A program made the position numbers and the translations under genes. The notes below the pieces were generated by a model that worked only from the letters and a program-made list of their open reading frames with translations, made no database searches and was not told the origin of the DNA. Positions 1 through 64,000 of a stretch of DNA of 64,000 nucleotides are shown in pieces; the first letter of the stretch is position 1, and each line of letters starts with the position of its first letter. The stretch comes from Sulfuricaulis limicola (GTDB lineage: Bacteria; Pseudomonadota; Gammaproteobacteria; Acidiferrobacterales; Sulfurifustaceae), in assembly GCF_002355735.1 (NCBI RefSeq), contig NZ_AP014879.1, positions 2,294,001-2,358,000 of the forward strand, read 5' to 3'.

Positions 1-101
1 TCGTTGCCGAATATCTGCGCGCGGCAAAAACCGTCCGCGTCGGCCAACCCTATATCCCCCGGCTCAAAGGTGCTTCCGGCAACCCCGGATACGCTGTCTG
101 A
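1..101 (+). CDS. 3' end of an unidentified gene (partial)
   Basis: Reading from base 3, an open frame runs in from the left edge and stops with TGA at 99-101, giving about 32 residues that end in NPGYAV. Codon third positions are fairly GC-rich, as in neighbouring genes. The fragment is too short to name. The opposite strand also carries a 60-codon open frame at 50-232 with no recognisable features, so this call is tentative. Bases 102-289 hold no gene I can support; a TAGAAT hexamer at 251-256 could be a -10 element for the next gene, but no good -35 precedes it. Confidence 0.3.
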   Translation, partial: VAEYLRAAKTVRVGQPYIPRLKGASGNPGYAV

Positions 102-289
102 GGCCTGCCGCCATCGCGCCGACAGCGCGGCGAGCGGTATCCGCGATTGTCCCGGCTAATTACTCGTAAATGAAGGCGGTCACCGCGGCGTACTGCCCGA
201 TACCCGTTACAGACGGGCCGGGTCAATAGCAAAAACGTTAATCCCTGAGGTAGAATGTCCCGCTTTTAGCAGCCTGAAGGAACTCAGCG

Positions 290-1186
290 ATGTCCAAGAA
301 GCACCCGATCATCTCCATCACCGGCTCGAGCGGCGCCGGTACCTCCACCGTCAAGGTTGCTTTCGAGCATATTTTCCGGCGCTCGCAGATCAACCCGGCG
401 ATCGTGGAGGGCGACAGCTTCCACCGTTATAACCGCGCCGAAATGCGGCAAGCGATGATCAAGGCCGAGGCCGAGGGCAATCGCAACTTCAGCCATTTCG
501 GTCCCGAGGCCAACATTTTCGAGGAGCTGGAAAAACAGTTCAAGACCTACGGCGAGACCGGTACCGGCAAGAAACGCTACTACCTGCACAACGACGATGA
601 AGCCGCTGTGCATAACAAGCGGCTTGGCACGTCGCTCAAGGGCGGCGAGTTCACGCCGTGGGAAGACATCCCCCCCGGCACCGATCTCCTGTTCTACGAA
701 GGCCTGCACGGCGGCGTGGTGGACGCCAAGGCCGGCGTCGACGTCGCCAAGTGGGTGGATCTGCTGGTCGGCGTGGTGCCGATCGTCAATCTCGAATGGA
801 TCCAGAAAATTCAGCGCGACACCGCCGAACGCGGTTATTCCGCCGAGGCCGTGGTGGACACCATTCTGCGCCGCATGTACGACTACGTGCATTACATCAC
901 GCCGCAATTCTCGCGCTCGCACATCGACTTTCAGCGCGTGCCGGTGGTGGACACCTCCAATCCCTTCATCGCGCGCGACATCCCCACCGCAGACGAGAGC
1001 CTGGTCGTGATCCGTTTCCGCGACCCCAAGAACGTCGATTTCCCCTACTTTCTGAGCATGATCAACGGCTCGTTCATGTCCCGCCCCAACACCATCGTCG
1101 TGCCCGGCGGCAAGATGGGCTTCGCCATGGAAATCATCCTCACGCCGATAATTCACAAACTGCTTGAAAACAAAAAGAAAGCTTAA
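290..1186 (+). CDS. prkB: phosphoribulokinase (PrkB type)
   Basis: This is a 298-residue phosphoribulokinase of the proteobacterial class (usual length about 290). It phosphorylates ribulose 5-phosphate with ATP to make ribulose 1,5-bisphosphate, the CO2 acceptor of the Calvin cycle. A P-loop GSSGAGTS lies at residues 12-19, followed by the family's VEGDSFHRY and FYEGLHGG segments. The ATG has an AAGGAAC ribosome-binding site about 8 bases upstream. No RuBisCO or other Calvin gene lies in the window, so autotrophy is suggested rather than shown. Some heterotrophs such as E. coli carry a homologue of unclear role. Confidence 0.93.
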   Translation: MSKKHPIISITGSSGAGTSTVKVAFEHIFRRSQINPAIVEGDSFHRYNRAEMRQAMIKAEAEGNRNFSHFGPEANIFEELEKQFKTYGETGTGKKRYYLHNDDEAAVHNKRLGTSLKGGEFTPWEDIPPGTDLLFYEGLHGGVVDAKAGVDVAKWVDLLVGVVPIVNLEWIQKIQRDTAERGYSAEAVVDTILRRMYDYVHYITPQFSRSHIDFQRVPVVDTSNPFIARDIPTADESLVVIRFRDPKNVDFPYFLSMINGSFMSRPNTIVVPGGKMGFAMEIILTPIIHKLLENKKKA

Positions 1187-1254
1187 GCCGTTCGCGCCTT
1201 CCCGACAGTGAAATTCGCGCCGTTTTGGCGCGAAACTTGCTGTATCTTTATGAT

Positions 1255-2538
1255 ATGAAAAAGAAGATTGCCGTACAGGATCTTCAGCGCGGCATGTATG
1301 TCTCCGAGCTGGTGGGCCGCCATTGGCGCGAAACGCCGTTCCTGTTCCAGGGCTTCGAGATCCAGTCGGACGAACAGATCGAGGAAATCGGTCGCTATTG
1401 CCGGCACGTCTATATCGACACCGAACAGGGAATCGACGTGTCGTCGAGGCCCCGTCCGACCGCCAGCACATCGCCGATCCTGATTGTGCCTCCGGAGAAA
1501 AAAGAACCCATCATAAAATTTGAAAAGGTGATCGAACGGTTTGCGCCGGGTCACCGGCGCCCGCCGCGCTACCAGGACGTCACCACGCTCGAGGAGGAGA
1601 TCGGCCACGCCCGGGAAATCGTCACCGAAACCCGCGAGGCCGTGTACGACATCATGACCGACGTGCGCCTCGGCCGCTCAATCAACACCACCGCCGCCAA
1701 GAAGGTCGTGGCCGACATGGTGGACAGCGTCATCCGCAATCCGGACGCGCTCATGTGCCTCAACCAGCTCAAGGACAAGGACGAGTACACCGCGCTGCAC
1801 AGCCTGCGGGTCTGCGTGCTGGCACTGGCCTTTGGCCGGCACCTGGATCTCACGGACGAAGAACTGAATCTTCTCGGTATCGGCGCGCTGCTGCACGATA
1901 TCGGCAAGATGAAAGTTCCGAATGACATCATCAACAAGCCGGGCAAGCTCACCGACGAGGAATTTTCCCTCATGAAGAGTCACGTCCCGCAGGGCGTCGG
2001 CATCCTCGAACAGACGCACGGCATCTCTTCCGTCTCCATCGATGTCGCGCGTTACCATCATGAACGTTACGCCGGCGGGGGCTACGCCAACGGATCCAAG
2101 GGCGATCAGATCGGACTCTTTGGATCCATCGGGGGCATCGTGGATTGCTACGACGCCATCACCTCGGATCGTTCTTACCATGCCGGGCTGTCAGCGCACG
2201 ATGCGCTCACGAAAATGTACTCCTGGCGCGGCCGGGATTTCCAGCCGCTGCTGGTAGAGCAGTTCATCCAGTGCATGGGTATCTACCCCATCGGCAGCGT
2301 CGTCGAGCTCAACAATGGCAGTATCGGGGTGGTCGTCTCCATCAACCGCACGCGCCGCCTCAGACCCAAGGTGGCGATGGTACTCAATTCCGACAAAACG
2401 CCCTTCACACCGGCCAAGGTTATCGATCTCATGCACGAGGGATCCGAAGGCGCCCACCGGGGACTGGAGATCCGCAAGGTGCTGCCGCCGGGCGAGCACG
2501 GCGTGATTCCCACCAAATACATTCCCCTCGGCGCCTGA
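1255..2538 (+). CDS. DUF3391 / HD-GYP-type domain protein with degenerate GYP motif
   Basis: The 427-residue protein has an N-terminal DUF3391 region (about residues 1-90), a linker, and an HD-GYP-type metal-dependent phosphohydrolase domain, the class that hydrolyses cyclic di-GMP. HDIGK is intact (HD at 214-215) and HHER follows at 268-271. The signature normally reading DG-x-GYP is AGGGYANG here, so the Asp and Pro of the motif are missing. Catalysis or partner binding may therefore differ. I chose the ATG at 1255 because the DUF3391 homology begins there; a TTG at 1225 is in frame, and neither has a convincing Shine-Dalgarno sequence. There are no membrane segments, so it is probably cytoplasmic. 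Confidence 0.85.
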   Translation: MKKKIAVQDLQRGMYVSELVGRHWRETPFLFQGFEIQSDEQIEEIGRYCRHVYIDTEQGIDVSSRPRPTASTSPILIVPPEKKEPIIKFEKVIERFAPGHRRPPRYQDVTTLEEEIGHAREIVTETREAVYDIMTDVRLGRSINTTAAKKVVADMVDSVIRNPDALMCLNQLKDKDEYTALHSLRVCVLALAFGRHLDLTDEELNLLGIGALLHDIGKMKVPNDIINKPGKLTDEEFSLMKSHVPQGVGILEQTHGISSVSIDVARYHHERYAGGGYANGSKGDQIGLFGSIGGIVDCYDAITSDRSYHAGLSAHDALTKMYSWRGRDFQPLLVEQFIQCMGIYPIGSVVELNNGSIGVVVSINRTRRLRPKVAMVLNSDKTPFTPAKVIDLMHEGSEGAHRGLEIRKVLPPGEHGVIPTKYIPLGA

Positions 2539-2544
2539 TCGCCA

Positions 2545-2567
2545 CGGGCGCGCCCGGGGCGCGCCCG
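2545..2567 (+). terminator. GC-rich hairpin after the HD-GYP gene
   Basis: A perfect 10-bp stem (2545-2554 with 2558-2567) with a 3-nt loop starts seven bases after the stop codon. It lacks a real U-tract, being followed by a mixed AT-rich stretch, so it may be a weak terminator or only an RNA-stabilising structure. Confidence 0.4.
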
Positions 2568-2692
2568 CATGTGTAAAGATTTATTGTCCCTTGCGATACG
2601 ACTGGCGCCCTGCGGGCGTGCTGCGCATAATACCCGCCGGCGCAGGGCGTTTGCCCTTTCGTTTTATACGGTAAATCACAGGAGAGTTCCGG

Positions 2693-3319
2693 ATGAGTGA
2701 CGCGTTGAATTATCTGGTCGGCGCCCGGCCCGAAGCGATGAAGGCCTATCTCAAGTTCCTGAAGGAAACGGGCAAATCGCTCGACCCCAAGACCCGCATG
2801 CTGATCACCGTCATCACCAAGATCGCGGTCCAGACCGAAGGCGGGCTCCGCCAGTATCTGCCGCGCGCGCTCGACGCCGGGGCCACGCCCAACGAGATCC
2901 TCGACGCCATTCTGCACGCCTTTCCCGCGCTCGGGCTGGCCAAGATCGTGTGGGCCGTCGATATCCTGCTCGACATGGATATCCCGGAGTTCCGCGCCGA
3001 GAATTTGGGCAAGGAAAAGCGCTGGCACGATGTCAAACCGGCAGACCAGATTCCGGAAGGCAAGATCACCTACTGCGACAGCGACGGGCGCAGCCTGTTC
3101 GTCTACCGCGTCAATGGCGAGTTCAGCGTCTACGACAGCCGCTGTCCGCATCAGGTCACCAATATTCCGCATCTGGCGCTGGAGGGTTTCCGGCTCACCT
3201 GCCCCAAGCATCATTGGGCCTTCGACATCAAAACCGGGGAGTGCGTGGAAAAGGGTAATCGGCCGCTGAAACGGTTCGAGTCCAAGGTGGAGAATGGCCG
3301 CTTGTTCGCACGCTGGTAA
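2693..3319 (+). CDS. carboxymuconolactone decarboxylase-like / Rieske ferredoxin fusion
   Basis: A 208-residue protein made of two parts. Residues about 1-100 resemble the CMD/AhpD-like helical fold but lack the CxxC redox pair of AhpD. Residues about 110-208 form a Rieske [2Fe-2S] domain with C151-P-H153, sixteen residues, then C170-P-K-H173, the full ligand set. The domain order and the absence of a signal peptide point to a small cytoplasmic electron carrier or a self-contained redox protein; the substrate is unknown. A good ribosome-binding site (AGGAGAG) precedes the ATG. The next gene starts 12 bases after the stop, so they are probably co-transcribed. Confidence 0.8.
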   Translation: MSDALNYLVGARPEAMKAYLKFLKETGKSLDPKTRMLITVITKIAVQTEGGLRQYLPRALDAGATPNEILDAILHAFPALGLAKIVWAVDILLDMDIPEFRAENLGKEKRWHDVKPADQIPEGKITYCDSDGRSLFVYRVNGEFSVYDSRCPHQVTNIPHLALEGFRLTCPKHHWAFDIKTGECVEKGNRPLKRFESKVENGRLFARW

Positions 3320-3331
3320 ACCGCGATTCGG

Positions 3332-3811
3332 GTGGATGAACACGACATGACGGGATACTTCACCCCCGCGGAGATCGTCGCGCAGCTGCGGGACGACCGG
3401 CCGCGCGGGAAATGCCGGCACGAGGACAAACGCGCCGGGCTGACGACGCAGATACAGCAGGACATCGCGCGCCTGATCTGCACCGCGAGCGACACCAATT
3501 ATTTCAGTTACCTCATCACCAAGCGCGGCGAACTGGCGCTGGTCATCGGCGTGCGCGGCGATCCGCAAAACCGCACCGTCACCCTCGAGCTCATCCGGCA
3601 TCGCCGGCGCATCGCCTATTTTTCCTACAGCGATCCGGTACTGAGCATACAGGACCTGCGCCAGCGCAAAAGCATGACCGAACGCACGGGAGCCAATGCG
3701 CTCAGGATTCTCTCCGACGAAGGCTCGCTTACCCATCTGATCGCCATGCGCGCCCTGCTCTACGAGAAACTGCCCGCCAAGGGGCGAGCACTCACGCTGC
3801 TGGCGAATTGA
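3332..3811 (+). CDS. conserved-looking hypothetical protein, 159 aa
   Basis: I do not recognise the family. The 159-residue product starts at GTG 3332, or possibly at ATG 3347, which would make it 154 residues; neither start has a strong ribosome-binding site. It is soluble and mixed alpha/beta in appearance, with many basic and Thr residues, and no signal peptide or membrane segment. Its position 12 bp after the CMD-Rieske gene suggests an operon. Its 3' end overlaps the convergent thpR by 20 bp, and codon usage matches its neighbours, so it is likely a real gene. Confidence 0.65.
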   Translation: MDEHDMTGYFTPAEIVAQLRDDRPRGKCRHEDKRAGLTTQIQQDIARLICTASDTNYFSYLITKRGELALVIGVRGDPQNRTVTLELIRHRRRIAYFSYSDPVLSIQDLRQRKSMTERTGANALRILSDEGSLTHLIAMRALLYEKLPAKGRALTLLAN

Positions 3812-4355
3812 GCGGCCAGGAACGCAGAATTTCGTAGCGCGCGCCGCCGGCATGTGTATGTGATCGCACCAGATGGAACCGGTTTATCTCCCACGCGCGG
3901 GGTTCCATGGAAGCAACGGCGTTATGCAGATGCGTCTTGCGTGCGAGCGTCAGGTGCGCCGCGTAGGGACGCTTCTCCGCATCATAGCCGCAAGCGACAA
4001 GCCCGGCATTCAGCTCCTGCACCAGCTGTATCAATAGCGATGGGGTCTGATTCGGACCCGCCCACAGGATGCCGGGCTTTGGCCAATAACCCATCTGTTC
4101 AAGCATCAGCGTGAAAGATGTGGCGCGAATCGCGGTGGCCGCCTGCTCGGCACATTCCCGGAACGACGCGTTAACCGAACCCAGGAAGGCCAGCGTCAGA
4201 TGAATATTCTCCGGCGCCACGCGTCGGCCGGCGCCGCCGCGCAAAGCATTGCCGGCGAGCCGGTGAAGTTCGCGGCTCAATTCGGCCGGCGGCCACAGCG
4301 CAAAGAACAGTCGCTGTGTCGGCGTTGCTGGCAACGGTGTGGTGACAGGAGTCAT
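3792..4355 (-). CDS. thpR: RNA 2',3'-cyclic phosphodiesterase (2'-5' RNA ligase family)
   Basis: The 187-residue protein belongs to the 2H phosphoesterase superfamily. Both HxTx catalytic motifs are present: HLTL at 52-55 and HLTL at 134-137. The bacterial family opens 2',3'-cyclic phosphates on RNA and can ligate tRNA halves through a 2'-5' bond in vitro. N-terminal QRLFFALWP is the usual start of the fold, so the first dozen residues may be a dispensable extension. It converges on the unknown ORF at 3332-3811 and overlaps it by 20 bp. Confidence 0.88.
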   Translation of the reverse strand: MTPVTTPLPATPTQRLFFALWPPAELSRELHRLAGNALRGGAGRRVAPENIHLTLAFLGSVNASFRECAEQAATAIRATSFTLMLEQMGYWPKPGILWAGPNQTPSLLIQLVQELNAGLVACGYDAEKRPYAAHLTLARKTHLHNAVASMEPRAWEINRFHLVRSHTHAGGARYEILRSWPLNSPAA

Positions 4356-4395
4356 CGGTAATCTGCGTAAACCCGGCGGAGCTTATACAGAAATA

Positions 4396-4413
4396 GTGAC
4401 TCAGCGAAGTCAC
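4396..4413 (-). terminator. short hairpin downstream of tRNA-Lys
   Basis: A 6-bp stem (4396-4401 with 4408-4413) read leftward is followed by TATTTCT, 25 bases past the tRNA 3' end. It is a plausible but weak intrinsic terminator for the tRNA transcript. Confidence 0.35.
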
Positions 4414-4437
4414 GACGACAACACGATCAAGGGAATA

Positions 4438-4513
4438 TGGTGGGCCGTGGCAGATTCGAACTGCCGACCAACTGGTTAAAAGCCAGCTGCTCTACCGACT
4501 GAGCTAACGGCCC
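4438..4513 (-). tRNA. tRNA-Lys (anticodon UUU)
   Basis: On the minus strand a complete cloverleaf begins GGGCCGT and its acceptor pairs with ACGGCCC. The D-arm reads AGCTCAGTCGGTAGAGC, the anticodon loop CTTTTAA contains TTT, and the T-arm carries GTTCGAATC. The discriminator is A (4441), and CCA is encoded at 4440-4438. It reads Lys AAA/AAG codons. It stands alone, with its own promoter just upstream. Confidence 0.97.
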
Positions 4514-4542
4514 GCGCGGGAAGGGAAAAAACAGGAGGCGGC

Positions 4543-4571
4543 ATTATCCAGAGGCGGCATCGACCTGTCAA
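4543..4571 (-). promoter_or_regulatory. sigma70 promoter of tRNA-Lys
   Basis: On the minus strand TTGACA (4571-4566), a 17-bp spacer and GATAAT (4548-4543) form a near-consensus sigma70 promoter. The predicted start is about 20-25 bases before the tRNA 5' end. A GC-rich stretch follows the -10, as is common for stable-RNA promoters. Confidence 0.75.
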
Positions 4572-4609
4572 ACCAAACTGCGCGGGCAGTGACTGCCGGG
4601 TGTGGCGTG

Positions 4610-5749
4610 TTACGGGCCGGGAGCGGGCAGCAGCTTCATGTCCGCCAGTGACAGTCTCAGCGAGCGCCAGAACGGCTGCTCGTCAAGCATGTGGCCCTGC
4701 ACCTTCATGGTCAGCGCCGCGCCGAAGATGATCGTGAACAGCGTGATCACCGAGCCGAACGCCAGCGTGGACATGCCGGTGACGCCCTGGCCGATGGTGC
4801 AACCGAGCGCGATGACGCCGCCAAAACCCATCAGCACGCCGCCGATGACGTGATTTACCATATCCTCGCGCGAGCTGAAGGTTTCGATGCGGAAAGTGCC
4901 CGACACCAAGGCATACAGAAACGAACCGGTGATGATGCCGAATACGGCGGCGATGCCGAAGTTGATGGTGGAGCCTGTATAGGTCATCAGGTAATTCAGG
5001 TTCTCCGCCACCGGCGCGACGAAGGTGTAGGACTCCAGCCGCACCGGCTCGAATTCGTCAAAGCCGAGTTTGCCGGTGATGTACCAGCCGGCGACGACGA
5101 GCAGGCCGATGCTGGTCCCGGCAAAAAGATTCTTGTAGCTGGCGAGGAATTCCCTGCTCGCCAGCGCATAGAGGGTGAAGCCGAGGCCGACGACGGCCGC
5201 CACCACCCAGCGTACCGCCTGCATGTCGGTCGCGCCGGCCAGTGATTGAATCAGTGTCGCGATGCCCTGATCCGGCACGTTGCGCGCGGCCAGGTCCAGG
5301 TTCGTGACCTCGATGGCGTTGATGCGCACCGGCGCAATCAGTCCGCGCAAGGTCATGTAAGCGGTGATGGCCATCAACAGCATCACCACCAGCGATTTCA
5401 GGTTACCGCCACCGAACCGCACCAGGGTGCGCTGCCCGCAGCCGCCGCCCAGGGTCATGCCGACGCCGAAGAGAAACCCGCCGAGGGCGTGACCGAGCCA
5501 GCCGAAATTGGCCGTGAGATAAATGGACTGGCCGAGGTCGACCACTCCCCATGCCTGCATCAGCTGCGTGCCGATGATGGCGACGCCGATGGCGAGAAAC
5601 CACGCCCGCAGACGGTTCTTGTCGTCCATGTTCACCCAGTCGCTGACCGCGCCCATGGTGCAGAAATTGGTCTTGTTGGCGATGGCGCCGAACACCACGG
5701 CCGCCAGAAAACCCCACAGCGCCACGTTCTGAACATTACTCAGTTCCAT
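4610..5749 (-). CDS. YeeE/YedE family sulfur-compound permease
   Basis: The 379-residue inner-membrane protein has about ten hydrophobic segments. It carries the cysteine-centred signatures of the YeeE/YedE (TsuA) family: TNFCTMG (C30), GGGCGQRT (C104), and a third Cys in ALGCTIGQG in the C-terminal half. TsuA-type members pass thiosulfate along a path of cysteines, and shorter relatives move other sulfur species. The gene lies divergent to tusA with a 243-bp spacer, which fits a role in supplying sulfur to the TusA/DsrEFH relay. A GGGGGT tract precedes the ATG as ribosome-binding site. Confidence 0.88.
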   Translation of the reverse strand: MELSNVQNVALWGFLAAVVFGAIANKTNFCTMGAVSDWVNMDDKNRLRAWFLAIGVAIIGTQLMQAWGVVDLGQSIYLTANFGWLGHALGGFLFGVGMTLGGGCGQRTLVRFGGGNLKSLVVMLLMAITAYMTLRGLIAPVRINAIEVTNLDLAARNVPDQGIATLIQSLAGATDMQAVRWVVAAVVGLGFTLYALASREFLASYKNLFAGTSIGLLVVAGWYITGKLGFDEFEPVRLESYTFVAPVAENLNYLMTYTGSTINFGIAAVFGIITGSFLYALVSGTFRIETFSSREDMVNHVIGGVLMGFGGVIALGCTIGQGVTGMSTLAFGSVITLFTIIFGAALTMKVQGHMLDEQPFWRSLRLSLADMKLLPAPGP

Positions 5750-5992
5750 AGATACCCCCGGTTATCGCCTTTAATGCAGAAAAAACCGACCATCAGAGAC
5801 GTTACCGCCCGCCGCTTTATTCCTGGCCGTTCATGCCGGGGATTATTTTGCGTCGCTTTGACGTCTAGTGCCATACCACCTGTCTGTCCGGACTGATCTG
5901 GCATGACATTTTGGCACAGCCGGTAATGCTTTCCCCGGAAAACACGGGCGAGTAGAATCATTTTTTTCAGTCATTTTTCATGAGGTACGAAG

Positions 5993-6226
5993 ATGCCGAC
6001 GTTTGATAAAGAACTGGACACCTCGGGACTCAACTGCCCCATGCCCGTTATGAAAACCAAGAAAATGCTGCAATCACTGGAGGCAGGACAGGTGCTGCAT
6101 CTGCTGGCCACGGATGTTGGCACCAAGAGCGATATTCCCGCCCTGGTGAACAAAACCGGCGATCAGATCGTCGAGACCAGCGAAGAAGGCGGCAAGTTTC
6201 ACTTCTATATCAGGAAGGCTTCCTGA
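5993..6226 (+). CDS. tusA: TusA/SirA family sulfur carrier
   Basis: This 77-residue TusA-like protein has the CPxP motif (C15-P-M-P18) that carries a persulfide. TusA proteins shuttle sulfane sulfur between desulfurases, rhodaneses and DsrEFH/TusBCD, either for tRNA thiolation or, in sulfur oxidisers, for dissimilatory oxidation. A GAGGT ribosome-binding site precedes the ATG. It sits between the divergent YeeE permease gene and the convergent dsrH/tusB gene, so the sulfur genes form one locus on both strands. Confidence 0.92.
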   Translation: MPTFDKELDTSGLNCPMPVMKTKKMLQSLEAGQVLHLLATDVGTKSDIPALVNKTGDQIVETSEEGGKFHFYIRKAS

Positions 6227-6228
6227 AA

Positions 6229-6254
6229 TAAAAAAACCGGGCCCGCGCCCGGTT
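6229..6254 (-). terminator. intrinsic terminator of the dsrEFH/tusDCB operon
   Basis: An 8-bp perfect stem (6235-6242 with 6247-6254, loop CCGC) read leftward runs into a stretch of eight U residues (complement of 6229-6236). It lies 25 bp past the dsrH stop. On the + strand there is no following T-run, so it is mainly a minus-strand terminator and also insulates tusA. Confidence 0.85.
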
Positions 6255-6278
6255 GCGGTGTGCGCTTTGGCCGCACAA

Positions 6279-6572
6279 CTACAGCCAGGCGTGCACCGGG
6301 TGCTGTTCCACCAGATCGACAAAATCGCCGTAGCTCGCGACGCGGACCTCCTTGACGAGATTCGCCAGGCCGCGCGCCTTCAGATCGGCGTCGATGGCAT
6401 AAACCGTGTGCCGTTTCACGGCCTGCTCGATCAGGGACGATTTCGCCGTTCCCGCGGATGCCGCGTACACGCCGTCTTCCAGCAACAGGATGACATCGCC
6501 CGGCTGCGCCACGCGCAGGCAATTTTCCAGCGAGCTGTTCTGGAATGGCGACTTGTTGACGGTATGGAGCAT
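6279..6572 (-). CDS. DsrH/TusB family sulfur relay subunit
   Basis: A 97-residue DsrH/TusB-like protein, the third gene of the dsrE-dsrF-dsrH order. Cys18 sits where the sulfur-accepting Cys20 of the Allochromatium DsrH is found; E. coli TusB lacks that Cys, so the protein leans toward the sulfur-oxidiser DsrH type. The subunit joins the other two in a heterohexamer that moves sulfane sulfur to and from TusA. The stop is followed by a strong terminator. The ATG lies 9 bp after the dsrF stop. Confidence 0.85.
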   Translation of the reverse strand: MLHTVNKSPFQNSSLENCLRVAQPGDVILLLEDGVYAASAGTAKSSLIEQAVKRHTVYAIDADLKARGLANLVKEVRVASYGDFVDLVEQHPVHAWL

Positions 6573-6581
6573 GGGAATTTC

Positions 6582-6983
6582 CTAGAATGACACGATGCTG
6601 TGCTGCGCCGCCATCATCGCAGCGATCTCGGCGCTGTCCAGGACCCGGGGCCGGATCGGCGCGTCGGTCTCTTCGTCCCTGCCGATCGTGATGATCGCAT
6701 CCTCGGAAATATTCCGGTCCTTGAGCGACTGCCGATCGACGTAAACTTTCGTCACCTCCCAGTCCACCAGGGCGCCGAGCGAGGCCATGAAGCCCTTGAT
6801 ACCGAGTCCCTTCGTGTCCTGGCCCGGGTGCAGGGCCAGCACGCCGTCATCCAGGAACACCACCGACAGTTCCATGTCGTAGGTCGCGAAGATGAACATG
6901 ACCTCGATGGATTCCTGCACGTAGATGCTGCCGTGCGGCGCCTTGCGCACCGTCACCATGACCTTTTTTCCCGTCGCCGCCAT
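6582..6983 (-). CDS. DsrF/TusC family sulfur relay subunit
   Basis: The 133-residue protein matches the DsrF/TusC layer of the DsrE fold, with the hallmark VFLDDGVLAL segment in the first half and a terminal HSIVSF. It has no cysteine, which is normal for DsrF, a structural subunit of the DsrEFH/TusBCD hexamer. It is co-transcribed with the flanking subunit genes, with gaps of 15 bp upstream and 9 bp downstream. Confidence 0.86.
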   Translation of the reverse strand: MAATGKKVMVTVRKAPHGSIYVQESIEVMFIFATYDMELSVVFLDDGVLALHPGQDTKGLGIKGFMASLGALVDWEVTKVYVDRQSLKDRNISEDAIITIGRDEETDAPIRPRVLDSAEIAAMMAAQHSIVSF

Positions 6984-6998
6984 CAGATCCGCCCTGTA

Positions 6999-7355
6999 TC
7001 AGTCGCCAAAAGTGACCAGCCGGTCGGCTTCGTCGATCAGGCTCGCCAGCTGGCCCAGACCCGAGATGCGGATATTCGGCACCAGCACCTCGTTGGTGAT
7101 GCCGCGGCGCTTGGCCGCGGCGACGCAGACGATCATGTCGATGCCGGTCGCGCCCAGTTCCGACCAGCGTTTGGAGATATGCCGGTCGTCCTGCGGCGGA
7201 TCCATGAGCCGGGTGGCGTTGTACACGCCGTCGTCGTAGAAAAAGATGCCGCGGATGGTATGGCCCTTGGCGAGGGCGGCCTGGATGAAGTTGTACGCGC
7301 TGTCAGAGGCTTCGTGATTGTAGGGGCCTTCCAGAACCAGAACCGATAATTTCAT
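6999..7355 (-). CDS. DsrE/TusD family sulfurtransferase subunit
   Basis: A 118-residue DsrE/TusD protein and the first gene of the triplet. The catalytic cysteine is Cys77 in MIVCVAAAKRRG, matching the active Cys78 of TusD/DsrE. It exchanges persulfide sulfur with TusA. No dsrC/tusE or dsrAB gene follows in the window, so the locus could serve either tRNA 2-thiolation or the sHdr/TusA branch of sulfur oxidation; the Cys in the DsrH partner favours the second. A 105-bp gap separates it from queC upstream. Confidence 0.88.
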   Translation of the reverse strand: MKLSVLVLEGPYNHEASDSAYNFIQAALAKGHTIRGIFFYDDGVYNATRLMDPPQDDRHISKRWSELGATGIDMIVCVAAAKRRGITNEVLVPNIRISGLGQLASLIDEADRLVTFGD

Positions 7356-7460
7356 GCCCGCTCCGAAATACGTGAACCGCGTTCAGTACCGCCCGGGACA
7401 ACTCCTCGAAAGGATAATCGAATATTGCCAATATCGAAGCGGAATGCCAAGCCCGCGACA

Positions 7461-8150
7461 TCAACGGTAACGGGTGGGATCGGCGATGCCGGCCTCGGCA
7501 AACCCCTGCGCGCGCAGGCGGCAGGCGTCGCAATGGCCGCAGGCGAGCCCCGCGGCGTCCGGGTCGTAGCACGACAGCGTGAGCGCGTAATCAACGCCCA
7601 GGCGCGCGCCGCTGCGAATGATTTCATGTTTATGCATTTTCATGAGCGGTGCATGTACATGAAAACCTTTTCCCTCCACCCCGGCCTTGGTGGCCAGATT
7701 CGCCAGGCTCTCGAAGGCGCGGATGAATTCCGGCCGGCAGTCAGGATAGCCGGAATAATCCACGGCATTGGCGCCGATATAAATGTCGCGCGCGTCCAGC
7801 ACCTCGGCCCAGCCGAGCGCAATGGAAAGAAATATGGTGTTACGCGCCGGAACATAGGTGACGGGAATTCCCGGCGTGGACTCCTGCGGCACGGCGATGC
7901 GGGTGTCGGTCAGCGCCGAACCGCCCATCCAGCCGATGTCGAGTCTGACTACGCGGTGATCGGCGGCGCCCAGCTGCCGGGCCACGCGGCGCGCCGCGTC
8001 GAGCTCCACGCGGTGGCGCTGCCCGTAATCGAAGGTGAGCGCATGGCAGCGCGCGCCTGCGTCCCGGGCCAGGGCCAGCACCGTCGCGGAATCGAGGCCG
8101 CCGGAAACCAGCACCACCGCCTTTTTGCCGGCATCAGTGTCCGCGGGCAT
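7461..8150 (-). CDS. queC: 7-cyano-7-deazaguanine synthase
   Basis: The 229-residue QueC converts 7-carboxy-7-deazaguanine to preQ0 with ATP and ammonia, a step of queuosine biosynthesis. The PP-loop ATP site SGGLDS lies at 16-21, and the C-terminal zinc site is complete (C194, C204, C207, C210). It overlaps the end of queE by 17 bp, so the two are translationally linked in the pathway order QueE then QueC. Confidence 0.95.
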
Positions 8151-8826
8151 CGTTCCAGAGCAGTTTGTGCAGCTGTATCTGCATCCGTACCGGCAAATGA
8201 TCCTGCAGGATCCACTCAGCCAGCTCGGTCGGGTTCAGCTGCCCATGGCAGGGCGAGAACAGCACTTCGCAGCGCTGGTCGAGCTGGTATTCGGCCAGCT
8301 TGGCGCGGCTCCATTCGTAATCCGCGCGATCGCAAATAACGAACTTTACCTGGTCCTTGCGGGCGAGATGCGGCATGTTGGCGTAGAGATTGCGCCGCTC
8401 CTCTCCGGAGCCGGGCGTCTTGAGGTCCATGACGATGCTCACGCGCGGGTCGATGCCGGCGATGTCGAGCGCGCCGCCGGTCTCGAGCGACACCTCGTAA
8501 CCGCGCTGGCACAGCGCCGTCAGCAATTCGCGGCACGGGCGTTGCGCCAGCGGCTCACCGCCGGTGACCGTCACGTAGCGTGGCGCGTGCTCCGCCACGC
8601 GTTGCATTATCTCACCGAGCTCCATCCACTGCCCGCCATAAAAGGCGTATTCCGTGTCGCAGTAGGTGCAGCGCAGCGGGCAGCCGGTCAGGCGGATGAA
8701 TACCGTGGGGTAACCCACAGTGCGCGCCTCGCCCTGCAACGAATAAAAGATTTCCGTCACGCGCAGCCGGTCAAGGCCGTGAGCCGTGGATCGTGAGTCG
8801 TGAGCGTCAGCGACGGGACGAGGCAT
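8134..8826 (-). CDS. queE: 7-carboxy-7-deazaguanine synthase (radical SAM)
   Basis: QueE forms the deazapurine ring of queuosine from carboxy-tetrahydropterin. A CxxxCxxC cluster motif (C49, C53, C56) and the ITE/VTEIF-SLQGE start of the family are present. I used the ATG at 8826, giving 230 residues. Residues 8-18 are encoded by a TCACGA-type direct repeat tract, and family homology begins only at LRVTEIF. A GTG at 8760 may therefore be the real start. No ribosome-binding site settles it, and an upstream TTG (8856) is also open. Confidence 0.9.
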
Positions 8827-8941
8827 CGCCAGAAAAACCGTGCGAGAAAAGCACAAAAGGGATACGCCGGCCGGGTATGGACATGCCGGGAATTTTACCA
8901 GAACTTGCCTTTACGATTTTCGACTGACGGTACGAACTGTC

Positions 8942-9724
8942 TCAGCGTCCTTCTTTTTTCATCTTCGCCAGACGCTGCTCGGCCGATTTGGCGGCAGGCT
9001 GGCCGGGATAACGCGCCATCACCTGATTGAGATTTTCCCGTGCCCGCGCCCATTCACCGAGCTCATAATGGCAGTAACCGATCTTGAGCATGGCATCCGG
9101 CGCCTTCGGGTTCCCGGGTTGATCGCTCATCAACCGGGTGAACTCCGCCAGCGCCTTGCGAAAATCACGCTTCACGTAATAGGCCTCGCCGAGCCAGTAG
9201 CGGGCATTGTCACGCAGAGTGCTTTGCGGGTAGTTCGCGAGGAAGTCACGAAACCCCTTGGCGGCACGGTCGTATTGCCCCTGTTTCATCAGGCTGAATG
9301 CCGTGTCGTAGTCCTTCTGCTCCTGGACCGTGATCACGGGAGCGGCGGGGGCGGGCCCGGCGGAGGCCGCCGCAGCGCCCGCGGGAGCGCGGCGCTCCAG
9401 CTCGCTGACCCGCCGGTCGATATCGGCCAGCAAATCGCGCTGTCGCGCCTTCAGGCGCTCGATCTCGTTGGTTTGGACCTCGAGCTGGCCCCGCAGGCTG
9501 CGCAGCTCCGTTTGCAGCGACTCCAGCTGTTGCAGGAGGTCGGCCAGGACTTCGCGCGATGGCGTGGAGGAGGCTGCCGGCGCACCCCCCACCCCCATTT
9601 CCACCACCGGCGGCAGGTTGCGTCCGCCGGACGACGCATCTGCCGCCCACGCCGGCGTGAACAGGCCGGCGGCCAGTACCCCCGCCATCCATACCGCGAA
9701 GCGCCGGGGATGCCGCATGGTCAT
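8942..9724 (-). CDS. cpoB: Tol-Pal system protein CpoB (YbgF)
   Basis: The 260-residue periplasmic protein has a signal peptide ending at about AWA27, a coiled coil with heptads around residues 58-108, an Ala/Pro linker, and three TPR repeats in the last 120 residues. CpoB links the Tol machine to peptidoglycan synthesis by PBP1B at the division site. It is the last gene of the tol-pal cluster, 9 bp after pal. Both YbgF parts (N-terminal trimerisation helix and TPR) are intact. Confidence 0.93.
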   Translation of the reverse strand: MTMRHPRRFAVWMAGVLAAGLFTPAWAADASSGGRNLPPVVEMGVGGAPAASSTPSREVLADLLQQLESLQTELRSLRGQLEVQTNEIERLKARQRDLLADIDRRVSELERRAPAGAAAASAGPAPAAPVITVQEQKDYDTAFSLMKQGQYDRAAKGFRDFLANYPQSTLRDNARYWLGEAYYVKRDFRKALAEFTRLMSDQPGNPKAPDAMLKIGYCHYELGEWARARENLNQVMARYPGQPAAKSAEQRLAKMKKEGR

Positions 9725-9733
9725 ATGCCCGAT

Positions 9734-10252
9734 TTAATAGCCGATCTCGGCGCGGCGATTCTGACGCCAGCAGGACTCATCATGTTCCTGGCACAGCGGC
9801 TTTTCCTCGCCGTAAGAAACGGTCTTGATGCGGCTGCCGGCGACGCCGAGAACCTTCATCATGCGCTCGACGGCCTGCGCACGCCGCTCGCCCAGCGCCA
9901 GGTTGTACTCGCGCGTGCCACGTTCGTCACAATTGCCTTCGAGCGTCACCTTGAGCTGCGGATTGGACACGAGGTGGGATGAATGGGCCTCGATAATGGC
10001 GCGCGCCTCGTCATCGATGGTGCTGCTGTCGAAGGCGAAATGCACGCGCTTCTGCGCCAGCAGTTCGGCGCGTCTCTGCCGTTCACGATCGGACAGGGCC
10101 GAACCCGATGCCGCTCCGCTGTCAGCAGGCGCCGTCTGCGCCGGCGCGGCGCCTGATCCGTCGCCCGCGGGCTTGACGGCCTCGTCACTGGCGCAGCCGG
10201 CGAGGGCGAGAGCGATGAACAGCGATGCAACGAGATATTTCCTGTTTTTCAT
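9734..10252 (-). CDS. pal: peptidoglycan-associated lipoprotein Pal
   Basis: The 172-residue outer-membrane lipoprotein has a lipobox LALAGC with Cys20 as the lipidation site, an Ala/Pro/Gly-rich tether, and a C-terminal OmpA-like domain binding meso-DAP. Its GNCDERGTREYN core is the Pal signature. Pal holds the outer membrane to the cell wall and is retrieved to the septum by TolQRAB. It begins 3 bp after tolB stops, in an operon with tight spacing. Confidence 0.97.
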   Translation of the reverse strand: MKNRKYLVASLFIALALAGCASDEAVKPAGDGSGAAPAQTAPADSGAASGSALSDRERQRRAELLAQKRVHFAFDSSTIDDEARAIIEAHSSHLVSNPQLKVTLEGNCDERGTREYNLALGERRAQAVERMMKVLGVAGSRIKTVSYGEEKPLCQEHDESCWRQNRRAEIGY

Positions 10253-10255
10253 GTT

Positions 10256-11572
10256 TCACTCCTTATATTGCAGTTCACGGTTGTAAGGCGACCAGGCGGG
10301 CTCACGCACATCACCCTCCTCTAATTTGAAAAGCTGACGCACACGACCGTCAGCGGAGACCGAAGCCAGCACGCCGCGGCCACGCACCTCGGTGGCATAT
10401 ATAATCATACGCCCGTTGGGGGCGAAACTGGGCGATTCGTCGAGCGAAGTCTCGGTCAGAACCTGCGCTGTCCGATTGTCGAGTCGCAGCACCGCGACGC
10501 GGAACCCCCCCTGACTCCGGCTGATGAAGGTGATGGACTTTCCATCCGCGGCATAGGAAGCACGGGCATTGTAATCCCCTTCGAAGGTCAGGCGTTCCGC
10601 CGGCCCGCCGGACGCCGTCATGCGGTAGATCTGCGGCGTGCCGGCACGGTCAGAAGTGAACACGATATCGCGGCCATCCGGCGACCAGGCCGCCTCGGTG
10701 TCGATGGCCGGATCGCTGGTCAGTCGCCGGAGCGCGCGCGTATCGAGCTGCATCACATAAATCTCGGCATTACCGTCGCGTGACAGCGTCAGCGCCAGAC
10801 TGCGGCCGTCGGGCGACCAGGCCGGCGCCCCGTTGATGCCGGTAAATTCGGCGATCATGGTGCGCCGGCCGTCGGTCATGTTCTGGATATACACCTTGGA
10901 ACGCCTGTCTTCGAACGACACATAGGCCAGGCGCTTGCTGTCGGGCGACCAGGCCGGCGACATCAGTGATTCGGGGGAGCGTACCACCGTCTGCGGATTG
11001 AAGCCGTCCGAGTCCGCCACTTGCAGCTTGTAGACCGGCTTCACCCCCGCGGGCGCCTCGCGCGTCACGTAGGCGATGCGGGTATTGAAGGCGCCGGGTT
11101 CGCCTGTGATTTTCTCGTAGATGATGTCGCTGATCTGGTGCGCCACCGAACGCAGCATCCCGGCCCCGACGGTATAGCGAAAGCCGGCGATTTGGGTTCC
11201 CTTGAAGACATCATAAAGTCTGAACTGAACCAGAAATTTTCCCGGCGCCGCCTGACGCACGCTGCCGATCACCAGGGCCTCGGCCTTGAGGATGCGCCAG
11301 TCCTTGAACACCACGTCCTTGTCCTCGTGCGGCAGCGAAATGAAATCCTTGCGCGGCAGCACGGCAAAGCGGCCGCTGCGCGCCAGATCCGCCTCGATCA
11401 CGTCGGAAACATTCTGCGCCGGCGCGGCCTGGCCCTCCCAGCTGAACGGCACGATCGCGATGGGCGTGCCGATTTCCACGCCGCGCGTGATTTCGATGGT
11501 CAGCACCGCCTGGGCGCCGATAGACCATAGCAGTAATCCCAGCGTCACAATCCATTTGGCGGCAAATCGCAT
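10256..11572 (-). CDS. tolB: Tol-Pal system beta-propeller protein TolB
   Basis: The 438-residue periplasmic protein has a Sec signal (about residues 1-22, ending GAQA), an N-terminal alpha/beta domain, and a six-bladed propeller rich in the repeated SPDG/WSPD motif. TolB binds Pal and hands it to TolA. I chose the ATG at 11572 because it opens the signal peptide, although the frame is open further upstream into tolA. It starts 4 bp after the tolA stop. Confidence 0.95.
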
Positions 11573-11576
11573 TACG

Positions 11577-12350
11577 TCAGGCCTCCTTGTCGGGATCAAA
11601 CACAAACCGGATTTCCCGGAAATTATCGAACAAGGCCGGGTCCTCGGGCAACGGCAGGGGCGCCGCCTTGTACACGGCATTTTCCACCGAACGGTCGAAT
11701 ATCGCGTTGCCGCTGGAGCGCTCCACTTTGGCCGACAGCACCTCGCCGCTCGGCGTGAGTTTCACCAGTACCTCGCACTTCAGGCCCTTGGTAGTACCCG
11801 GCCGGTTCCAGTTGCGGCTGACCTGCCGTTCGATCAGGTAGCGATACTTCTGTATCTCCGTGCCGGCGCGCGCCGCGCTCGCCGCCGCCAGCTGTGCCTT
11901 TTCTTCCGCGGCCAGCGACTCCTTCAATGTCTGCTCGGCCGCCTTCTGGCGCCGCGCCTCCTCTTTCTTGTGCGCCTCTTCCTGCATGCGTTTCTGCCGT
12001 TCCTTTTCCTGCGCTTCCTGTTTCTTGCGCTCCGCCACCAGGCGCTGCTGCGCCAGTTTCTCTTGCTCTTCTTGCTGCTGCTGTTGCTGCTTCTGCTCGG
12101 CCTGACGACGCTTGTCCGCCTCGGCCTTCTGGCGCGCCGCTTCCTCTTCCTGCGCGCGCTTGTTCGTTTCCTCGGGTTTGCGCGTGGGCGGTTCCGGCAC
12201 GGCCACGGCCTGTACCACCTCGCTGGAAGGCGACTGCACCGTCCAGCGGAAACCGATGACGGCAAGCCCGATCAGCACGGCATGCACCAGCACGGCATAC
12301 ACGATGGCCCGGAACCGTCCCGGATTATGGCGCAACCTCTTGGCTAACAC
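11577..12350 (-). CDS. tolA: cell envelope protein TolA
   Basis: A 257-residue TolA with a single N-terminal membrane helix (about residues 13-35), a long charged Ala/Lys/Glu/Gln-rich helical domain II (about 55-160) that includes a run of seven Gln, and a C-terminal TonB-like domain III ending FVFDP. It spans the periplasm and transfers energy from TolQR to Pal. Domain II is shorter than in E. coli (421 aa total), as in many other proteobacteria. It is followed by tolB. Confidence 0.94.
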
Positions 12351-12377
12351 GTTACCAATGGCTCCCGGAAAGGGCCT

Positions 12378-12788
<411 letters not shown>

Positions 12789-12790
12789 GT

Positions 12791-13486
12791 CTAGGCCCTC
12801 GCCGCGTACGCCTGGCGCTGGAGAATGCTGGCGAACTCCTGCATGAAAATCTCATAACGCGTCACCAGCCGCTCCACCTTGTTCGAGTAGCGGTTATAGG
12901 CAATCACCGCGGGAATGGCGGCGAACAGGCCGATGGCGGTGGCGATCAGCGCCTCGGCAATGCCGGGAGCGACATGCGCGATGGTGGCCTGCTGCACCAT
13001 GCCGAGCGAACGGAAGGAATTCATGATGCCCCAGACGGTGCCGAACAGGCCGACATACGGGCTGGTCGAACCGACCGTGGCCAGGAACGAAAGATGCGTC
13101 TCCAGGTAGTCGATCTCGCGCGACAACGCCACGCGCATGGCGCGCTGCACGCCCTCGAGGATATCCATGGGCTCGATCCTGGACTCCTGGCTGAGACGTT
13201 TGTATTCGCGGAATCCCTCCACGAAGATGCTGGCCATGCCGGTGGCATTGGTTTCCTTTTTCGACTGCTCGATGAACATCTGGTTGATATTGGCGCCGGA
13301 CCAGAATTTGGTTTCGAAGCGGTCGGCCACCTGGTTCGCGCTTTTCAGCGCGAACCACTTGCGGAAAATCATGGTCCAGGAAAGCACCGAGGCGGCCAGC
13401 AGCATCAGCATGACCAGCTGCACCGGCAGCGAGGCGTTCCGGACCAGGGACCACATGGCAATGCCTTCGTTCGCGGTTATGTCCAT
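12791..13486 (-). CDS. tolQ: Tol-Pal system proton channel TolQ
   Basis: The 231-residue MotA/TolQ/ExbB family protein has three membrane helices (about 15-38, 135-160, 170-195) and the conserved PGIAEALIATAIGLFAAIPAV segment split over helices 2-3. It forms the pentameric channel around TolR. It overlaps the end of ybgC by 10 bp, which suggests translational coupling. Confidence 0.96.
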   Translation of the reverse strand: MDITANEGIAMWSLVRNASLPVQLVMLMLLAASVLSWTMIFRKWFALKSANQVADRFETKFWSGANINQMFIEQSKKETNATGMASIFVEGFREYKRLSQESRIEPMDILEGVQRAMRVALSREIDYLETHLSFLATVGSTSPYVGLFGTVWGIMNSFRSLGMVQQATIAHVAPGIAEALIATAIGLFAAIPAVIAYNRYSNKVERLVTRYEIFMQEFASILQRQAYAARA

Positions 13487-13896
13487 GCGGCGGTTCCTTT
13501 ATCTATTTTTGATCCGATGCCTTCCGGAATCGGCTGCGGCGCGAACGTGGCGGCGTCGAGGCAGGCCACCTTCACCTCGCCCTCGCAGAGCGTGAGCCCG
13601 TCGCGCCGGATTTCCTGGGCAAAGGTAAGGCTGGCCTTGCCGCGCCGGCTGACCTGCGCCGTGACCTGCAGCATGTCGTTGAAACGCGCCGGCTTCAGAA
13701 ATTCGATTTTGGCGGAACGCACGGCAAATATGACGCCATCCCGGCGCATAAGTTCGTCCTGCTCGAAGCCGAGTGCACGCAGCCACTCGGTGCGGGCCCG
13801 TTCCATGAATTTCAGGTAATTCGCGTAGTACACCACGGCTCCGGAATCCGTATCCTCGTAATAAACCCGTATGGGAATGGAAAAAACAGATTTCAT
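13477..13896 (-). CDS. ybgC: acyl-CoA thioesterase YbgC (hotdog fold)
   Basis: The 139-residue single-hotdog thioesterase is the usual first gene of the tol-pal cluster. The catalytic Asp lies in YYEDTDSGAVVYY (about residues 13-25). E. coli YbgC acts on short-chain or phospholipid-linked acyl-CoA and associates with the cell pole. The upstream 113 bp contain a palindromic repeat, and the cluster promoter is not obvious there. Confidence 0.93.
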   Translation of the reverse strand: MKSVFSIPIRVYYEDTDSGAVVYYANYLKFMERARTEWLRALGFEQDELMRRDGVIFAVRSAKIEFLKPARFNDMLQVTAQVSRRGKASLTFAQEIRRDGLTLCEGEVKVACLDAATFAPQPIPEGIGSKIDKGTAAWT

Positions 13897-13907
13897 ATTA
13901 TCCGTGA

Positions 13908-13990
13908 AACCGCAGATAAACGCAGATTAACGCGGATAAGAGTCAGTTCGTGCCTTTTTAATCTGCGTTCATCCGCGTTCATCTGCGGTT
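13908..13990. repeat. palindromic intergenic repeat, CGCAGAT type
   Basis: An 83-bp imperfect palindrome lies between ybgC and ruvB. Each arm is about 28 bp, built from CGCAGAT/AACGC units, and opens with AACCGCAGAT and closes with ATCTGCGGTT. The loop is about 25 nt. It has no coding content. It resembles the CGCAGAT intergenic repeats common in environmental proteobacteria. Confidence 0.85.
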
Positions 13991-14009
13991 CCAAAATTAT
14001 TATTTGGAC

Positions 14010-15065
14010 TCATTCCTCGAATATGCCCCGCTGCTCCGGCGAGCTCGGCGCCTTGAGGCCGAAGTGCCGCCAGGCCGAAGCGGTGGCCAGGCGACCGCGC
14101 GGCGTGCGCATGAGATAACCCTGCTGAATCAGAAACGGCTCGATCACGTCCTCGATGGTATCACGCTCCTCGCCTATGGCCGCGGCGAGATTGTCCACCC
14201 CCACCGGGCCGCCGGAAAATTTTTCGATCACGGCCAGCAGCAGCTTGCGGTCGAGCATATCGAAGCCGCACTGGTCCACTTCTAGCATGCTGAGCGCCAA
14301 TTCGGCGATGTCGCCCGTCAGGCGTCCGTTGCCTTTGATCTGGGCAAAATCGCGGGCGCGCCGCAACAGGCGGTTGACGATGCGCGGGGTGCCGCGCGAG
14401 CGCCGTGCGATCGCCGCCACGGCATCGGGCTCGATCGGTATCTCCAGAATCCCGGCGGAACGCGCAACGATGCGGGCCAGTTCCTCCGGATTGTAAAACT
14501 CCAGGCGTTGCACGATGCCGAAGCGGTCGCGCAACGGCGAGGTCAGCAGCCCGGCGCGCGTGGTCGCGCCCACGAGCGTGAACGGCGGCAGGTCGAGCTT
14601 GATGGAGCGCGCCGCCGGGCCCTCGCCGATGAGGATATCAAGCTGATAGTCCTCCATGGCGGGATAGAGGATTTCCTCGACGATGGGGCTCAGCCGGTGA
14701 ATCTCGTCGATGAACAGGACGTCGTTGGGTTGCAGGTTGGTCAGGATCGCCGCCAGGTCGCCGGGACGCTCCAGCACCGGCCCCGAGGTCTGGCGCAGCC
14801 CCACGCCCATTTCATTGGCTACGATATGGGCCAGCGTGGTCTTGCCGAGGCCCGGCGGGCCGAACAGCAGCACGTGGTCCAGGGCCTCGCTGCGCCCGCG
14901 GGCGGCGGCGATGAAAATCTCCATCTGCCGGCGGATCGGCTCCTGACCGACGTATTCCGCCAGGCGCGCGGGACGCAGACGGCGGATGTCAGCGGCTTCC
15001 TCGGCCGTGTCCACCGCGTGCGCGGATACCAGTCGGTCGGTCTCAATCATCCTGTAGATTTCCAC
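14010..15065 (-). CDS. ruvB: Holliday junction branch migration helicase RuvB
   Basis: The 351-residue AAA+ motor has Walker [10 protein letters not shown], Walker [10 protein letters not shown] and the C-terminal winged helix ([14 protein letters not shown]). RuvB hexamers pump DNA through the RuvA-bound Holliday junction. It follows ruvA after a 130-bp gap carrying three hairpins, so ruvB may be expressed separately from ruvCA or be subject to RNA processing. The length is close to the E. coli protein (336). Confidence 0.97.
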
Positions 15066-15066
15066 T

Positions 15067-15100
15067 TACTCCCCCTCTCCCGCGGTAGCGGGAGGTGAGG
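15067..15100. repeat. CCCTCTCCC-type palindromic repeat, copy 1
   Basis: A short copy of a dispersed palindrome (stem CTCCCGC / GCGGGAG around GGTA, flanked by ACTCCCCCT) sits directly upstream of ruvB. It is related to the copies at 16383, 19052 and 42533. Confidence 0.75.
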
Positions 15101-15109
15101 CGGAAACAG

Positions 15110-15174
15110 GTAAAGGTCCTGTGGACCTTTACCCCGCCGAACGGGCGTACATGATTCATGTACGCCCCGGCGGG
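15110..15174. other. two tandem perfect hairpins in the ruvA-ruvB spacer
   Basis: 15110-15119 pairs with 15123-15132 (10 bp, 3-nt loop). A second composite hairpin has outer stem 15133-15139/15168-15174 (7 bp) and inner stem 15143-15154/15156-15167 (12 bp, 1-nt loop). There is no U-tract in either direction, so these look like RNA processing or stabilising structures rather than terminators. Confidence 0.7.
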
Positions 15175-15195
15175 AACAAGGTATTAGGGTTCCCA

Positions 15196-15795
15196 TCATA
15201 CTGCCATGCCCTTCAGGGCCTGACGAATGATTTCTTCCGCGCTCAATCCCCTGGAGGCAATGCCACGCACCGCCCGGCTCGCCTCGTTCGGTTTGTAACC
15301 GAGCGACACCAGCGCGCTGACCGCCTCGCTCACCGGATCGGCCGGCACCGCCGGGCCGTCCGCGGTGACAGAGGCGGCCGGCAGCGGAATCTCCTTCGGC
15401 AGCTTGTCGCGCATTTCGATGACCAGGCGCTCGGCAGTCTTGCGGCCAATCCCGGGGACTTTGGTCAGGCGGGCGATGTCCTCTTCAGCCACGCAGCGGG
15501 TGAATTCTTCGTCCGACAGGCCCGAAAGCACCGCCAGGGCCACGCGCGGTCCCACGCCATTGACCTTGAGCAGATCGCGAAACAGCCGGCGCTGGGCCTC
15601 ACGCGCAAAACCATATAATAGGTGGGCATCCTCGCGCACCACCAGGTGCGTATGCAGCGTGACCGGCTCGCCCACCGCCGGCAGTTCGTAAAAGGTGGTC
15701 ATGGGCGCTTCCAGCTCGTAACCCACGCCGCCCACGTCCACCAGCAGCACCGGCGGTTCCTTGCGCAACAACACCCCGCGCAGCCGGCCGATCAC
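15196..15795 (-). CDS. ruvA: Holliday junction DNA-binding protein RuvA
   Basis: The 199-residue RuvA has an N-terminal OB fold (MIGRLRG start), a central pair of helix-hairpin-helix motifs ([10 protein letters not shown] and [12 protein letters not shown]) and the small RuvB-contacting domain III at the C-terminus. It tetramerises on four-way junctions and recruits RuvB. It overlaps ruvC by 4 bp (ATGA-type coupling). Confidence 0.96.
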
Positions 15796-16331
15796 AGCGG
15801 CAACCTCATGCCACGCCGGCCCGAGCGGCGCCGGGTCAGGGCCGCTGCCTGCGACAGGCGCCCGACCGCGTGATGCGCATGGCAGATGGCGCAGGCGAGC
15901 GCGTCGGCGGCGTCGGCCTGGGGCGCGGCGCTAAGGCCCAGCAGCGCCTTCACCATGTGCTGCACCTGCTGCTTGCCGGCATGGCCCTTGCCGACGGCGG
16001 CGCGCTTGATCTGCAGCGCGGTGTACTCGGCGACATCGAGCATGTGGTTGGCCCCGGCGAGAATGGCCGCGCCGCGTGCCTGTCCGAGTTTGAGCGCGGA
16101 ATCCGCGTTTTTTGCCATGAATACCTTTTCGATCGCCAGCACCGTCGGTTGATAGGTCCGGATGATTTCCGCCACGCCGTCGTACACCGTCTTGAGCCGG
16201 CCGGCAAGCTCGGCCTTGGGCACGCGCACGCAACCGCTGGCGATGTATTCGACCCGGCCGTTACGCAGCACCTGCACCACACCGAAACCGGTAATGCGGG
16301 AACCGGGGTCGATGCCGAGGATGCGCATCAA
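15792..16331 (-). CDS. ruvC: crossover junction endodeoxyribonuclease RuvC
   Basis: The 179-residue RNase H-fold resolvase cuts Holliday junctions symmetrically. The first catalytic Asp is in LGIDPGS (D8), the Glu in AIEKVFM, and the C-terminal pair is in [17 protein letters not shown]. The second Met (M2) may be the true start. It leads the ruvC-ruvA-ruvB order after yebC, as in many gammaproteobacteria. Confidence 0.96.
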
Positions 16332-16382
16332 CGTGTTCCGTTTCTGCGGGACAATTTCATCCCTGTGGAATACATCAGGCTT

Positions 16383-16425
16383 ACCCCTCTCCCCTTGCCC
16401 TCTCCCGCAAGGGGAGAGGGGGAGT
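16383..16425. repeat. CCCTCTCCC-type palindromic repeat, copy 2
   Basis: A 43-bp element between ruvC and yebC consists of CCCTCTCCCCTTG, a second CCTCTCCCGC, and the inverted arm AAGGGGAGAGGGGGAGT. It has the same core and polarity as the copy at 19052. Confidence 0.85.
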
Positions 16426-16452
16426 TAGTGAGAATCCTCATTTCGATCTGCA

Positions 16453-17202
16453 TCAACTCGCCTGCTTGAGAAGTGCGTCTGGAAGGTCGGCATTGGAATA
16501 CACGCTCTGCACATCATCCAGGTCATCCAGCGCCTCCAGCAGCTTGAGCAGATTCTCCGCATCCACGCCGGCCACGGGTGCCGAGGTCGCGGCGCGCTGC
16601 TGTATCTCGGCCTGCTCGGGTTTCAGGCCATGTTTCCCCATGGCCTCGAGCACGGCATGAAACGCCTCCGGTGTGGTCAGAACTTCAATCGAACCGTCCT
16701 GGTCCGTGATCACGTCGTCGGCGCCGGCTTCGAGGGCGGCTTCCATAATCCTGTCCTCACTCGCGCCCGCGGGATAGACGAGCACGCCGGTCTTGGTGAA
16801 AAGAAAGGCCACCGAGCCGTCCTGGCCCAGATTGCCGCCATGCCGGGAAAAGGCATGGCGCACCTCGCCCACGGTGCGGGTGCGGTTGTCGGTGGTGCAC
16901 TCGACCAGGATCGCGACCCCGGCCGGGCCGTAGCCTTCATAATGCACTTCCTCGTATTGCGCGCCTTCGAGCTCGCCGGTGCCGCGCTTGATGGCGCGCT
17001 CGATGGTGTCCCGGGTCATGTTGGCGTCGAGCGCCTTGTCCACGGCGGCACGCAGGCGCGGGTTCAGCTTGGGATCGCCCCCGCCGCCCATGCGCGCGGC
17101 GATGGTGATTTCGCGGATCAGCTTGGTGAATATCTTGCCGCGCCGGGCGTCTTGCACGCCTTTGCGGTGCTTGATATTGGCCCATTTGCTATGGCCGGCC
17201 AT
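16453..17202 (-). CDS. yebC: YebC/PmpR family protein
   Basis: The 249-residue protein starts [15 protein letters not shown], the strict signature of the YebC family, so the ATG at 17202 is chosen although the frame is open much further upstream. YebC proteins act in transcriptional control and, by recent work, relieve ribosome stalling at proline-rich stretches. It precedes ruvC, the typical gammaproteobacterial neighbour. A GC-rich spacer of about 90 bp with no clear promoter lies upstream. Confidence 0.95.
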
Positions 17203-17291
17203 GAGAATTCCCGGAGTGTCCCTGTGGCAGAGGCCGTCAAGTGTAACATCGGGCCCGGGCCCGCCCCAACCGCGCGGAAACGCCTGTCCCC

Positions 17292-17933
17292 TCATCGATC
17301 GAAACGACCGGCATTCAGAAACGCGGCGATCTGACGTGCCGCCGCGCGTGAAAACATCATGCCGGTATGCGACACCGGCAACACCAGGTGTTCCTGCGCG
17401 GCGGGAAAGGCGCTTTCTTTCACCGTCAGCAAGCCGTCGTTCGGCCGCGGCAAGCCGCGATACAGGAAGCGCCCCAGACCGAAGGAACGCGTACCACAAA
17501 GCGCGCCGATTTCGCGTGGCGGCGGCGTCCATTGCTGGGGTTCGCCGGCCAGCAGTTGCGCCACGCCCTTTCCCATCGCCCGGCGCCAGAAGGCGTGACG
17601 GTTCAGGTGCTGCGCCACGCGGCAACTGCCATGCGGGGTGCCCAGCGTGACGATGCGTCCCGGTTTCTGCCGGGGATGATCCTGAAACAGCGCGCGGATC
17701 AGGATGCCACCGAGACTGTGGCCAACCAGATGCACGGTGTCAGCATCGAGTGTGTCGAGGAAACGCGCCAGCTGCGCGGCATTGGCATGGAGATCGAGGC
17801 GGACGGAAGCATAAGAAAACACATGAATCACAAATCCCTGACGGCGCAAGCGACGTGCCAGCAACCACAGGATATAGCCCGAGAACCACAGGCCATGGAT
17901 GAGAACGACGGCTTGGGGTCTGGCGGCGGTTAT
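17292..17933 (-). CDS. alpha/beta hydrolase (lipase/esterase-like), start unclear
   Basis: About 213 residues. LIHGLWFSG gives the oxyanion-hole His-Gly, GHSLGG is the nucleophile elbow with the catalytic Ser, and the terminal SHTGMMF supplies a likely catalytic His. The fold resembles triacylglycerol lipase and PGAP1-like esterases. The start is a puzzle: homology begins where the nadA stop TAA overlaps an in-frame ATA (17933-17931), and no ATG, GTG or TTG lies nearby. The next upstream start is GTG 18044 inside nadA, which would add 37 residues of low-complexity sequence. I give the ATA position as the left limit of homology. Confidence 0.75.
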
Positions 17934-19027
17934 GGCGAAACGTCGAGCATGCGCTTGAGCGCCAGGCGCGCGGCCTCGGCCTCGGCCGGGGCCACCTTGA
18001 TCTGGTTGACCACGCGACCGGCGACCAGGTTCTCCAGGGTCCACAGCAGGTGCTGCGGGTCTATGCGGAACATGGTGGAACACATGCACACCGTGGGCGA
18101 CATGAATTCGACGATCTTGTTCTGTGCCCGACCCTGCTCGGCGAGGCGGTTCACCAGATTGAGCTCGGTGCCGACCAGCCAGCGGCTGCCCGGCGCGGAT
18201 TGCTCGATGGTCCTGATGATGAATTCGGTCGAGCCGACATAATCCGACTTCTGGCACACCTCGAAGGAGCATTCGGGGTGCGAGATTACCTTGCCCTCCG
18301 GATGGTTCTTGCGGAACGCATCGATATGCTGCGGCTTGAACATCTGATGCACCGAGCAGAAACCCTTCCACAGCAGGATCTTCGCCTTCTCGATCTGCTC
18401 CCGGCTCAGGCCGCCGCGCGGCTGGTTGAAATCCCACTCGGCCATGTCTTCCAGCGGGATACCCATGCGATAAGCGGTGTTGCGGCCGAGATGCTGGTCG
18501 GGGAAGAACAAAACCTTTTCGCGCTGTTTATAGGCCCACTCGAGCACGCGCGCGGCGTTCGACGAGGTGCACACCAGTCCGCCGTGATTGCCGCAGAAGG
18601 CCTTGAGATCGGCCGAGGAATTGATGTAGGTGATGGGCGTCACGCGGCTATCCGGATCGAACAGCGCGCCGAGTTCCTTCCAGGCGCGCTGCACCGCGGT
18701 GTAATTGGCCATGTCGGCCATGGAACAACCGGCGGAGAGATCGGGCAGGATGGAAACCTGTTCCGGGCGCGACAGAATATCCGCGACCTCGGCCATGAAG
18801 TGCACGCCGCAAAAGACGATGTAATCGGCATCGCTCGAGGCCGCGAGGCGCGACAGCTTGAGCGAGTCGCCGGTGAAATCGGCGTGGCGGTAAACCTCGT
18901 CGCGCTGGTAGTGATGCCCGAGAATCACCAGACGCTTGCCAAGCCGCGCTTTCGCATCGCGAATGCGCGCATCGCAGTCCCCGTCGGGAATGCTGTCGAA
19001 TTGCTCATAGGCCAGTGCGGTTGCCAT
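17930..19027 (-). CDS. nadA: quinolinate synthase
   Basis: The 365-residue NadA condenses iminoaspartate with dihydroxyacetone phosphate to quinolinate in NAD synthesis. It carries a [4Fe-4S] cluster, and candidate ligand cysteines are in AFCGNHGG, HPECSFEV and TVCMCSTM. GHHYQRDEV near the N-terminus and the SAGCSMADMAN segment are family signatures. The length is typical for the long type. nadB and nadC are not in the window. The stop overlaps the hydrolase gene. Confidence 0.96.
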   Translation of the reverse strand: MATALAYEQFDSIPDGDCDARIRDAKARLGKRLVILGHHYQRDEVYRHADFTGDSLKLSRLAASSDADYIVFCGVHFMAEVADILSRPEQVSILPDLSAGCSMADMANYTAVQRAWKELGALFDPDSRVTPITYINSSADLKAFCGNHGGLVCTSSNAARVLEWAYKQREKVLFFPDQHLGRNTAYRMGIPLEDMAEWDFNQPRGGLSREQIEKAKILLWKGFCSVHQMFKPQHIDAFRKNHPEGKVISHPECSFEVCQKSDYVGSTEFIIRTIEQSAPGSRWLVGTELNLVNRLAEQGRAQNKIVEFMSPTVCMCSTMFRIDPQHLLWTLENLVAGRVVNQIKVAPAEAEAARLALKRMLDVSP

Positions 19028-19049
19028 GTTTGCTATCGATTCAAATTTG

Positions 19050-19553
19050 TCACCCTCTCCCCTTACCCTCTCCCGCCTGCGCGGGAGAGGGGGAGTAAGA
19101 GTTCTTCACTTTAAGAATTGCCTCGCGGTTCGTCCATGAAAAAACTTTCGACGCGGCTTCATCGAAGGAATACCAGCCGTATTCCGTGTGCTCGGCAGAA
19201 TTCAAAGTTATAACCTTTTCCGCAGGAAGCGCAAGGAAATACACATATTCTGTGTTCTCTTTCACTTCGGGCGCGTAGCGATGGCGCCATTGCGGCAGAA
19301 TCGAATAACGATTCGCCTGTCCGGCGTCGCGCAGGCCGGCGGCATCCAGGCCGGTTTCCTCCCGGAGTTCGCGTACGGCGGCCTGGCGCGACTCGGTCTC
19401 CTCCCATTTCAGGCTGCCGGTAACCGACTGCCACAAGTCGCCCTCACCCGCGCGTTTCAGCAGCAAAACCTTGCCGGTCACGGTATAAACCACGACCAGC
19501 ACCGATTCGGGACGTTTAAACCTTTTGTTCGGATTTTTCACCGGCGCTCTCAC
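19050..19553 (-). CDS. nudB: dihydroneopterin triphosphate diphosphatase (Nudix)
   Basis: The 167-residue Nudix hydrolase has the NudB context (next to aspS) and a Nudix box running from GSLKWEE to RELREETG, with one residue more than the classical spacing. It removes pyrophosphate from dihydroneopterin triphosphate in folate synthesis. The last 15 or so residues ([14 protein letters not shown]) are not family sequence: they are the translation of the palindromic repeat at 19052-19097. It overlaps the 3' end of aspS by 38 bp, a tight operon link. Confidence 0.88.
19052..19097. repeat. CCCTCTCCC-type palindromic repeat, copy 3 (overlaps nudB 3' end)
   Basis: A 46-bp element has the order CCCTCTCCCCTTA, CCCTCTCCCGC, CTGC and GCGGGAGAGGGGGAGTA. 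Most of it is translated as the C-terminal residues of NudB, whose stop is at 19050-19052. Confidence 0.85.
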
Positions 19554-21333
19554 CGGCGGTTTTTTCCGGGGGCTTGCGCAACCTGATGTGCAGCTCGCGC
19601 AGCTGCATCTCGTCCACCGGGCTTGGCGCCTCGGTCATGAGGCAGGCGGCCTTCTGGGTCTTGGGGAAAGCGATCACGTCGCGGATGGAGTCCACGCCGC
19701 TCATGAGCGCGCACAGACGGTCGAGACCGAAGGCGATGCCGCCGTGCGGCGGCGCGCCGTAGCGCAGCGCATCCAGCAGGAAGCCGAACTTGGCGCGTGC
19801 CTCTTCGGGCCCGATGCCGAGCGTGGCAAACACCTTTTCCTGCACGTCCACGCGGTGGATACGGATGGAACCGCCGCCGATCTCGGACCCGTTCAGGACC
19901 ATGTCATAGGCGCGTGCCTTCACGTTCGCGGGATCGATGTCCACGCGCCCCACATCCTCGGTCTTGGGCGAGGTGAACGGATGATGCAGCGCGACCCAGC
20001 GTTTGGCATCGGCGTCGTAATCGAACATCGGGAAATCCACGACCCAGATCATCTTCCAGGCTTCCTGCTTGAGCTTCAGGTCATCGCCGAGTTTCAGGCG
20101 CAGCGCGCCGAGCGCGTCGTTGACCACCTTGGCGGTATCGGCGCCGAAGAAAATCAGGTCGCCGCTTTGCGCGCCGGTGCGCTGCAGGATGCCCGCGATG
20201 ACCTCGTCCGGCAGGAACTTGAGTATCGGCGATTGCAGCCCGTCACGGCCCCTGGCGGCATCGTTGACCTTGATATAGGCCAGGCCCTTGGCGCCGTACT
20301 GGCCGACAAATACGGTGTAGCCGTCGATCTGGCTGCGCGGCAACTCGCCGCCCTTGGGCACGCGCAAGGCCGCCACGCGCCCGGCCGGGTTGTTGGCCGG
20401 ACCGGCGAAGACCTTGAACTCGACGTTCTTCATCAAATCGCCGACATCGACCAGCTCCAGCGGCACGCGCAGATCGGGCCGGTCGGAGCCGAAGCGGCGC
20501 ACGGCCTCGTCGTAGCTCATGCGCGGGATGGGATTGGGCAACTCCACGTTGAGCACGTCCTTGAACAGCGCGCGCAGCATTTCTTCCATCAGGCCCATGA
20601 CGCCATTTTCATCGAGGAACGAGGTTTCGATGTCGAGCTGGGTGAATTCCGGCTGGCGGTCGGCGCGCAGGTCCTCGTCGCGGAAACAGCGCGTGATCTG
20701 GAAATAGCGCTCGAAGCCCGCCACCATGAGCAACTGCTTGAACAGCTGTGGCGACTGCGGCAGCGCGAAGAAATGTCCCGGATTGGTGCGCGAGGGCACC
20801 AGGTAATCGCGCGCGCCTTCGGGCGTGGACTTGGTCAGCATCGGGGTCTCAATTTCGGTGAAATGCCGGTCTTCCAGGAAGCGGCGCAGCGTCCGGGTGA
20901 TCTGGTGACGCAGGCGCAGGTTTTTCTGCATGAAATCACGCCGCAGATCGAGATAGCGATAGGTCAGGCGCACCTGCTCGGAAAGCCCTTCCTCATCGAG
21001 CTGGAACGGCAGCGCCTCGGCACGATTGAGAATCTCGATGCTGTCGGCAACGACTTCCACCTTCCCGGTACGCAAATGCGCATTCTCCGTGCCGGCCGGC
21101 CGTGCCCGCACGCTGCCCTGGATGCGCAGGACGAATTCGGTGCGCACCGATTCGGCCGCCGCGAAAGGCTCCTTTTTCGAGGGATCGAACACTGTCTGCA
21201 CCACGCCCTCGCGGTCGCGCAAGTCGATGAAAATCACGCCGCCGTGGTCACGCCGGCTGTGAGCCCAGCCGCACAGGGTGACGCGTTTCCCGATAAAGGA
21301 TTCGTTGAGTTCGCCGCAAAAATGACTGCGCAT
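19516..21333 (-). CDS. aspS: aspartyl-tRNA synthetase
   Basis: The 605-residue class II synthetase has an N-terminal OB anticodon-binding domain ([20 protein letters not shown]), a motif 2 region with [18 protein letters not shown], the bacterial GAD insertion, and motif 3 GIAFGLDRL. It charges tRNA-Asp. The ATG at 21333 (MRSHFCGEL) is chosen because homology begins there. Bacteria lacking asparaginyl-tRNA synthetase use a non-discriminating form; I cannot tell which form this is from sequence alone. It is probably in an operon with fmdB, DUF502 and nudB. Confidence 0.96.
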
Positions 21334-21367
21334 GATTACCTGTTTCAATTTCAAAAATATAATTTTG

Positions 21368-21447
21368 AACTGCCAAGACGCCAAGAACGCCAAGGGTTTT
21401 TCTTTTCAAAAAAATCTTTTCTTGGCGACCTTGGCGTCTTGGCGGTT
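21368..21447. repeat. palindromic intergenic repeat, CCAAGACG type
   Basis: An 80-bp inverted repeat between DUF502 and aspS. The 27-bp arms (21368-21394 and 21421-21447), built of GCCAAGA/ACGCCAAG units, match with three mismatches. The 26-nt loop is AT-rich with long T and A runs. Confidence 0.88.
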
Positions 21448-21470
21448 GATAGCATTTTTCAGAGGCGCGC

Positions 21471-22112
21471 TCAGGAGGCCTGGCGCGCGTGCTGATCGAT
21501 GATTTCGTCTTTTTTGCCTTCCGGGACCACCACGCCGACCGACAGCAGCATTTTAAGGCCCTGGTCCACGCTCATGTCGAGCTCGATCACGTCGTCGCGC
21601 GGAACCATGAGAAAAAAACCGGAGGTGGGATTGGGCGTGGTCGGAATGAATATGTTCACGATCTCCTGCCCGGTCTTGCGGCTGATCTCGTCAGCCCCCG
21701 ATCCGGTCTGAAACGCCAGCGACCACATGCCGCGACGCGGATATTCCACCAGCACCACCTTGCGGAACGACTTGCCGGAGGAAAACATGCTCTCCGTCAC
21801 CTGCTTGACCGAGGCGTAGATCGAACGCACCAGCGGGATGCGCTGCAGCAGGCGCTCGCCGATGGTGAACAGCTGCATGCCGAAAAGGTTGGTGACCACC
21901 ATGCCCGTCAACAGCACCACGATGGCGGTCAGCACCAACCCCAGGCCCGGGATACGGAAGCCCAGGAGATGTTCCGGCTGGATGACCGCGGGCAGCAGCA
22001 GCAAAGTCTGGTCCATCAGGTCCACCAGAAACGCGACGATCAAGAGGGTGACGCCGAGCGGGACCCAGACCAGCAGCCCGGCCATCAGATAACGTCGCAG
22101 GGCACCCATCAT
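21471..22112 (-). CDS. DUF502 family inner-membrane protein
   Basis: The 213-residue protein has two N-terminal membrane helices (about 10-35 and 55-82) and a cytosolic/periplasmic beta-rich domain carrying the family core IPLVRSIYASVKQ and FIPTTPNPTSGF. Function is unknown. The gene lies 3 bp after fmdB and upstream of aspS, an arrangement common in gammaproteobacteria, so it is co-transcribed with both. Confidence 0.9.
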   Translation of the reverse strand: MMGALRRYLMAGLLVWVPLGVTLLIVAFLVDLMDQTLLLLPAVIQPEHLLGFRIPGLGLVLTAIVVLLTGMVVTNLFGMQLFTIGERLLQRIPLVRSIYASVKQVTESMFSSGKSFRKVVLVEYPRRGMWSLAFQTGSGADEISRKTGQEIVNIFIPTTPNPTSGFFLMVPRDDVIELDMSVDQGLKMLLSVGVVVPEGKKDEIIDQHARQAS

Positions 22113-22115
22113 CGC

Positions 22116-22391
22116 TCAGTGGCAGCCGCAACCGCCGCTGCCGCAACCGCCGCCGGCCTTCTTTTTCGGCGGGGTGTCCGAAGGCCCGGATTTTTCCTTT
22201 TTCTTTCCACTGTCCTTGAAATCCGTGGCATACCAGCCACTGCCCTTGAGCTGGAATCCGGCCGCGGAAATCAGCTTTTTGAGCGTGGACTGGCCACAGG
22301 CGGGACAGTCCTTGAGGACCGGATCGCTCATCTTCTGGATGGCTTCCAGCCGGTGACCACAGGACCCGCATTCATATTCATAAATCGGCAT
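22116..22391 (-). CDS. FmdB-type zinc ribbon regulatory protein
   Basis: A 91-residue protein starting MPIYEYEC with a zinc ribbon of two CxxC pairs (C8-C11 and C29-C32). A Lys/Gly-rich tail ends GGGCGSGGCGCH. The FmdB/CxxC_CXXC_SSSS family is widespread and its function is poorly known. The ATG at 22391 has a GGGAGAA ribosome-binding site. It is the first gene of the fmdB-DUF502-aspS-nudB operon and is preceded by a terminator-like hairpin. Confidence 0.9.
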   Translation of the reverse strand: MPIYEYECGSCGHRLEAIQKMSDPVLKDCPACGQSTLKKLISAAGFQLKGSGWYATDFKDSGKKKEKSGPSDTPPKKKAGGGCGSGGCGCH

Positions 22392-22403
22392 ACAGGTTCT
22401 CCC

Positions 22404-22433
22404 GAAAAAAACGCGCCCCCAAGTATGGGGGCG
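22404..22433 (-). promoter_or_regulatory. hairpin plus U-tract in the fmdB-aspS operon leader (possible attenuator)
   Basis: Read leftward, a 7-bp GC stem (22427-22433 with 22414-22420, loop 6 nt) is followed by CG and seven U residues, ending about 13 bases before the fmdB ATG. No minus-strand gene lies upstream for at least 1 kb. The structure would therefore act on this operon's own leader, not on a preceding gene. Confidence 0.6.
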
Positions 22434-22833
22434 GGGAATCAGACAAACAAGCCGGATTATATCCCGGGACCCGCTGTAACGCATTATTTTTAAAGCATTG
22501 TCTGGCCCGAAAGGCCTTATCCCGCGCGGCGGCGGCCCGCGACCGTGGGTGCCAGGGCGATGCTGGCGCGCTTCGGACCGGTTAACCGTTCCGGCAGGAG
22601 ACTGCCGGGTGGCGACGCCAGCGCCATCGGTTACGGCTCGTCACGACAAGTCGACGCGATAAACCGCGAGGACGGATACAGGGACGACAGAAACCGGCGC
22701 GGCGGACCGCTGTCTCGAAGCCTGAAATTTTCGGGAAAATTGCGATGGCGCTCTTCTATCCCCCTGCTTTTTCCGATAAATTATGCGCGTTCAACGGAAC
22801 CCCTTAACCCAACCTTCCACTCAGGAGCATTAC
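22434..22833. other. intergenic region with divergent promoters expected
   Basis: This 400-bp gap separates the leftward fmdB operon from the rightward HU-like gene. It must hold both promoters, but I find no pair of boxes good enough to call. Open frames in it are short and have no coding character. Confidence 0.5.
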
Positions 22834-23154
22834 ATGGCAAACAACAAGCCGGGAAAGAAACCGACCACGAAGTCCGAGATCTACGCCCATATCGCCGAGA
22901 AAACCAGCCTCAAGCGCAAGGACGTGGTAGCCGTATTCGACACCTTGACCAGCCTCATTGAGCGCGATCTGAAAAAGGGCCCGGGCATTTTCAATCTCGT
23001 CGGCCTGATGAAGATCAAAATGATCTACAAACCCGCGGTGCCGGCGCGCAAGGGCATCAACCCGTTCACCAAGGAAGAGGTCATTTTCAAAGCCAAGCCG
23101 GCGCGTAACGTGGTCAAGTGCCAGCCGCTGAAAATGCTGAAGGACATGGTGTAA
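22834..23154 (+). CDS. HU/IHF-family histone-like DNA-binding protein
   Basis: The 106-residue basic protein has a Lys-rich N-terminus followed by the HU fold: helices with KSEIYAHIAEKT and RKDVVAVFDTL, the FNLVGLMKIK strand, a beta-arm region ending in PARKGINPFT (proline at the arm tip as in HU/IHF), and a final helix. It bends or compacts DNA. It is longer than classical HU (90 aa) and nearer to histone-like proteins of Xanthomonas type. AGGAG precedes the ATG, and an in-frame upstream ATG at 22783 lacks homology. Confidence 0.85.
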   Translation: MANNKPGKKPTTKSEIYAHIAEKTSLKRKDVVAVFDTLTSLIERDLKKGPGIFNLVGLMKIKMIYKPAVPARKGINPFTKEEVIFKAKPARNVVKCQPLKMLKDMV

Positions 23155-23367
23155 GCGGAAACCCGCAGGAAACAGACGTTTCCGGAAACACTTTTGATGC
23201 GCCTCTGGCGCACGGAATGTTCGTCGAGGGTATAACGGATTCGGGACAACGATCCGGTGGATCGTTGTCCCGTTAACTCGCCTGGACCGGGAAAGCCTTG
23301 CTGAACCTGGTCATCCAGTCATCACAGGAATAATGCCTCCCCCTGCCGGTCCCGCAGGAGCTGGCGT

Positions 23368-23658
23368 TTACTCCTCGTCTTCGTCCAGATCCTCGTCCTC
23401 ATCCAGATCGGTATCGTCATCGTCGGTCTCGTCGCTATCGTCGACCTCGTCCTCTTCTTCGTCTTCCTCGTCCGACTCCAGCTGCTCCAGGTCCATCCCA
23501 TACCAGTCATCCAGATCGATCTCGTCGGTGGTGCCGTCGCCGTACTGAATCTCGATGGTCCCGTCGTTTTCATCAAAAGCGATCACCTCGAAAGTGCGGC
23601 CGTCCTCCTCCCGGTCTTCGTAGAAAGCCCCTACCACCGGCTCTTCATGCATAGGCAT
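23368..23658 (-). CDS. small, very acidic hypothetical protein (DUF6763-like)
   Basis: A 96-residue protein. Residues 1-60 form a compact beta-rich part (MPMHEEPVVGAFYEDREEDG...) that resembles the gammaproteobacterial DUF6763 family. The last 40 residues are almost entirely Asp and Glu. The start at 23658 is preferred over 23664 because GAGGGG is then 7 bases away. The tail could mimic DNA or bind metal or basic partners; this is inference. It stands alone, with a TATAAT box upstream. Confidence 0.75.
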   Translation of the reverse strand: MPMHEEPVVGAFYEDREEDGRTFEVIAFDENDGTIEIQYGDGTTDEIDLDDWYGMDLEQLESDEEDEEEDEVDDSDETDDDDTDLDEDEDLDEDEE

Positions 23659-23698
23659 TTTCATTCCCCTCGCGAAAAAAACTACCCTTCTTCACAGA

Positions 23699-23704
23699 AT
23701 TATA
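23699..23704 (-). promoter_or_regulatory. -10 element of the acidic protein gene
   Basis: A perfect TATAAT on the minus strand lies 40 bases before the start codon. The sequence 17-18 bases further upstream does not match the -35 consensus well. Confidence 0.4.
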
Positions 23705-23830
23705 TAGACGGCATTTTGTGCTCTGCCACTCCCGCCCGCCGCCCTTTTTTCCCGGCCGCAACCGCACTATGCTGACGGGCTTGCGACCGCCGTAACCGGC
23801 CATGGTTTCGTATAAAACGAGGGAAATTAT

Positions 23831-24178
23831 ATGACAGCGGACTGCCTGTTTTGCAAAATGGTGGCGGGCAGCATCAAACCCGGCACGGTCTACGAGGACA
23901 GCGACGTGCTGGCGTTCAACGACATCAACCCGCAAGCCCCGGTACACGTCCTGGTGATTCCCAAGCAACACATCGCCACGCTGAATGACCTGGACGCCGG
24001 CCATGCCACGCTCACCGGCAAGCTGATCAGGGCGGCAGCGCACATTGCCCGGGAAACCGGAATCGCCGAACCCGGCTACCGCCTCGTCCTGAACTGCAAT
24101 GCCGACGCCGGCCAGTCGGTGTTTCACATCCATCTGCATCTGCTCGGCGGCCGTCACATGCGCTGGCCGCCTGGCTGA
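23831..24178 (+). CDS. HIT family (Hint-type) nucleotide phosphoramidase
   Basis: The 115-residue histidine triad protein starts with DCLFCKMV, has HVLVIPKQHI in the middle, and ends with the triad HIHLHLLGG. Hint proteins hydrolyse adenosine phosphoramidates and lysyl-AMP adducts. The length matches the PKCI/Hint group. It converges with ssb, with a shared hairpin between the two genes. Confidence 0.93.
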   Translation: MTADCLFCKMVAGSIKPGTVYEDSDVLAFNDINPQAPVHVLVIPKQHIATLNDLDAGHATLTGKLIRAAAHIARETGIAEPGYRLVLNCNADAGQSVFHIHLHLLGGRHMRWPPG

Positions 24179-24186
24179 GCGGCAAT

Positions 24187-24218
24187 AAAAAAGGCGTGAA
24201 GGAAACCCTTCACGCCTT
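24187..24218 (-). terminator. intrinsic terminator of ssb
   Basis: A 12-bp perfect stem (24191-24202 with 24207-24218, loop AAAC) read leftward ends in a U-tract (complement of 24187-24192). It lies between the convergent HIT and ssb genes and serves mainly the minus strand. Confidence 0.85.
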
Positions 24219-24238
24219 GGGGTAAATTGCTTCTGCGC

Positions 24239-24709
24239 TCAGAACGGGATGTCGTCGTCGAAATCCCCGGCCATGGCGGCGTTGCTCGCCTTCTTGGCCC
24301 CGGCCGGACCGCTGCTCTCGGCCGCGGATGGCTGGTCCTGGTTGAAATTGTCGCTCGGGACGCCGGCACCGCCGCGCGAGCCGAGCATCTGCATTTCATT
24401 GGCGACGATTTCGGTGGTATAGCGGTCGTGGCCTTCCTTGTCCTGCCACTTGCGCGTTTGCAACCGCCCTTCGACATATACCTGCGAACCCTTTTTCAGG
24501 TACTCCCCGGCGATCTCGGCCAGGCGCCCGAAAAACACCACGCGGTGCCATTCGGTCTTTTCCTGCTTCTCGCCGGAATTCTTGTCCTTCCACGATTCCG
24601 AGGTGGCCAGCGTGACGTTCGCCACCGCCGAGCCGTTGGGGGAATAACGCACTTCGGGGTCGCGCCCCAGATTGCCGATCAGAATTACCTTGTTTACACC
24701 GCGTGCCAT
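24239..24709 (-). CDS. ssb: single-stranded DNA-binding protein
   Basis: The 156-residue SSB has an OB fold from [15 protein letters not shown] to about residue 110, a Gly/Pro/Ser-rich linker, and the acidic tip DFDDDIPF that recruits repair and replication partners. In E. coli ssb lies divergent to uvrA; here a transporter gene stands between them. The 288-bp gap upstream holds a TATAAC box but no clear promoter pair. I find no LexA-type CTGT-N8-ACAG box. Confidence 0.97.
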
Positions 24710-24997
24710 GCTTGCATCTCCATTAGGTTATACACGGAGCCCTGTGCTGAAATAAACAACCCGTTTCTCCGTGAAGTTGAGGGCAACGCATGATAGCCAG
24801 AATCAAATGCCGACACAATTCCACCGGCGGCATGGCGCCGGGCCGATGAATTTCATCGGTTTACGGGAAAGTCCTGAGAATTCATGTCAGGAATGAATGG
24901 CAAAAGCTTTAGCCGCACAGGTCACGGAAAGATAAAAAAGGCTTTCACCCGGTGATTGCGCTGCGCTGTGCGGCCGGCTTTTTTGATGAGGAAAAAA

Positions 24998-26377
24998 TCA
25001 GGCCGACGGCAACAGATGGCGCAGCGCCTGCTCGTCGAAGCGGCGGCTGTCGACCTTAAGATAGGCCACGCCCTCGTCCGCCATCACGCTGGCTTCGGCC
25101 ACGCCCATCACGCCTTTAAGCTTCTGCTCCAGACGGCGCGCGTCTTCCGTGCTCAGGGCGCTGATATGGAACATCAGGTTCTTTACCGCCGGCGGCGCTT
25201 TCATGCCATAGGCCAGATACAACCAGATGGCGATCAGGACCGACCCGAATTCGAACACGGCGGCGGCCCCGAAGTGTTGCGACAGGATTCCACCCGCCGC
25301 GCCGCCGACAAAAAGCCCCAGTGCCTGCGAGGTGTTGTAGACACCCATGGCGGTGCCCTTGGCCCGGGCCGGGGCAATTTTGCTCACCAGCGACGGCAGG
25401 CTCGCCTCCAGTACGTTGAAGGCCACAAAGTAAAGCGTGAGTACCGTGACCACGCCCCAGAAATGATTGATGGCGGAAACAAAGGCGAGCTGCGTGACCA
25501 GCATCAGCGCCACCGAACCGACGAACACCGGCTTGACCTTCGCCTTTTTCTCGCCATAGAGAATCAGCGGCGCCATGAAAACGACGGAGATCGCCAGCAC
25601 CGGCAGATACACCTGCCAGTGATGGTTGGCGTCGAGCCCGCCGGTCTCGCGCAGCAGCAAAGGCACCACCACAAACATCGCCATTTGCACCACATGCAAG
25701 GCGAAGATGCCGAAATTGAGGCGCCGGAGTTCGCCGTTGCGCAGTACCTCGGGAAGACCGGCCGGCGTGGCCTCGGCGTCGGAATGAAAATGGCTTTGCG
25801 GCGGATCAGGGACGACGAACTTCATCATCGGAATCGCCAGCAGCGCCAGCGCGCCGGTCATGGCGAAGATGCCGGGTATGCTGATCAAATGATAAAGCGC
25901 CGGACCCAGAACCAGGGAAAGCGCGAAGGTCAGCCCGATGGTGCCGCCGACCATGGCCATGGCCTTGGTACGGTGCTCCTCGCGCGTGAGGTCCGCGAGC
26001 AGTGCCGTCACCGCCGCGTTGATCGCACCCGCGCCCTGGATGGTGCGGCCGATAATGACCATGTAGATATCATCGGCCGAGGCGGCGACAAAACTCCCCA
26101 AGGCAAACAGCGCCAACCCGAAATAGATGACGCGCTTGCGCCCCACGCGATCCGAGGCCATGCCGAAGGGCAATTGCAGCAACGCCTGGGTCAGCCCGTA
26201 CATGCCCAGCGCCAGACCCACGAGGGTGTGGTTTTCGCCGCCCGGCAGATGCTCCGCGTACAGCGCGAACACCGGCAGGATCAGGAACATCCCCAGCATG
26301 CGCAGGCCGTAAATACTGGCGAGGCCGGCGGCGGCGCGCCGCTCCTGCGGGGACATGCGGTCAGAAGGGGAATGCAT
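24998..26377 (-). CDS. MFS transporter with C-terminal YAM-like domain (YajR-like)
   Basis: The 459-residue carrier has twelve membrane helices; the MFS motif A appears as [16 protein letters not shown] after helix 2, and ALGSF-type loops follow. The last 65 or so residues are soluble, starting [16 protein letters not shown], and look like the ferredoxin-fold YAM domain of E. coli YajR (454 aa). The substrate is unknown. The ATG at 26377 is preferred over far-upstream starts. It is divergent from uvrA with 85 bp between, and unusually separates uvrA from ssb. Confidence 0.85.
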
Positions 26378-26386
26378 TTGTTCGGG

Positions 26387-26416
26387 TTGGGAAAAACCGG
26401 CTGTTTTGCGTATAGT
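26387..26416 (+). promoter_or_regulatory. predicted sigma70 promoter of uvrA
   Basis: TTGGGA (26387-26392), an 18-bp spacer and TATAGT (26411-26416) lie in the 85-bp divergent gap. No SOS box overlaps them: CTGT at 26401 and ACAG at 26418 are too far apart for LexA. Confidence 0.5.
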
Positions 26417-26462
26417 AACAGATTGTCTTTTGGCCTGGCACCCTCCGCCGACACACAGCAGC

Positions 26463-29311
<2,849 letters not shown>

Positions 29312-29321
<10 letters not shown>

Positions 29322-29332
29322 CCTAGCCGGCG
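29312..29332. terminator. perfect palindrome spanning two convergent stop codons
   Basis: 10-bp arms (29312-29321 and 29323-29332) around one base contain the uvrA TAG on one strand and the TAG of the GGDEF-EAL gene on the other. There is no U-tract, so termination is uncertain. It could form a hairpin in both transcripts. Confidence 0.45.
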
Positions 29333-31785
29333 GTTCCGCTCGCGTGCGTGCGCACCGAGTTCCACTCCTGTTCCGGCAGCTGCAACACCTGGTGCAGCGG
29401 CTTGGGCGTGTCGATGCCATGCCCCTGCGCGTGGTCCACGCCGATTTCGCGCAACATCTCGATCAGGCCCGGGCTTTCCACCGATTCGGCGACGGTAATG
29501 AGTCCCATGACATGCCCGACCTGGTTGATGGCCTCCACCATGGCGCGGTGCAGCGGATCCTCCAGCATGCCCTCGACGAAGTCGCCGGCGATCTTGAGGT
29601 AATCCACGGTCAGGCTCTTGAGATAACCGAAGGAAGACAGCCCCGATCCGAAATCGTCGAGCGCGAAGCGGACGCCCATATGCTTGAAGCGCGCGATGAA
29701 ATCGCGCGCGCGGGTGAGATTGGCGATCGCCGCGGTTTCGGTGATCTCGAAACAGATGCTGCGCGGATCGACCCGGTACTGGGCGAACTGCTGCATGACG
29801 AATTCCAGAAACTGCTCGTCACCGAGCGACTGGCCGGAGAGGTTGATCGCGAACAGCGCCTTGCCGGATTCACCGCCGCCGGCGGCGCGCGCCTGGTATT
29901 TCTCCAGCATGGGAAACACCGTCCGGATCACCCAGCGGTCGATGGAAGGCATCAGGTGATAGCGCTCGGCGGCCGGGATGAAGGCCGCCGGCAGCACCAG
30001 GTCCTCGTCCTGCACGCGCACCAGGATTTCATGGAACGGGCCGGTCTGTTTCACCGTGTCCTGCAGCGGGACGATGGCCTGGCAGTACAGATCGAAGCTG
30101 TTGTTCTCCAGGCCCTGGCGCAGACGGTGCACCCACTGCATCTCGCCGCGGCGCTGGGCGAAGGCGCGGTCGTCCGGCTGATAAATATGAATGCGGTTGC
30201 GCCCGCGGTCCTTGGCGATGTAGCAGGCGGAGTCGGCGGCGCTCAGCACCTCCGTCAGGCCGCCGCTGTCGCGCGAGATCGGCACCAGGCCGATGGAAAC
30301 GCCGATCTCGAACGCGCGCCGCTCCCACATGAAACGGAAATCCTTGACCGACTGGCGCAGCAGGTCGGCGATCTGCTCGGCCTTGTCGACGGAACAGTCC
30401 TCGAGGATGACGCCGAATTCGTCGCCTCCCAGGCGCGCCAGCATGTCGCTGGCACGGATTTCTTTCTGCAGGTGGCTGGCCAGCTGCTTGAGCAGTTCAT
30501 CGCCGGCGATATGGCCGCAGGTGTCGTTCACGATCTTGAACTGGTCGAGGTCGAGATAAAGCAGCGCGTGCGTGCGTTCCCCGGCGCGCGCGCTTTCCAG
30601 CACGCGCTGCAGGCGTGACTCGAATTCGCGCCGGTTGAGCAGTCCCGTGAGCGGGTCGCGCGAGGCCAGAAAGGCCATGTGCCGGGCCATGCTCTGGATT
30701 TCCGTCACGTCGTGGAATACCACCACCGCGCCCAGGATCACCCCGTCGCGGTCGCGGATCGGCGCCGCCGAGTCCTGGATTTCGATCTTGCCGCCGTCAT
30801 GGCTCATCAGCAGGTGATGGCTGTCGTGGCGGATGGTGCGACCGTCCCGCAGGCAATAATGAATGGGATATTCCTCAAGGCGGTTGGACTCCTCGTCGAA
30901 GATCTTGAACACCTCGCTCAGGGGCTTGCCGCGCGCTTCGTCACCGCGCCATTCGGTAAATTGCTCTGCTACCGGGTTCATGTACACGATCCGGCCCGCG
31001 GCGTCGGTGGTGATCACGCCATCGCCGATGGACTCGAGCGTCACCTGCGCGCGCACCTTTTCCTGGAACAGCGCGTCTTCCGAGCGCTTCTTCTCGCGGT
31101 CGCGCGCCTCCTGCAGGGCCGCCGCCATGGCGTTGATGCCGTCCTCCAGCCGGCCGACCTCGCCGCCGGATTGCGTCGATACGCGGTAATCGAGCACGCC
31201 GTTCTTGATCTTTTCCACCGCCCGGGTCAGCGAAATCACCGGCCGCGTCACGCCGCGAGCCATGCGCAACGCGAACACTACGGTCAGCCCCAGGCCGAGC
31301 ACGACCATGAACAGACTTTGGAACAGGATACGGTTCTGTTCGGTTTGCAGCGCGGCACGGGAAAGCGACACCGAAACCCACCCCAACTGCCGGTGTGTGT
31401 CGGTCGCGCCGGACTCGCTGCGATAAATCGGCGCCAGGAACTTGTAGCGCATGACGTCGAGGACCGGGCCTTTGTCCTTTTCGTCGGCGGCGACGCGCGC
31501 GAGAATGCTCCCGCCCATGTCCGTGACACTCACCGACAGCACGTTCTTTTCCTTCAACACCGATTCGAGCAGTTCCTCCAGCTTCTTGCGGTTGCGGGTC
31601 GAAACCGCTTCCTCGCTGGTCGACGCCAGGCGCACGGCGAGTGTCTGGCCGCGATCGTGCAGCGCCTGTTCCAGGTCCTGGATACGGGCGTTGGTGAATT
31701 GCTGCAAGGCCAGCAGCAGCACCGCCACGGTCAGCGGGGCGAGAGCCAGAAACAGCACCCGCTTCTGGAGGCTCCATTCTTTCAT
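29323..31785 (-). CDS. HAMP-PAS-GGDEF-EAL cyclic-di-GMP signalling protein
   Basis: The 820-residue sensor has a membrane helix (10-30), a periplasmic region (31-150), a second helix (154-176), HAMP (177-228), PAS (245-365), a diguanylate cyclase domain with intact GGDEF (453-457), and an EAL phosphodiesterase domain. In the last the motif reads EIL (586-588). The residues expected for metal binding and catalysis are still there: N648, E680, DD710-711, K731, E767 and Q787. It may both make and break c-di-GMP. It is downstream of the SAM adenosyltransferase gene, with 7 bp between. Confidence 0.92.
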   Translation of the reverse strand: MKEWSLQKRVLFLALAPLTVAVLLLALQQFTNARIQDLEQALHDRGQTLAVRLASTSEEAVSTRNRKKLEELLESVLKEKNVLSVSVTDMGGSILARVAADEKDKGPVLDVMRYKFLAPIYRSESGATDTHRQLGWVSVSLSRAALQTEQNRILFQSLFMVVLGLGLTVVFALRMARGVTRPVISLTRAVEKIKNGVLDYRVSTQSGGEVGRLEDGINAMAAALQEARDREKKRSEDALFQEKVRAQVTLESIGDGVITTDAAGRIVYMNPVAEQFTEWRGDEARGKPLSEVFKIFDEESNRLEEYPIHYCLRDGRTIRHDSHHLLMSHDGGKIEIQDSAAPIRDRDGVILGAVVVFHDVTEIQSMARHMAFLASRDPLTGLLNRREFESRLQRVLESARAGERTHALLYLDLDQFKIVNDTCGHIAGDELLKQLASHLQKEIRASDMLARLGGDEFGVILEDCSVDKAEQIADLLRQSVKDFRFMWERRAFEIGVSIGLVPISRDSGGLTEVLSAADSACYIAKDRGRNRIHIYQPDDRAFAQRRGEMQWVHRLRQGLENNSFDLYCQAIVPLQDTVKQTGPFHEILVRVQDEDLVLPAAFIPAAERYHLMPSIDRWVIRTVFPMLEKYQARAAGGGESGKALFAINLSGQSLGDEQFLEFVMQQFAQYRVDPRSICFEITETAAIANLTRARDFIARFKHMGVRFALDDFGSGLSSFGYLKSLTVDYLKIAGDFVEGMLEDPLHRAMVEAINQVGHVMGLITVAESVESPGLIEMLREIGVDHAQGHGIDTPKPLHQVLQLPEQEWNSVRTHASGTAG

Positions 31786-31792
31786 GTGATTT

Positions 31793-32578
31793 TCATGGCA
31801 GTATCAGCGAGAGGGGATCGCCTGGCCGGAGTCCCAGCCGCGCCGCGGCGCTGCCGCCGTTGACGGCGACTTCGATCAGGCCGTTGGCGTTCTCGTACCA
31901 GAACGCCGCACCCGGCGGCACCTCCGAAAAAACCCGGGCGTATTTTAACACCTCCCCTCCGGCGCGAATGGCCTGTTCAGTGGATAGCGTCGAGGCACGC
32001 AAGCCACTGATACCGTTACCGTAATGATCTATATGGATAATTTCCGCTAGGTCGTCCGGCCAGGATATTTCGACCGGTCCGGAACCCGGTCCTTCCCCGC
32101 GCACCAGCAATGACTCCGTGGATCGCCTTTCAGGAAAATGGCTGACCGGTTCGGAATCCGGTATTTCCCCGCGCGCCAAACGTGCGGCGACCGGCGCGAA
32201 CAGATCGCGTCCGTGAAAACTGGCAGAAAGTTGCGGTGGACACCAATGGATCACGCGGCACTCATGTTCCGCGGCACGGCGTCGCACCATCTCGAACAGG
32301 CCGTTGTCCGGACCGACATACCAGCGCCGATCGGCCTGCAGCATGAGCGGACGGCGCGCGCTACCGACACCCGGATCGACGACACATACGAAAACCGTGC
32401 CCGGCGGGAAATCACGTGCATAGGCCGGCAGCAGATAGGCGCCGGCGCGGATGTTGAAAGCCGGTACAGCATGAAACAGGTCGATGACCGGCACGCCCGG
32501 CGCCTCGCACGCCAGCACCGCGTGCATCTGGCCCACATAGGGGTCGTTCAGGCCGAAATCGGTAAACAGGACAATCAT
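31793..32578 (-). CDS. S-adenosyl-L-methionine hydroxide adenosyltransferase (DUF62)
   Basis: The 261-residue enzyme of the fluorinase/chlorinase fold has TDFG at 6-9, VVDPGVG, GPDNGLFE, FHGRDLFAPVAA and DHYGN. Family members split SAM with water into adenosine and methionine; the chloride- or fluoride-using branches have an extra loop that I do not see. Its physiological role is unsettled. It appears to lead the GGDEF-EAL gene in a two-gene operon. Confidence 0.87.
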   Translation of the reverse strand: MIVLFTDFGLNDPYVGQMHAVLACEAPGVPVIDLFHAVPAFNIRAGAYLLPAYARDFPPGTVFVCVVDPGVGSARRPLMLQADRRWYVGPDNGLFEMVRRRAAEHECRVIHWCPPQLSASFHGRDLFAPVAARLARGEIPDSEPVSHFPERRSTESLLVRGEGPGSGPVEISWPDDLAEIIHIDHYGNGISGLRASTLSTEQAIRAGGEVLKYARVFSEVPPGAAFWYENANGLIEVAVNGGSAAARLGLRPGDPLSLILP

Positions 32579-32616
32579 GGCGCACCTGCCTTATTGTCTC
32601 TTACGGCGCTTTAAAT

Positions 32617-32644
32617 AAAAAAGCCGGGCATGCCCGGCTTTTTT
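32617..32644. terminator. strong bidirectional terminator after rplQ
   Basis: A perfect 28-bp palindrome: six A, an 8-base GC arm, its complement, and six T. Read leftward it closes the 31-kb ribosomal block 18 bp past the rplQ stop, and it works equally well in the other direction. Confidence 0.92.
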
Positions 32645-32662
32645 AACAAGGGGAAACCGCCG

Positions 32663-33193
32663 TTATTCCGCGGCCGCCTTGGAGGTCTTCTTGCTCTTGG
32701 CGGATTTCTTTTTGGTCGTGGCCTTCTTGGCCTTGCCCTTGGCAGTCTTGCCGCCCTTGGCCTTGGCCGCCTTGGTCTCGCCTCCGGCTGCAGCCGCGGC
32801 TTCGGCAACCGGCTCCGCCGCACCCGCTTCGGGCGCACGCAGTTCGGTCAGCTGCACCAGCGCCATGGGGGCGGCATCGCCGCGCCGGTAGCCGGTCTTG
32901 AGGATGCGCAGGTAGCCGCCCGGACGGTCCTTGAAACGCACGCCGAGATCGTCGAACAGCTTGCCTACCATATCGCGGTCACGCAGGCGCGAATAAGCCA
33001 GGCGCCGGTTGGCGAGCGAGGCGGTCTTGGCCAGCGTGATGAGCGGCTCGGCCACGCGCCGCAGCTCCTTCGCCTTCGGCAGCGTGGTCACCAACTGCTC
33101 GTGACGCAACAGCGAGACCGCCATGTTGCGGAACATCGCCTCGCGGTGGCTGCTGGTGCGGTTGAGTTTACGGCCGCTTTTGTGGTGACGCAT
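32663..33193 (-). CDS. rplQ: 50S ribosomal protein L17 with basic C-terminal tail
   Basis: The 176-residue L17 has a normal core ([17 protein letters not shown] to about residue 120) and then about 55 extra residues rich in Ala, Lys and Gly, with KAAKAKGG and KKATTKKK runs like histone H1 tails. E. coli L17 has 127 residues. The last gene of the alpha operon, it is followed by a strong terminator. The tail may bind RNA or be disordered; its role is unknown. Confidence 0.95.
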
Positions 33194-33218
33194 GATTTTT
33201 AACCTTCTACGCTTTTAA

Positions 33219-34232
33219 TCAGGAGGCGGAACCCATCTCCGGGGTTTTTTCCCTGTCCTTCAGGGAGGCCGGCGGCCAGTTCTCGAGCTTCATGCCGAGC
33301 GACAGGCCGTGCTGGGCCAGCACGTCCTTGATCTCGGTCAGCGATTTCTTGCCGAGGTTGGGGGTCTTGAGCAATTCGAACTCGGAACGCTGGATCAGGT
33401 CGCCGATGTAGAAAATGTTCTCGGCCTTGAGGCAATTGGCCGAACGCACCGTGAGCTCGAGATCGTCCACCGGGCGCAGCAGCAGCGGGTCCATTTCGGG
33501 CTCGCGCTTCTCCTCCGCCTTGGTCTCCGGGCTCTTCAGGTCGACGAAGATGGAAATCTGATCCTGCAGGATATTGGCCGAACGCCGCACCGCCTCTTCC
33601 GGGTTGATGGCGCCGTTGGTCTCGATGTCGAGAATCAGCTTGTCAAGATCGGTGCGCTGTTCCACGCGCGCGTTCTCGACCGTGTAGGCCACGCGGCGGA
33701 TCGGGCTGAACGAGGCGTCGAGCTGCATCACGCCGATGGCGCGGGCTTCGGCGCCGGGCGCGCGCGCCGTGACCGGCTGGTAGCCGCGACCGCGGTTGAC
33801 CTTGAGTTCCATGTTCAGCGTCGCTTCCTTGGTCAGGGTGGCGATCACGTGCTTCGGGTCCACCACTTCCACGTCATGTTCCAGCTGGATGTCGCCGGCG
33901 GTGACGACGCCCGGACCCTTCCTGGAGAGCTTCAGCGTGACCTCGTCGCGGCCGTGCATGCGCAGGGCGACGGTCTTGAGATTGAGCAGGATTTCGATCA
34001 CGTCCTCCTGCACGCCCTCCATGGTGGAGTATTCGTGCAGCACGCCGTCGATCTTGACCTCGGTGATCGCGCTCCCCGGCATCGAGGACAGCAGGATGCG
34101 GCGCAGCGCATTGCCGAGCGTGTAGCCGAACCCGCGTTCGAGCGGTTCCAGCGTGATCTTCGCGTGCGTGGGGGAAAGCGTCTGCACGTCCACCAGACGC
34201 GGCTTCAGAAATTCGGTTGCAGAACTCTGCAT
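33219..34232 (-). CDS. rpoA: RNA polymerase subunit alpha
   Basis: A 337-residue alpha subunit. The N-terminal dimerisation domain (about 1-235) contains the [18 protein letters not shown] core. A linker follows, then the C-terminal domain (about 250-325) that touches UP elements and activators, with [18 protein letters not shown]. The length is close to E. coli (329). It lies in the order rpsM-rpsK-rpsD-rpoA-rplQ. Confidence 0.98.
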
Positions 34233-34262
34233 GAGAGCGTCCTCGTTAAGATGCGGATCAGG

Positions 34263-34889
34263 TTACTTCGAATAAAGCGCCACGACGAGACTTTCGTTGA
34301 TGTCCGACGGCAAGTCATTGCGTTCCGGCACGCTCTTGAACGTGCCCTTCATGCCCTTGATGTCGACATCCAGCCATTCCGGAATTCCGCGCTGGCCGGC
34401 CGCTTCGAGCGCGGCCTTGATGCGCAACTGTTCCTGCGCCGACGCGGAGATCTCGATGAGATCATTCGGACGCGCCTGGTAAGACGGGATGTTGACGCGC
34501 CGGCCGTTCACGCGCACGGCGTTATGCCGCACCAGTTGTCTGGCCTCGGCGCGCGAAACGCCGAATCCCATGCGGTAGACGACGTTGTCCAGGCGCGATT
34601 CGAGCATCTTCAGAAGATCCTCGCCGGTCGAGCCCTTGTGGCGCGCGGCTTCCTCGTAGTAATTCTGGAACTGGCGCTCGAGAATGCCGTAGATGCGGCG
34701 CAGCTTCTGCTTCTCGCGCAGCTGCTTGCCGTAATCGGACAGGCGGCTTTTCTGCTGGCCGTGCTGGCCGGGGGCATAGGCGCGTTTCTCCACCGGACAC
34801 TTTTCGGTGAAGCATTTCTCGCCTTTCAGGAACAGCTTGCCGCCTTCGCGACGGCAAAGACGGCATTTGGAATCGTTGTAACGTGCCAC
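34263..34889 (-). CDS. rpsD: 30S ribosomal protein S4, zinc-binding (C+) form
   Basis: The 208-residue S4 nucleates 30S body assembly and, in E. coli, represses the alpha operon. Its N-terminus carries four cysteines, C9, C12, C26 and C31, spaced as in the zinc-binding S4 of Thermus. The E. coli protein lacks this set. The S4 RNA-binding domain follows at about residues 98-160. It begins 24 bp after rpsK. Confidence 0.96.
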
Positions 34890-34913
34890 TGGATTTGTCT
34901 CTCCGTCAGGAAT

Positions 34914-35333
34914 TTACACGCGACGCCGCTTGGCCGGACGGCACCCGTTGTGGGGCATCGCGGTCACGTCGATGATGTTGGCGATTTCGAATCCCAGCGC
35001 ATGCAGCGCCCGCACCGCGGACTCGCGTCCTGGACCTGGGCCCTTCACGCGCACCTCGAGCGAACGCACGCCGTACTCCTGCGCCGCACGCCCTGCCTTG
35101 TCGGCCGACACCTGGGCGGCGAACGGCGTGCTCTTGCGTGAACCCTTGAAACCGGTGTTGCCGCAGGTCGACCACGACAGCACGTTGCCCTGGCGGTCGG
35201 TGATCGAAATGATGGTGTTGTTGAAGGAGGCGTGGATATGGGCAATGCCCTCGGACACGCTTTTCTTCACGCGCTTCTTGGCCTTGGCCGGCGCGCTCGC
35301 GGTGGATTCAGGTGCAGCTGGATTGGTTGCCAT
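34914..35333 (-). CDS. rpsK: 30S ribosomal protein S11
   Basis: The 139-residue S11 of the platform has the conserved [10 protein letters not shown] block and the C-terminal [18 protein letters not shown]. An Ala/Pro/Lys-rich N-terminal extension of about 10 residues is longer than in E. coli (129 aa). It lies between rpsM (19-bp gap) and rpsD. Confidence 0.97.
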
Positions 35334-35352
35334 GATTCAGTGTTCCGTGTGC

Positions 35353-35733
35353 CTAAGCGGTGGTCGGCTTGCCGGTGCCGCGAATGACGCTCTTGCGCGG
35401 CCCCTTGCGGGTACGGGCGTTGGTTTTGGTGCGCTGCCCGCGCACCGGCAGCCCGCGGCGATGACGCATGCCGCGGTAGGTGCCGAGATCCATGAGGCGC
35501 TTGACGCTCATCGACATGGTGCGGCGCAGGTCGCCTTCGACCGTGAATTTCCCCACCTCGATGCGGATCTTATCGACTTCGGCGTCGGTCAGATCCTTCA
35601 CCTTGGTGGACGTAGCCACGCCGCTGGCGGCGCAGATATTGCGCGCACGGGTGCGGCCGATGCCGTAAATCGACGTCAGCGCGATCCAGACATGTTTCTG
35701 GTTCGGTAAATTGATACCTGCAATTCGGGCCAT
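35353..35733 (-). CDS. rpsM: 30S ribosomal protein S13
   Basis: The 126-residue S13 of the 30S head begins [14 protein letters not shown] and has the helix-two-turn-helix segment IYGIGRTRA and the basic tail [14 protein letters not shown] that contacts P-site tRNA. It opens the alpha operon after a 211-bp gap that holds two strong hairpins. Confidence 0.97.
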
Positions 35734-35877
35734 TGTTAGCCTGTCTCCTGCTGCCTGCCCTGCGAGAAAACGCGCAAGGTTACTGATTTAACTGTTAAAA
35801 ATCAAGCTTTAATCTATCTTATCCGGTGTTTCTTGCCTGCCATCCTGGCGAAACGTCATTTACTTCGCTAATCCCCA

Positions 35878-35933
35878 GCCCGGCCTTCCATGGCCGGGCG
35901 TTCGCCGGCGCGAGCGTCCACCGGACGCTCGCG
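35878..35933 (-). promoter_or_regulatory. two tandem hairpins between rpmJ and rpsM (alpha operon leader or spc terminator)
   Basis: Stem 35878-35885/35892-35899 (8 bp, loop 6) and stem 35909-35919/35923-35933 (11 bp, loop 3) lie just past rpmJ. Neither is followed by a U-tract. About 60 bp closer to rpsM, TTGATT with a 17-bp spacer and TAACCT could be a weak promoter. In E. coli this gap carries the S4-binding alpha leader; whether the same pseudoknot forms here needs folding. Confidence 0.5.
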
Positions 35934-35944
35934 AAATCCCCGGC

Positions 35945-36058
35945 TCACCCCTGCCGTTGCTTATGGGTCGGATCCGAGCAAATCACGCGCACGACACGCT
36001 TGCGGCGCACGATTTTGCAGTTCCGGCACATTTTCTTGACCGATGCCCTGACTTTCAT
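35945..36058 (-). CDS. rpmJ: 50S ribosomal protein L36 (zinc-binding form)
   Basis: This 37-residue gene begins [15 protein letters not shown] and ends THKQRQG. The zinc ligands C11, C14, C27 and H32 are all present, which is the C+ form. It sits between secY (32-bp gap) and rpsM, its normal place at the end of the spc operon. An AGGAGAG ribosome-binding site precedes the ATG. Confidence 0.96.
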
Positions 36059-36090
36059 TGCCTCTCTCCTGTTGCCACTCAAACCGCCTG

Positions 36091-37437
36091 CTAGCGCGGC
36101 AGACCCATCCCGCCGGTCAGATTCGCCTTCTTCAGCAGGCTCTCATACTGGTGCGACATGAGCCGGGCCTGTACCTGGGCCATGAAATCCATGCACACCA
36201 CCACCACGATCAAGAGTGAAGTGCCGCCGAAATAGAACGGCACGTTCCACTTCACGATCATGAACTCCGGCAGCAGACACACCAACGTCACGTAAATCGC
36301 CCCGCCCAGGGTCAGCCGCGACATCACGCCATCGATGTAACCCGCCGTCTGCTCGCCCGGACGTATGCCCGGGATGAACGCGCCGGACTTCTTCAGATTC
36401 TCCGCCGTCTCCTTGGGATTGAACACCAGGGCGGTATAGAAGAAACAGAAAAACACGATCGCCGAGGCGTACAAAAGCACGTAAATCGGCTGGCCGGGCG
36501 ACAGCGTCGTCGCGATGTTGCGCAGCCATTCCATGCCCTCGGCCTGTCCGAACCAGCTCACCACCGTGGCCGGGAGCAGGATGATGCTCGAGGCGAAAAT
36601 CGGCGGAATCACGCCCGCCATGTTCACCTTGAGCGGCAAGTGGCTGGTCTGGCCCGCCATCACTCTTCGTCCCTGCTGGCGCTTGGCGTAATTCACCGTG
36701 ATGCGCCGCTGCCCGCGTTCGACGAATACCACGAACGCCGTGACCGCCAGCGCGATGGCAAACAGGGTCAGCACGAACAGCGGATTGAACGTGCCGCGGC
36801 TGGCCAACTCCAGCGTATGCGCGATGGCTCCCGGCAAGCCGGCCACGATGCCGGCAAAAATCAGCAGCGAGATGCCATTGCCGATGCCGCGCTCGGTCAC
36901 CTGTTCACCGAGCCACATCAAAAACATCGTCCCGGTCACGAGCGAAACCACCGTGATCAGCTTGAATCCGATTCCCGGCGCTATCACCACCGGCATGCCG
37001 GCCGAGGTCTGGCTCTCCAGCGCAATGGCAATGCCAAGCGCCTGGAAGGTCGCCAGCACCACCGTGCCGTAACGGGTGTACTGCGTAATCTTGCGCCGAC
37101 CGCTCTCGCCCTCTTTCTTCAGCTGCTCCAGCGTCGGGATCACCGACGTCATCAGCTGCATGATGATGGACGCCGAGATGTACGGCATGATCCCGAGCGC
37201 GAACAGGGAAAATCGCTGCAGCGCGCCGCCGGAAAACATGTTGAACAGTCCGACGATCGAACTTTGCGTGCCCTCGAACATCTGGGCCAGGGCCACGGGG
37301 TTGATGCCCGGCACCGGTATATAGGTACCGATGCGGTAAACAATCAACGCCCCCAGGACAAAGAAGATCCGTTGCCGCAGCTCCGTGAGCTTTCCCAAGC
37401 CCGCGAGCCCGCCGAAACTTCCTGCAGGGCTGCTCAT
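36091..37437 (-). CDS. secY: preprotein translocase subunit SecY
   Basis: The 448-residue channel subunit of SecYEG has ten membrane helices, with the plug region after helix 1 and the [12 protein letters not shown] loop on the cytosolic side where SecA and ribosomes bind. Its start overlaps the rplO stop by one base (TGATG), so translation is coupled. Confidence 0.97.
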
Positions 37438-37877
37438 CAGTCTTCGATCTTCCCGCCGGCCTTGGTCACGGCCTCGCGCGCGCCCTTGGTCAAGCGGATG
37501 CCGCGCAGCGTCACCGCTTTTTCCAGCGTGCCGGAGAGATAAACCTTGGCCTGTTCCGCCTGCGCCGGCACGATGTTGGCCTTCTTGAGCGCGGCCAGAT
37601 CAATCACCGCCTCTTCCAGCTTGCCCAGTTCCTGCAAGCGGACCTCGGCGGTATGGCCGGCCACCTTCGCGGCGGAACGGAAACCGCGCTTGGGCAGACG
37701 CCGTTGAATCGGCATCTGGCCGCCTTCGAATCCGACCTTGTGATAGCCGCCGGCACGCGCGGTCTGGCCCTTGTGGCCCTTGCCGCTGGTCTTGCCGAGA
37801 CCCGAGCCGCCGCCGCGGCCGAGACGCTTGGCAGCGGTCTTGGCGCCGCGACCCGGCTTCATGGTATTCAGTTGCAT
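37437..37877 (-). CDS. rplO: 50S ribosomal protein L15
   Basis: The 146-residue L15 starts [15 protein letters not shown]. The Gly-rich [18 protein letters not shown] loop enters 23S rRNA. I prefer the ATG at 37877 because GAGGA is then 9 bases away; an ATG at 37883 overlaps the rpmD stop and would add two residues. It is followed directly by secY. Confidence 0.95.
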
Positions 37878-37879
37878 GG

Positions 37880-38080
37880 TCATACTTCCTCGCACTTCAC
37901 CATATAGGCGACTTTGTTGATCATGCCGCGCACAGCGGAGGTGTCTTCCAGCTCCACGGTGTGATGGCGCCGGCGCAGCCCGAGGCCGCGCACCGTGGCC
38001 ATGTGGCTCTTGCCGGTGCCGTACGGGCTCTTGAGCAGCGTCACGCGCAATTTCTTTCCTGATTTTGGATTTGCCGCCAT
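37880..38080 (-). CDS. rpmD: 50S ribosomal protein L30
   Basis: The 66-residue L30 has the [13 protein letters not shown] strand, the [15 protein letters not shown] core and a C-terminal extension MVKCEEV. It begins at ATG 38080, 10 bp past the rpsE stop. The upstream in-frame start at 38122 lies inside rpsE and is ignored. Confidence 0.95.
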
Positions 38081-38090
38081 GGTTCGCCCC

Positions 38091-38597
38091 TTAACCCAGA
38101 ATTTCTTCCACGCGCTTGCCACGCTTGCGCGCGACCGTTTCCGGACTGTGCATGGCCTGCAGACCCTTGATGGTGGCGCGCACCATGTTGACCGGGTTGC
38201 GCGAACCGAGGCACTTGGCCAGCACGTCCTGCACTCCCACGACCTCGAACACGGCGCGCATGGCGCCGCCCGCGATGATGCCCGTGCCCACCGAGGCCGG
38301 CTTGATGACGACCTTGGAAGCGCCGTGCGCGGCGGTTACCGCGTGATGCAGGGTCGGGCCCTTGAGCTGGACCTTCATCATGTTGCGACGCGCATTTTCC
38401 ATGGCCTTGCTGACCGCCGCCGGAACCTCGCGCGCCTTGCCGCGGCCGATGCCAATGCGGCCGGCGCCATCACCAACCACGGTCAACGCGGAAAAGCCGA
38501 AGATGCGGCCGCCCTTCACGACCTTGGCCACGCGCCGGACGCTGATCAGTTTTTCCTGGAGATTGTCGCTCCGAGCCTCGGATTCGCCGAATGCCAT
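38091..38597 (-). CDS. rpsE: 30S ribosomal protein S5
   Basis: The 168-residue S5 has a double-stranded RNA-binding-like N-terminal domain ([19 protein letters not shown]) and a C-terminal domain with [19 protein letters not shown]. It sits at the decoding side of the 30S subunit and helps fidelity. It lies 10 bp after rplR. Confidence 0.97.
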
Positions 38598-38607
38598 AAT
38601 GTCGTCC

Positions 38608-38964
38608 TCAGAATTCCAAACCGTTTTCGCGCGCGGCGTCGGCCAGTGCCTTCACGCGTCCGTGATACTTGAAGCCCGAGCGGTCGAACGCCACGCGCGT
38701 AATGCCCGCGGTCTTCGCCTTTTCGGCGATGCGTTTGCCGATCAGTTTCGCCGCCTCGACGTTGCCGCCGTGCTTGACCTGGCCGCGCACATCCGGCTCC
38801 ACCGTGGAGGCCGAGGCCAGCACCTTGCCGCCGGTCTTGTCGATGATCTGGGCGTAGATATGGCGCGGCGTGCGATGCACGCACAGGCGGTCGGCCTGCA
38901 GGCCGGAAATTTTTCGCCGGATCTGCCGCGCGCGGCGCAGCCGTGTATTGATTTCTCTTTTCAT
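38608..38964 (-). CDS. rplR: 50S ribosomal protein L18
   Basis: The 118-residue 5S rRNA-binding protein starts with a basic stretch ([10 protein letters not shown]) followed by the [17 protein letters not shown] core and ends [16 protein letters not shown]. The length equals that of E. coli (117). Confidence 0.97.
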
Positions 38965-38992
38965 AAAATTCGTTTACCTGAGCTGAAGCCGG

Positions 38993-39526
38993 TTACTTCT
39001 TCTTGGCTTCTTTCTTGACTACCACTTCATTGACGTAGCGCACGCCCTTGCCCTTGTACGGCTCGGGCGAACGGTATGCGCGAATCTCGGCGGCCACCTG
39101 GCCCACCAGCTGTTTGTCCGCGCCCTTGACCACGAGATTGGTCTGGTCCGGCGCCTCGATGGTGATCCCGTTGGGAATGTCGTACACGATCGGGTGCGAG
39201 TAACCCAGCGTCAGGTTGAGCTTCTTGCCCTGCACCGCGGCACGATAGCCGACGCCGATGATGGTGAGCTTCTTCTCGAAACCCTTGGCCACGCCGTTGA
39301 CCATGTTGTTCACCAGCGCCCGCGTGGTGCCGGAAATGGCACGCGCCAGCGTCGAGTCGTTGGTGCGCTGGAACTTGAGCAGGTTGCCTTCCTGCGTCAT
39401 CTTCACCAGCGGGTGCATCTCATGCTCCAGGTTCCCCTTGGGGCCCTTGACGCTGAGCTTGGCGCCCGCGAGCGCGATCTGCACCCCGCTCGGGACCGCC
39501 ACCGGATTTTTCGCGATTCGTGACAT
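38993..39526 (-). CDS. rplF: 50S ribosomal protein L6
   Basis: The 177-residue L6 consists of two related alpha/beta domains. It opens MSRIAKNPVAVP and has the GVGYRAAVQGKKLNLTLGYSH turn and the SPEPYKGKGVRY signature at the C-terminus. It binds near the sarcin-ricin loop. Confidence 0.97.
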   Translation of the reverse strand: MSRIAKNPVAVPSGVQIALAGAKLSVKGPKGNLEHEMHPLVKMTQEGNLLKFQRTNDSTLARAISGTTRALVNNMVNGVAKGFEKKLTIIGVGYRAAVQGKKLNLTLGYSHPIVYDIPNGITIEAPDQTNLVVKGADKQLVGQVAAEIRAYRSPEPYKGKGVRYVNEVVVKKEAKKK

Positions 39527-39538
39527 GGTTCAATGCTC

Positions 39539-39931
39539 TTATGAAACAACGCACAGGATTTCGCCGCCCAGGCCGGCCTTGCGGGCGGCGCGGTCGGACA
39601 TGATGCCCTGGGAGGTGGAGACGATCGCCACGCCCATGCCGCCATCGACGCGCGGCAGGCGGTGCTTGCCGGCATAGCGCCGCAGCCCGGGGGTGCTCAC
39701 GCGATCGAGGCGCTCGATCACCGGCCGCCCGTCGTGGTACTTCAGGGCGATCTCGATCAGCGGCCGGCCGGCCTCGGTGATTTCGCGGCAGGACTCGACA
39801 TAGCCCTCGTCCTGCAACACCTTGGCAATGGCCAGCTTGAGCCGCGAAGCGGGGACGCGCACGTTCACCTTCTCGGCCATCTGGCCGTTGCGGATGCGGG
39901 TCAACAGGTCGGCAATCGGATCGGTCATCAT
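39539..39931 (-). CDS. rpsH: 30S ribosomal protein S8
   Basis: The 130-residue S8 opens [17 protein letters not shown] and ends with the GGEILCVVS turn. In E. coli it represses the spc operon by binding mRNA near rplE. It lies 25 bp after rpsN. The second Met may be the true start. Confidence 0.97.
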
Positions 39932-39956
39932 ATTCGGTTCATGCTCCTGAAAACTT

Positions 39957-40262
39957 TTACCAGCTCGCCTTGACCACGCCCGGCACTTCGCCGCGCATCA
40001 TGATCTCGCGCAGCTTGCTGCGGGACAGCCCGAACTTGCGGTAAAAACCGCGCGGGCGGCCGGTCAGGCCGCAACGGTTGCGGCGGCGGATATAGCTCGA
40101 ATCGCGCGGCAGCTTCTGCAGCGCGATCATGGCCGCGTGGCGTTCCTCGTCGGACAGCTTCACGTTCTTGACCTTCTCGCGCAGCTCGGCGCGCTTCACC
40201 GCGTACTTGGCAACCAGTGCCGAGCGGTTCTTGTCACGATTGATCATGCTTGTCTTGGCCAT
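39957..40262 (-). CDS. rpsN: 30S ribosomal protein S14 (long, zinc-free form)
   Basis: The 101-residue S14 is the long C- type: the zinc cysteines of the short form are absent apart from one in [22 protein letters not shown]. It starts [13 protein letters not shown]. This contrasts with S4 and L36 in the same block, which are zinc forms. Confidence 0.97.
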
Positions 40263-40272
40263 GCAAAAATCC

Positions 40273-40812
40273 TCAGCTGCGCAGCGGAAAACTGAACGCC
40301 ACCAGCAACTCCCGCGCTTCCGCGTCGGTCTTGGCGCTGGTGGTGATGGTAATGTCCATTCCGCGGATCGCGTCGACCTTGTCGAAATCGATCTCGGGAA
40401 AAATGATCTGTTCCTTGATGCCGAGCGAATAATTGCCGCGCCCGTCGAACGAACGCGAGGGCAGGCCGCGAAAATCGCGGATGCGCGGGATCGCCACGCT
40501 GATGAGGCGGTCCAGGAATTCGTACATGCGCGCGCCGCGCAGCGTCACCTTGCAACCGATCGGCCAGTTCTCGCGCACCTTGAAGTTGGCGATCGATTTC
40601 CGTGCACGCGCGATTTGCGGCTTCTGGCCGCTGATCAGCGTCATGTCGCTGGCGGCGTTGTCGATCACCTTCTTGTCGGCCATGGCCTCGCCCACCCCCA
40701 TGTTGAGGGTGATCTTGGTGATCCGCGGCACCTGCATTACGTTCTGGTAGCCGAACTTGGCCTGCAACGCGGGTATCACGTTTTTCCGGTAATGTTCCTT
40801 GAGCCTTGCCAT
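40273..40812 (-). CDS. rplE: 50S ribosomal protein L5
   Basis: The 179-residue L5 binds 5S rRNA and the P-site tRNA elbow. It begins [28 protein letters not shown] and the C-terminal [20 protein letters not shown] are conserved. It follows rplX with an 11-bp gap. Confidence 0.97.
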
Positions 40813-40823
40813 CGTCTGAAACC

Positions 40824-41144
40824 TTATTTCACGTCGGCGACTTCGCCGCTCTTCTTGAAAAACCTGACCTTGCTGCCGTCCTGCATCACACGCATGCCCA
40901 CGCGCTCGCCTTTGCCGGTGGCCGGGTTGAACAGCGCGACGTTGGAGACGTGAATCGGCGCCTCGCGGTCGATGATGCCGCCGGTCACCCCCTTGTTGGG
41001 GTTCGGCTTGGTGTGGCGCTTGATCATGTTCACGTTCTCGACCAGCACGCGGCTGTCGTCGAGCACGCGCAGCACCGTGCCCTGCTTGCCCTTATCGCGA
41101 CCGGCGAGCACCAGCACCTTGTCGCCCTTTCGAATCTTTTTCAT
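40824..41144 (-). CDS. rplX: 50S ribosomal protein L24
   Basis: The 106-residue L24 initiates 50S assembly. The KOW motif [19 protein letters not shown] is at residues 6-24, and [10 protein letters not shown] follows. The ATG at 41144 is the family start; the frame continues upstream into rplN without homology. It lies 17 bp after rplN. Confidence 0.96.
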
Positions 41145-41161
41145 GACTTCCTGCCTCTTGC

Positions 41162-41530
41162 CTACAGTACTTCCGGGGCCAGCGAGATGATCTTCATGAA
41201 CTGCTCGCTGCGCAGCTCGCGCGTCACCGGTCCGAAGATACGGGTACCGATCAGCTCGCGCTTGTTGTCCAGCAACACCGCCGCATTGGTGTCGAAGCGG
41301 ATGACCGAACCGTCCGTGCGCCGTACGCCCTTGCGGGTACGCACGATGACGGCGTCGTAGACATCGCCTTTCTTGACCTTGCCGCGCGGAATCGCTTCCT
41401 TCACGCTGACCTTGATCACGTCGCCAATGCCGGCATACCGGCGATGGGAACCGCCCAGCACCTTGATGCACTGCACCGTTTTTGCCCCGCTGTTGTCAGC
41501 GACCATCAGCAGGGTCTGCATCTGGATCAT
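41162..41530 (-). CDS. rplN: 50S ribosomal protein L14
   Basis: The 122-residue L14 opens [17 protein letters not shown] and contains [17 protein letters not shown]. It sits at the subunit interface and touches 16S helix 14. It is the first gene of the spc group, with an extended -10 element in the 90-bp gap before it. Confidence 0.97.
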
Positions 41531-41546
41531 TGTCCTGTCTCCACAC

Positions 41547-41571
41547 GGCGTTTCCGCCCCAGGCGAAAACG
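41547..41571 (-). promoter_or_regulatory. leader hairpin before rplN
   Basis: An 11-bp stem with one mismatch (41547-41557 with 41561-41571) lies between the extended -10 element and rplN. It would be in the 5' leader of an spc transcript. Confidence 0.45.
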
Positions 41572-41575
41572 CGCG

Positions 41576-41584
41576 ATTATATCA
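41576..41584 (-). promoter_or_regulatory. extended -10 promoter of the spc group
   Basis: TGATATAAT on the minus strand matches the extended -10 form TGnTATAAT exactly. It lies about 45 bases before the rplN start in the only sizeable gap between rpsQ and rplN. A -35 match is poor, as expected for extended -10 promoters. Confidence 0.65.
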
Positions 41585-41620
41585 CTACTTGCCTCGAAAC
41601 CGGCCGAGAACAAGGCCTTG

Positions 41621-41887
41621 TCAGACTTCCCGGGCCCGCTCCAGCACCTTGACCAGGCGCCAGGCCTTGGTCTTGGACAGCGGACGGCATTCCTCGATCA
41701 CCACCAGGTCGCCTTCCTTGCACTCGTTGCCTTCATCGTGCGCGTGCAGCTTGGAGCGACGCGTGATGATCTTGCCGTACAACGGATGGCGGATGCGACG
41801 ATCCACCTGCACGGTAATCGTCTTGTTCATCTTGTTGCTGACCACGCGGCCGGTGGCCGAGCGTGCGGTTTTGGTCTGTTCGCCCAT
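41621..41887 (-). CDS. rpsQ: 30S ribosomal protein S17
   Basis: The 88-residue OB-fold S17 contains the core [15 protein letters not shown] and [20 protein letters not shown]. It is the last gene of the S10 group. It lies 4 bp after rpmC. Confidence 0.97.
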
Positions 41888-41891
41888 GCCC

Positions 41892-42083
41892 TTATCCTGA
41901 TGTCTTCTCGTTCATGACCGTGCGCAGGCGCGCGATGTTGCGCCGCACCTTGGTCAGATTCGCCGTATTCGACAATTGCCCGGTCGCCTTCTGCATGCGC
42001 AGGTTGAACTGCTCGCGCAGCATGTCGGTCATTTCCTTCTGGCGCGCCTGCTCGTCCATCGCCCGATAATCTTTCGCGTTCAT
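41892..42083 (-). CDS. rpmC: 50S ribosomal protein L29
   Basis: The 63-residue helical-hairpin L29 has [15 protein letters not shown] and [15 protein letters not shown], which are conserved. It lies at the polypeptide exit, where SRP and trigger factor dock. It is 12 bp after rplP. Confidence 0.97.
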
Positions 42084-42095
42084 CGTCAGTTCCTG

Positions 42096-42506
42096 TTAAA
42101 GCGTCCGGGTCACGAACGTGGTTCGTACCGGGAGCTTGGCGGCGGCGAGCTTGAATGCCTCGCGCGCCTCCTGCTCGTTGATGCCTTCCATTTCATAGAG
42201 CACGGCGCCCGGCTGAATCAGCGCGACCCAGTACTCCACGTTGCCCTTGCCGCTGCCCATGCGGACTTCCAGCGGTTTCTTGGAAACCGGCTTGTCCGGG
42301 AACACCCGGATCCACACGCGCCCGCCACGCTTGATGAAGTGCGTCAGCGCGCGGCGCGCGGCCTCGATCTGGCGCGAGGTCAGACGCCCGCGCGTGACGG
42401 CCTTCAGGCCGTATTCGCCGAAGCTGACCTTGTTGCCGCGCAGTGCCAGGCCGCGGTTGCGGCCCTTCATCTGCTTGCGATATTTCGTTCGTTTCGGTTG
42501 CAGCAT
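42096..42506 (-). CDS. rplP: 50S ribosomal protein L16
   Basis: The 136-residue L16 begins [19 protein letters not shown] and contains [17 protein letters not shown]. It helps shape the A site. The ATG at 42506 fits the family; an in-frame TTG six bases upstream is ignored. A palindromic repeat occupies most of the 83-bp gap to rpsC. Confidence 0.96.
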
Positions 42507-42532
42507 GTTCAATCCAATTAAGTAGTTATCCT

Positions 42533-42576
42533 ACTCCCCCTCTCCCGCTCTGCGGGAGAGGGCAAGGGGAGAGGGC
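42533..42576. repeat. CCCTCTCCC-type palindromic repeat, copy 4 (inside the S10 operon)
   Basis: A 44-bp element between rpsC and rplP is the inverted counterpart of copies 2 and 3: ACTCCCCCTCTCCCGC, TCT, GCGGGAGAGGG, CAAGGGGAGAGGG. In the transcript it would form a stable stem between two essential ribosomal genes. Confidence 0.88.
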
Positions 42577-42589
42577 TTCCTCAAATCGT

Positions 42590-43276
42590 TTATCCGGTCG
42601 TCGCGCCCTTCTTCTGGGCCTCGGCGTCTTCCATCTTGGGCGCGTCCTTGTCGAACACCTCGCCCTTGAAGATCCACACCTTCACGCCGATCTTGCCGTA
42701 GGTCGTATGCGCCTCGGAAAAACCGTAATCGATGTCGGCGCGCAGCGTGTGCAACGGCACGCGGCCCTCGCGGTACCACTCGGTGCGCGCGATCTCAGCG
42801 CCGTTCAGACGTCCGGCGACCATGATCTTGATCCCCAGCGCGCGCAGGCGCATGGCGTTGGTCACGGCGCGCTTCATGGCGCGACGGAACATGATGCGCT
42901 TCTCCAGCTGCTGGGCGATGTTCTCGGCCACCAGCTGCGCGTCCAGCTCCGGCTGGCGCACTTCTTCCACCGCCAGCTGCACCGGACGGCCGGCCAGCTT
43001 GGTCAGTTCCTGGCGCAGCTTCTCGATGTCCTCGCCCTTCTTGCCGATGACGATGCCCGGACGCGCCGTGTGCACCGTGATGTTGATGCTCTGGGCCGGG
43101 CGCTCGATCACGACCGTGCTGAGTGCCGCGCTCTTGAGCCGCAGCTTGAGATAATCGCGCAGCGCGATATCCGAGAGCAGGTTCTGGGTATAGGACTTGG
43201 TGCCGGCGTACCACTTGGCGGTCCAGTCACGGCTGATCCCCATGCGGAATCCGATCGGATTGATTTTCTGGCCCAT
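42590..43276 (-). CDS. rpsC: 30S ribosomal protein S3
   Basis: The 228-residue S3 opens [14 protein letters not shown]. It has a KH domain with VIGKKGEDI and a C-terminal domain with [14 protein letters not shown], then a short acidic/Lys tail. It forms part of the mRNA entry channel helicase. Its start overlaps the rplV stop by one base. Confidence 0.97.
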
Positions 43277-43644
43277 CAGCTTTTCTCCTTCTTCACGGCC
43301 TTCGACGGCTTCTTCTCGTCGCTCACCACCACGGTGATATGGCTGGTGCGCTTGAGGATGCGCACGCCGCGCCCCTTGGCACGCGAATGGAAGCGTCGCA
43401 ACGTCGGTCCGCCGTCCACCTGGATGGTCGCCACCTTGAGTTCGTCCACGTCCGCGCCTTCGTTGTGTTCGGCATTGGCGATGGCCGATTCGAGGACCTT
43501 GCGCACGTGCGCCGCAGCCTTCTTGGGGCTGAACTGGAGCAGTTCGAGCGCGCGCGCGACCGGCAGCCCGCGAACCTGATCCGCGACGAGACGTCCCTTT
43601 TGCGCGGACACCCGGACATATTTCAGAATGGCTGTAGCTTGCAT
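43276..43644 (-). CDS. rplV: 50S ribosomal protein L22
   Basis: The 122-residue L22 lines the exit tunnel with its long hairpin ([17 protein letters not shown]). The C-terminal Lys-rich tail [12 protein letters not shown] is longer than in E. coli (110 aa). It is coupled to rpsC. Confidence 0.97.
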
Positions 43645-43648
43645 GGCG

Positions 43649-43942
43649 TTATTTCGTCGTCGTCTCTTCCGTGGTTACCTTGCGGTTGCCCGAGTGCGCC
43701 TTGAACGTGCGGGTCGCCGCAAATTCGCCGAGCTTGTGACCGACCATGTTCTCGGTGATCAACAGCGGCACATGCTGCCGCCCGTTGTGCACCGCGACCG
43801 TCAGGCCGACGAAATCCGGCGTGATGGTCGAGCGGCGCGACCAGGTCTTGATCGGCTTCTTGCTGCTTTCCATGCGCGCCTTGTCCACCTTGGTGGCGAG
43901 GTGCGCATCAACATATGGTCCTTTTCTGACTGAACGTGGCAC
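43649..43942 (-). CDS. rpsS: 30S ribosomal protein S19
   Basis: The 97-residue head protein S19 starts [29 protein letters not shown] and [15 protein letters not shown] are conserved. It lies 13 bp after rplB and 4 bp before rplV. Confidence 0.97.
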
Positions 43943-43955
43943 GGTTCAAAACCCC

Positions 43956-44780
43956 TTATTTCTTGCGTCGATGAACGATCATCGAATTCGTGCGCTTGTT
44001 GGCGCGCGTCTTGTAGCCCTTGGTCGGCGTGCCCCAGGGGCTGACCGGATGACGCCCGCCCTTGGTGCGGCCTTCGCCGCCGCCGTGCGGATGGTCCACC
44101 GGGTTCATGGCGGTGCCGCGCACCGTCGGACGGATGCCGCGCCAGCGCGACGCGCCCGCCTTGCCAAGCTTGCGCAGGCTGTGTTCAGCGTTGCCGACCT
44201 CGCCGATGACGGCGCGGCAGTCGACGTGCACCTTGCGCACCTCGCCGGAACGCAGCCGCAGCTGGGCGTAGTCGCCATCGCGCGCCACCAGCTGGATGCC
44301 GGCGCCGGCGGCGCGGCCGAGCTGGGCTCCGCCACGCTGCTTGAGCTCCACGCAATGCACGGTGCTGCCGACCGGAACGCTGCGCAGCGGCAGGCAGTTG
44401 CCCGCCTTGATCGGGGCATTCGGACCGGACTGGATTTCCGTGCCGGCCTCCACGCCCTTGGGCGCGATGATGTAGCGGCGCTCGCCGTCGGCGTACAGCA
44501 CCAGGGCGATGTTGGCGCTGCGGTTCGGATCGTATTCCAGGTGCTCAACGCGGCCCGGAACACCGTCCTTGTCGCGCTTGAAATCAATGACGCGGTAATG
44601 CTGCTTGTGGCCGCCACCCTGGTGGCGCGTCGTGACGCGGCCGAGGTTGTTGCGCCCGCTGCCGCGGTTTTTCCGCTCGAGCAGGCGCGCGTGCGGCGCG
44701 CCCTTGTGCAGGTCGGGCTTGACCACCCGGACCATGGCGCGCGAACCCGCGGACGTCGGTTTCATCTTGACCAGTGCCAT
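43956..44780 (-). CDS. rplB: 50S ribosomal protein L2
   Basis: The 274-residue L2 has the central OB/SH3 domains and the essential C-terminal loop [17 protein letters not shown] near the peptidyl transferase centre. The start is [14 protein letters not shown]. It lies 21 bp after rplW. Confidence 0.98.
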
Positions 44781-44801
44781 TGCTGAATTCCTTGAAAACC
44801 C

Positions 44802-45101
44802 TTATTGCTGTCCGACGAAATTGATGTCCTGGCCCGGCTTCAGGCGCACATAAGCCTTCTTCCAGTCCTGCCGGCGGCCGGCGTTGCGTCCGCCCTTGCG
44901 CTTGCCCTGCACATTCGTCACCGTCACCGATTCCACCTGGACGTTGAACATCTTTTCCACCGCCTGCTTGATCACCGGCTTGGTCGCGTCGGGACGCACC
45001 TCGAACACCATCTGCCGGTTCTTGTCGGCCAGGCGCGAGCTTTTCTCCGAGATATGCGGCGCGAGAATCACCTGAAACAGTCGCTCTTCACGCGTGCTCA
45101 T
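44802..45101 (-). CDS. rplW: 50S ribosomal protein L23
   Basis: The 99-residue L23 has the conserved [14 protein letters not shown] start and the tunnel-exit loop [16 protein letters not shown]. It docks trigger factor and SRP. Its start overlaps the rplD stop by 4 bp (ATGA). Confidence 0.97.
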
Positions 45102-45715
45102 GCCAGCATCTCCTCGAACTGCTTGACCGCGCCCTGCGTCAGAATCACTTTCGCGTGACGGATCAGGCTCACCGGGTCGGCCGCGCCGACCATGCGCACG
45201 TCAACGTCCGGCAGGTTGCGCGCCGCGAGCTGGAGGTTATTGTCCAGCGCGTCGGTCACGATCAGCACATCCGGCGTCTCGAGCTTTTTGAGCTTGTCAG
45301 CCAGCGTCTTGGTTTTCGGCTGATCCAGCTTGAATTCGGCCACCGTCACCAGCCGGCCCTGACGCAGCAGCTCGGACAGGATCGAGCGCAGCGCGCCGCG
45401 ATACATCTTGCGGTTGACCTTCTGCTCGAAGTTCTCATCCGGCGAGGCCGGGAAAACCTTGCCGCCGCCGCGCCACAGCGGGCTGCGGATCGTGCCCGCG
45501 CGCGCCTGGCCGGTGCCCTTCTGGCGCCACGGCTTCTTGCCGCCGCCACGCACTTCGGAGCGGGTTTTCTGCTTGCGCGTGCCCTGGCGGCCGGTCGCCT
45601 GATAGGCCACCACCACCTGATGCACCAGCGGTTCGTTGAAGGCCGCGGCAAATACCTCATCGGACACCTGAAGTTCCGAGGCCGATCCGGTACCGTTCAT
45701 AAGTTGCACTTTCAT
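45098..45715 (-). CDS. rplD: 50S ribosomal protein L4
   Basis: The 205-residue L4 has the tunnel loop region [20 protein letters not shown] and a globular part. In E. coli L4 also represses the S10 operon through a leader hairpin before rpsJ. Here that leader is missing because only 17 bp separate tuf and rpsJ. Confidence 0.97.
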
Positions 45716-45724
45716 GTCCGTTCC

Positions 45725-46396
45725 TTACTTCTCCGCCTTGGCCGCTTTGGCCTTGGCTTTCATCTTGACGCTCGGGCGAATCACCACGTCCTGGCCCTTG
45801 GGTCCGGGGACCGCGCCCTTGACCATGAGCAGATTGCGTTCGGCGTCGATCTGCATGACCTCAAGATTCAGGCAGGTCGCCGTGGCATCGCCCAGATGGC
45901 CGGCCATTTTCTTGCCCGGGAACACGCGGCCCGGCGTCTGACGCTGGCCGATCGAGCCCGGGGCCCGGTGGCTCAGCGAGTTACCGTGCGTGGCGCGACC
46001 GCCGCGGAAATGATGGCGCTTGATCGTGCCGGCAAAGCCCTTGCCAATAGACGTGCCCTGCACGTCCACGTGCCCCCCCACCTGGAAGATATCCAGTTTG
46101 ACCTCGGCGCCAGCCTTGAGGTCTGCGCCTTCGTTGGCGGCCAGGCGGAATTCCCACAGCCCGCGGCCCGGCTCCACGCCGGCCTTGGCGTACTTGCCCG
46201 CCAGCGGCTTGGGCAGCTTGTCGGCGCGACGCTTGCCGATAGTGACCTGCACCGCGCGATAACCGTCCTTCGCTTCATCTTTCACCTGGGTGACGCGGTT
46301 GGCGGTCACTTCCAGCACGGTCACGGGCGTGCCTTCGCCGTTCGCCGAGAACAGGCGGGTCATACCGATTTTTCTGCCTACGAGTCCGAGTGCCAT
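45725..46396 (-). CDS. rplC: 50S ribosomal protein L3
   Basis: The 223-residue L3 starts [16 protein letters not shown]. The internal loop [19 protein letters not shown] reaches toward the A site and holds the Gln methylated by PrmB in E. coli. It has an Ala/Lys C-terminal tail and lies 9 bp after rpsJ. Confidence 0.97.
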
Positions 46397-46405
46397 GTTC
46401 TAGTC

Positions 46406-46717
46406 TCAGGAAAGCTTGATTTCGACGTCCACGCCGGCCGCGAGGTCGAGTTTCATCAGGGCATCCACGGTCTTGTCCGTGGGCTCGATGATGTCCATGA
46501 TCCGCTTGTGCGTGCGCACCTCGAACTGGTCGCGTGATTTCTTGTCGCAATGCGGCGAACGGTTGAGCGTGTAACGCTCCACCTTCGACGGCAGCGGAAT
46601 CGGGCCGTGCACGAGCGCGCCGGTGCGCTTCGCCGTGTCGACAATTTCCGCCGCGGAACGATCGATCAGACGGTGATCGAAGGCCTTGAGGCGGATGCGG
46701 ATCTTCTGGTTAGCCAT
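46406..46717 (-). CDS. rpsJ: 30S ribosomal protein S10
   Basis: The 103-residue S10 (NusE) has a head fold plus the loop [19 protein letters not shown]. It also joins the NusB-boxB antitermination complex. It starts 17 bp after tuf, so the S10 and str groups are fused. Confidence 0.98.
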
Positions 46718-46734
46718 ATTGCTTCGCTCGAATC

Positions 46735-47925
<1,191 letters not shown>

Positions 47926-47948
47926 GGGATGCCTCTATCTTGAATTAG

Positions 47949-50051
<2,103 letters not shown>

Positions 50052-50088
50052 GACAGAAATCCTCTATATATAAAGAACGGTTAAACTA

Positions 50089-50559
50089 CTACCAGCGGTA
50101 ATGCGAGAAGGCCTTGTTGGCCTCGGCCATGCGATGCACGTCTTCGCGCTTCTTCACGGCATTGCCGCGCTTGTCCGCGGCATCCATCAATTCATCCGCC
50201 ATGCGCGCCGCCATGGACTTGCCACTGCGGGTACGGGCGGCTTCCACCACCCAGCGCATCGCCAGCGCCATCTGACGTCCCGAGCGCACTTCCACCGGCA
50301 CCTGATAGGTGGCACCGCCGACGCGCCGGCTCTTGACCTCCACCAGCGGGCGCACGTTACCGAGGGCCTGATTGAACATCTCGATCGGGTCCTTCTTGCT
50401 GCGCTCGGCCATGGTGTTCAGCGCCCCATAGACGATTTTTTCGGCCGCGGCTTTCTTGCCGCTCTTCATCACCACGCTGATGAACTTGGCGACGGTCTCG
50501 CTGCGGTATTTCGGGTCCGGCGTGATTTCGCGCTTGGGGACCTCTCTGCGTCTCGGCAT
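50089..50559 (-). CDS. rpsG: 30S ribosomal protein S7
   Basis: The 156-residue S7 nucleates the 30S head and, in E. coli, regulates the str operon from the rpsL-rpsG gap. Here that gap is only 9 bp, so an E. coli-like S7 site there is unlikely. It starts [12 protein letters not shown] and ends FSHYRW. Confidence 0.98.
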
Positions 50560-50568
50560 AAATTCCTC

Positions 50569-50943
50569 TTACGTCTTCGGGCGCTTGGCGCCGTACTTGG
50601 AACGACCCTGCTTGCGATCGGCCACCCCGGCGGTGTCGAGTGAGCCGCGCACCGTGTGATAACGCACGCCGGGCAGGTCCTTGACGCGCCCGCCGCGGAT
50701 CAGCACCACGGAATGCTCCTGCAGGTTGTGCCCTTCGCCGCCGATATAGGTGATGACCTCGTATCCGTTGGTGAGCCGCACCTTGGCCACCTTGCGGAGC
50801 GCCGAGTTCGGCTTCTTCGGCGTGGTGGTGTACACGCGCGTGCACACACCGCGGCGCTGCGGACAGGCCTCGAGGGCCGGCACCTTGCTCTTGCTCTTGA
50901 GGCGCCTGCGCCCCTTGGCTACCAATTGATTGATCGTCGGCAT
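50569..50943 (-). CDS. rpsL: 30S ribosomal protein S12
   Basis: The 124-residue decoding-centre protein has [11 protein letters not shown] (K43) and [12 protein letters not shown] (K88, D89). Both known streptomycin-resistance positions are wild type. It is the first gene of the str group and is preceded by a strong promoter and a structured leader. Confidence 0.98.
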
Positions 50944-50964
50944 TTATCCGTGCTCTGTCGATTC

Positions 50965-51000
50965 AAAAAACACGAACCTCCGCCATGGCGGAAATTCGTG
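50965..51000 (-). promoter_or_regulatory. terminator-like hairpin with U-tract in the rpsL leader
   Basis: Read leftward, outer arms 50995-51000/50971-50976 (6 bp) enclose the perfect 12-bp palindrome 50980-50991. Six U residues follow (complement of 50965-50970). The last U is 22 bases from the rpsL start codon, and the element lies downstream of the str promoter. It could be an attenuator, or the end point of the rpoBC transcript. Confidence 0.65.
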
Positions 51001-51150
51001 GATTAATTCGCCACCTAAAATACTTGCGCGGGCGGCGCCGAAGCCGCGGAGTCGCCCGATCGGCGTACTCGCGACGGCGCTTACTGAAATTCCCCGGGGG
51101 CTTCAACAAAGACAGGCCGGCGGTTGACCGGCCTGTTCTTGAGGGGCGCG
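51001..51150 (-). other. predicted structured 5' leader of the str operon
   Basis: About 150 bp of untranslated sequence lie between the predicted start site and the terminator-like hairpin. The first part can form a 9-bp stem (ACAGGCCGG with CCGGCCTGT, within 51113-51137), and a GC-rich stretch near 51029-51060 can fold again. I see no open frame with a ribosome-binding site in it. Confidence 0.5.
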
Positions 51151-51179
51151 ATTCTAGGGAGTCACCCCTTATGTGTCAA
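51151..51179 (-). promoter_or_regulatory. strong sigma70 promoter of the str operon
   Basis: TTGACA (51179-51174), a 17-bp spacer and TAGAAT (51156-51151) on the minus strand. This is the best promoter match in the window. It lies about 100 bp beyond the rpoC stop, with the start site predicted near 51144, about 200 bases before rpsL. Confidence 0.8.
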
Positions 51180-51195
51180 GCCATTACCGAATTTT

Positions 51196-51262
51196 TATGG
51201 CCATTTTCCGGGACTTTCTGACGCACCCCCCCGCCTTGGGGTCCCGGAAAATCACGGCCATA
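51196..51262 (-). other. large inverted repeat downstream of rpoC
   Basis: 12-bp perfect arms (51203-51214 and 51241-51252) extended by a further 7 bp after a 3-nt bulge (51196-51202 with 51256-51262). The 26-nt loop is C-rich. It starts 16 bp past the rpoC stop and has no U-tract on either side. It probably stabilises the rpoBC mRNA end or serves as a processing site. Confidence 0.6.
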
Positions 51263-51277
51263 CCGGCCCGGCGGGTT

Positions 51278-55495
<4,218 letters not shown>

Positions 55496-55567
55496 GGTAT
55501 CTTCTCCTGCAAACTGTTGCGCTAAGTATTCGTAAAATTCCGGTTCCGGCCTGATCGAGCCCGGGGC

Positions 55568-59662
<4,095 letters not shown>

Positions 59663-59738
59663 GTTTCCTCGACTCTCTATAAGAGAAACAGCGTCACGGA
59701 CCGGTACAACCGACGACGTTTACTTGAAACACGGGACA

Positions 59739-59765
59739 GCGCCGGCGGCATTACACCACCGGCGC
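59739..59765 (-). promoter_or_regulatory. hairpin in the rplL-rpoB spacer
   Basis: A 7-bp stem (59739-59745 with 59759-59765, loop 13 nt) with no U-tract. In E. coli the same gap holds a partial terminator and an RNase III site that set the ratio of L7/L12 to beta; this hairpin may play the same part. Confidence 0.4.
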
Positions 59766-59829
59766 AACCCGCATGGACTGCGCACAGATTCACCCGCCGA
59801 CAACGGATGAACCGCCAACCTGCACCAGG

Positions 59830-60204
59830 TTACTTGAGCTCAACCTTGGCGCCGGCGGCCTCGAGTTCCTTCTTCATCTTCTCGGCGTCGGCCTTGGGCA
59901 CGGCTTCCTTCACGGTCTGCGGTGCGCCTTCCACCAGGTCCTTGGCTTCCTTCAGACCCAGGGTGGTCACGGCACGGACGGCCTTGATGACAGCAACCTT
60001 GTTGTCGCCCGAAGCGGTCAGGATCACGTCGAATGCGTCCTTGGCTTCGGCCGGGGCCGCGGCAGCGGCGGCGGCCGGGGCGGCCACGGCAACGGCGGCG
60101 GCGGAAACGCCGAACTTGGTTTCCATTTCCTTGATCAACTCGGACAGCTCCAGCACTGACATGCTGGAAATGGTATTAAGAATCTCTTCTTTCGAAACGG
60201 CCAT
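59830..60204 (-). CDS. rplL: 50S ribosomal protein L7/L12
   Basis: The 124-residue stalk protein has the N-terminal dimer domain (about 1-35), an Ala-rich hinge (35-52) and the C-terminal domain binding translation factors, with [20 protein letters not shown] and [12 protein letters not shown]. It follows rplJ by 42 bp. Confidence 0.98.
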
Positions 60205-60246
60205 GATGAAATCTCCTGAATAAAGTCTTGAAAATATATTGATCGG

Positions 60247-60774
60247 TCAGGCGGCGCTGGCCTTGGCATCGCGCACGGCGGCCAGGGCCCGTACGAACTT
60301 CGCCGGGACCTCGTTCAAGGTCTGGACGAACTTCTGGACCGGCGCCTGCATGGTGCCGAGGAGCTGTGCCAGCAATTGCTCGCGTCCGGGCAGAACGGCC
60401 AAGGCCTTGATCTGCTCCAGGGACATAAGCTTGCCGCCCATGGCGCCGGCCTTGATCTTGAGCGCCGCGTTGTCTTTGGCGAACTCGCTCAGGATCTTGG
60501 CCACCGTCACGGGATCGGACGACACCGCGAACGCCAGCGGACCAACCATCTGGTCCTGGAGGCATTCGAAGCTCGTCCCTTGCACGGCGCGCCGGGCGAG
60601 TGTGTTCTTCACGACGCGCAGATAGACCTTGCCGTCATGCGCCTTGCGGCGCAACGTGGTCATCTGGGCAACGGACAGCCCACGGTACTCGGCCAGCACT
60701 GCCGCCTGCGCGTCCGTCAGCTTCCCGGACACCTCGGCGACCACCGCCTTTTTATCGTCTAATGTCAGACTCAT
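60247..60774 (-). CDS. rplJ: 50S ribosomal protein L10
   Basis: The 175-residue L10 is the base of the L7/L12 stalk. It opens MSLTLDDKKAVVAEVSG and has RVVKNTLARRAVQGT. The ATG at 60774 has GGAGGTG seven bases upstream; a GTG at 60783 within that region is in frame but is unlikely to be the start. In E. coli the L10-L12 complex represses its own mRNA through the leader; a comparable leader is present here. Confidence 0.97.
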   Translation of the reverse strand: MSLTLDDKKAVVAEVSGKLTDAQAAVLAEYRGLSVAQMTTLRRKAHDGKVYLRVVKNTLARRAVQGTSFECLQDQMVGPLAFAVSSDPVTVAKILSEFAKDNAALKIKAGAMGGKLMSLEQIKALAVLPGREQLLAQLLGTMQAPVQKFVQTLNEVPAKFVRALAAVRDAKASAA

Positions 60775-60783
60775 ATGAGTCAC

Positions 60784-60964
60784 CTCCGATTGCTACATCA
60801 CTAAGGCAACGGCGACCTTTTCAGGAGGTAATCCTGTGTCGGGCACACCGTCTGCGCAGGCAGTTTCCATTAAGCTTCGGCGTTAACCACTCACCTCGGC
60901 GCCTGCGGTCTTTGACTTCGCTGCACACCAAACTGCGGCGCGCAGCGTCCCAAAGTCACTTATG
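60784..60964 (-). promoter_or_regulatory. probable L10 autoregulatory leader of rplJL
   Basis: The 180-bp untranslated stretch before rplJ is GC-rich and fold-prone, and contains AGGATTACCTCCTGAA followed by AAAAGGTCGCC near the gene. Its position and length match the L10 leader of gammaproteobacteria. I identify it by context and length rather than by a confirmed structure. Confidence 0.45.
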
Positions 60965-60990
60965 AACGCGGTTGGCAAGCCAACCGCGTT
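60965..60990 (-). terminator. perfect hairpin after rplA
   Basis: A 12-bp perfect stem (60965-60976 with 60979-60990) with a 2-nt loop lies 13 bp past the rplA stop. It is followed leftward by CATAAGTG rather than a U-tract. It may be a processing site or transcript stabiliser between rplKA and rplJL. Confidence 0.5.
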
Positions 60991-61002
60991 ACAACAATTT
61001 AA

Positions 61003-61686
61003 TTACAATCCCGACGTGTCCAGGCGGATGCCCGGGCCCATCGTGGTGGATAGCGTCACCTTCTTCAGGAACACGCCCTTGGCGGTCGCGGGCTTGACCT
61101 TGTTCAGCGCCGCCATCAGCGACAGGAAATTCTCCTTGAGCGCGTCCACCTCGAACGAGGCCTTGCCGATGGCGCAGTGCACCAAGCCGGCCTTGTCGGT
61201 GCGGAACTGGACCTGACCGGCCTTGGCGCTTTCAACCGCCTTGGCCACGTTGGGCGTCACCGTGCCGACCTTCGGGTTCGGCATCAGTCCGCGCGGGCCG
61301 AGGATCTGGCCCAGCTGACCGACGACGCGCATGGCCTCGGGCGTGGCAATGGCGAGGTCGAAATCGATCTTGCCCTGCTTGATGGTGTCCGCCAGGTCCT
61401 GGAAACCGACGATGTCGGCGCCGGCCTTTTTGGCGGCTTCGGCGGCGACACCTTCGGCGAATACCGCCACGCGCACCTTCTTGCCGGTGCCGCGCGGCAT
61501 GACGGCCGTACCGCGCACGTTCTGTTCCGACTTCTTGGCGTCGACGCCGAGATTGATGGACACGTCCACCGATTCGTCGAACTTGGCGCTGGCCGTCGTC
61601 TTGAGAATCTTCAATGCTTCGTCGAGCGGATAATTCTTCATCCGGTCCACTTTCGCGAGCTGGGCTTTCAGGCGTTTACCGGCCAT
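61003..61686 (-). CDS. rplA: 50S ribosomal protein L1
   Basis: The 227-residue L1 stalk protein has the conserved [20 protein letters not shown] segment, here as [17 protein letters not shown], and the [19 protein letters not shown] strand. In E. coli it also represses rplKA. It begins 1 bp after the rplK stop. Confidence 0.98.
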
Positions 61687-61687
61687 G

Positions 61688-62119
61688 TCACACCCCCTCG
61701 CATTCCACGCCCATCTGGCGTGCGCTGCCCGCGATGATTTTCACCGCGGTATTGAGATCGTAACAATTGAGATCGGGCATCTTGATCTTGGCGATTTCCT
61801 CGATCTGCTTGCGCGACAGCTTGCCGACCTTCTCCTTGAGCGCGTTGCCGCTGCCGGACTCGAGCCCGAGCGCCTTCTTGATCAGCACCGACGCCGGCGG
61901 CGTCTTGGTGATGAAGGTGAAGCTCTTGTCGCTGAAGGCCGTGATGATGACCGGAATAGGCATGCCCTTTTCCATCTTCTGGGTCGCTGCATTGAACTGC
62001 TTGCAGAACTCCATGATGTTCAGGCCATGCTGACCGAGCGCCGGTCCCACCGGCGGGGACGGATTGGCCGACCCGGCCGGTACCTGCAACTTGATGTACG
62101 CCGAAACTTTCTTTGCCAC
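61688..62119 (-). CDS. rplK: 50S ribosomal protein L11
   Basis: The 143-residue L11 of the GTPase-associated centre opens [16 protein letters not shown] and contains [19 protein letters not shown] and the C-terminal rRNA-binding domain. It lies 128 bp after nusG, in a gap mostly filled by a palindromic repeat. Confidence 0.98.
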
Positions 62120-62181
62120 AATTTACTCCTTACGGGTGCAAGCGGCTGTTGTCAGCCTCCCCGCGGTTACTTCGAGTTAAA

Positions 62182-62240
62182 AGTGAAAAGTTAAAAGTAC
62201 AAAGTGAAAAACCATTCACTTTTCACTCTTCACTTTTCAC
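62182..62240. repeat. palindromic intergenic repeat, AGTGAAAAGT type
   Basis: A 59-bp imperfect inverted repeat between nusG and rplK. The left arm is AGTGAAAAGT/TAAAAGTAC/AAAGTGAA and the right arm is TTCACTTTTCAC/TCTTCACTTTTCACT, with a loop of about 5 nt. It is AT-rich, unlike its surroundings. Confidence 0.85.
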
Positions 62241-62247
62241 TGCCTTC

Positions 62248-62781
62248 CTACGCCTTCTCGACCTGACTGAACTCCAGCTCCACCGGCGTCTGGCGTCCGA
62301 AAATCGACACCGACACCTTGAGCTTGTTCTTTTCGTAATTGACGTCCTCGACCGTGCCGTTGAAATCCTGGAACGGACCGTCGATGACGCGCACCTGCTC
62401 GCCGGCCATGAACGAGAATTTCGGGCGCGGTTTCTCCACGCCTTCCTGCACCTGCCGCAGGATCGCCTCGGCCTCCTTGTCGGTGATCGGCGTCGGCTTG
62501 CTGCCGGAACCGCCGATGAAACCGCTCACCTTGGGCACGTCCTTCACGAGGTGCCAGGTTTCGTCGTCCATTTCCATTTTCACGAGCACGTAGCCCGGGA
62601 AGAACTTGCGTTCGCTGGTGCGTTTCTGGCCGCTTTTCATTTCCACGACCTCTTCGGTCGGCACCAGGATCTCGCCGAACTTCTCTTCCATGCCGGCGTT
62701 GCGGATGTGCTCCTTGAGCGAGCGCACCACGGCCTTCTCGAAGCCGGAATAGGTGTGCACCACGTACCAGCGCATCGTCAT
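62248..62781 (-). CDS. nusG: transcription termination/antitermination factor NusG
   Basis: The 177-residue NusG has an N-terminal NGN domain binding RNA polymerase ([27 protein letters not shown]) and a C-terminal KOW domain binding Rho or S10 ([16 protein letters not shown]). It follows secE by 13 bp, the standard order secE-nusG-rplK. Confidence 0.98.
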
Positions 62782-62794
62782 CGAATTTCCGCTC

Positions 62795-63136
62795 CTATCC
62801 CGTAACCACTCTGACTATCTTGTGCAGGCCCCAGTCGATCACCCACATGTAAACCGCCACCAGGATCACCATGACGAACACGATCAGCGTCACCTGCATG
62901 GTTTCCTTCCGGGCCGGCCACACGACCTTGCGCAATTCAAGACGCGCACCCTTGGTGAACTCCCAGGTACTGCGTCCGAACGCCGTCGGCGCGACGACAA
63001 TCACCGCCAGCACGGCCGCCGCCAGTACGATGGCGACCTGGACCAGGGCCGGTTTGTCGCCGAAGTAATAGAAACCCCCGATGCCGCCTGCCACGATCAG
63101 CACCGCGAGTATCAGTTTCAGTTTGTCCGCTGTCAC
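62795..63136 (-). CDS. secE: preprotein translocase subunit SecE
   Basis: The 113-residue SecE has three membrane helices (about 6-26, 35-55, 90-110), like the E. coli form. The conserved amphipathic part [13 protein letters not shown] precedes the last helix. The GTG at 63136 is preferred: GAAGGA lies about 8 bases upstream, and the longer frame runs into the tRNA-Trp gene. Confidence 0.95.
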
Positions 63137-63163
63137 TACTAAATTCCTTCGTTGCCAGTCAAT

Positions 63164-63239
63164 TGGCAGGCCAGGAGGGTCTCGAACCCCCAACCTGCGG
63201 TTTTGGAGACCGCCGCTCTACCAATTGAGCTACTGGCCT
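63164..63239 (-). tRNA. tRNA-Trp (anticodon CCA)
   Basis: On the minus strand a full cloverleaf begins AGGCCAG and pairs with CTGGCCT. The D-arm is AGCTCAATTGGTAGAGC, the anticodon loop CTCCAAA reads UGG, and the T-arm has GTTCGAGAC. The discriminator is G, and CCA is encoded at 63166-63164. Its place between tuf and secE is typical of many gammaproteobacteria. Confidence 0.97.
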
Positions 63240-63245
63240 AAAACG

Positions 63246-63310
63246 GTTTCAGGTTTCACGATTAAGGTTTCAGGTTCCCGACATGCAACCTGAAACCTGT
63301 AACATGAAAC
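63246..63310. repeat. palindromic intergenic repeat, GGTTTCAGGT type
   Basis: A 65-bp imperfect inverted repeat between tuf copy 2 and tRNA-Trp. The left arm is GTTTCAGGTTTCACG/ATTAAGGTTTCAGGTT and the right arm is AACCTGAAACC/TGTAACATGAAAC. It is not related in sequence to the other repeat families here. Confidence 0.85.
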
Positions 63311-63314
63311 ACTT

Positions 63315-64000
63315 CTATTCAATCACCTTCGCCACCACCCCCGCCCCCACGGTCCGGCCGCCTTCGCGAATGGCGAAGCGCAGGCCCTGTTCCATGGCGA
63401 TGGGGTTGATCAGGGTGACGACCATCTTGATGTTGTCGCCGGGCATGACCATCTCGGTGCCGCTCGGCAGTTCGCAGGAGCCGGTCACGTCGGTGGTTCT
63501 AAAGTAGAACTGCGGGCGGTAGCCCTGGAAGAACGGGGTGTGTCGTCCGCCTTCTTCCTTGGTCAGTACGTACACCTCGGCTTCGAACTTGGTGTGCGGG
63601 GTGATGCTGCCGGGCTTGGCCAGGACCTGGCCGCGTTCGACTTCTTCGCGCTTGGTGCCGCGCAGGAGCACGCCGACGTTGTCGCCGGCTTCGCCCTGAT
63701 CCAAGAGTTTCCGGAACATCTCCACGCCGGTGACGGTGGTCTTGGTGGTGGGCTTGATGCCGACGATCTCGATTTCATCGCCCACTTTGACGATGCCGCG
63801 TTCGATTCTGCCGGTGACGACGGTGCCGCGGCCGGAGATGGAGAACACGTCTTCGATGGGCATGAGGAAGGGGCCGTCGATGGCGCGCTGGGGCTGCGGG
63901 ATATAGGAGTCCAGGGCCTCGGACAGTTTCACGATCGAGGGTTCGCCGAGTTCGGACTGGTCGCCTTCGAGGGCTTTCAGGGCGCTGCCGATGACGATCG
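63315..64000 (-). CDS. tuf: elongation factor Tu (copy 2, 5' part beyond the window)
   Basis: The frame is open from the right edge (64000) to a stop at 63315-63317 and encodes the C-terminal 228 residues of EF-Tu, identical in protein sequence to copy 1. It includes domains II and III. The start lies outside the window. This is the tufB-type locus next to tRNA-Trp-secE-nusG. Four silent differences from copy 1 were found by direct comparison. Confidence 0.97.

Follow-up and report, generated by a model that had tools for sequence, protein, structure and literature searches.

What does a protein do in which a carboxymuconolactone decarboxylase (CMD)-like domain is joined to a Rieske domain, and does the gene directly behind it belong to the same function? 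The question is raised by a locus near the left end of the window, i.e. the whole stretch of 64,000 nucleotides of Sulfuricaulis limicola analysed here, where the two genes had been taken in a preliminary description for a small redox unit. Both domains as such are known, and the CMD-Rieske architecture is surely present in databases already; a literature search returned no description of the fusion or of its link to sulfur, and descriptions under other names would have escaped that search. In the genome, which consists of one contig of 2,864,672 bases, there is no second full-length copy of the fusion, only two Rieske-only matches at 28-29%. The features of the locus are listed in Table 1. 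The SoxB profile TIGR04486 matches at 2292374-2294071 of the contig, up to window position 71, and the soxB frame stops at about 99-101, which places the end of soxB 2.6 kb before the fusion. On the other side, a gene for a LigT-type 2'-5' RNA ligase/phosphoesterase (3792-4355, minus strand) overlaps the 3' end of the second gene, and a LigT-type gene also follows the fusion across the window's family.

Table 1. Features around the CMD-Rieske fusion gene, in window positions.
Feature	Position	Strand	Remarks
soxB, 3' end	1..101	+	gene starts left of the window
prkB-type phosphoribulokinase	290..1186	+	PF00485, 3.3e-68
HD-domain (HD-GYP-like) protein with DUF3391	1225..2538	+	PF11871 and PF13487
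CMD-Rieske fusion gene	2693..3319	+	208 aa, ATG start; open reading frame, Pfam domains, AlphaFold2 model
CMD domain	2729..2968	+	residues 13-92; PF02627
Rieske [2Fe-2S] domain	3023..3253	+	residues 111-187; PF00355
Rieske ligand codons	C151 3143-3145, H153 3149-3151, C170 3200-3202, H173 3209-3211	+	
Cys184 codon	3242..3244	+	invariant; outside the four motif ligands
Second gene, 159-aa open reading frame	3332..3811	+	12 bp past the fusion; likely start ATG 3347

That a CMD-like domain is joined to a complete Rieske domain is borne out by Pfam, as both matches lie above the cut-off, PF02627 with 2.3e-11 and 43.9 bits (cut-off 23) and PF00355 with 8.7e-14. The same domain order was sought in other genomes, as the preliminary description had proposed, and the fusion turned out to be a widespread family. 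Among 60 related genomes, a full-length fusion of at least 66% identity is encoded in 17 including the own genome, plus a partial match (G014); in the 16 related genomes, the identity is 66-95% over the full length. A scan of a contig collection detected 289 stretches coding for a relative, and the best 80 of these 289, which were retained, are 64-92% identical over practically the whole length and come from gamma- and betaproteobacteria, including Thioalkalivibrio, Sedimenticola, Thiohalobacter, Woeseiaceae, and Lamellibrachia endosymbionts. In a sample of 321 genomes of the class, 30 had a match at 1e-20, of which 17 at 60% identity or more are termed window-like here (a cut that was set after the data had been seen), 10 full-length ones at 48-59% are termed diverged, and 3 are partial; the diverged fusions do not form one clade on the tree. 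In a sample of 329 genomes of the phylum, the 43 fusion-bearing genomes comprise the own one, a further two from the class (62-63%), and 40 (G425 to G595) of another class, which we take to be Magnetococcia, where the identity is 39-46% and the neighbours are varied. In IMG/VR, none of 12 pattern matches to the fusion was confirmed as a relative.

Conservation was assessed in an alignment of 125 sequences, composed of 97 window-like fusions, 10 diverged ones, and 18 of the 40 fusions in the other class. No part of the Rieske motif is lacking, with C151-P-H153 followed after 16 residues by C170-P-K-H173, and a loss of these ligands in homologues, which the preliminary description had named as a potential refutation, does not occur, since they are kept in all 125 sequences. 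The claim that the fusion is a redox protein, with the substrate left open, is supported by this complete conservation. Cys184 is likewise present in all 125. The CMD domain was rightly described as lacking the CxxC pair, which is found neither in residues 1-100 of the window protein nor in any aligned sequence. In the alignment to 3bey and 7y4r, the CxxC cysteines correspond to Thr48 and Gly51 and the histidine to Tyr55, and 2af7 likewise has a histidine where the fusion has Tyr55. Gly51 and Tyr55 occur in 125 and Thr48 in 122 of the 125 sequences. These replacements exclude the thiol chemistry of AhpD and leave the domain without the histidine of PcaC. Despite this loss of active-site residues, the CMD domain itself is strictly kept, with Lys43, Gly51, Gln54, Tyr55, Glu68, Asp71, Pro78, and Gly81 invariant throughout the alignment. 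The AlphaFold2 model of the fusion (pLDDT 89.8, pTM 0.76) has a Rieske half that best matches dioxygenase ferredoxins (2qpz, Z 14.2, rmsd 3.3 over 101 residues) and a CMD half with the helical fold of 2af7 (Z 10.9, rmsd 1.5 over 69 residues). The N-terminus MSDALNYL shows no signal peptide that would be evident by eye, which is why a cytoplasmic location is assumed. Both genes are more than chance reading frames, as their third codon positions vary most in comparison with three relatives and the fusion is kept over its full length in the 16 related genomes.

The gene behind the fusion is a real gene, but its start had been set too far upstream: instead of 159 aa at a distance of 12 bp, a product of 154 aa that begins with ATG 3347 after a gap of 27 bp is more likely, because the second protein of the relatives begins at the residue matching this ATG. 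In comparison with G006, the changes at the three codon positions amount to 20, 18, and 53 of 154 in the second gene and to 11, 6, and 66 of 208 in the fusion; the concentration of changes in third positions indicates coding constraint on the second gene, which evolves faster than the fusion. Its product is unrecognised, as had been stated, and at the limits used it has no match among the Pfam, NCBIfam, PHROGs, and PADLOC families or the PDB sequences; no relatives were found in PLSDB plasmids, none of 152 IMG/VR pattern matches was confirmed, and an AlphaFold2 model from three sequences was useless (pLDDT 38.9). The second gene occurs in 4 of 61 genomes (the own one, G002, G006, and G007), which all belong to one genus, and is each time the next gene after the fusion, with the same orientation, whereas the fusion-bearing congeners G001, G005, and G008 do not have it. 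Co-occurrence of the two genes had been named as a check, and it is found in only 4 of the 18 fusion-bearing relatives (the own genome and one partial match included), all in the window's genus. The pair as a small redox unit is refuted by the absence of the second gene in the other 14, which is the very observation that had been named beforehand as speaking against it. Although the direct succession on the same strand in four genomes and the coding constraint on both genes would suit a two-gene redox module, such a module is highly improbable in view of this narrow occurrence and of the faster evolution of the second gene. The second gene is a genus-level addition and not the partner of the fusion, which would act alone.

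The genomic surroundings of the fusion were mapped at 105 loci, namely the best 80 of the 289 stretches, the window, and 24 loci from whole genomes, with at least two pairs of duplicate sequence among them and a median of 8 kb of sequence on each side of the fusion. The neighbourhood of prkB and a signalling protein, as described for the window and recognised there by Pfam, is a trait of the window's family, but elsewhere the neighbours differ. In several lineages, these neighbours are sulfur-oxidation genes. There is dsrAB in 16 of the 105 loci and soxB in 12 others, and any gene of defined dsr or sox clusters is found in 34 loci, which is a minority; the 34, but not the 16, include two loci (L074 and L094) that have only a DsrC-family gene, which may be TusE. 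The dsrAB-linked loci are spread over two branches, one Woeseiaceae-like and one betaproteobacterial, with one further locus standing by itself, and on the tree the dsrAB-linked state requires 7 changes, of which at least 3 are forced by starred branches. In one locus (L073), the order is dsrB-dsrA (minus strand), a TauD-family gene, a CysG-family gene, the fusion (plus strand), HdrA/Qmo-like genes, and aprA-aprB (minus strand); dsrA, dsrB, aprA, and aprB are above curated cut-offs there, whereas the Hdr/Qmo-like genes match HdrA models below the cut-off, and the TauD and CysG genes were assigned through members of their clusters at other loci. About 40-50 bp separate the end of a TauD-family gene from the fusion in such betaproteobacterial loci as L118 and L078, where the dsr genes lie on the far side of the TauD-family gene. 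The window's family has soxA, soxB, prkB, usually the HD gene, and the fusion, in this order. In G286, the starts of soxB and the fusion are 337 bp apart on opposite strands, and in G655, dsrA is about 21 kb away from the fusion. As a matter of arithmetic, the chance that a given locus falls into a randomly placed 16-kb stretch is about 0.5% for a genome of 3 Mb. No dsr- or sox-type neighbours were recognised around 18 loci of the other class, and no constant neighbour that would name a substrate was found over the 105 loci and 20 more.

Several other genes recur near the fusion. In many dsr-linked loci, the fusion is preceded directly or at a short distance by the TauD-family gene (cluster 1, 18 loci; 5279-6151 in L114), which by description matches the dsrQ of the literature. 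According to the accessible part of a later article that cites Lenk et al. 2012 (PMC7596348), the TauD-like gene found next to dsr clusters goes by the name dsrQ; the words Rieske and carboxymuconolactone are absent from that part of the article. Like dsrQ, the fusion is a non-core gene that recurs near dsr, in several loci close behind the TauD-family gene, but it is another protein. Two conserved small proteins of about 70-80 aa (clusters 18 and 29, e.g. 6332-6577 in L114 and 6170-6370 in L101) are encoded near the fusion in several dsr-linked loci. A gene with a DUF6866 domain is convergent to the fusion in ten mostly betaproteobacterial loci, e.g. downstream in L118 and L078. Directly upstream of more diverged fusions, a small protein of about 146-180 aa with a membrane-anchor-like N-terminus is encoded in 7 loci (cluster 26; L162, L164, L167-L170, and L172), and this protein is a possible partner of the fusion in genomes without dsr.

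For the window-like fusions, the co-occurrence with whole pathways points in the same direction as the gene order. In the class sample, dsrA (TIGR02064) was detected in 104, soxB in 133, and RuBisCO in 161 of the 321 genomes. Genomes with a window-like fusion contain dsrA in 14 of 17 cases, as compared to 90 of the 304 others (Fisher p 2e-5), soxB in 13 of 17 versus 120 of 304 (p 0.004), and RuBisCO in 14 of 17 versus 147 of 304 (p 0.01), whereby all these p values are too small because the genomes are related. Among RuBisCO-positive genomes, dsrA is still more frequent with a window-like fusion (13 of 14 versus 78 of 147, p 0.004), and among soxB-positive genomes the numbers are 12 of 13 versus 78 of 120 (p 0.06). 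Given dsrA, soxB adds nothing (12 of 14 versus 78 of 90). Autotrophy was considered as the driver of the association and dismissed, as RuBisCO is enriched but adds nothing once dsrA is known. When all 30 matches of the class are pooled, dsrA is present in 15 of 30 versus 89 of 291 genomes (p 0.04). Of 50 further genomes that had been picked only for the fusion, 46 have dsrA, 41 of them above the curated cut-off, and 38 have RuBisCO; at least two of the 50 (those behind L091 and L093) are seemingly also in the class sample, and the dsrA search covered the contig-collection set except for loci L119-L134 (16 of the 80). There are also clear exceptions: both dsrA and soxB are absent from G195 and G219, two of the genomes that carry a window-like fusion, and none of the ten diverged fusions (48-59%) occurs together with dsrA or with soxB. 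Conversely, 89 of the 104 dsrA-positive genomes of the class have no fusion match, and Dsr thus does not depend on the fusion. In the order to which the window belongs, dsrA is found in 16 of 18 genomes with and 29 of 42 genomes without the fusion, which is no separation, and in the other class in 38 of 40 with and 6 of 8 without. In summary, a link of the fusion to the pathway of sulfur oxidation is supported by gene position at part of the loci, and the co-occurrence points to it for the window-like fusions, but not for the diverged ones and not within the window's order. Because there are diverged fusions without these pathways and most dsrA genomes have no fusion, the protein has to be regarded as an accessory component for certain physiologies and not as a core component.

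These exceptions are also what gives weight to a different explanation, according to which certain lineages of proteobacteria use the fusion for general electron transfer or redox housekeeping and its association with sulfur oxidation reflects shared ancestry. The full-length diverged fusions in 10 genomes of the class that lack dsrA and soxB would fit this, as would the variable neighbours (gatB-like, hrpA-like, and antiporter-like genes recognised by eye, for instance), the near-universal presence with unremarkable neighbours in one other class, and the failure of the fusion to discriminate dsrA within the window's order. It is difficult to reconcile with such a general role that the fusion is repeatedly found beside dsrAB or soxB in separate branches, and that the association with dsrA persists among RuBisCO-positive genomes. 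A housekeeping function is thus a serious possibility, but we would not bet on it. A redox sensor or regulator, with the Rieske cluster as the sensing part and the CMD domain as the part that conveys the redox state to partners, would also be in agreement with the absent CMD catalytic residues, the invariant Cys184 could be its redox switch, and an HD-type signalling gene adjoins the fusion in the window's family; yet the HD gene does not accompany the fusion throughout and Pfam reveals no output or DNA-binding domain, so that a regulator is improbable.

The relation to known families suggests still another role, as both the sequence and the fold of the Rieske half come closest to those of dioxygenase ferredoxins and PcaC belongs to the CMD family: the protein might be the ferredoxin of an aromatic-ring or other Rieske oxygenase, with a CMD domain from aromatic catabolism. 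The ferredoxins of naphthalene dioxygenase (2qpz) and 3-nitrotoluene dioxygenase (5bok) indeed share fold and ligand motif with the fusion and are 28-30% identical to it over about 100 residues, but in the fusion the Rieske domain is placed behind a CMD domain, Cys184 is invariant, and no oxygenase gene was recognised beside it in the mapped loci, as far as the searched part of the neighbours is concerned. No NCBIfam model for either component reaches its cut-off, with a best score of 39.6 bits versus 113 for the ferredoxin subunits (HcaC, AndAb, MocE) and 15 bits versus 155.7 for PcaC (TIGR02425). With the CMD/AhpD-like family (PF02627; 2af7, 3bey, 7y4r), the fusion has the profile and the helical fold in common, but it differs from AhpD and PcaC by the replacements at positions 48, 51, and 55, including that of the PcaC histidine, and no PcaC-related NCBIfam model recognises it. 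A role as oxygenase ferredoxin is therefore very unlikely.

The best explanation, to which we assign a probability of roughly 0.45, is that the fusion transfers electrons in the cytoplasm by means of a Rieske domain mounted on an oligomeric CMD scaffold, and that it serves mainly sulfur oxidation. The C-terminal domain, judged by its ligands, would carry a ferredoxin-type Rieske [2Fe-2S] cluster, and the N-terminal CMD domain, having lost the AhpD/PcaC-type residues, most likely serves as an oligomerisation scaffold and docking surface, so that the protein may be a soluble oligomer with one Rieske cluster per subunit. It would exchange single electrons with an enzyme that takes part in the oxidation of sulfane sulfur or sulfite in the cytoplasm, and the partner to or from which the electrons pass could be Dsr, Apr/Qmo, or a sulfite oxidation enzyme. 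In most window-like carriers, the fusion would thereby serve the cytoplasmic sulfur branch alongside the periplasmic Sox system. That it is a dedicated multimeric Rieske carrier in two classes, joining the cytoplasmic Dsr/Apr branch to an electron acceptor and possibly using Cys184 as a sulfur- or redox-active thiol, is conceivable but rather unlikely.

A set of DsrE/DsrF/DsrH-like genes within the window has to be kept apart from these considerations. DsrE- and DsrH-family genes, separated by a third gene, lie at 6279-7355 (minus strand), a TusA gene at 5993-6226 (plus strand), and a YeeE-type sulfur transporter gene at 4610-5749 (minus strand). The set at 6279-7355 was considered as a dsr link of the fusion and rejected, as the main dsr cluster is elsewhere and dsrA is far away. 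In the accessible part of the published annotation, the main dsr cluster has its own dsrEFH elsewhere in the genome (PMC5024460), and the words Rieske and carboxymuconolactone are absent from that part. The DsrE/DsrF/DsrH-like set of the window may belong to a TusBCD-type tRNA thiolation near queuosine genes or may be a second sulfur relay.

With the fusion, there is a concrete and testable gene for a small conserved iron-sulfur protein that tends to track sulfur oxidation in many uncultured as well as cultured oxidisers, and with Sulfuricaulis limicola HA5T there is a cultured host with a complete genome. The destination of the electrons in cytoplasmic sulfane-sulfur oxidation is still partly open, and the same is true for the accessory proteins that aerobic sulfur oxidisers use beyond Sox and Dsr. 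As the active-site residues of the CMD domain are lost while its fold is strictly kept, the protein would also be a clean case of an enzyme fold that is reused as the scaffold of an electron carrier.
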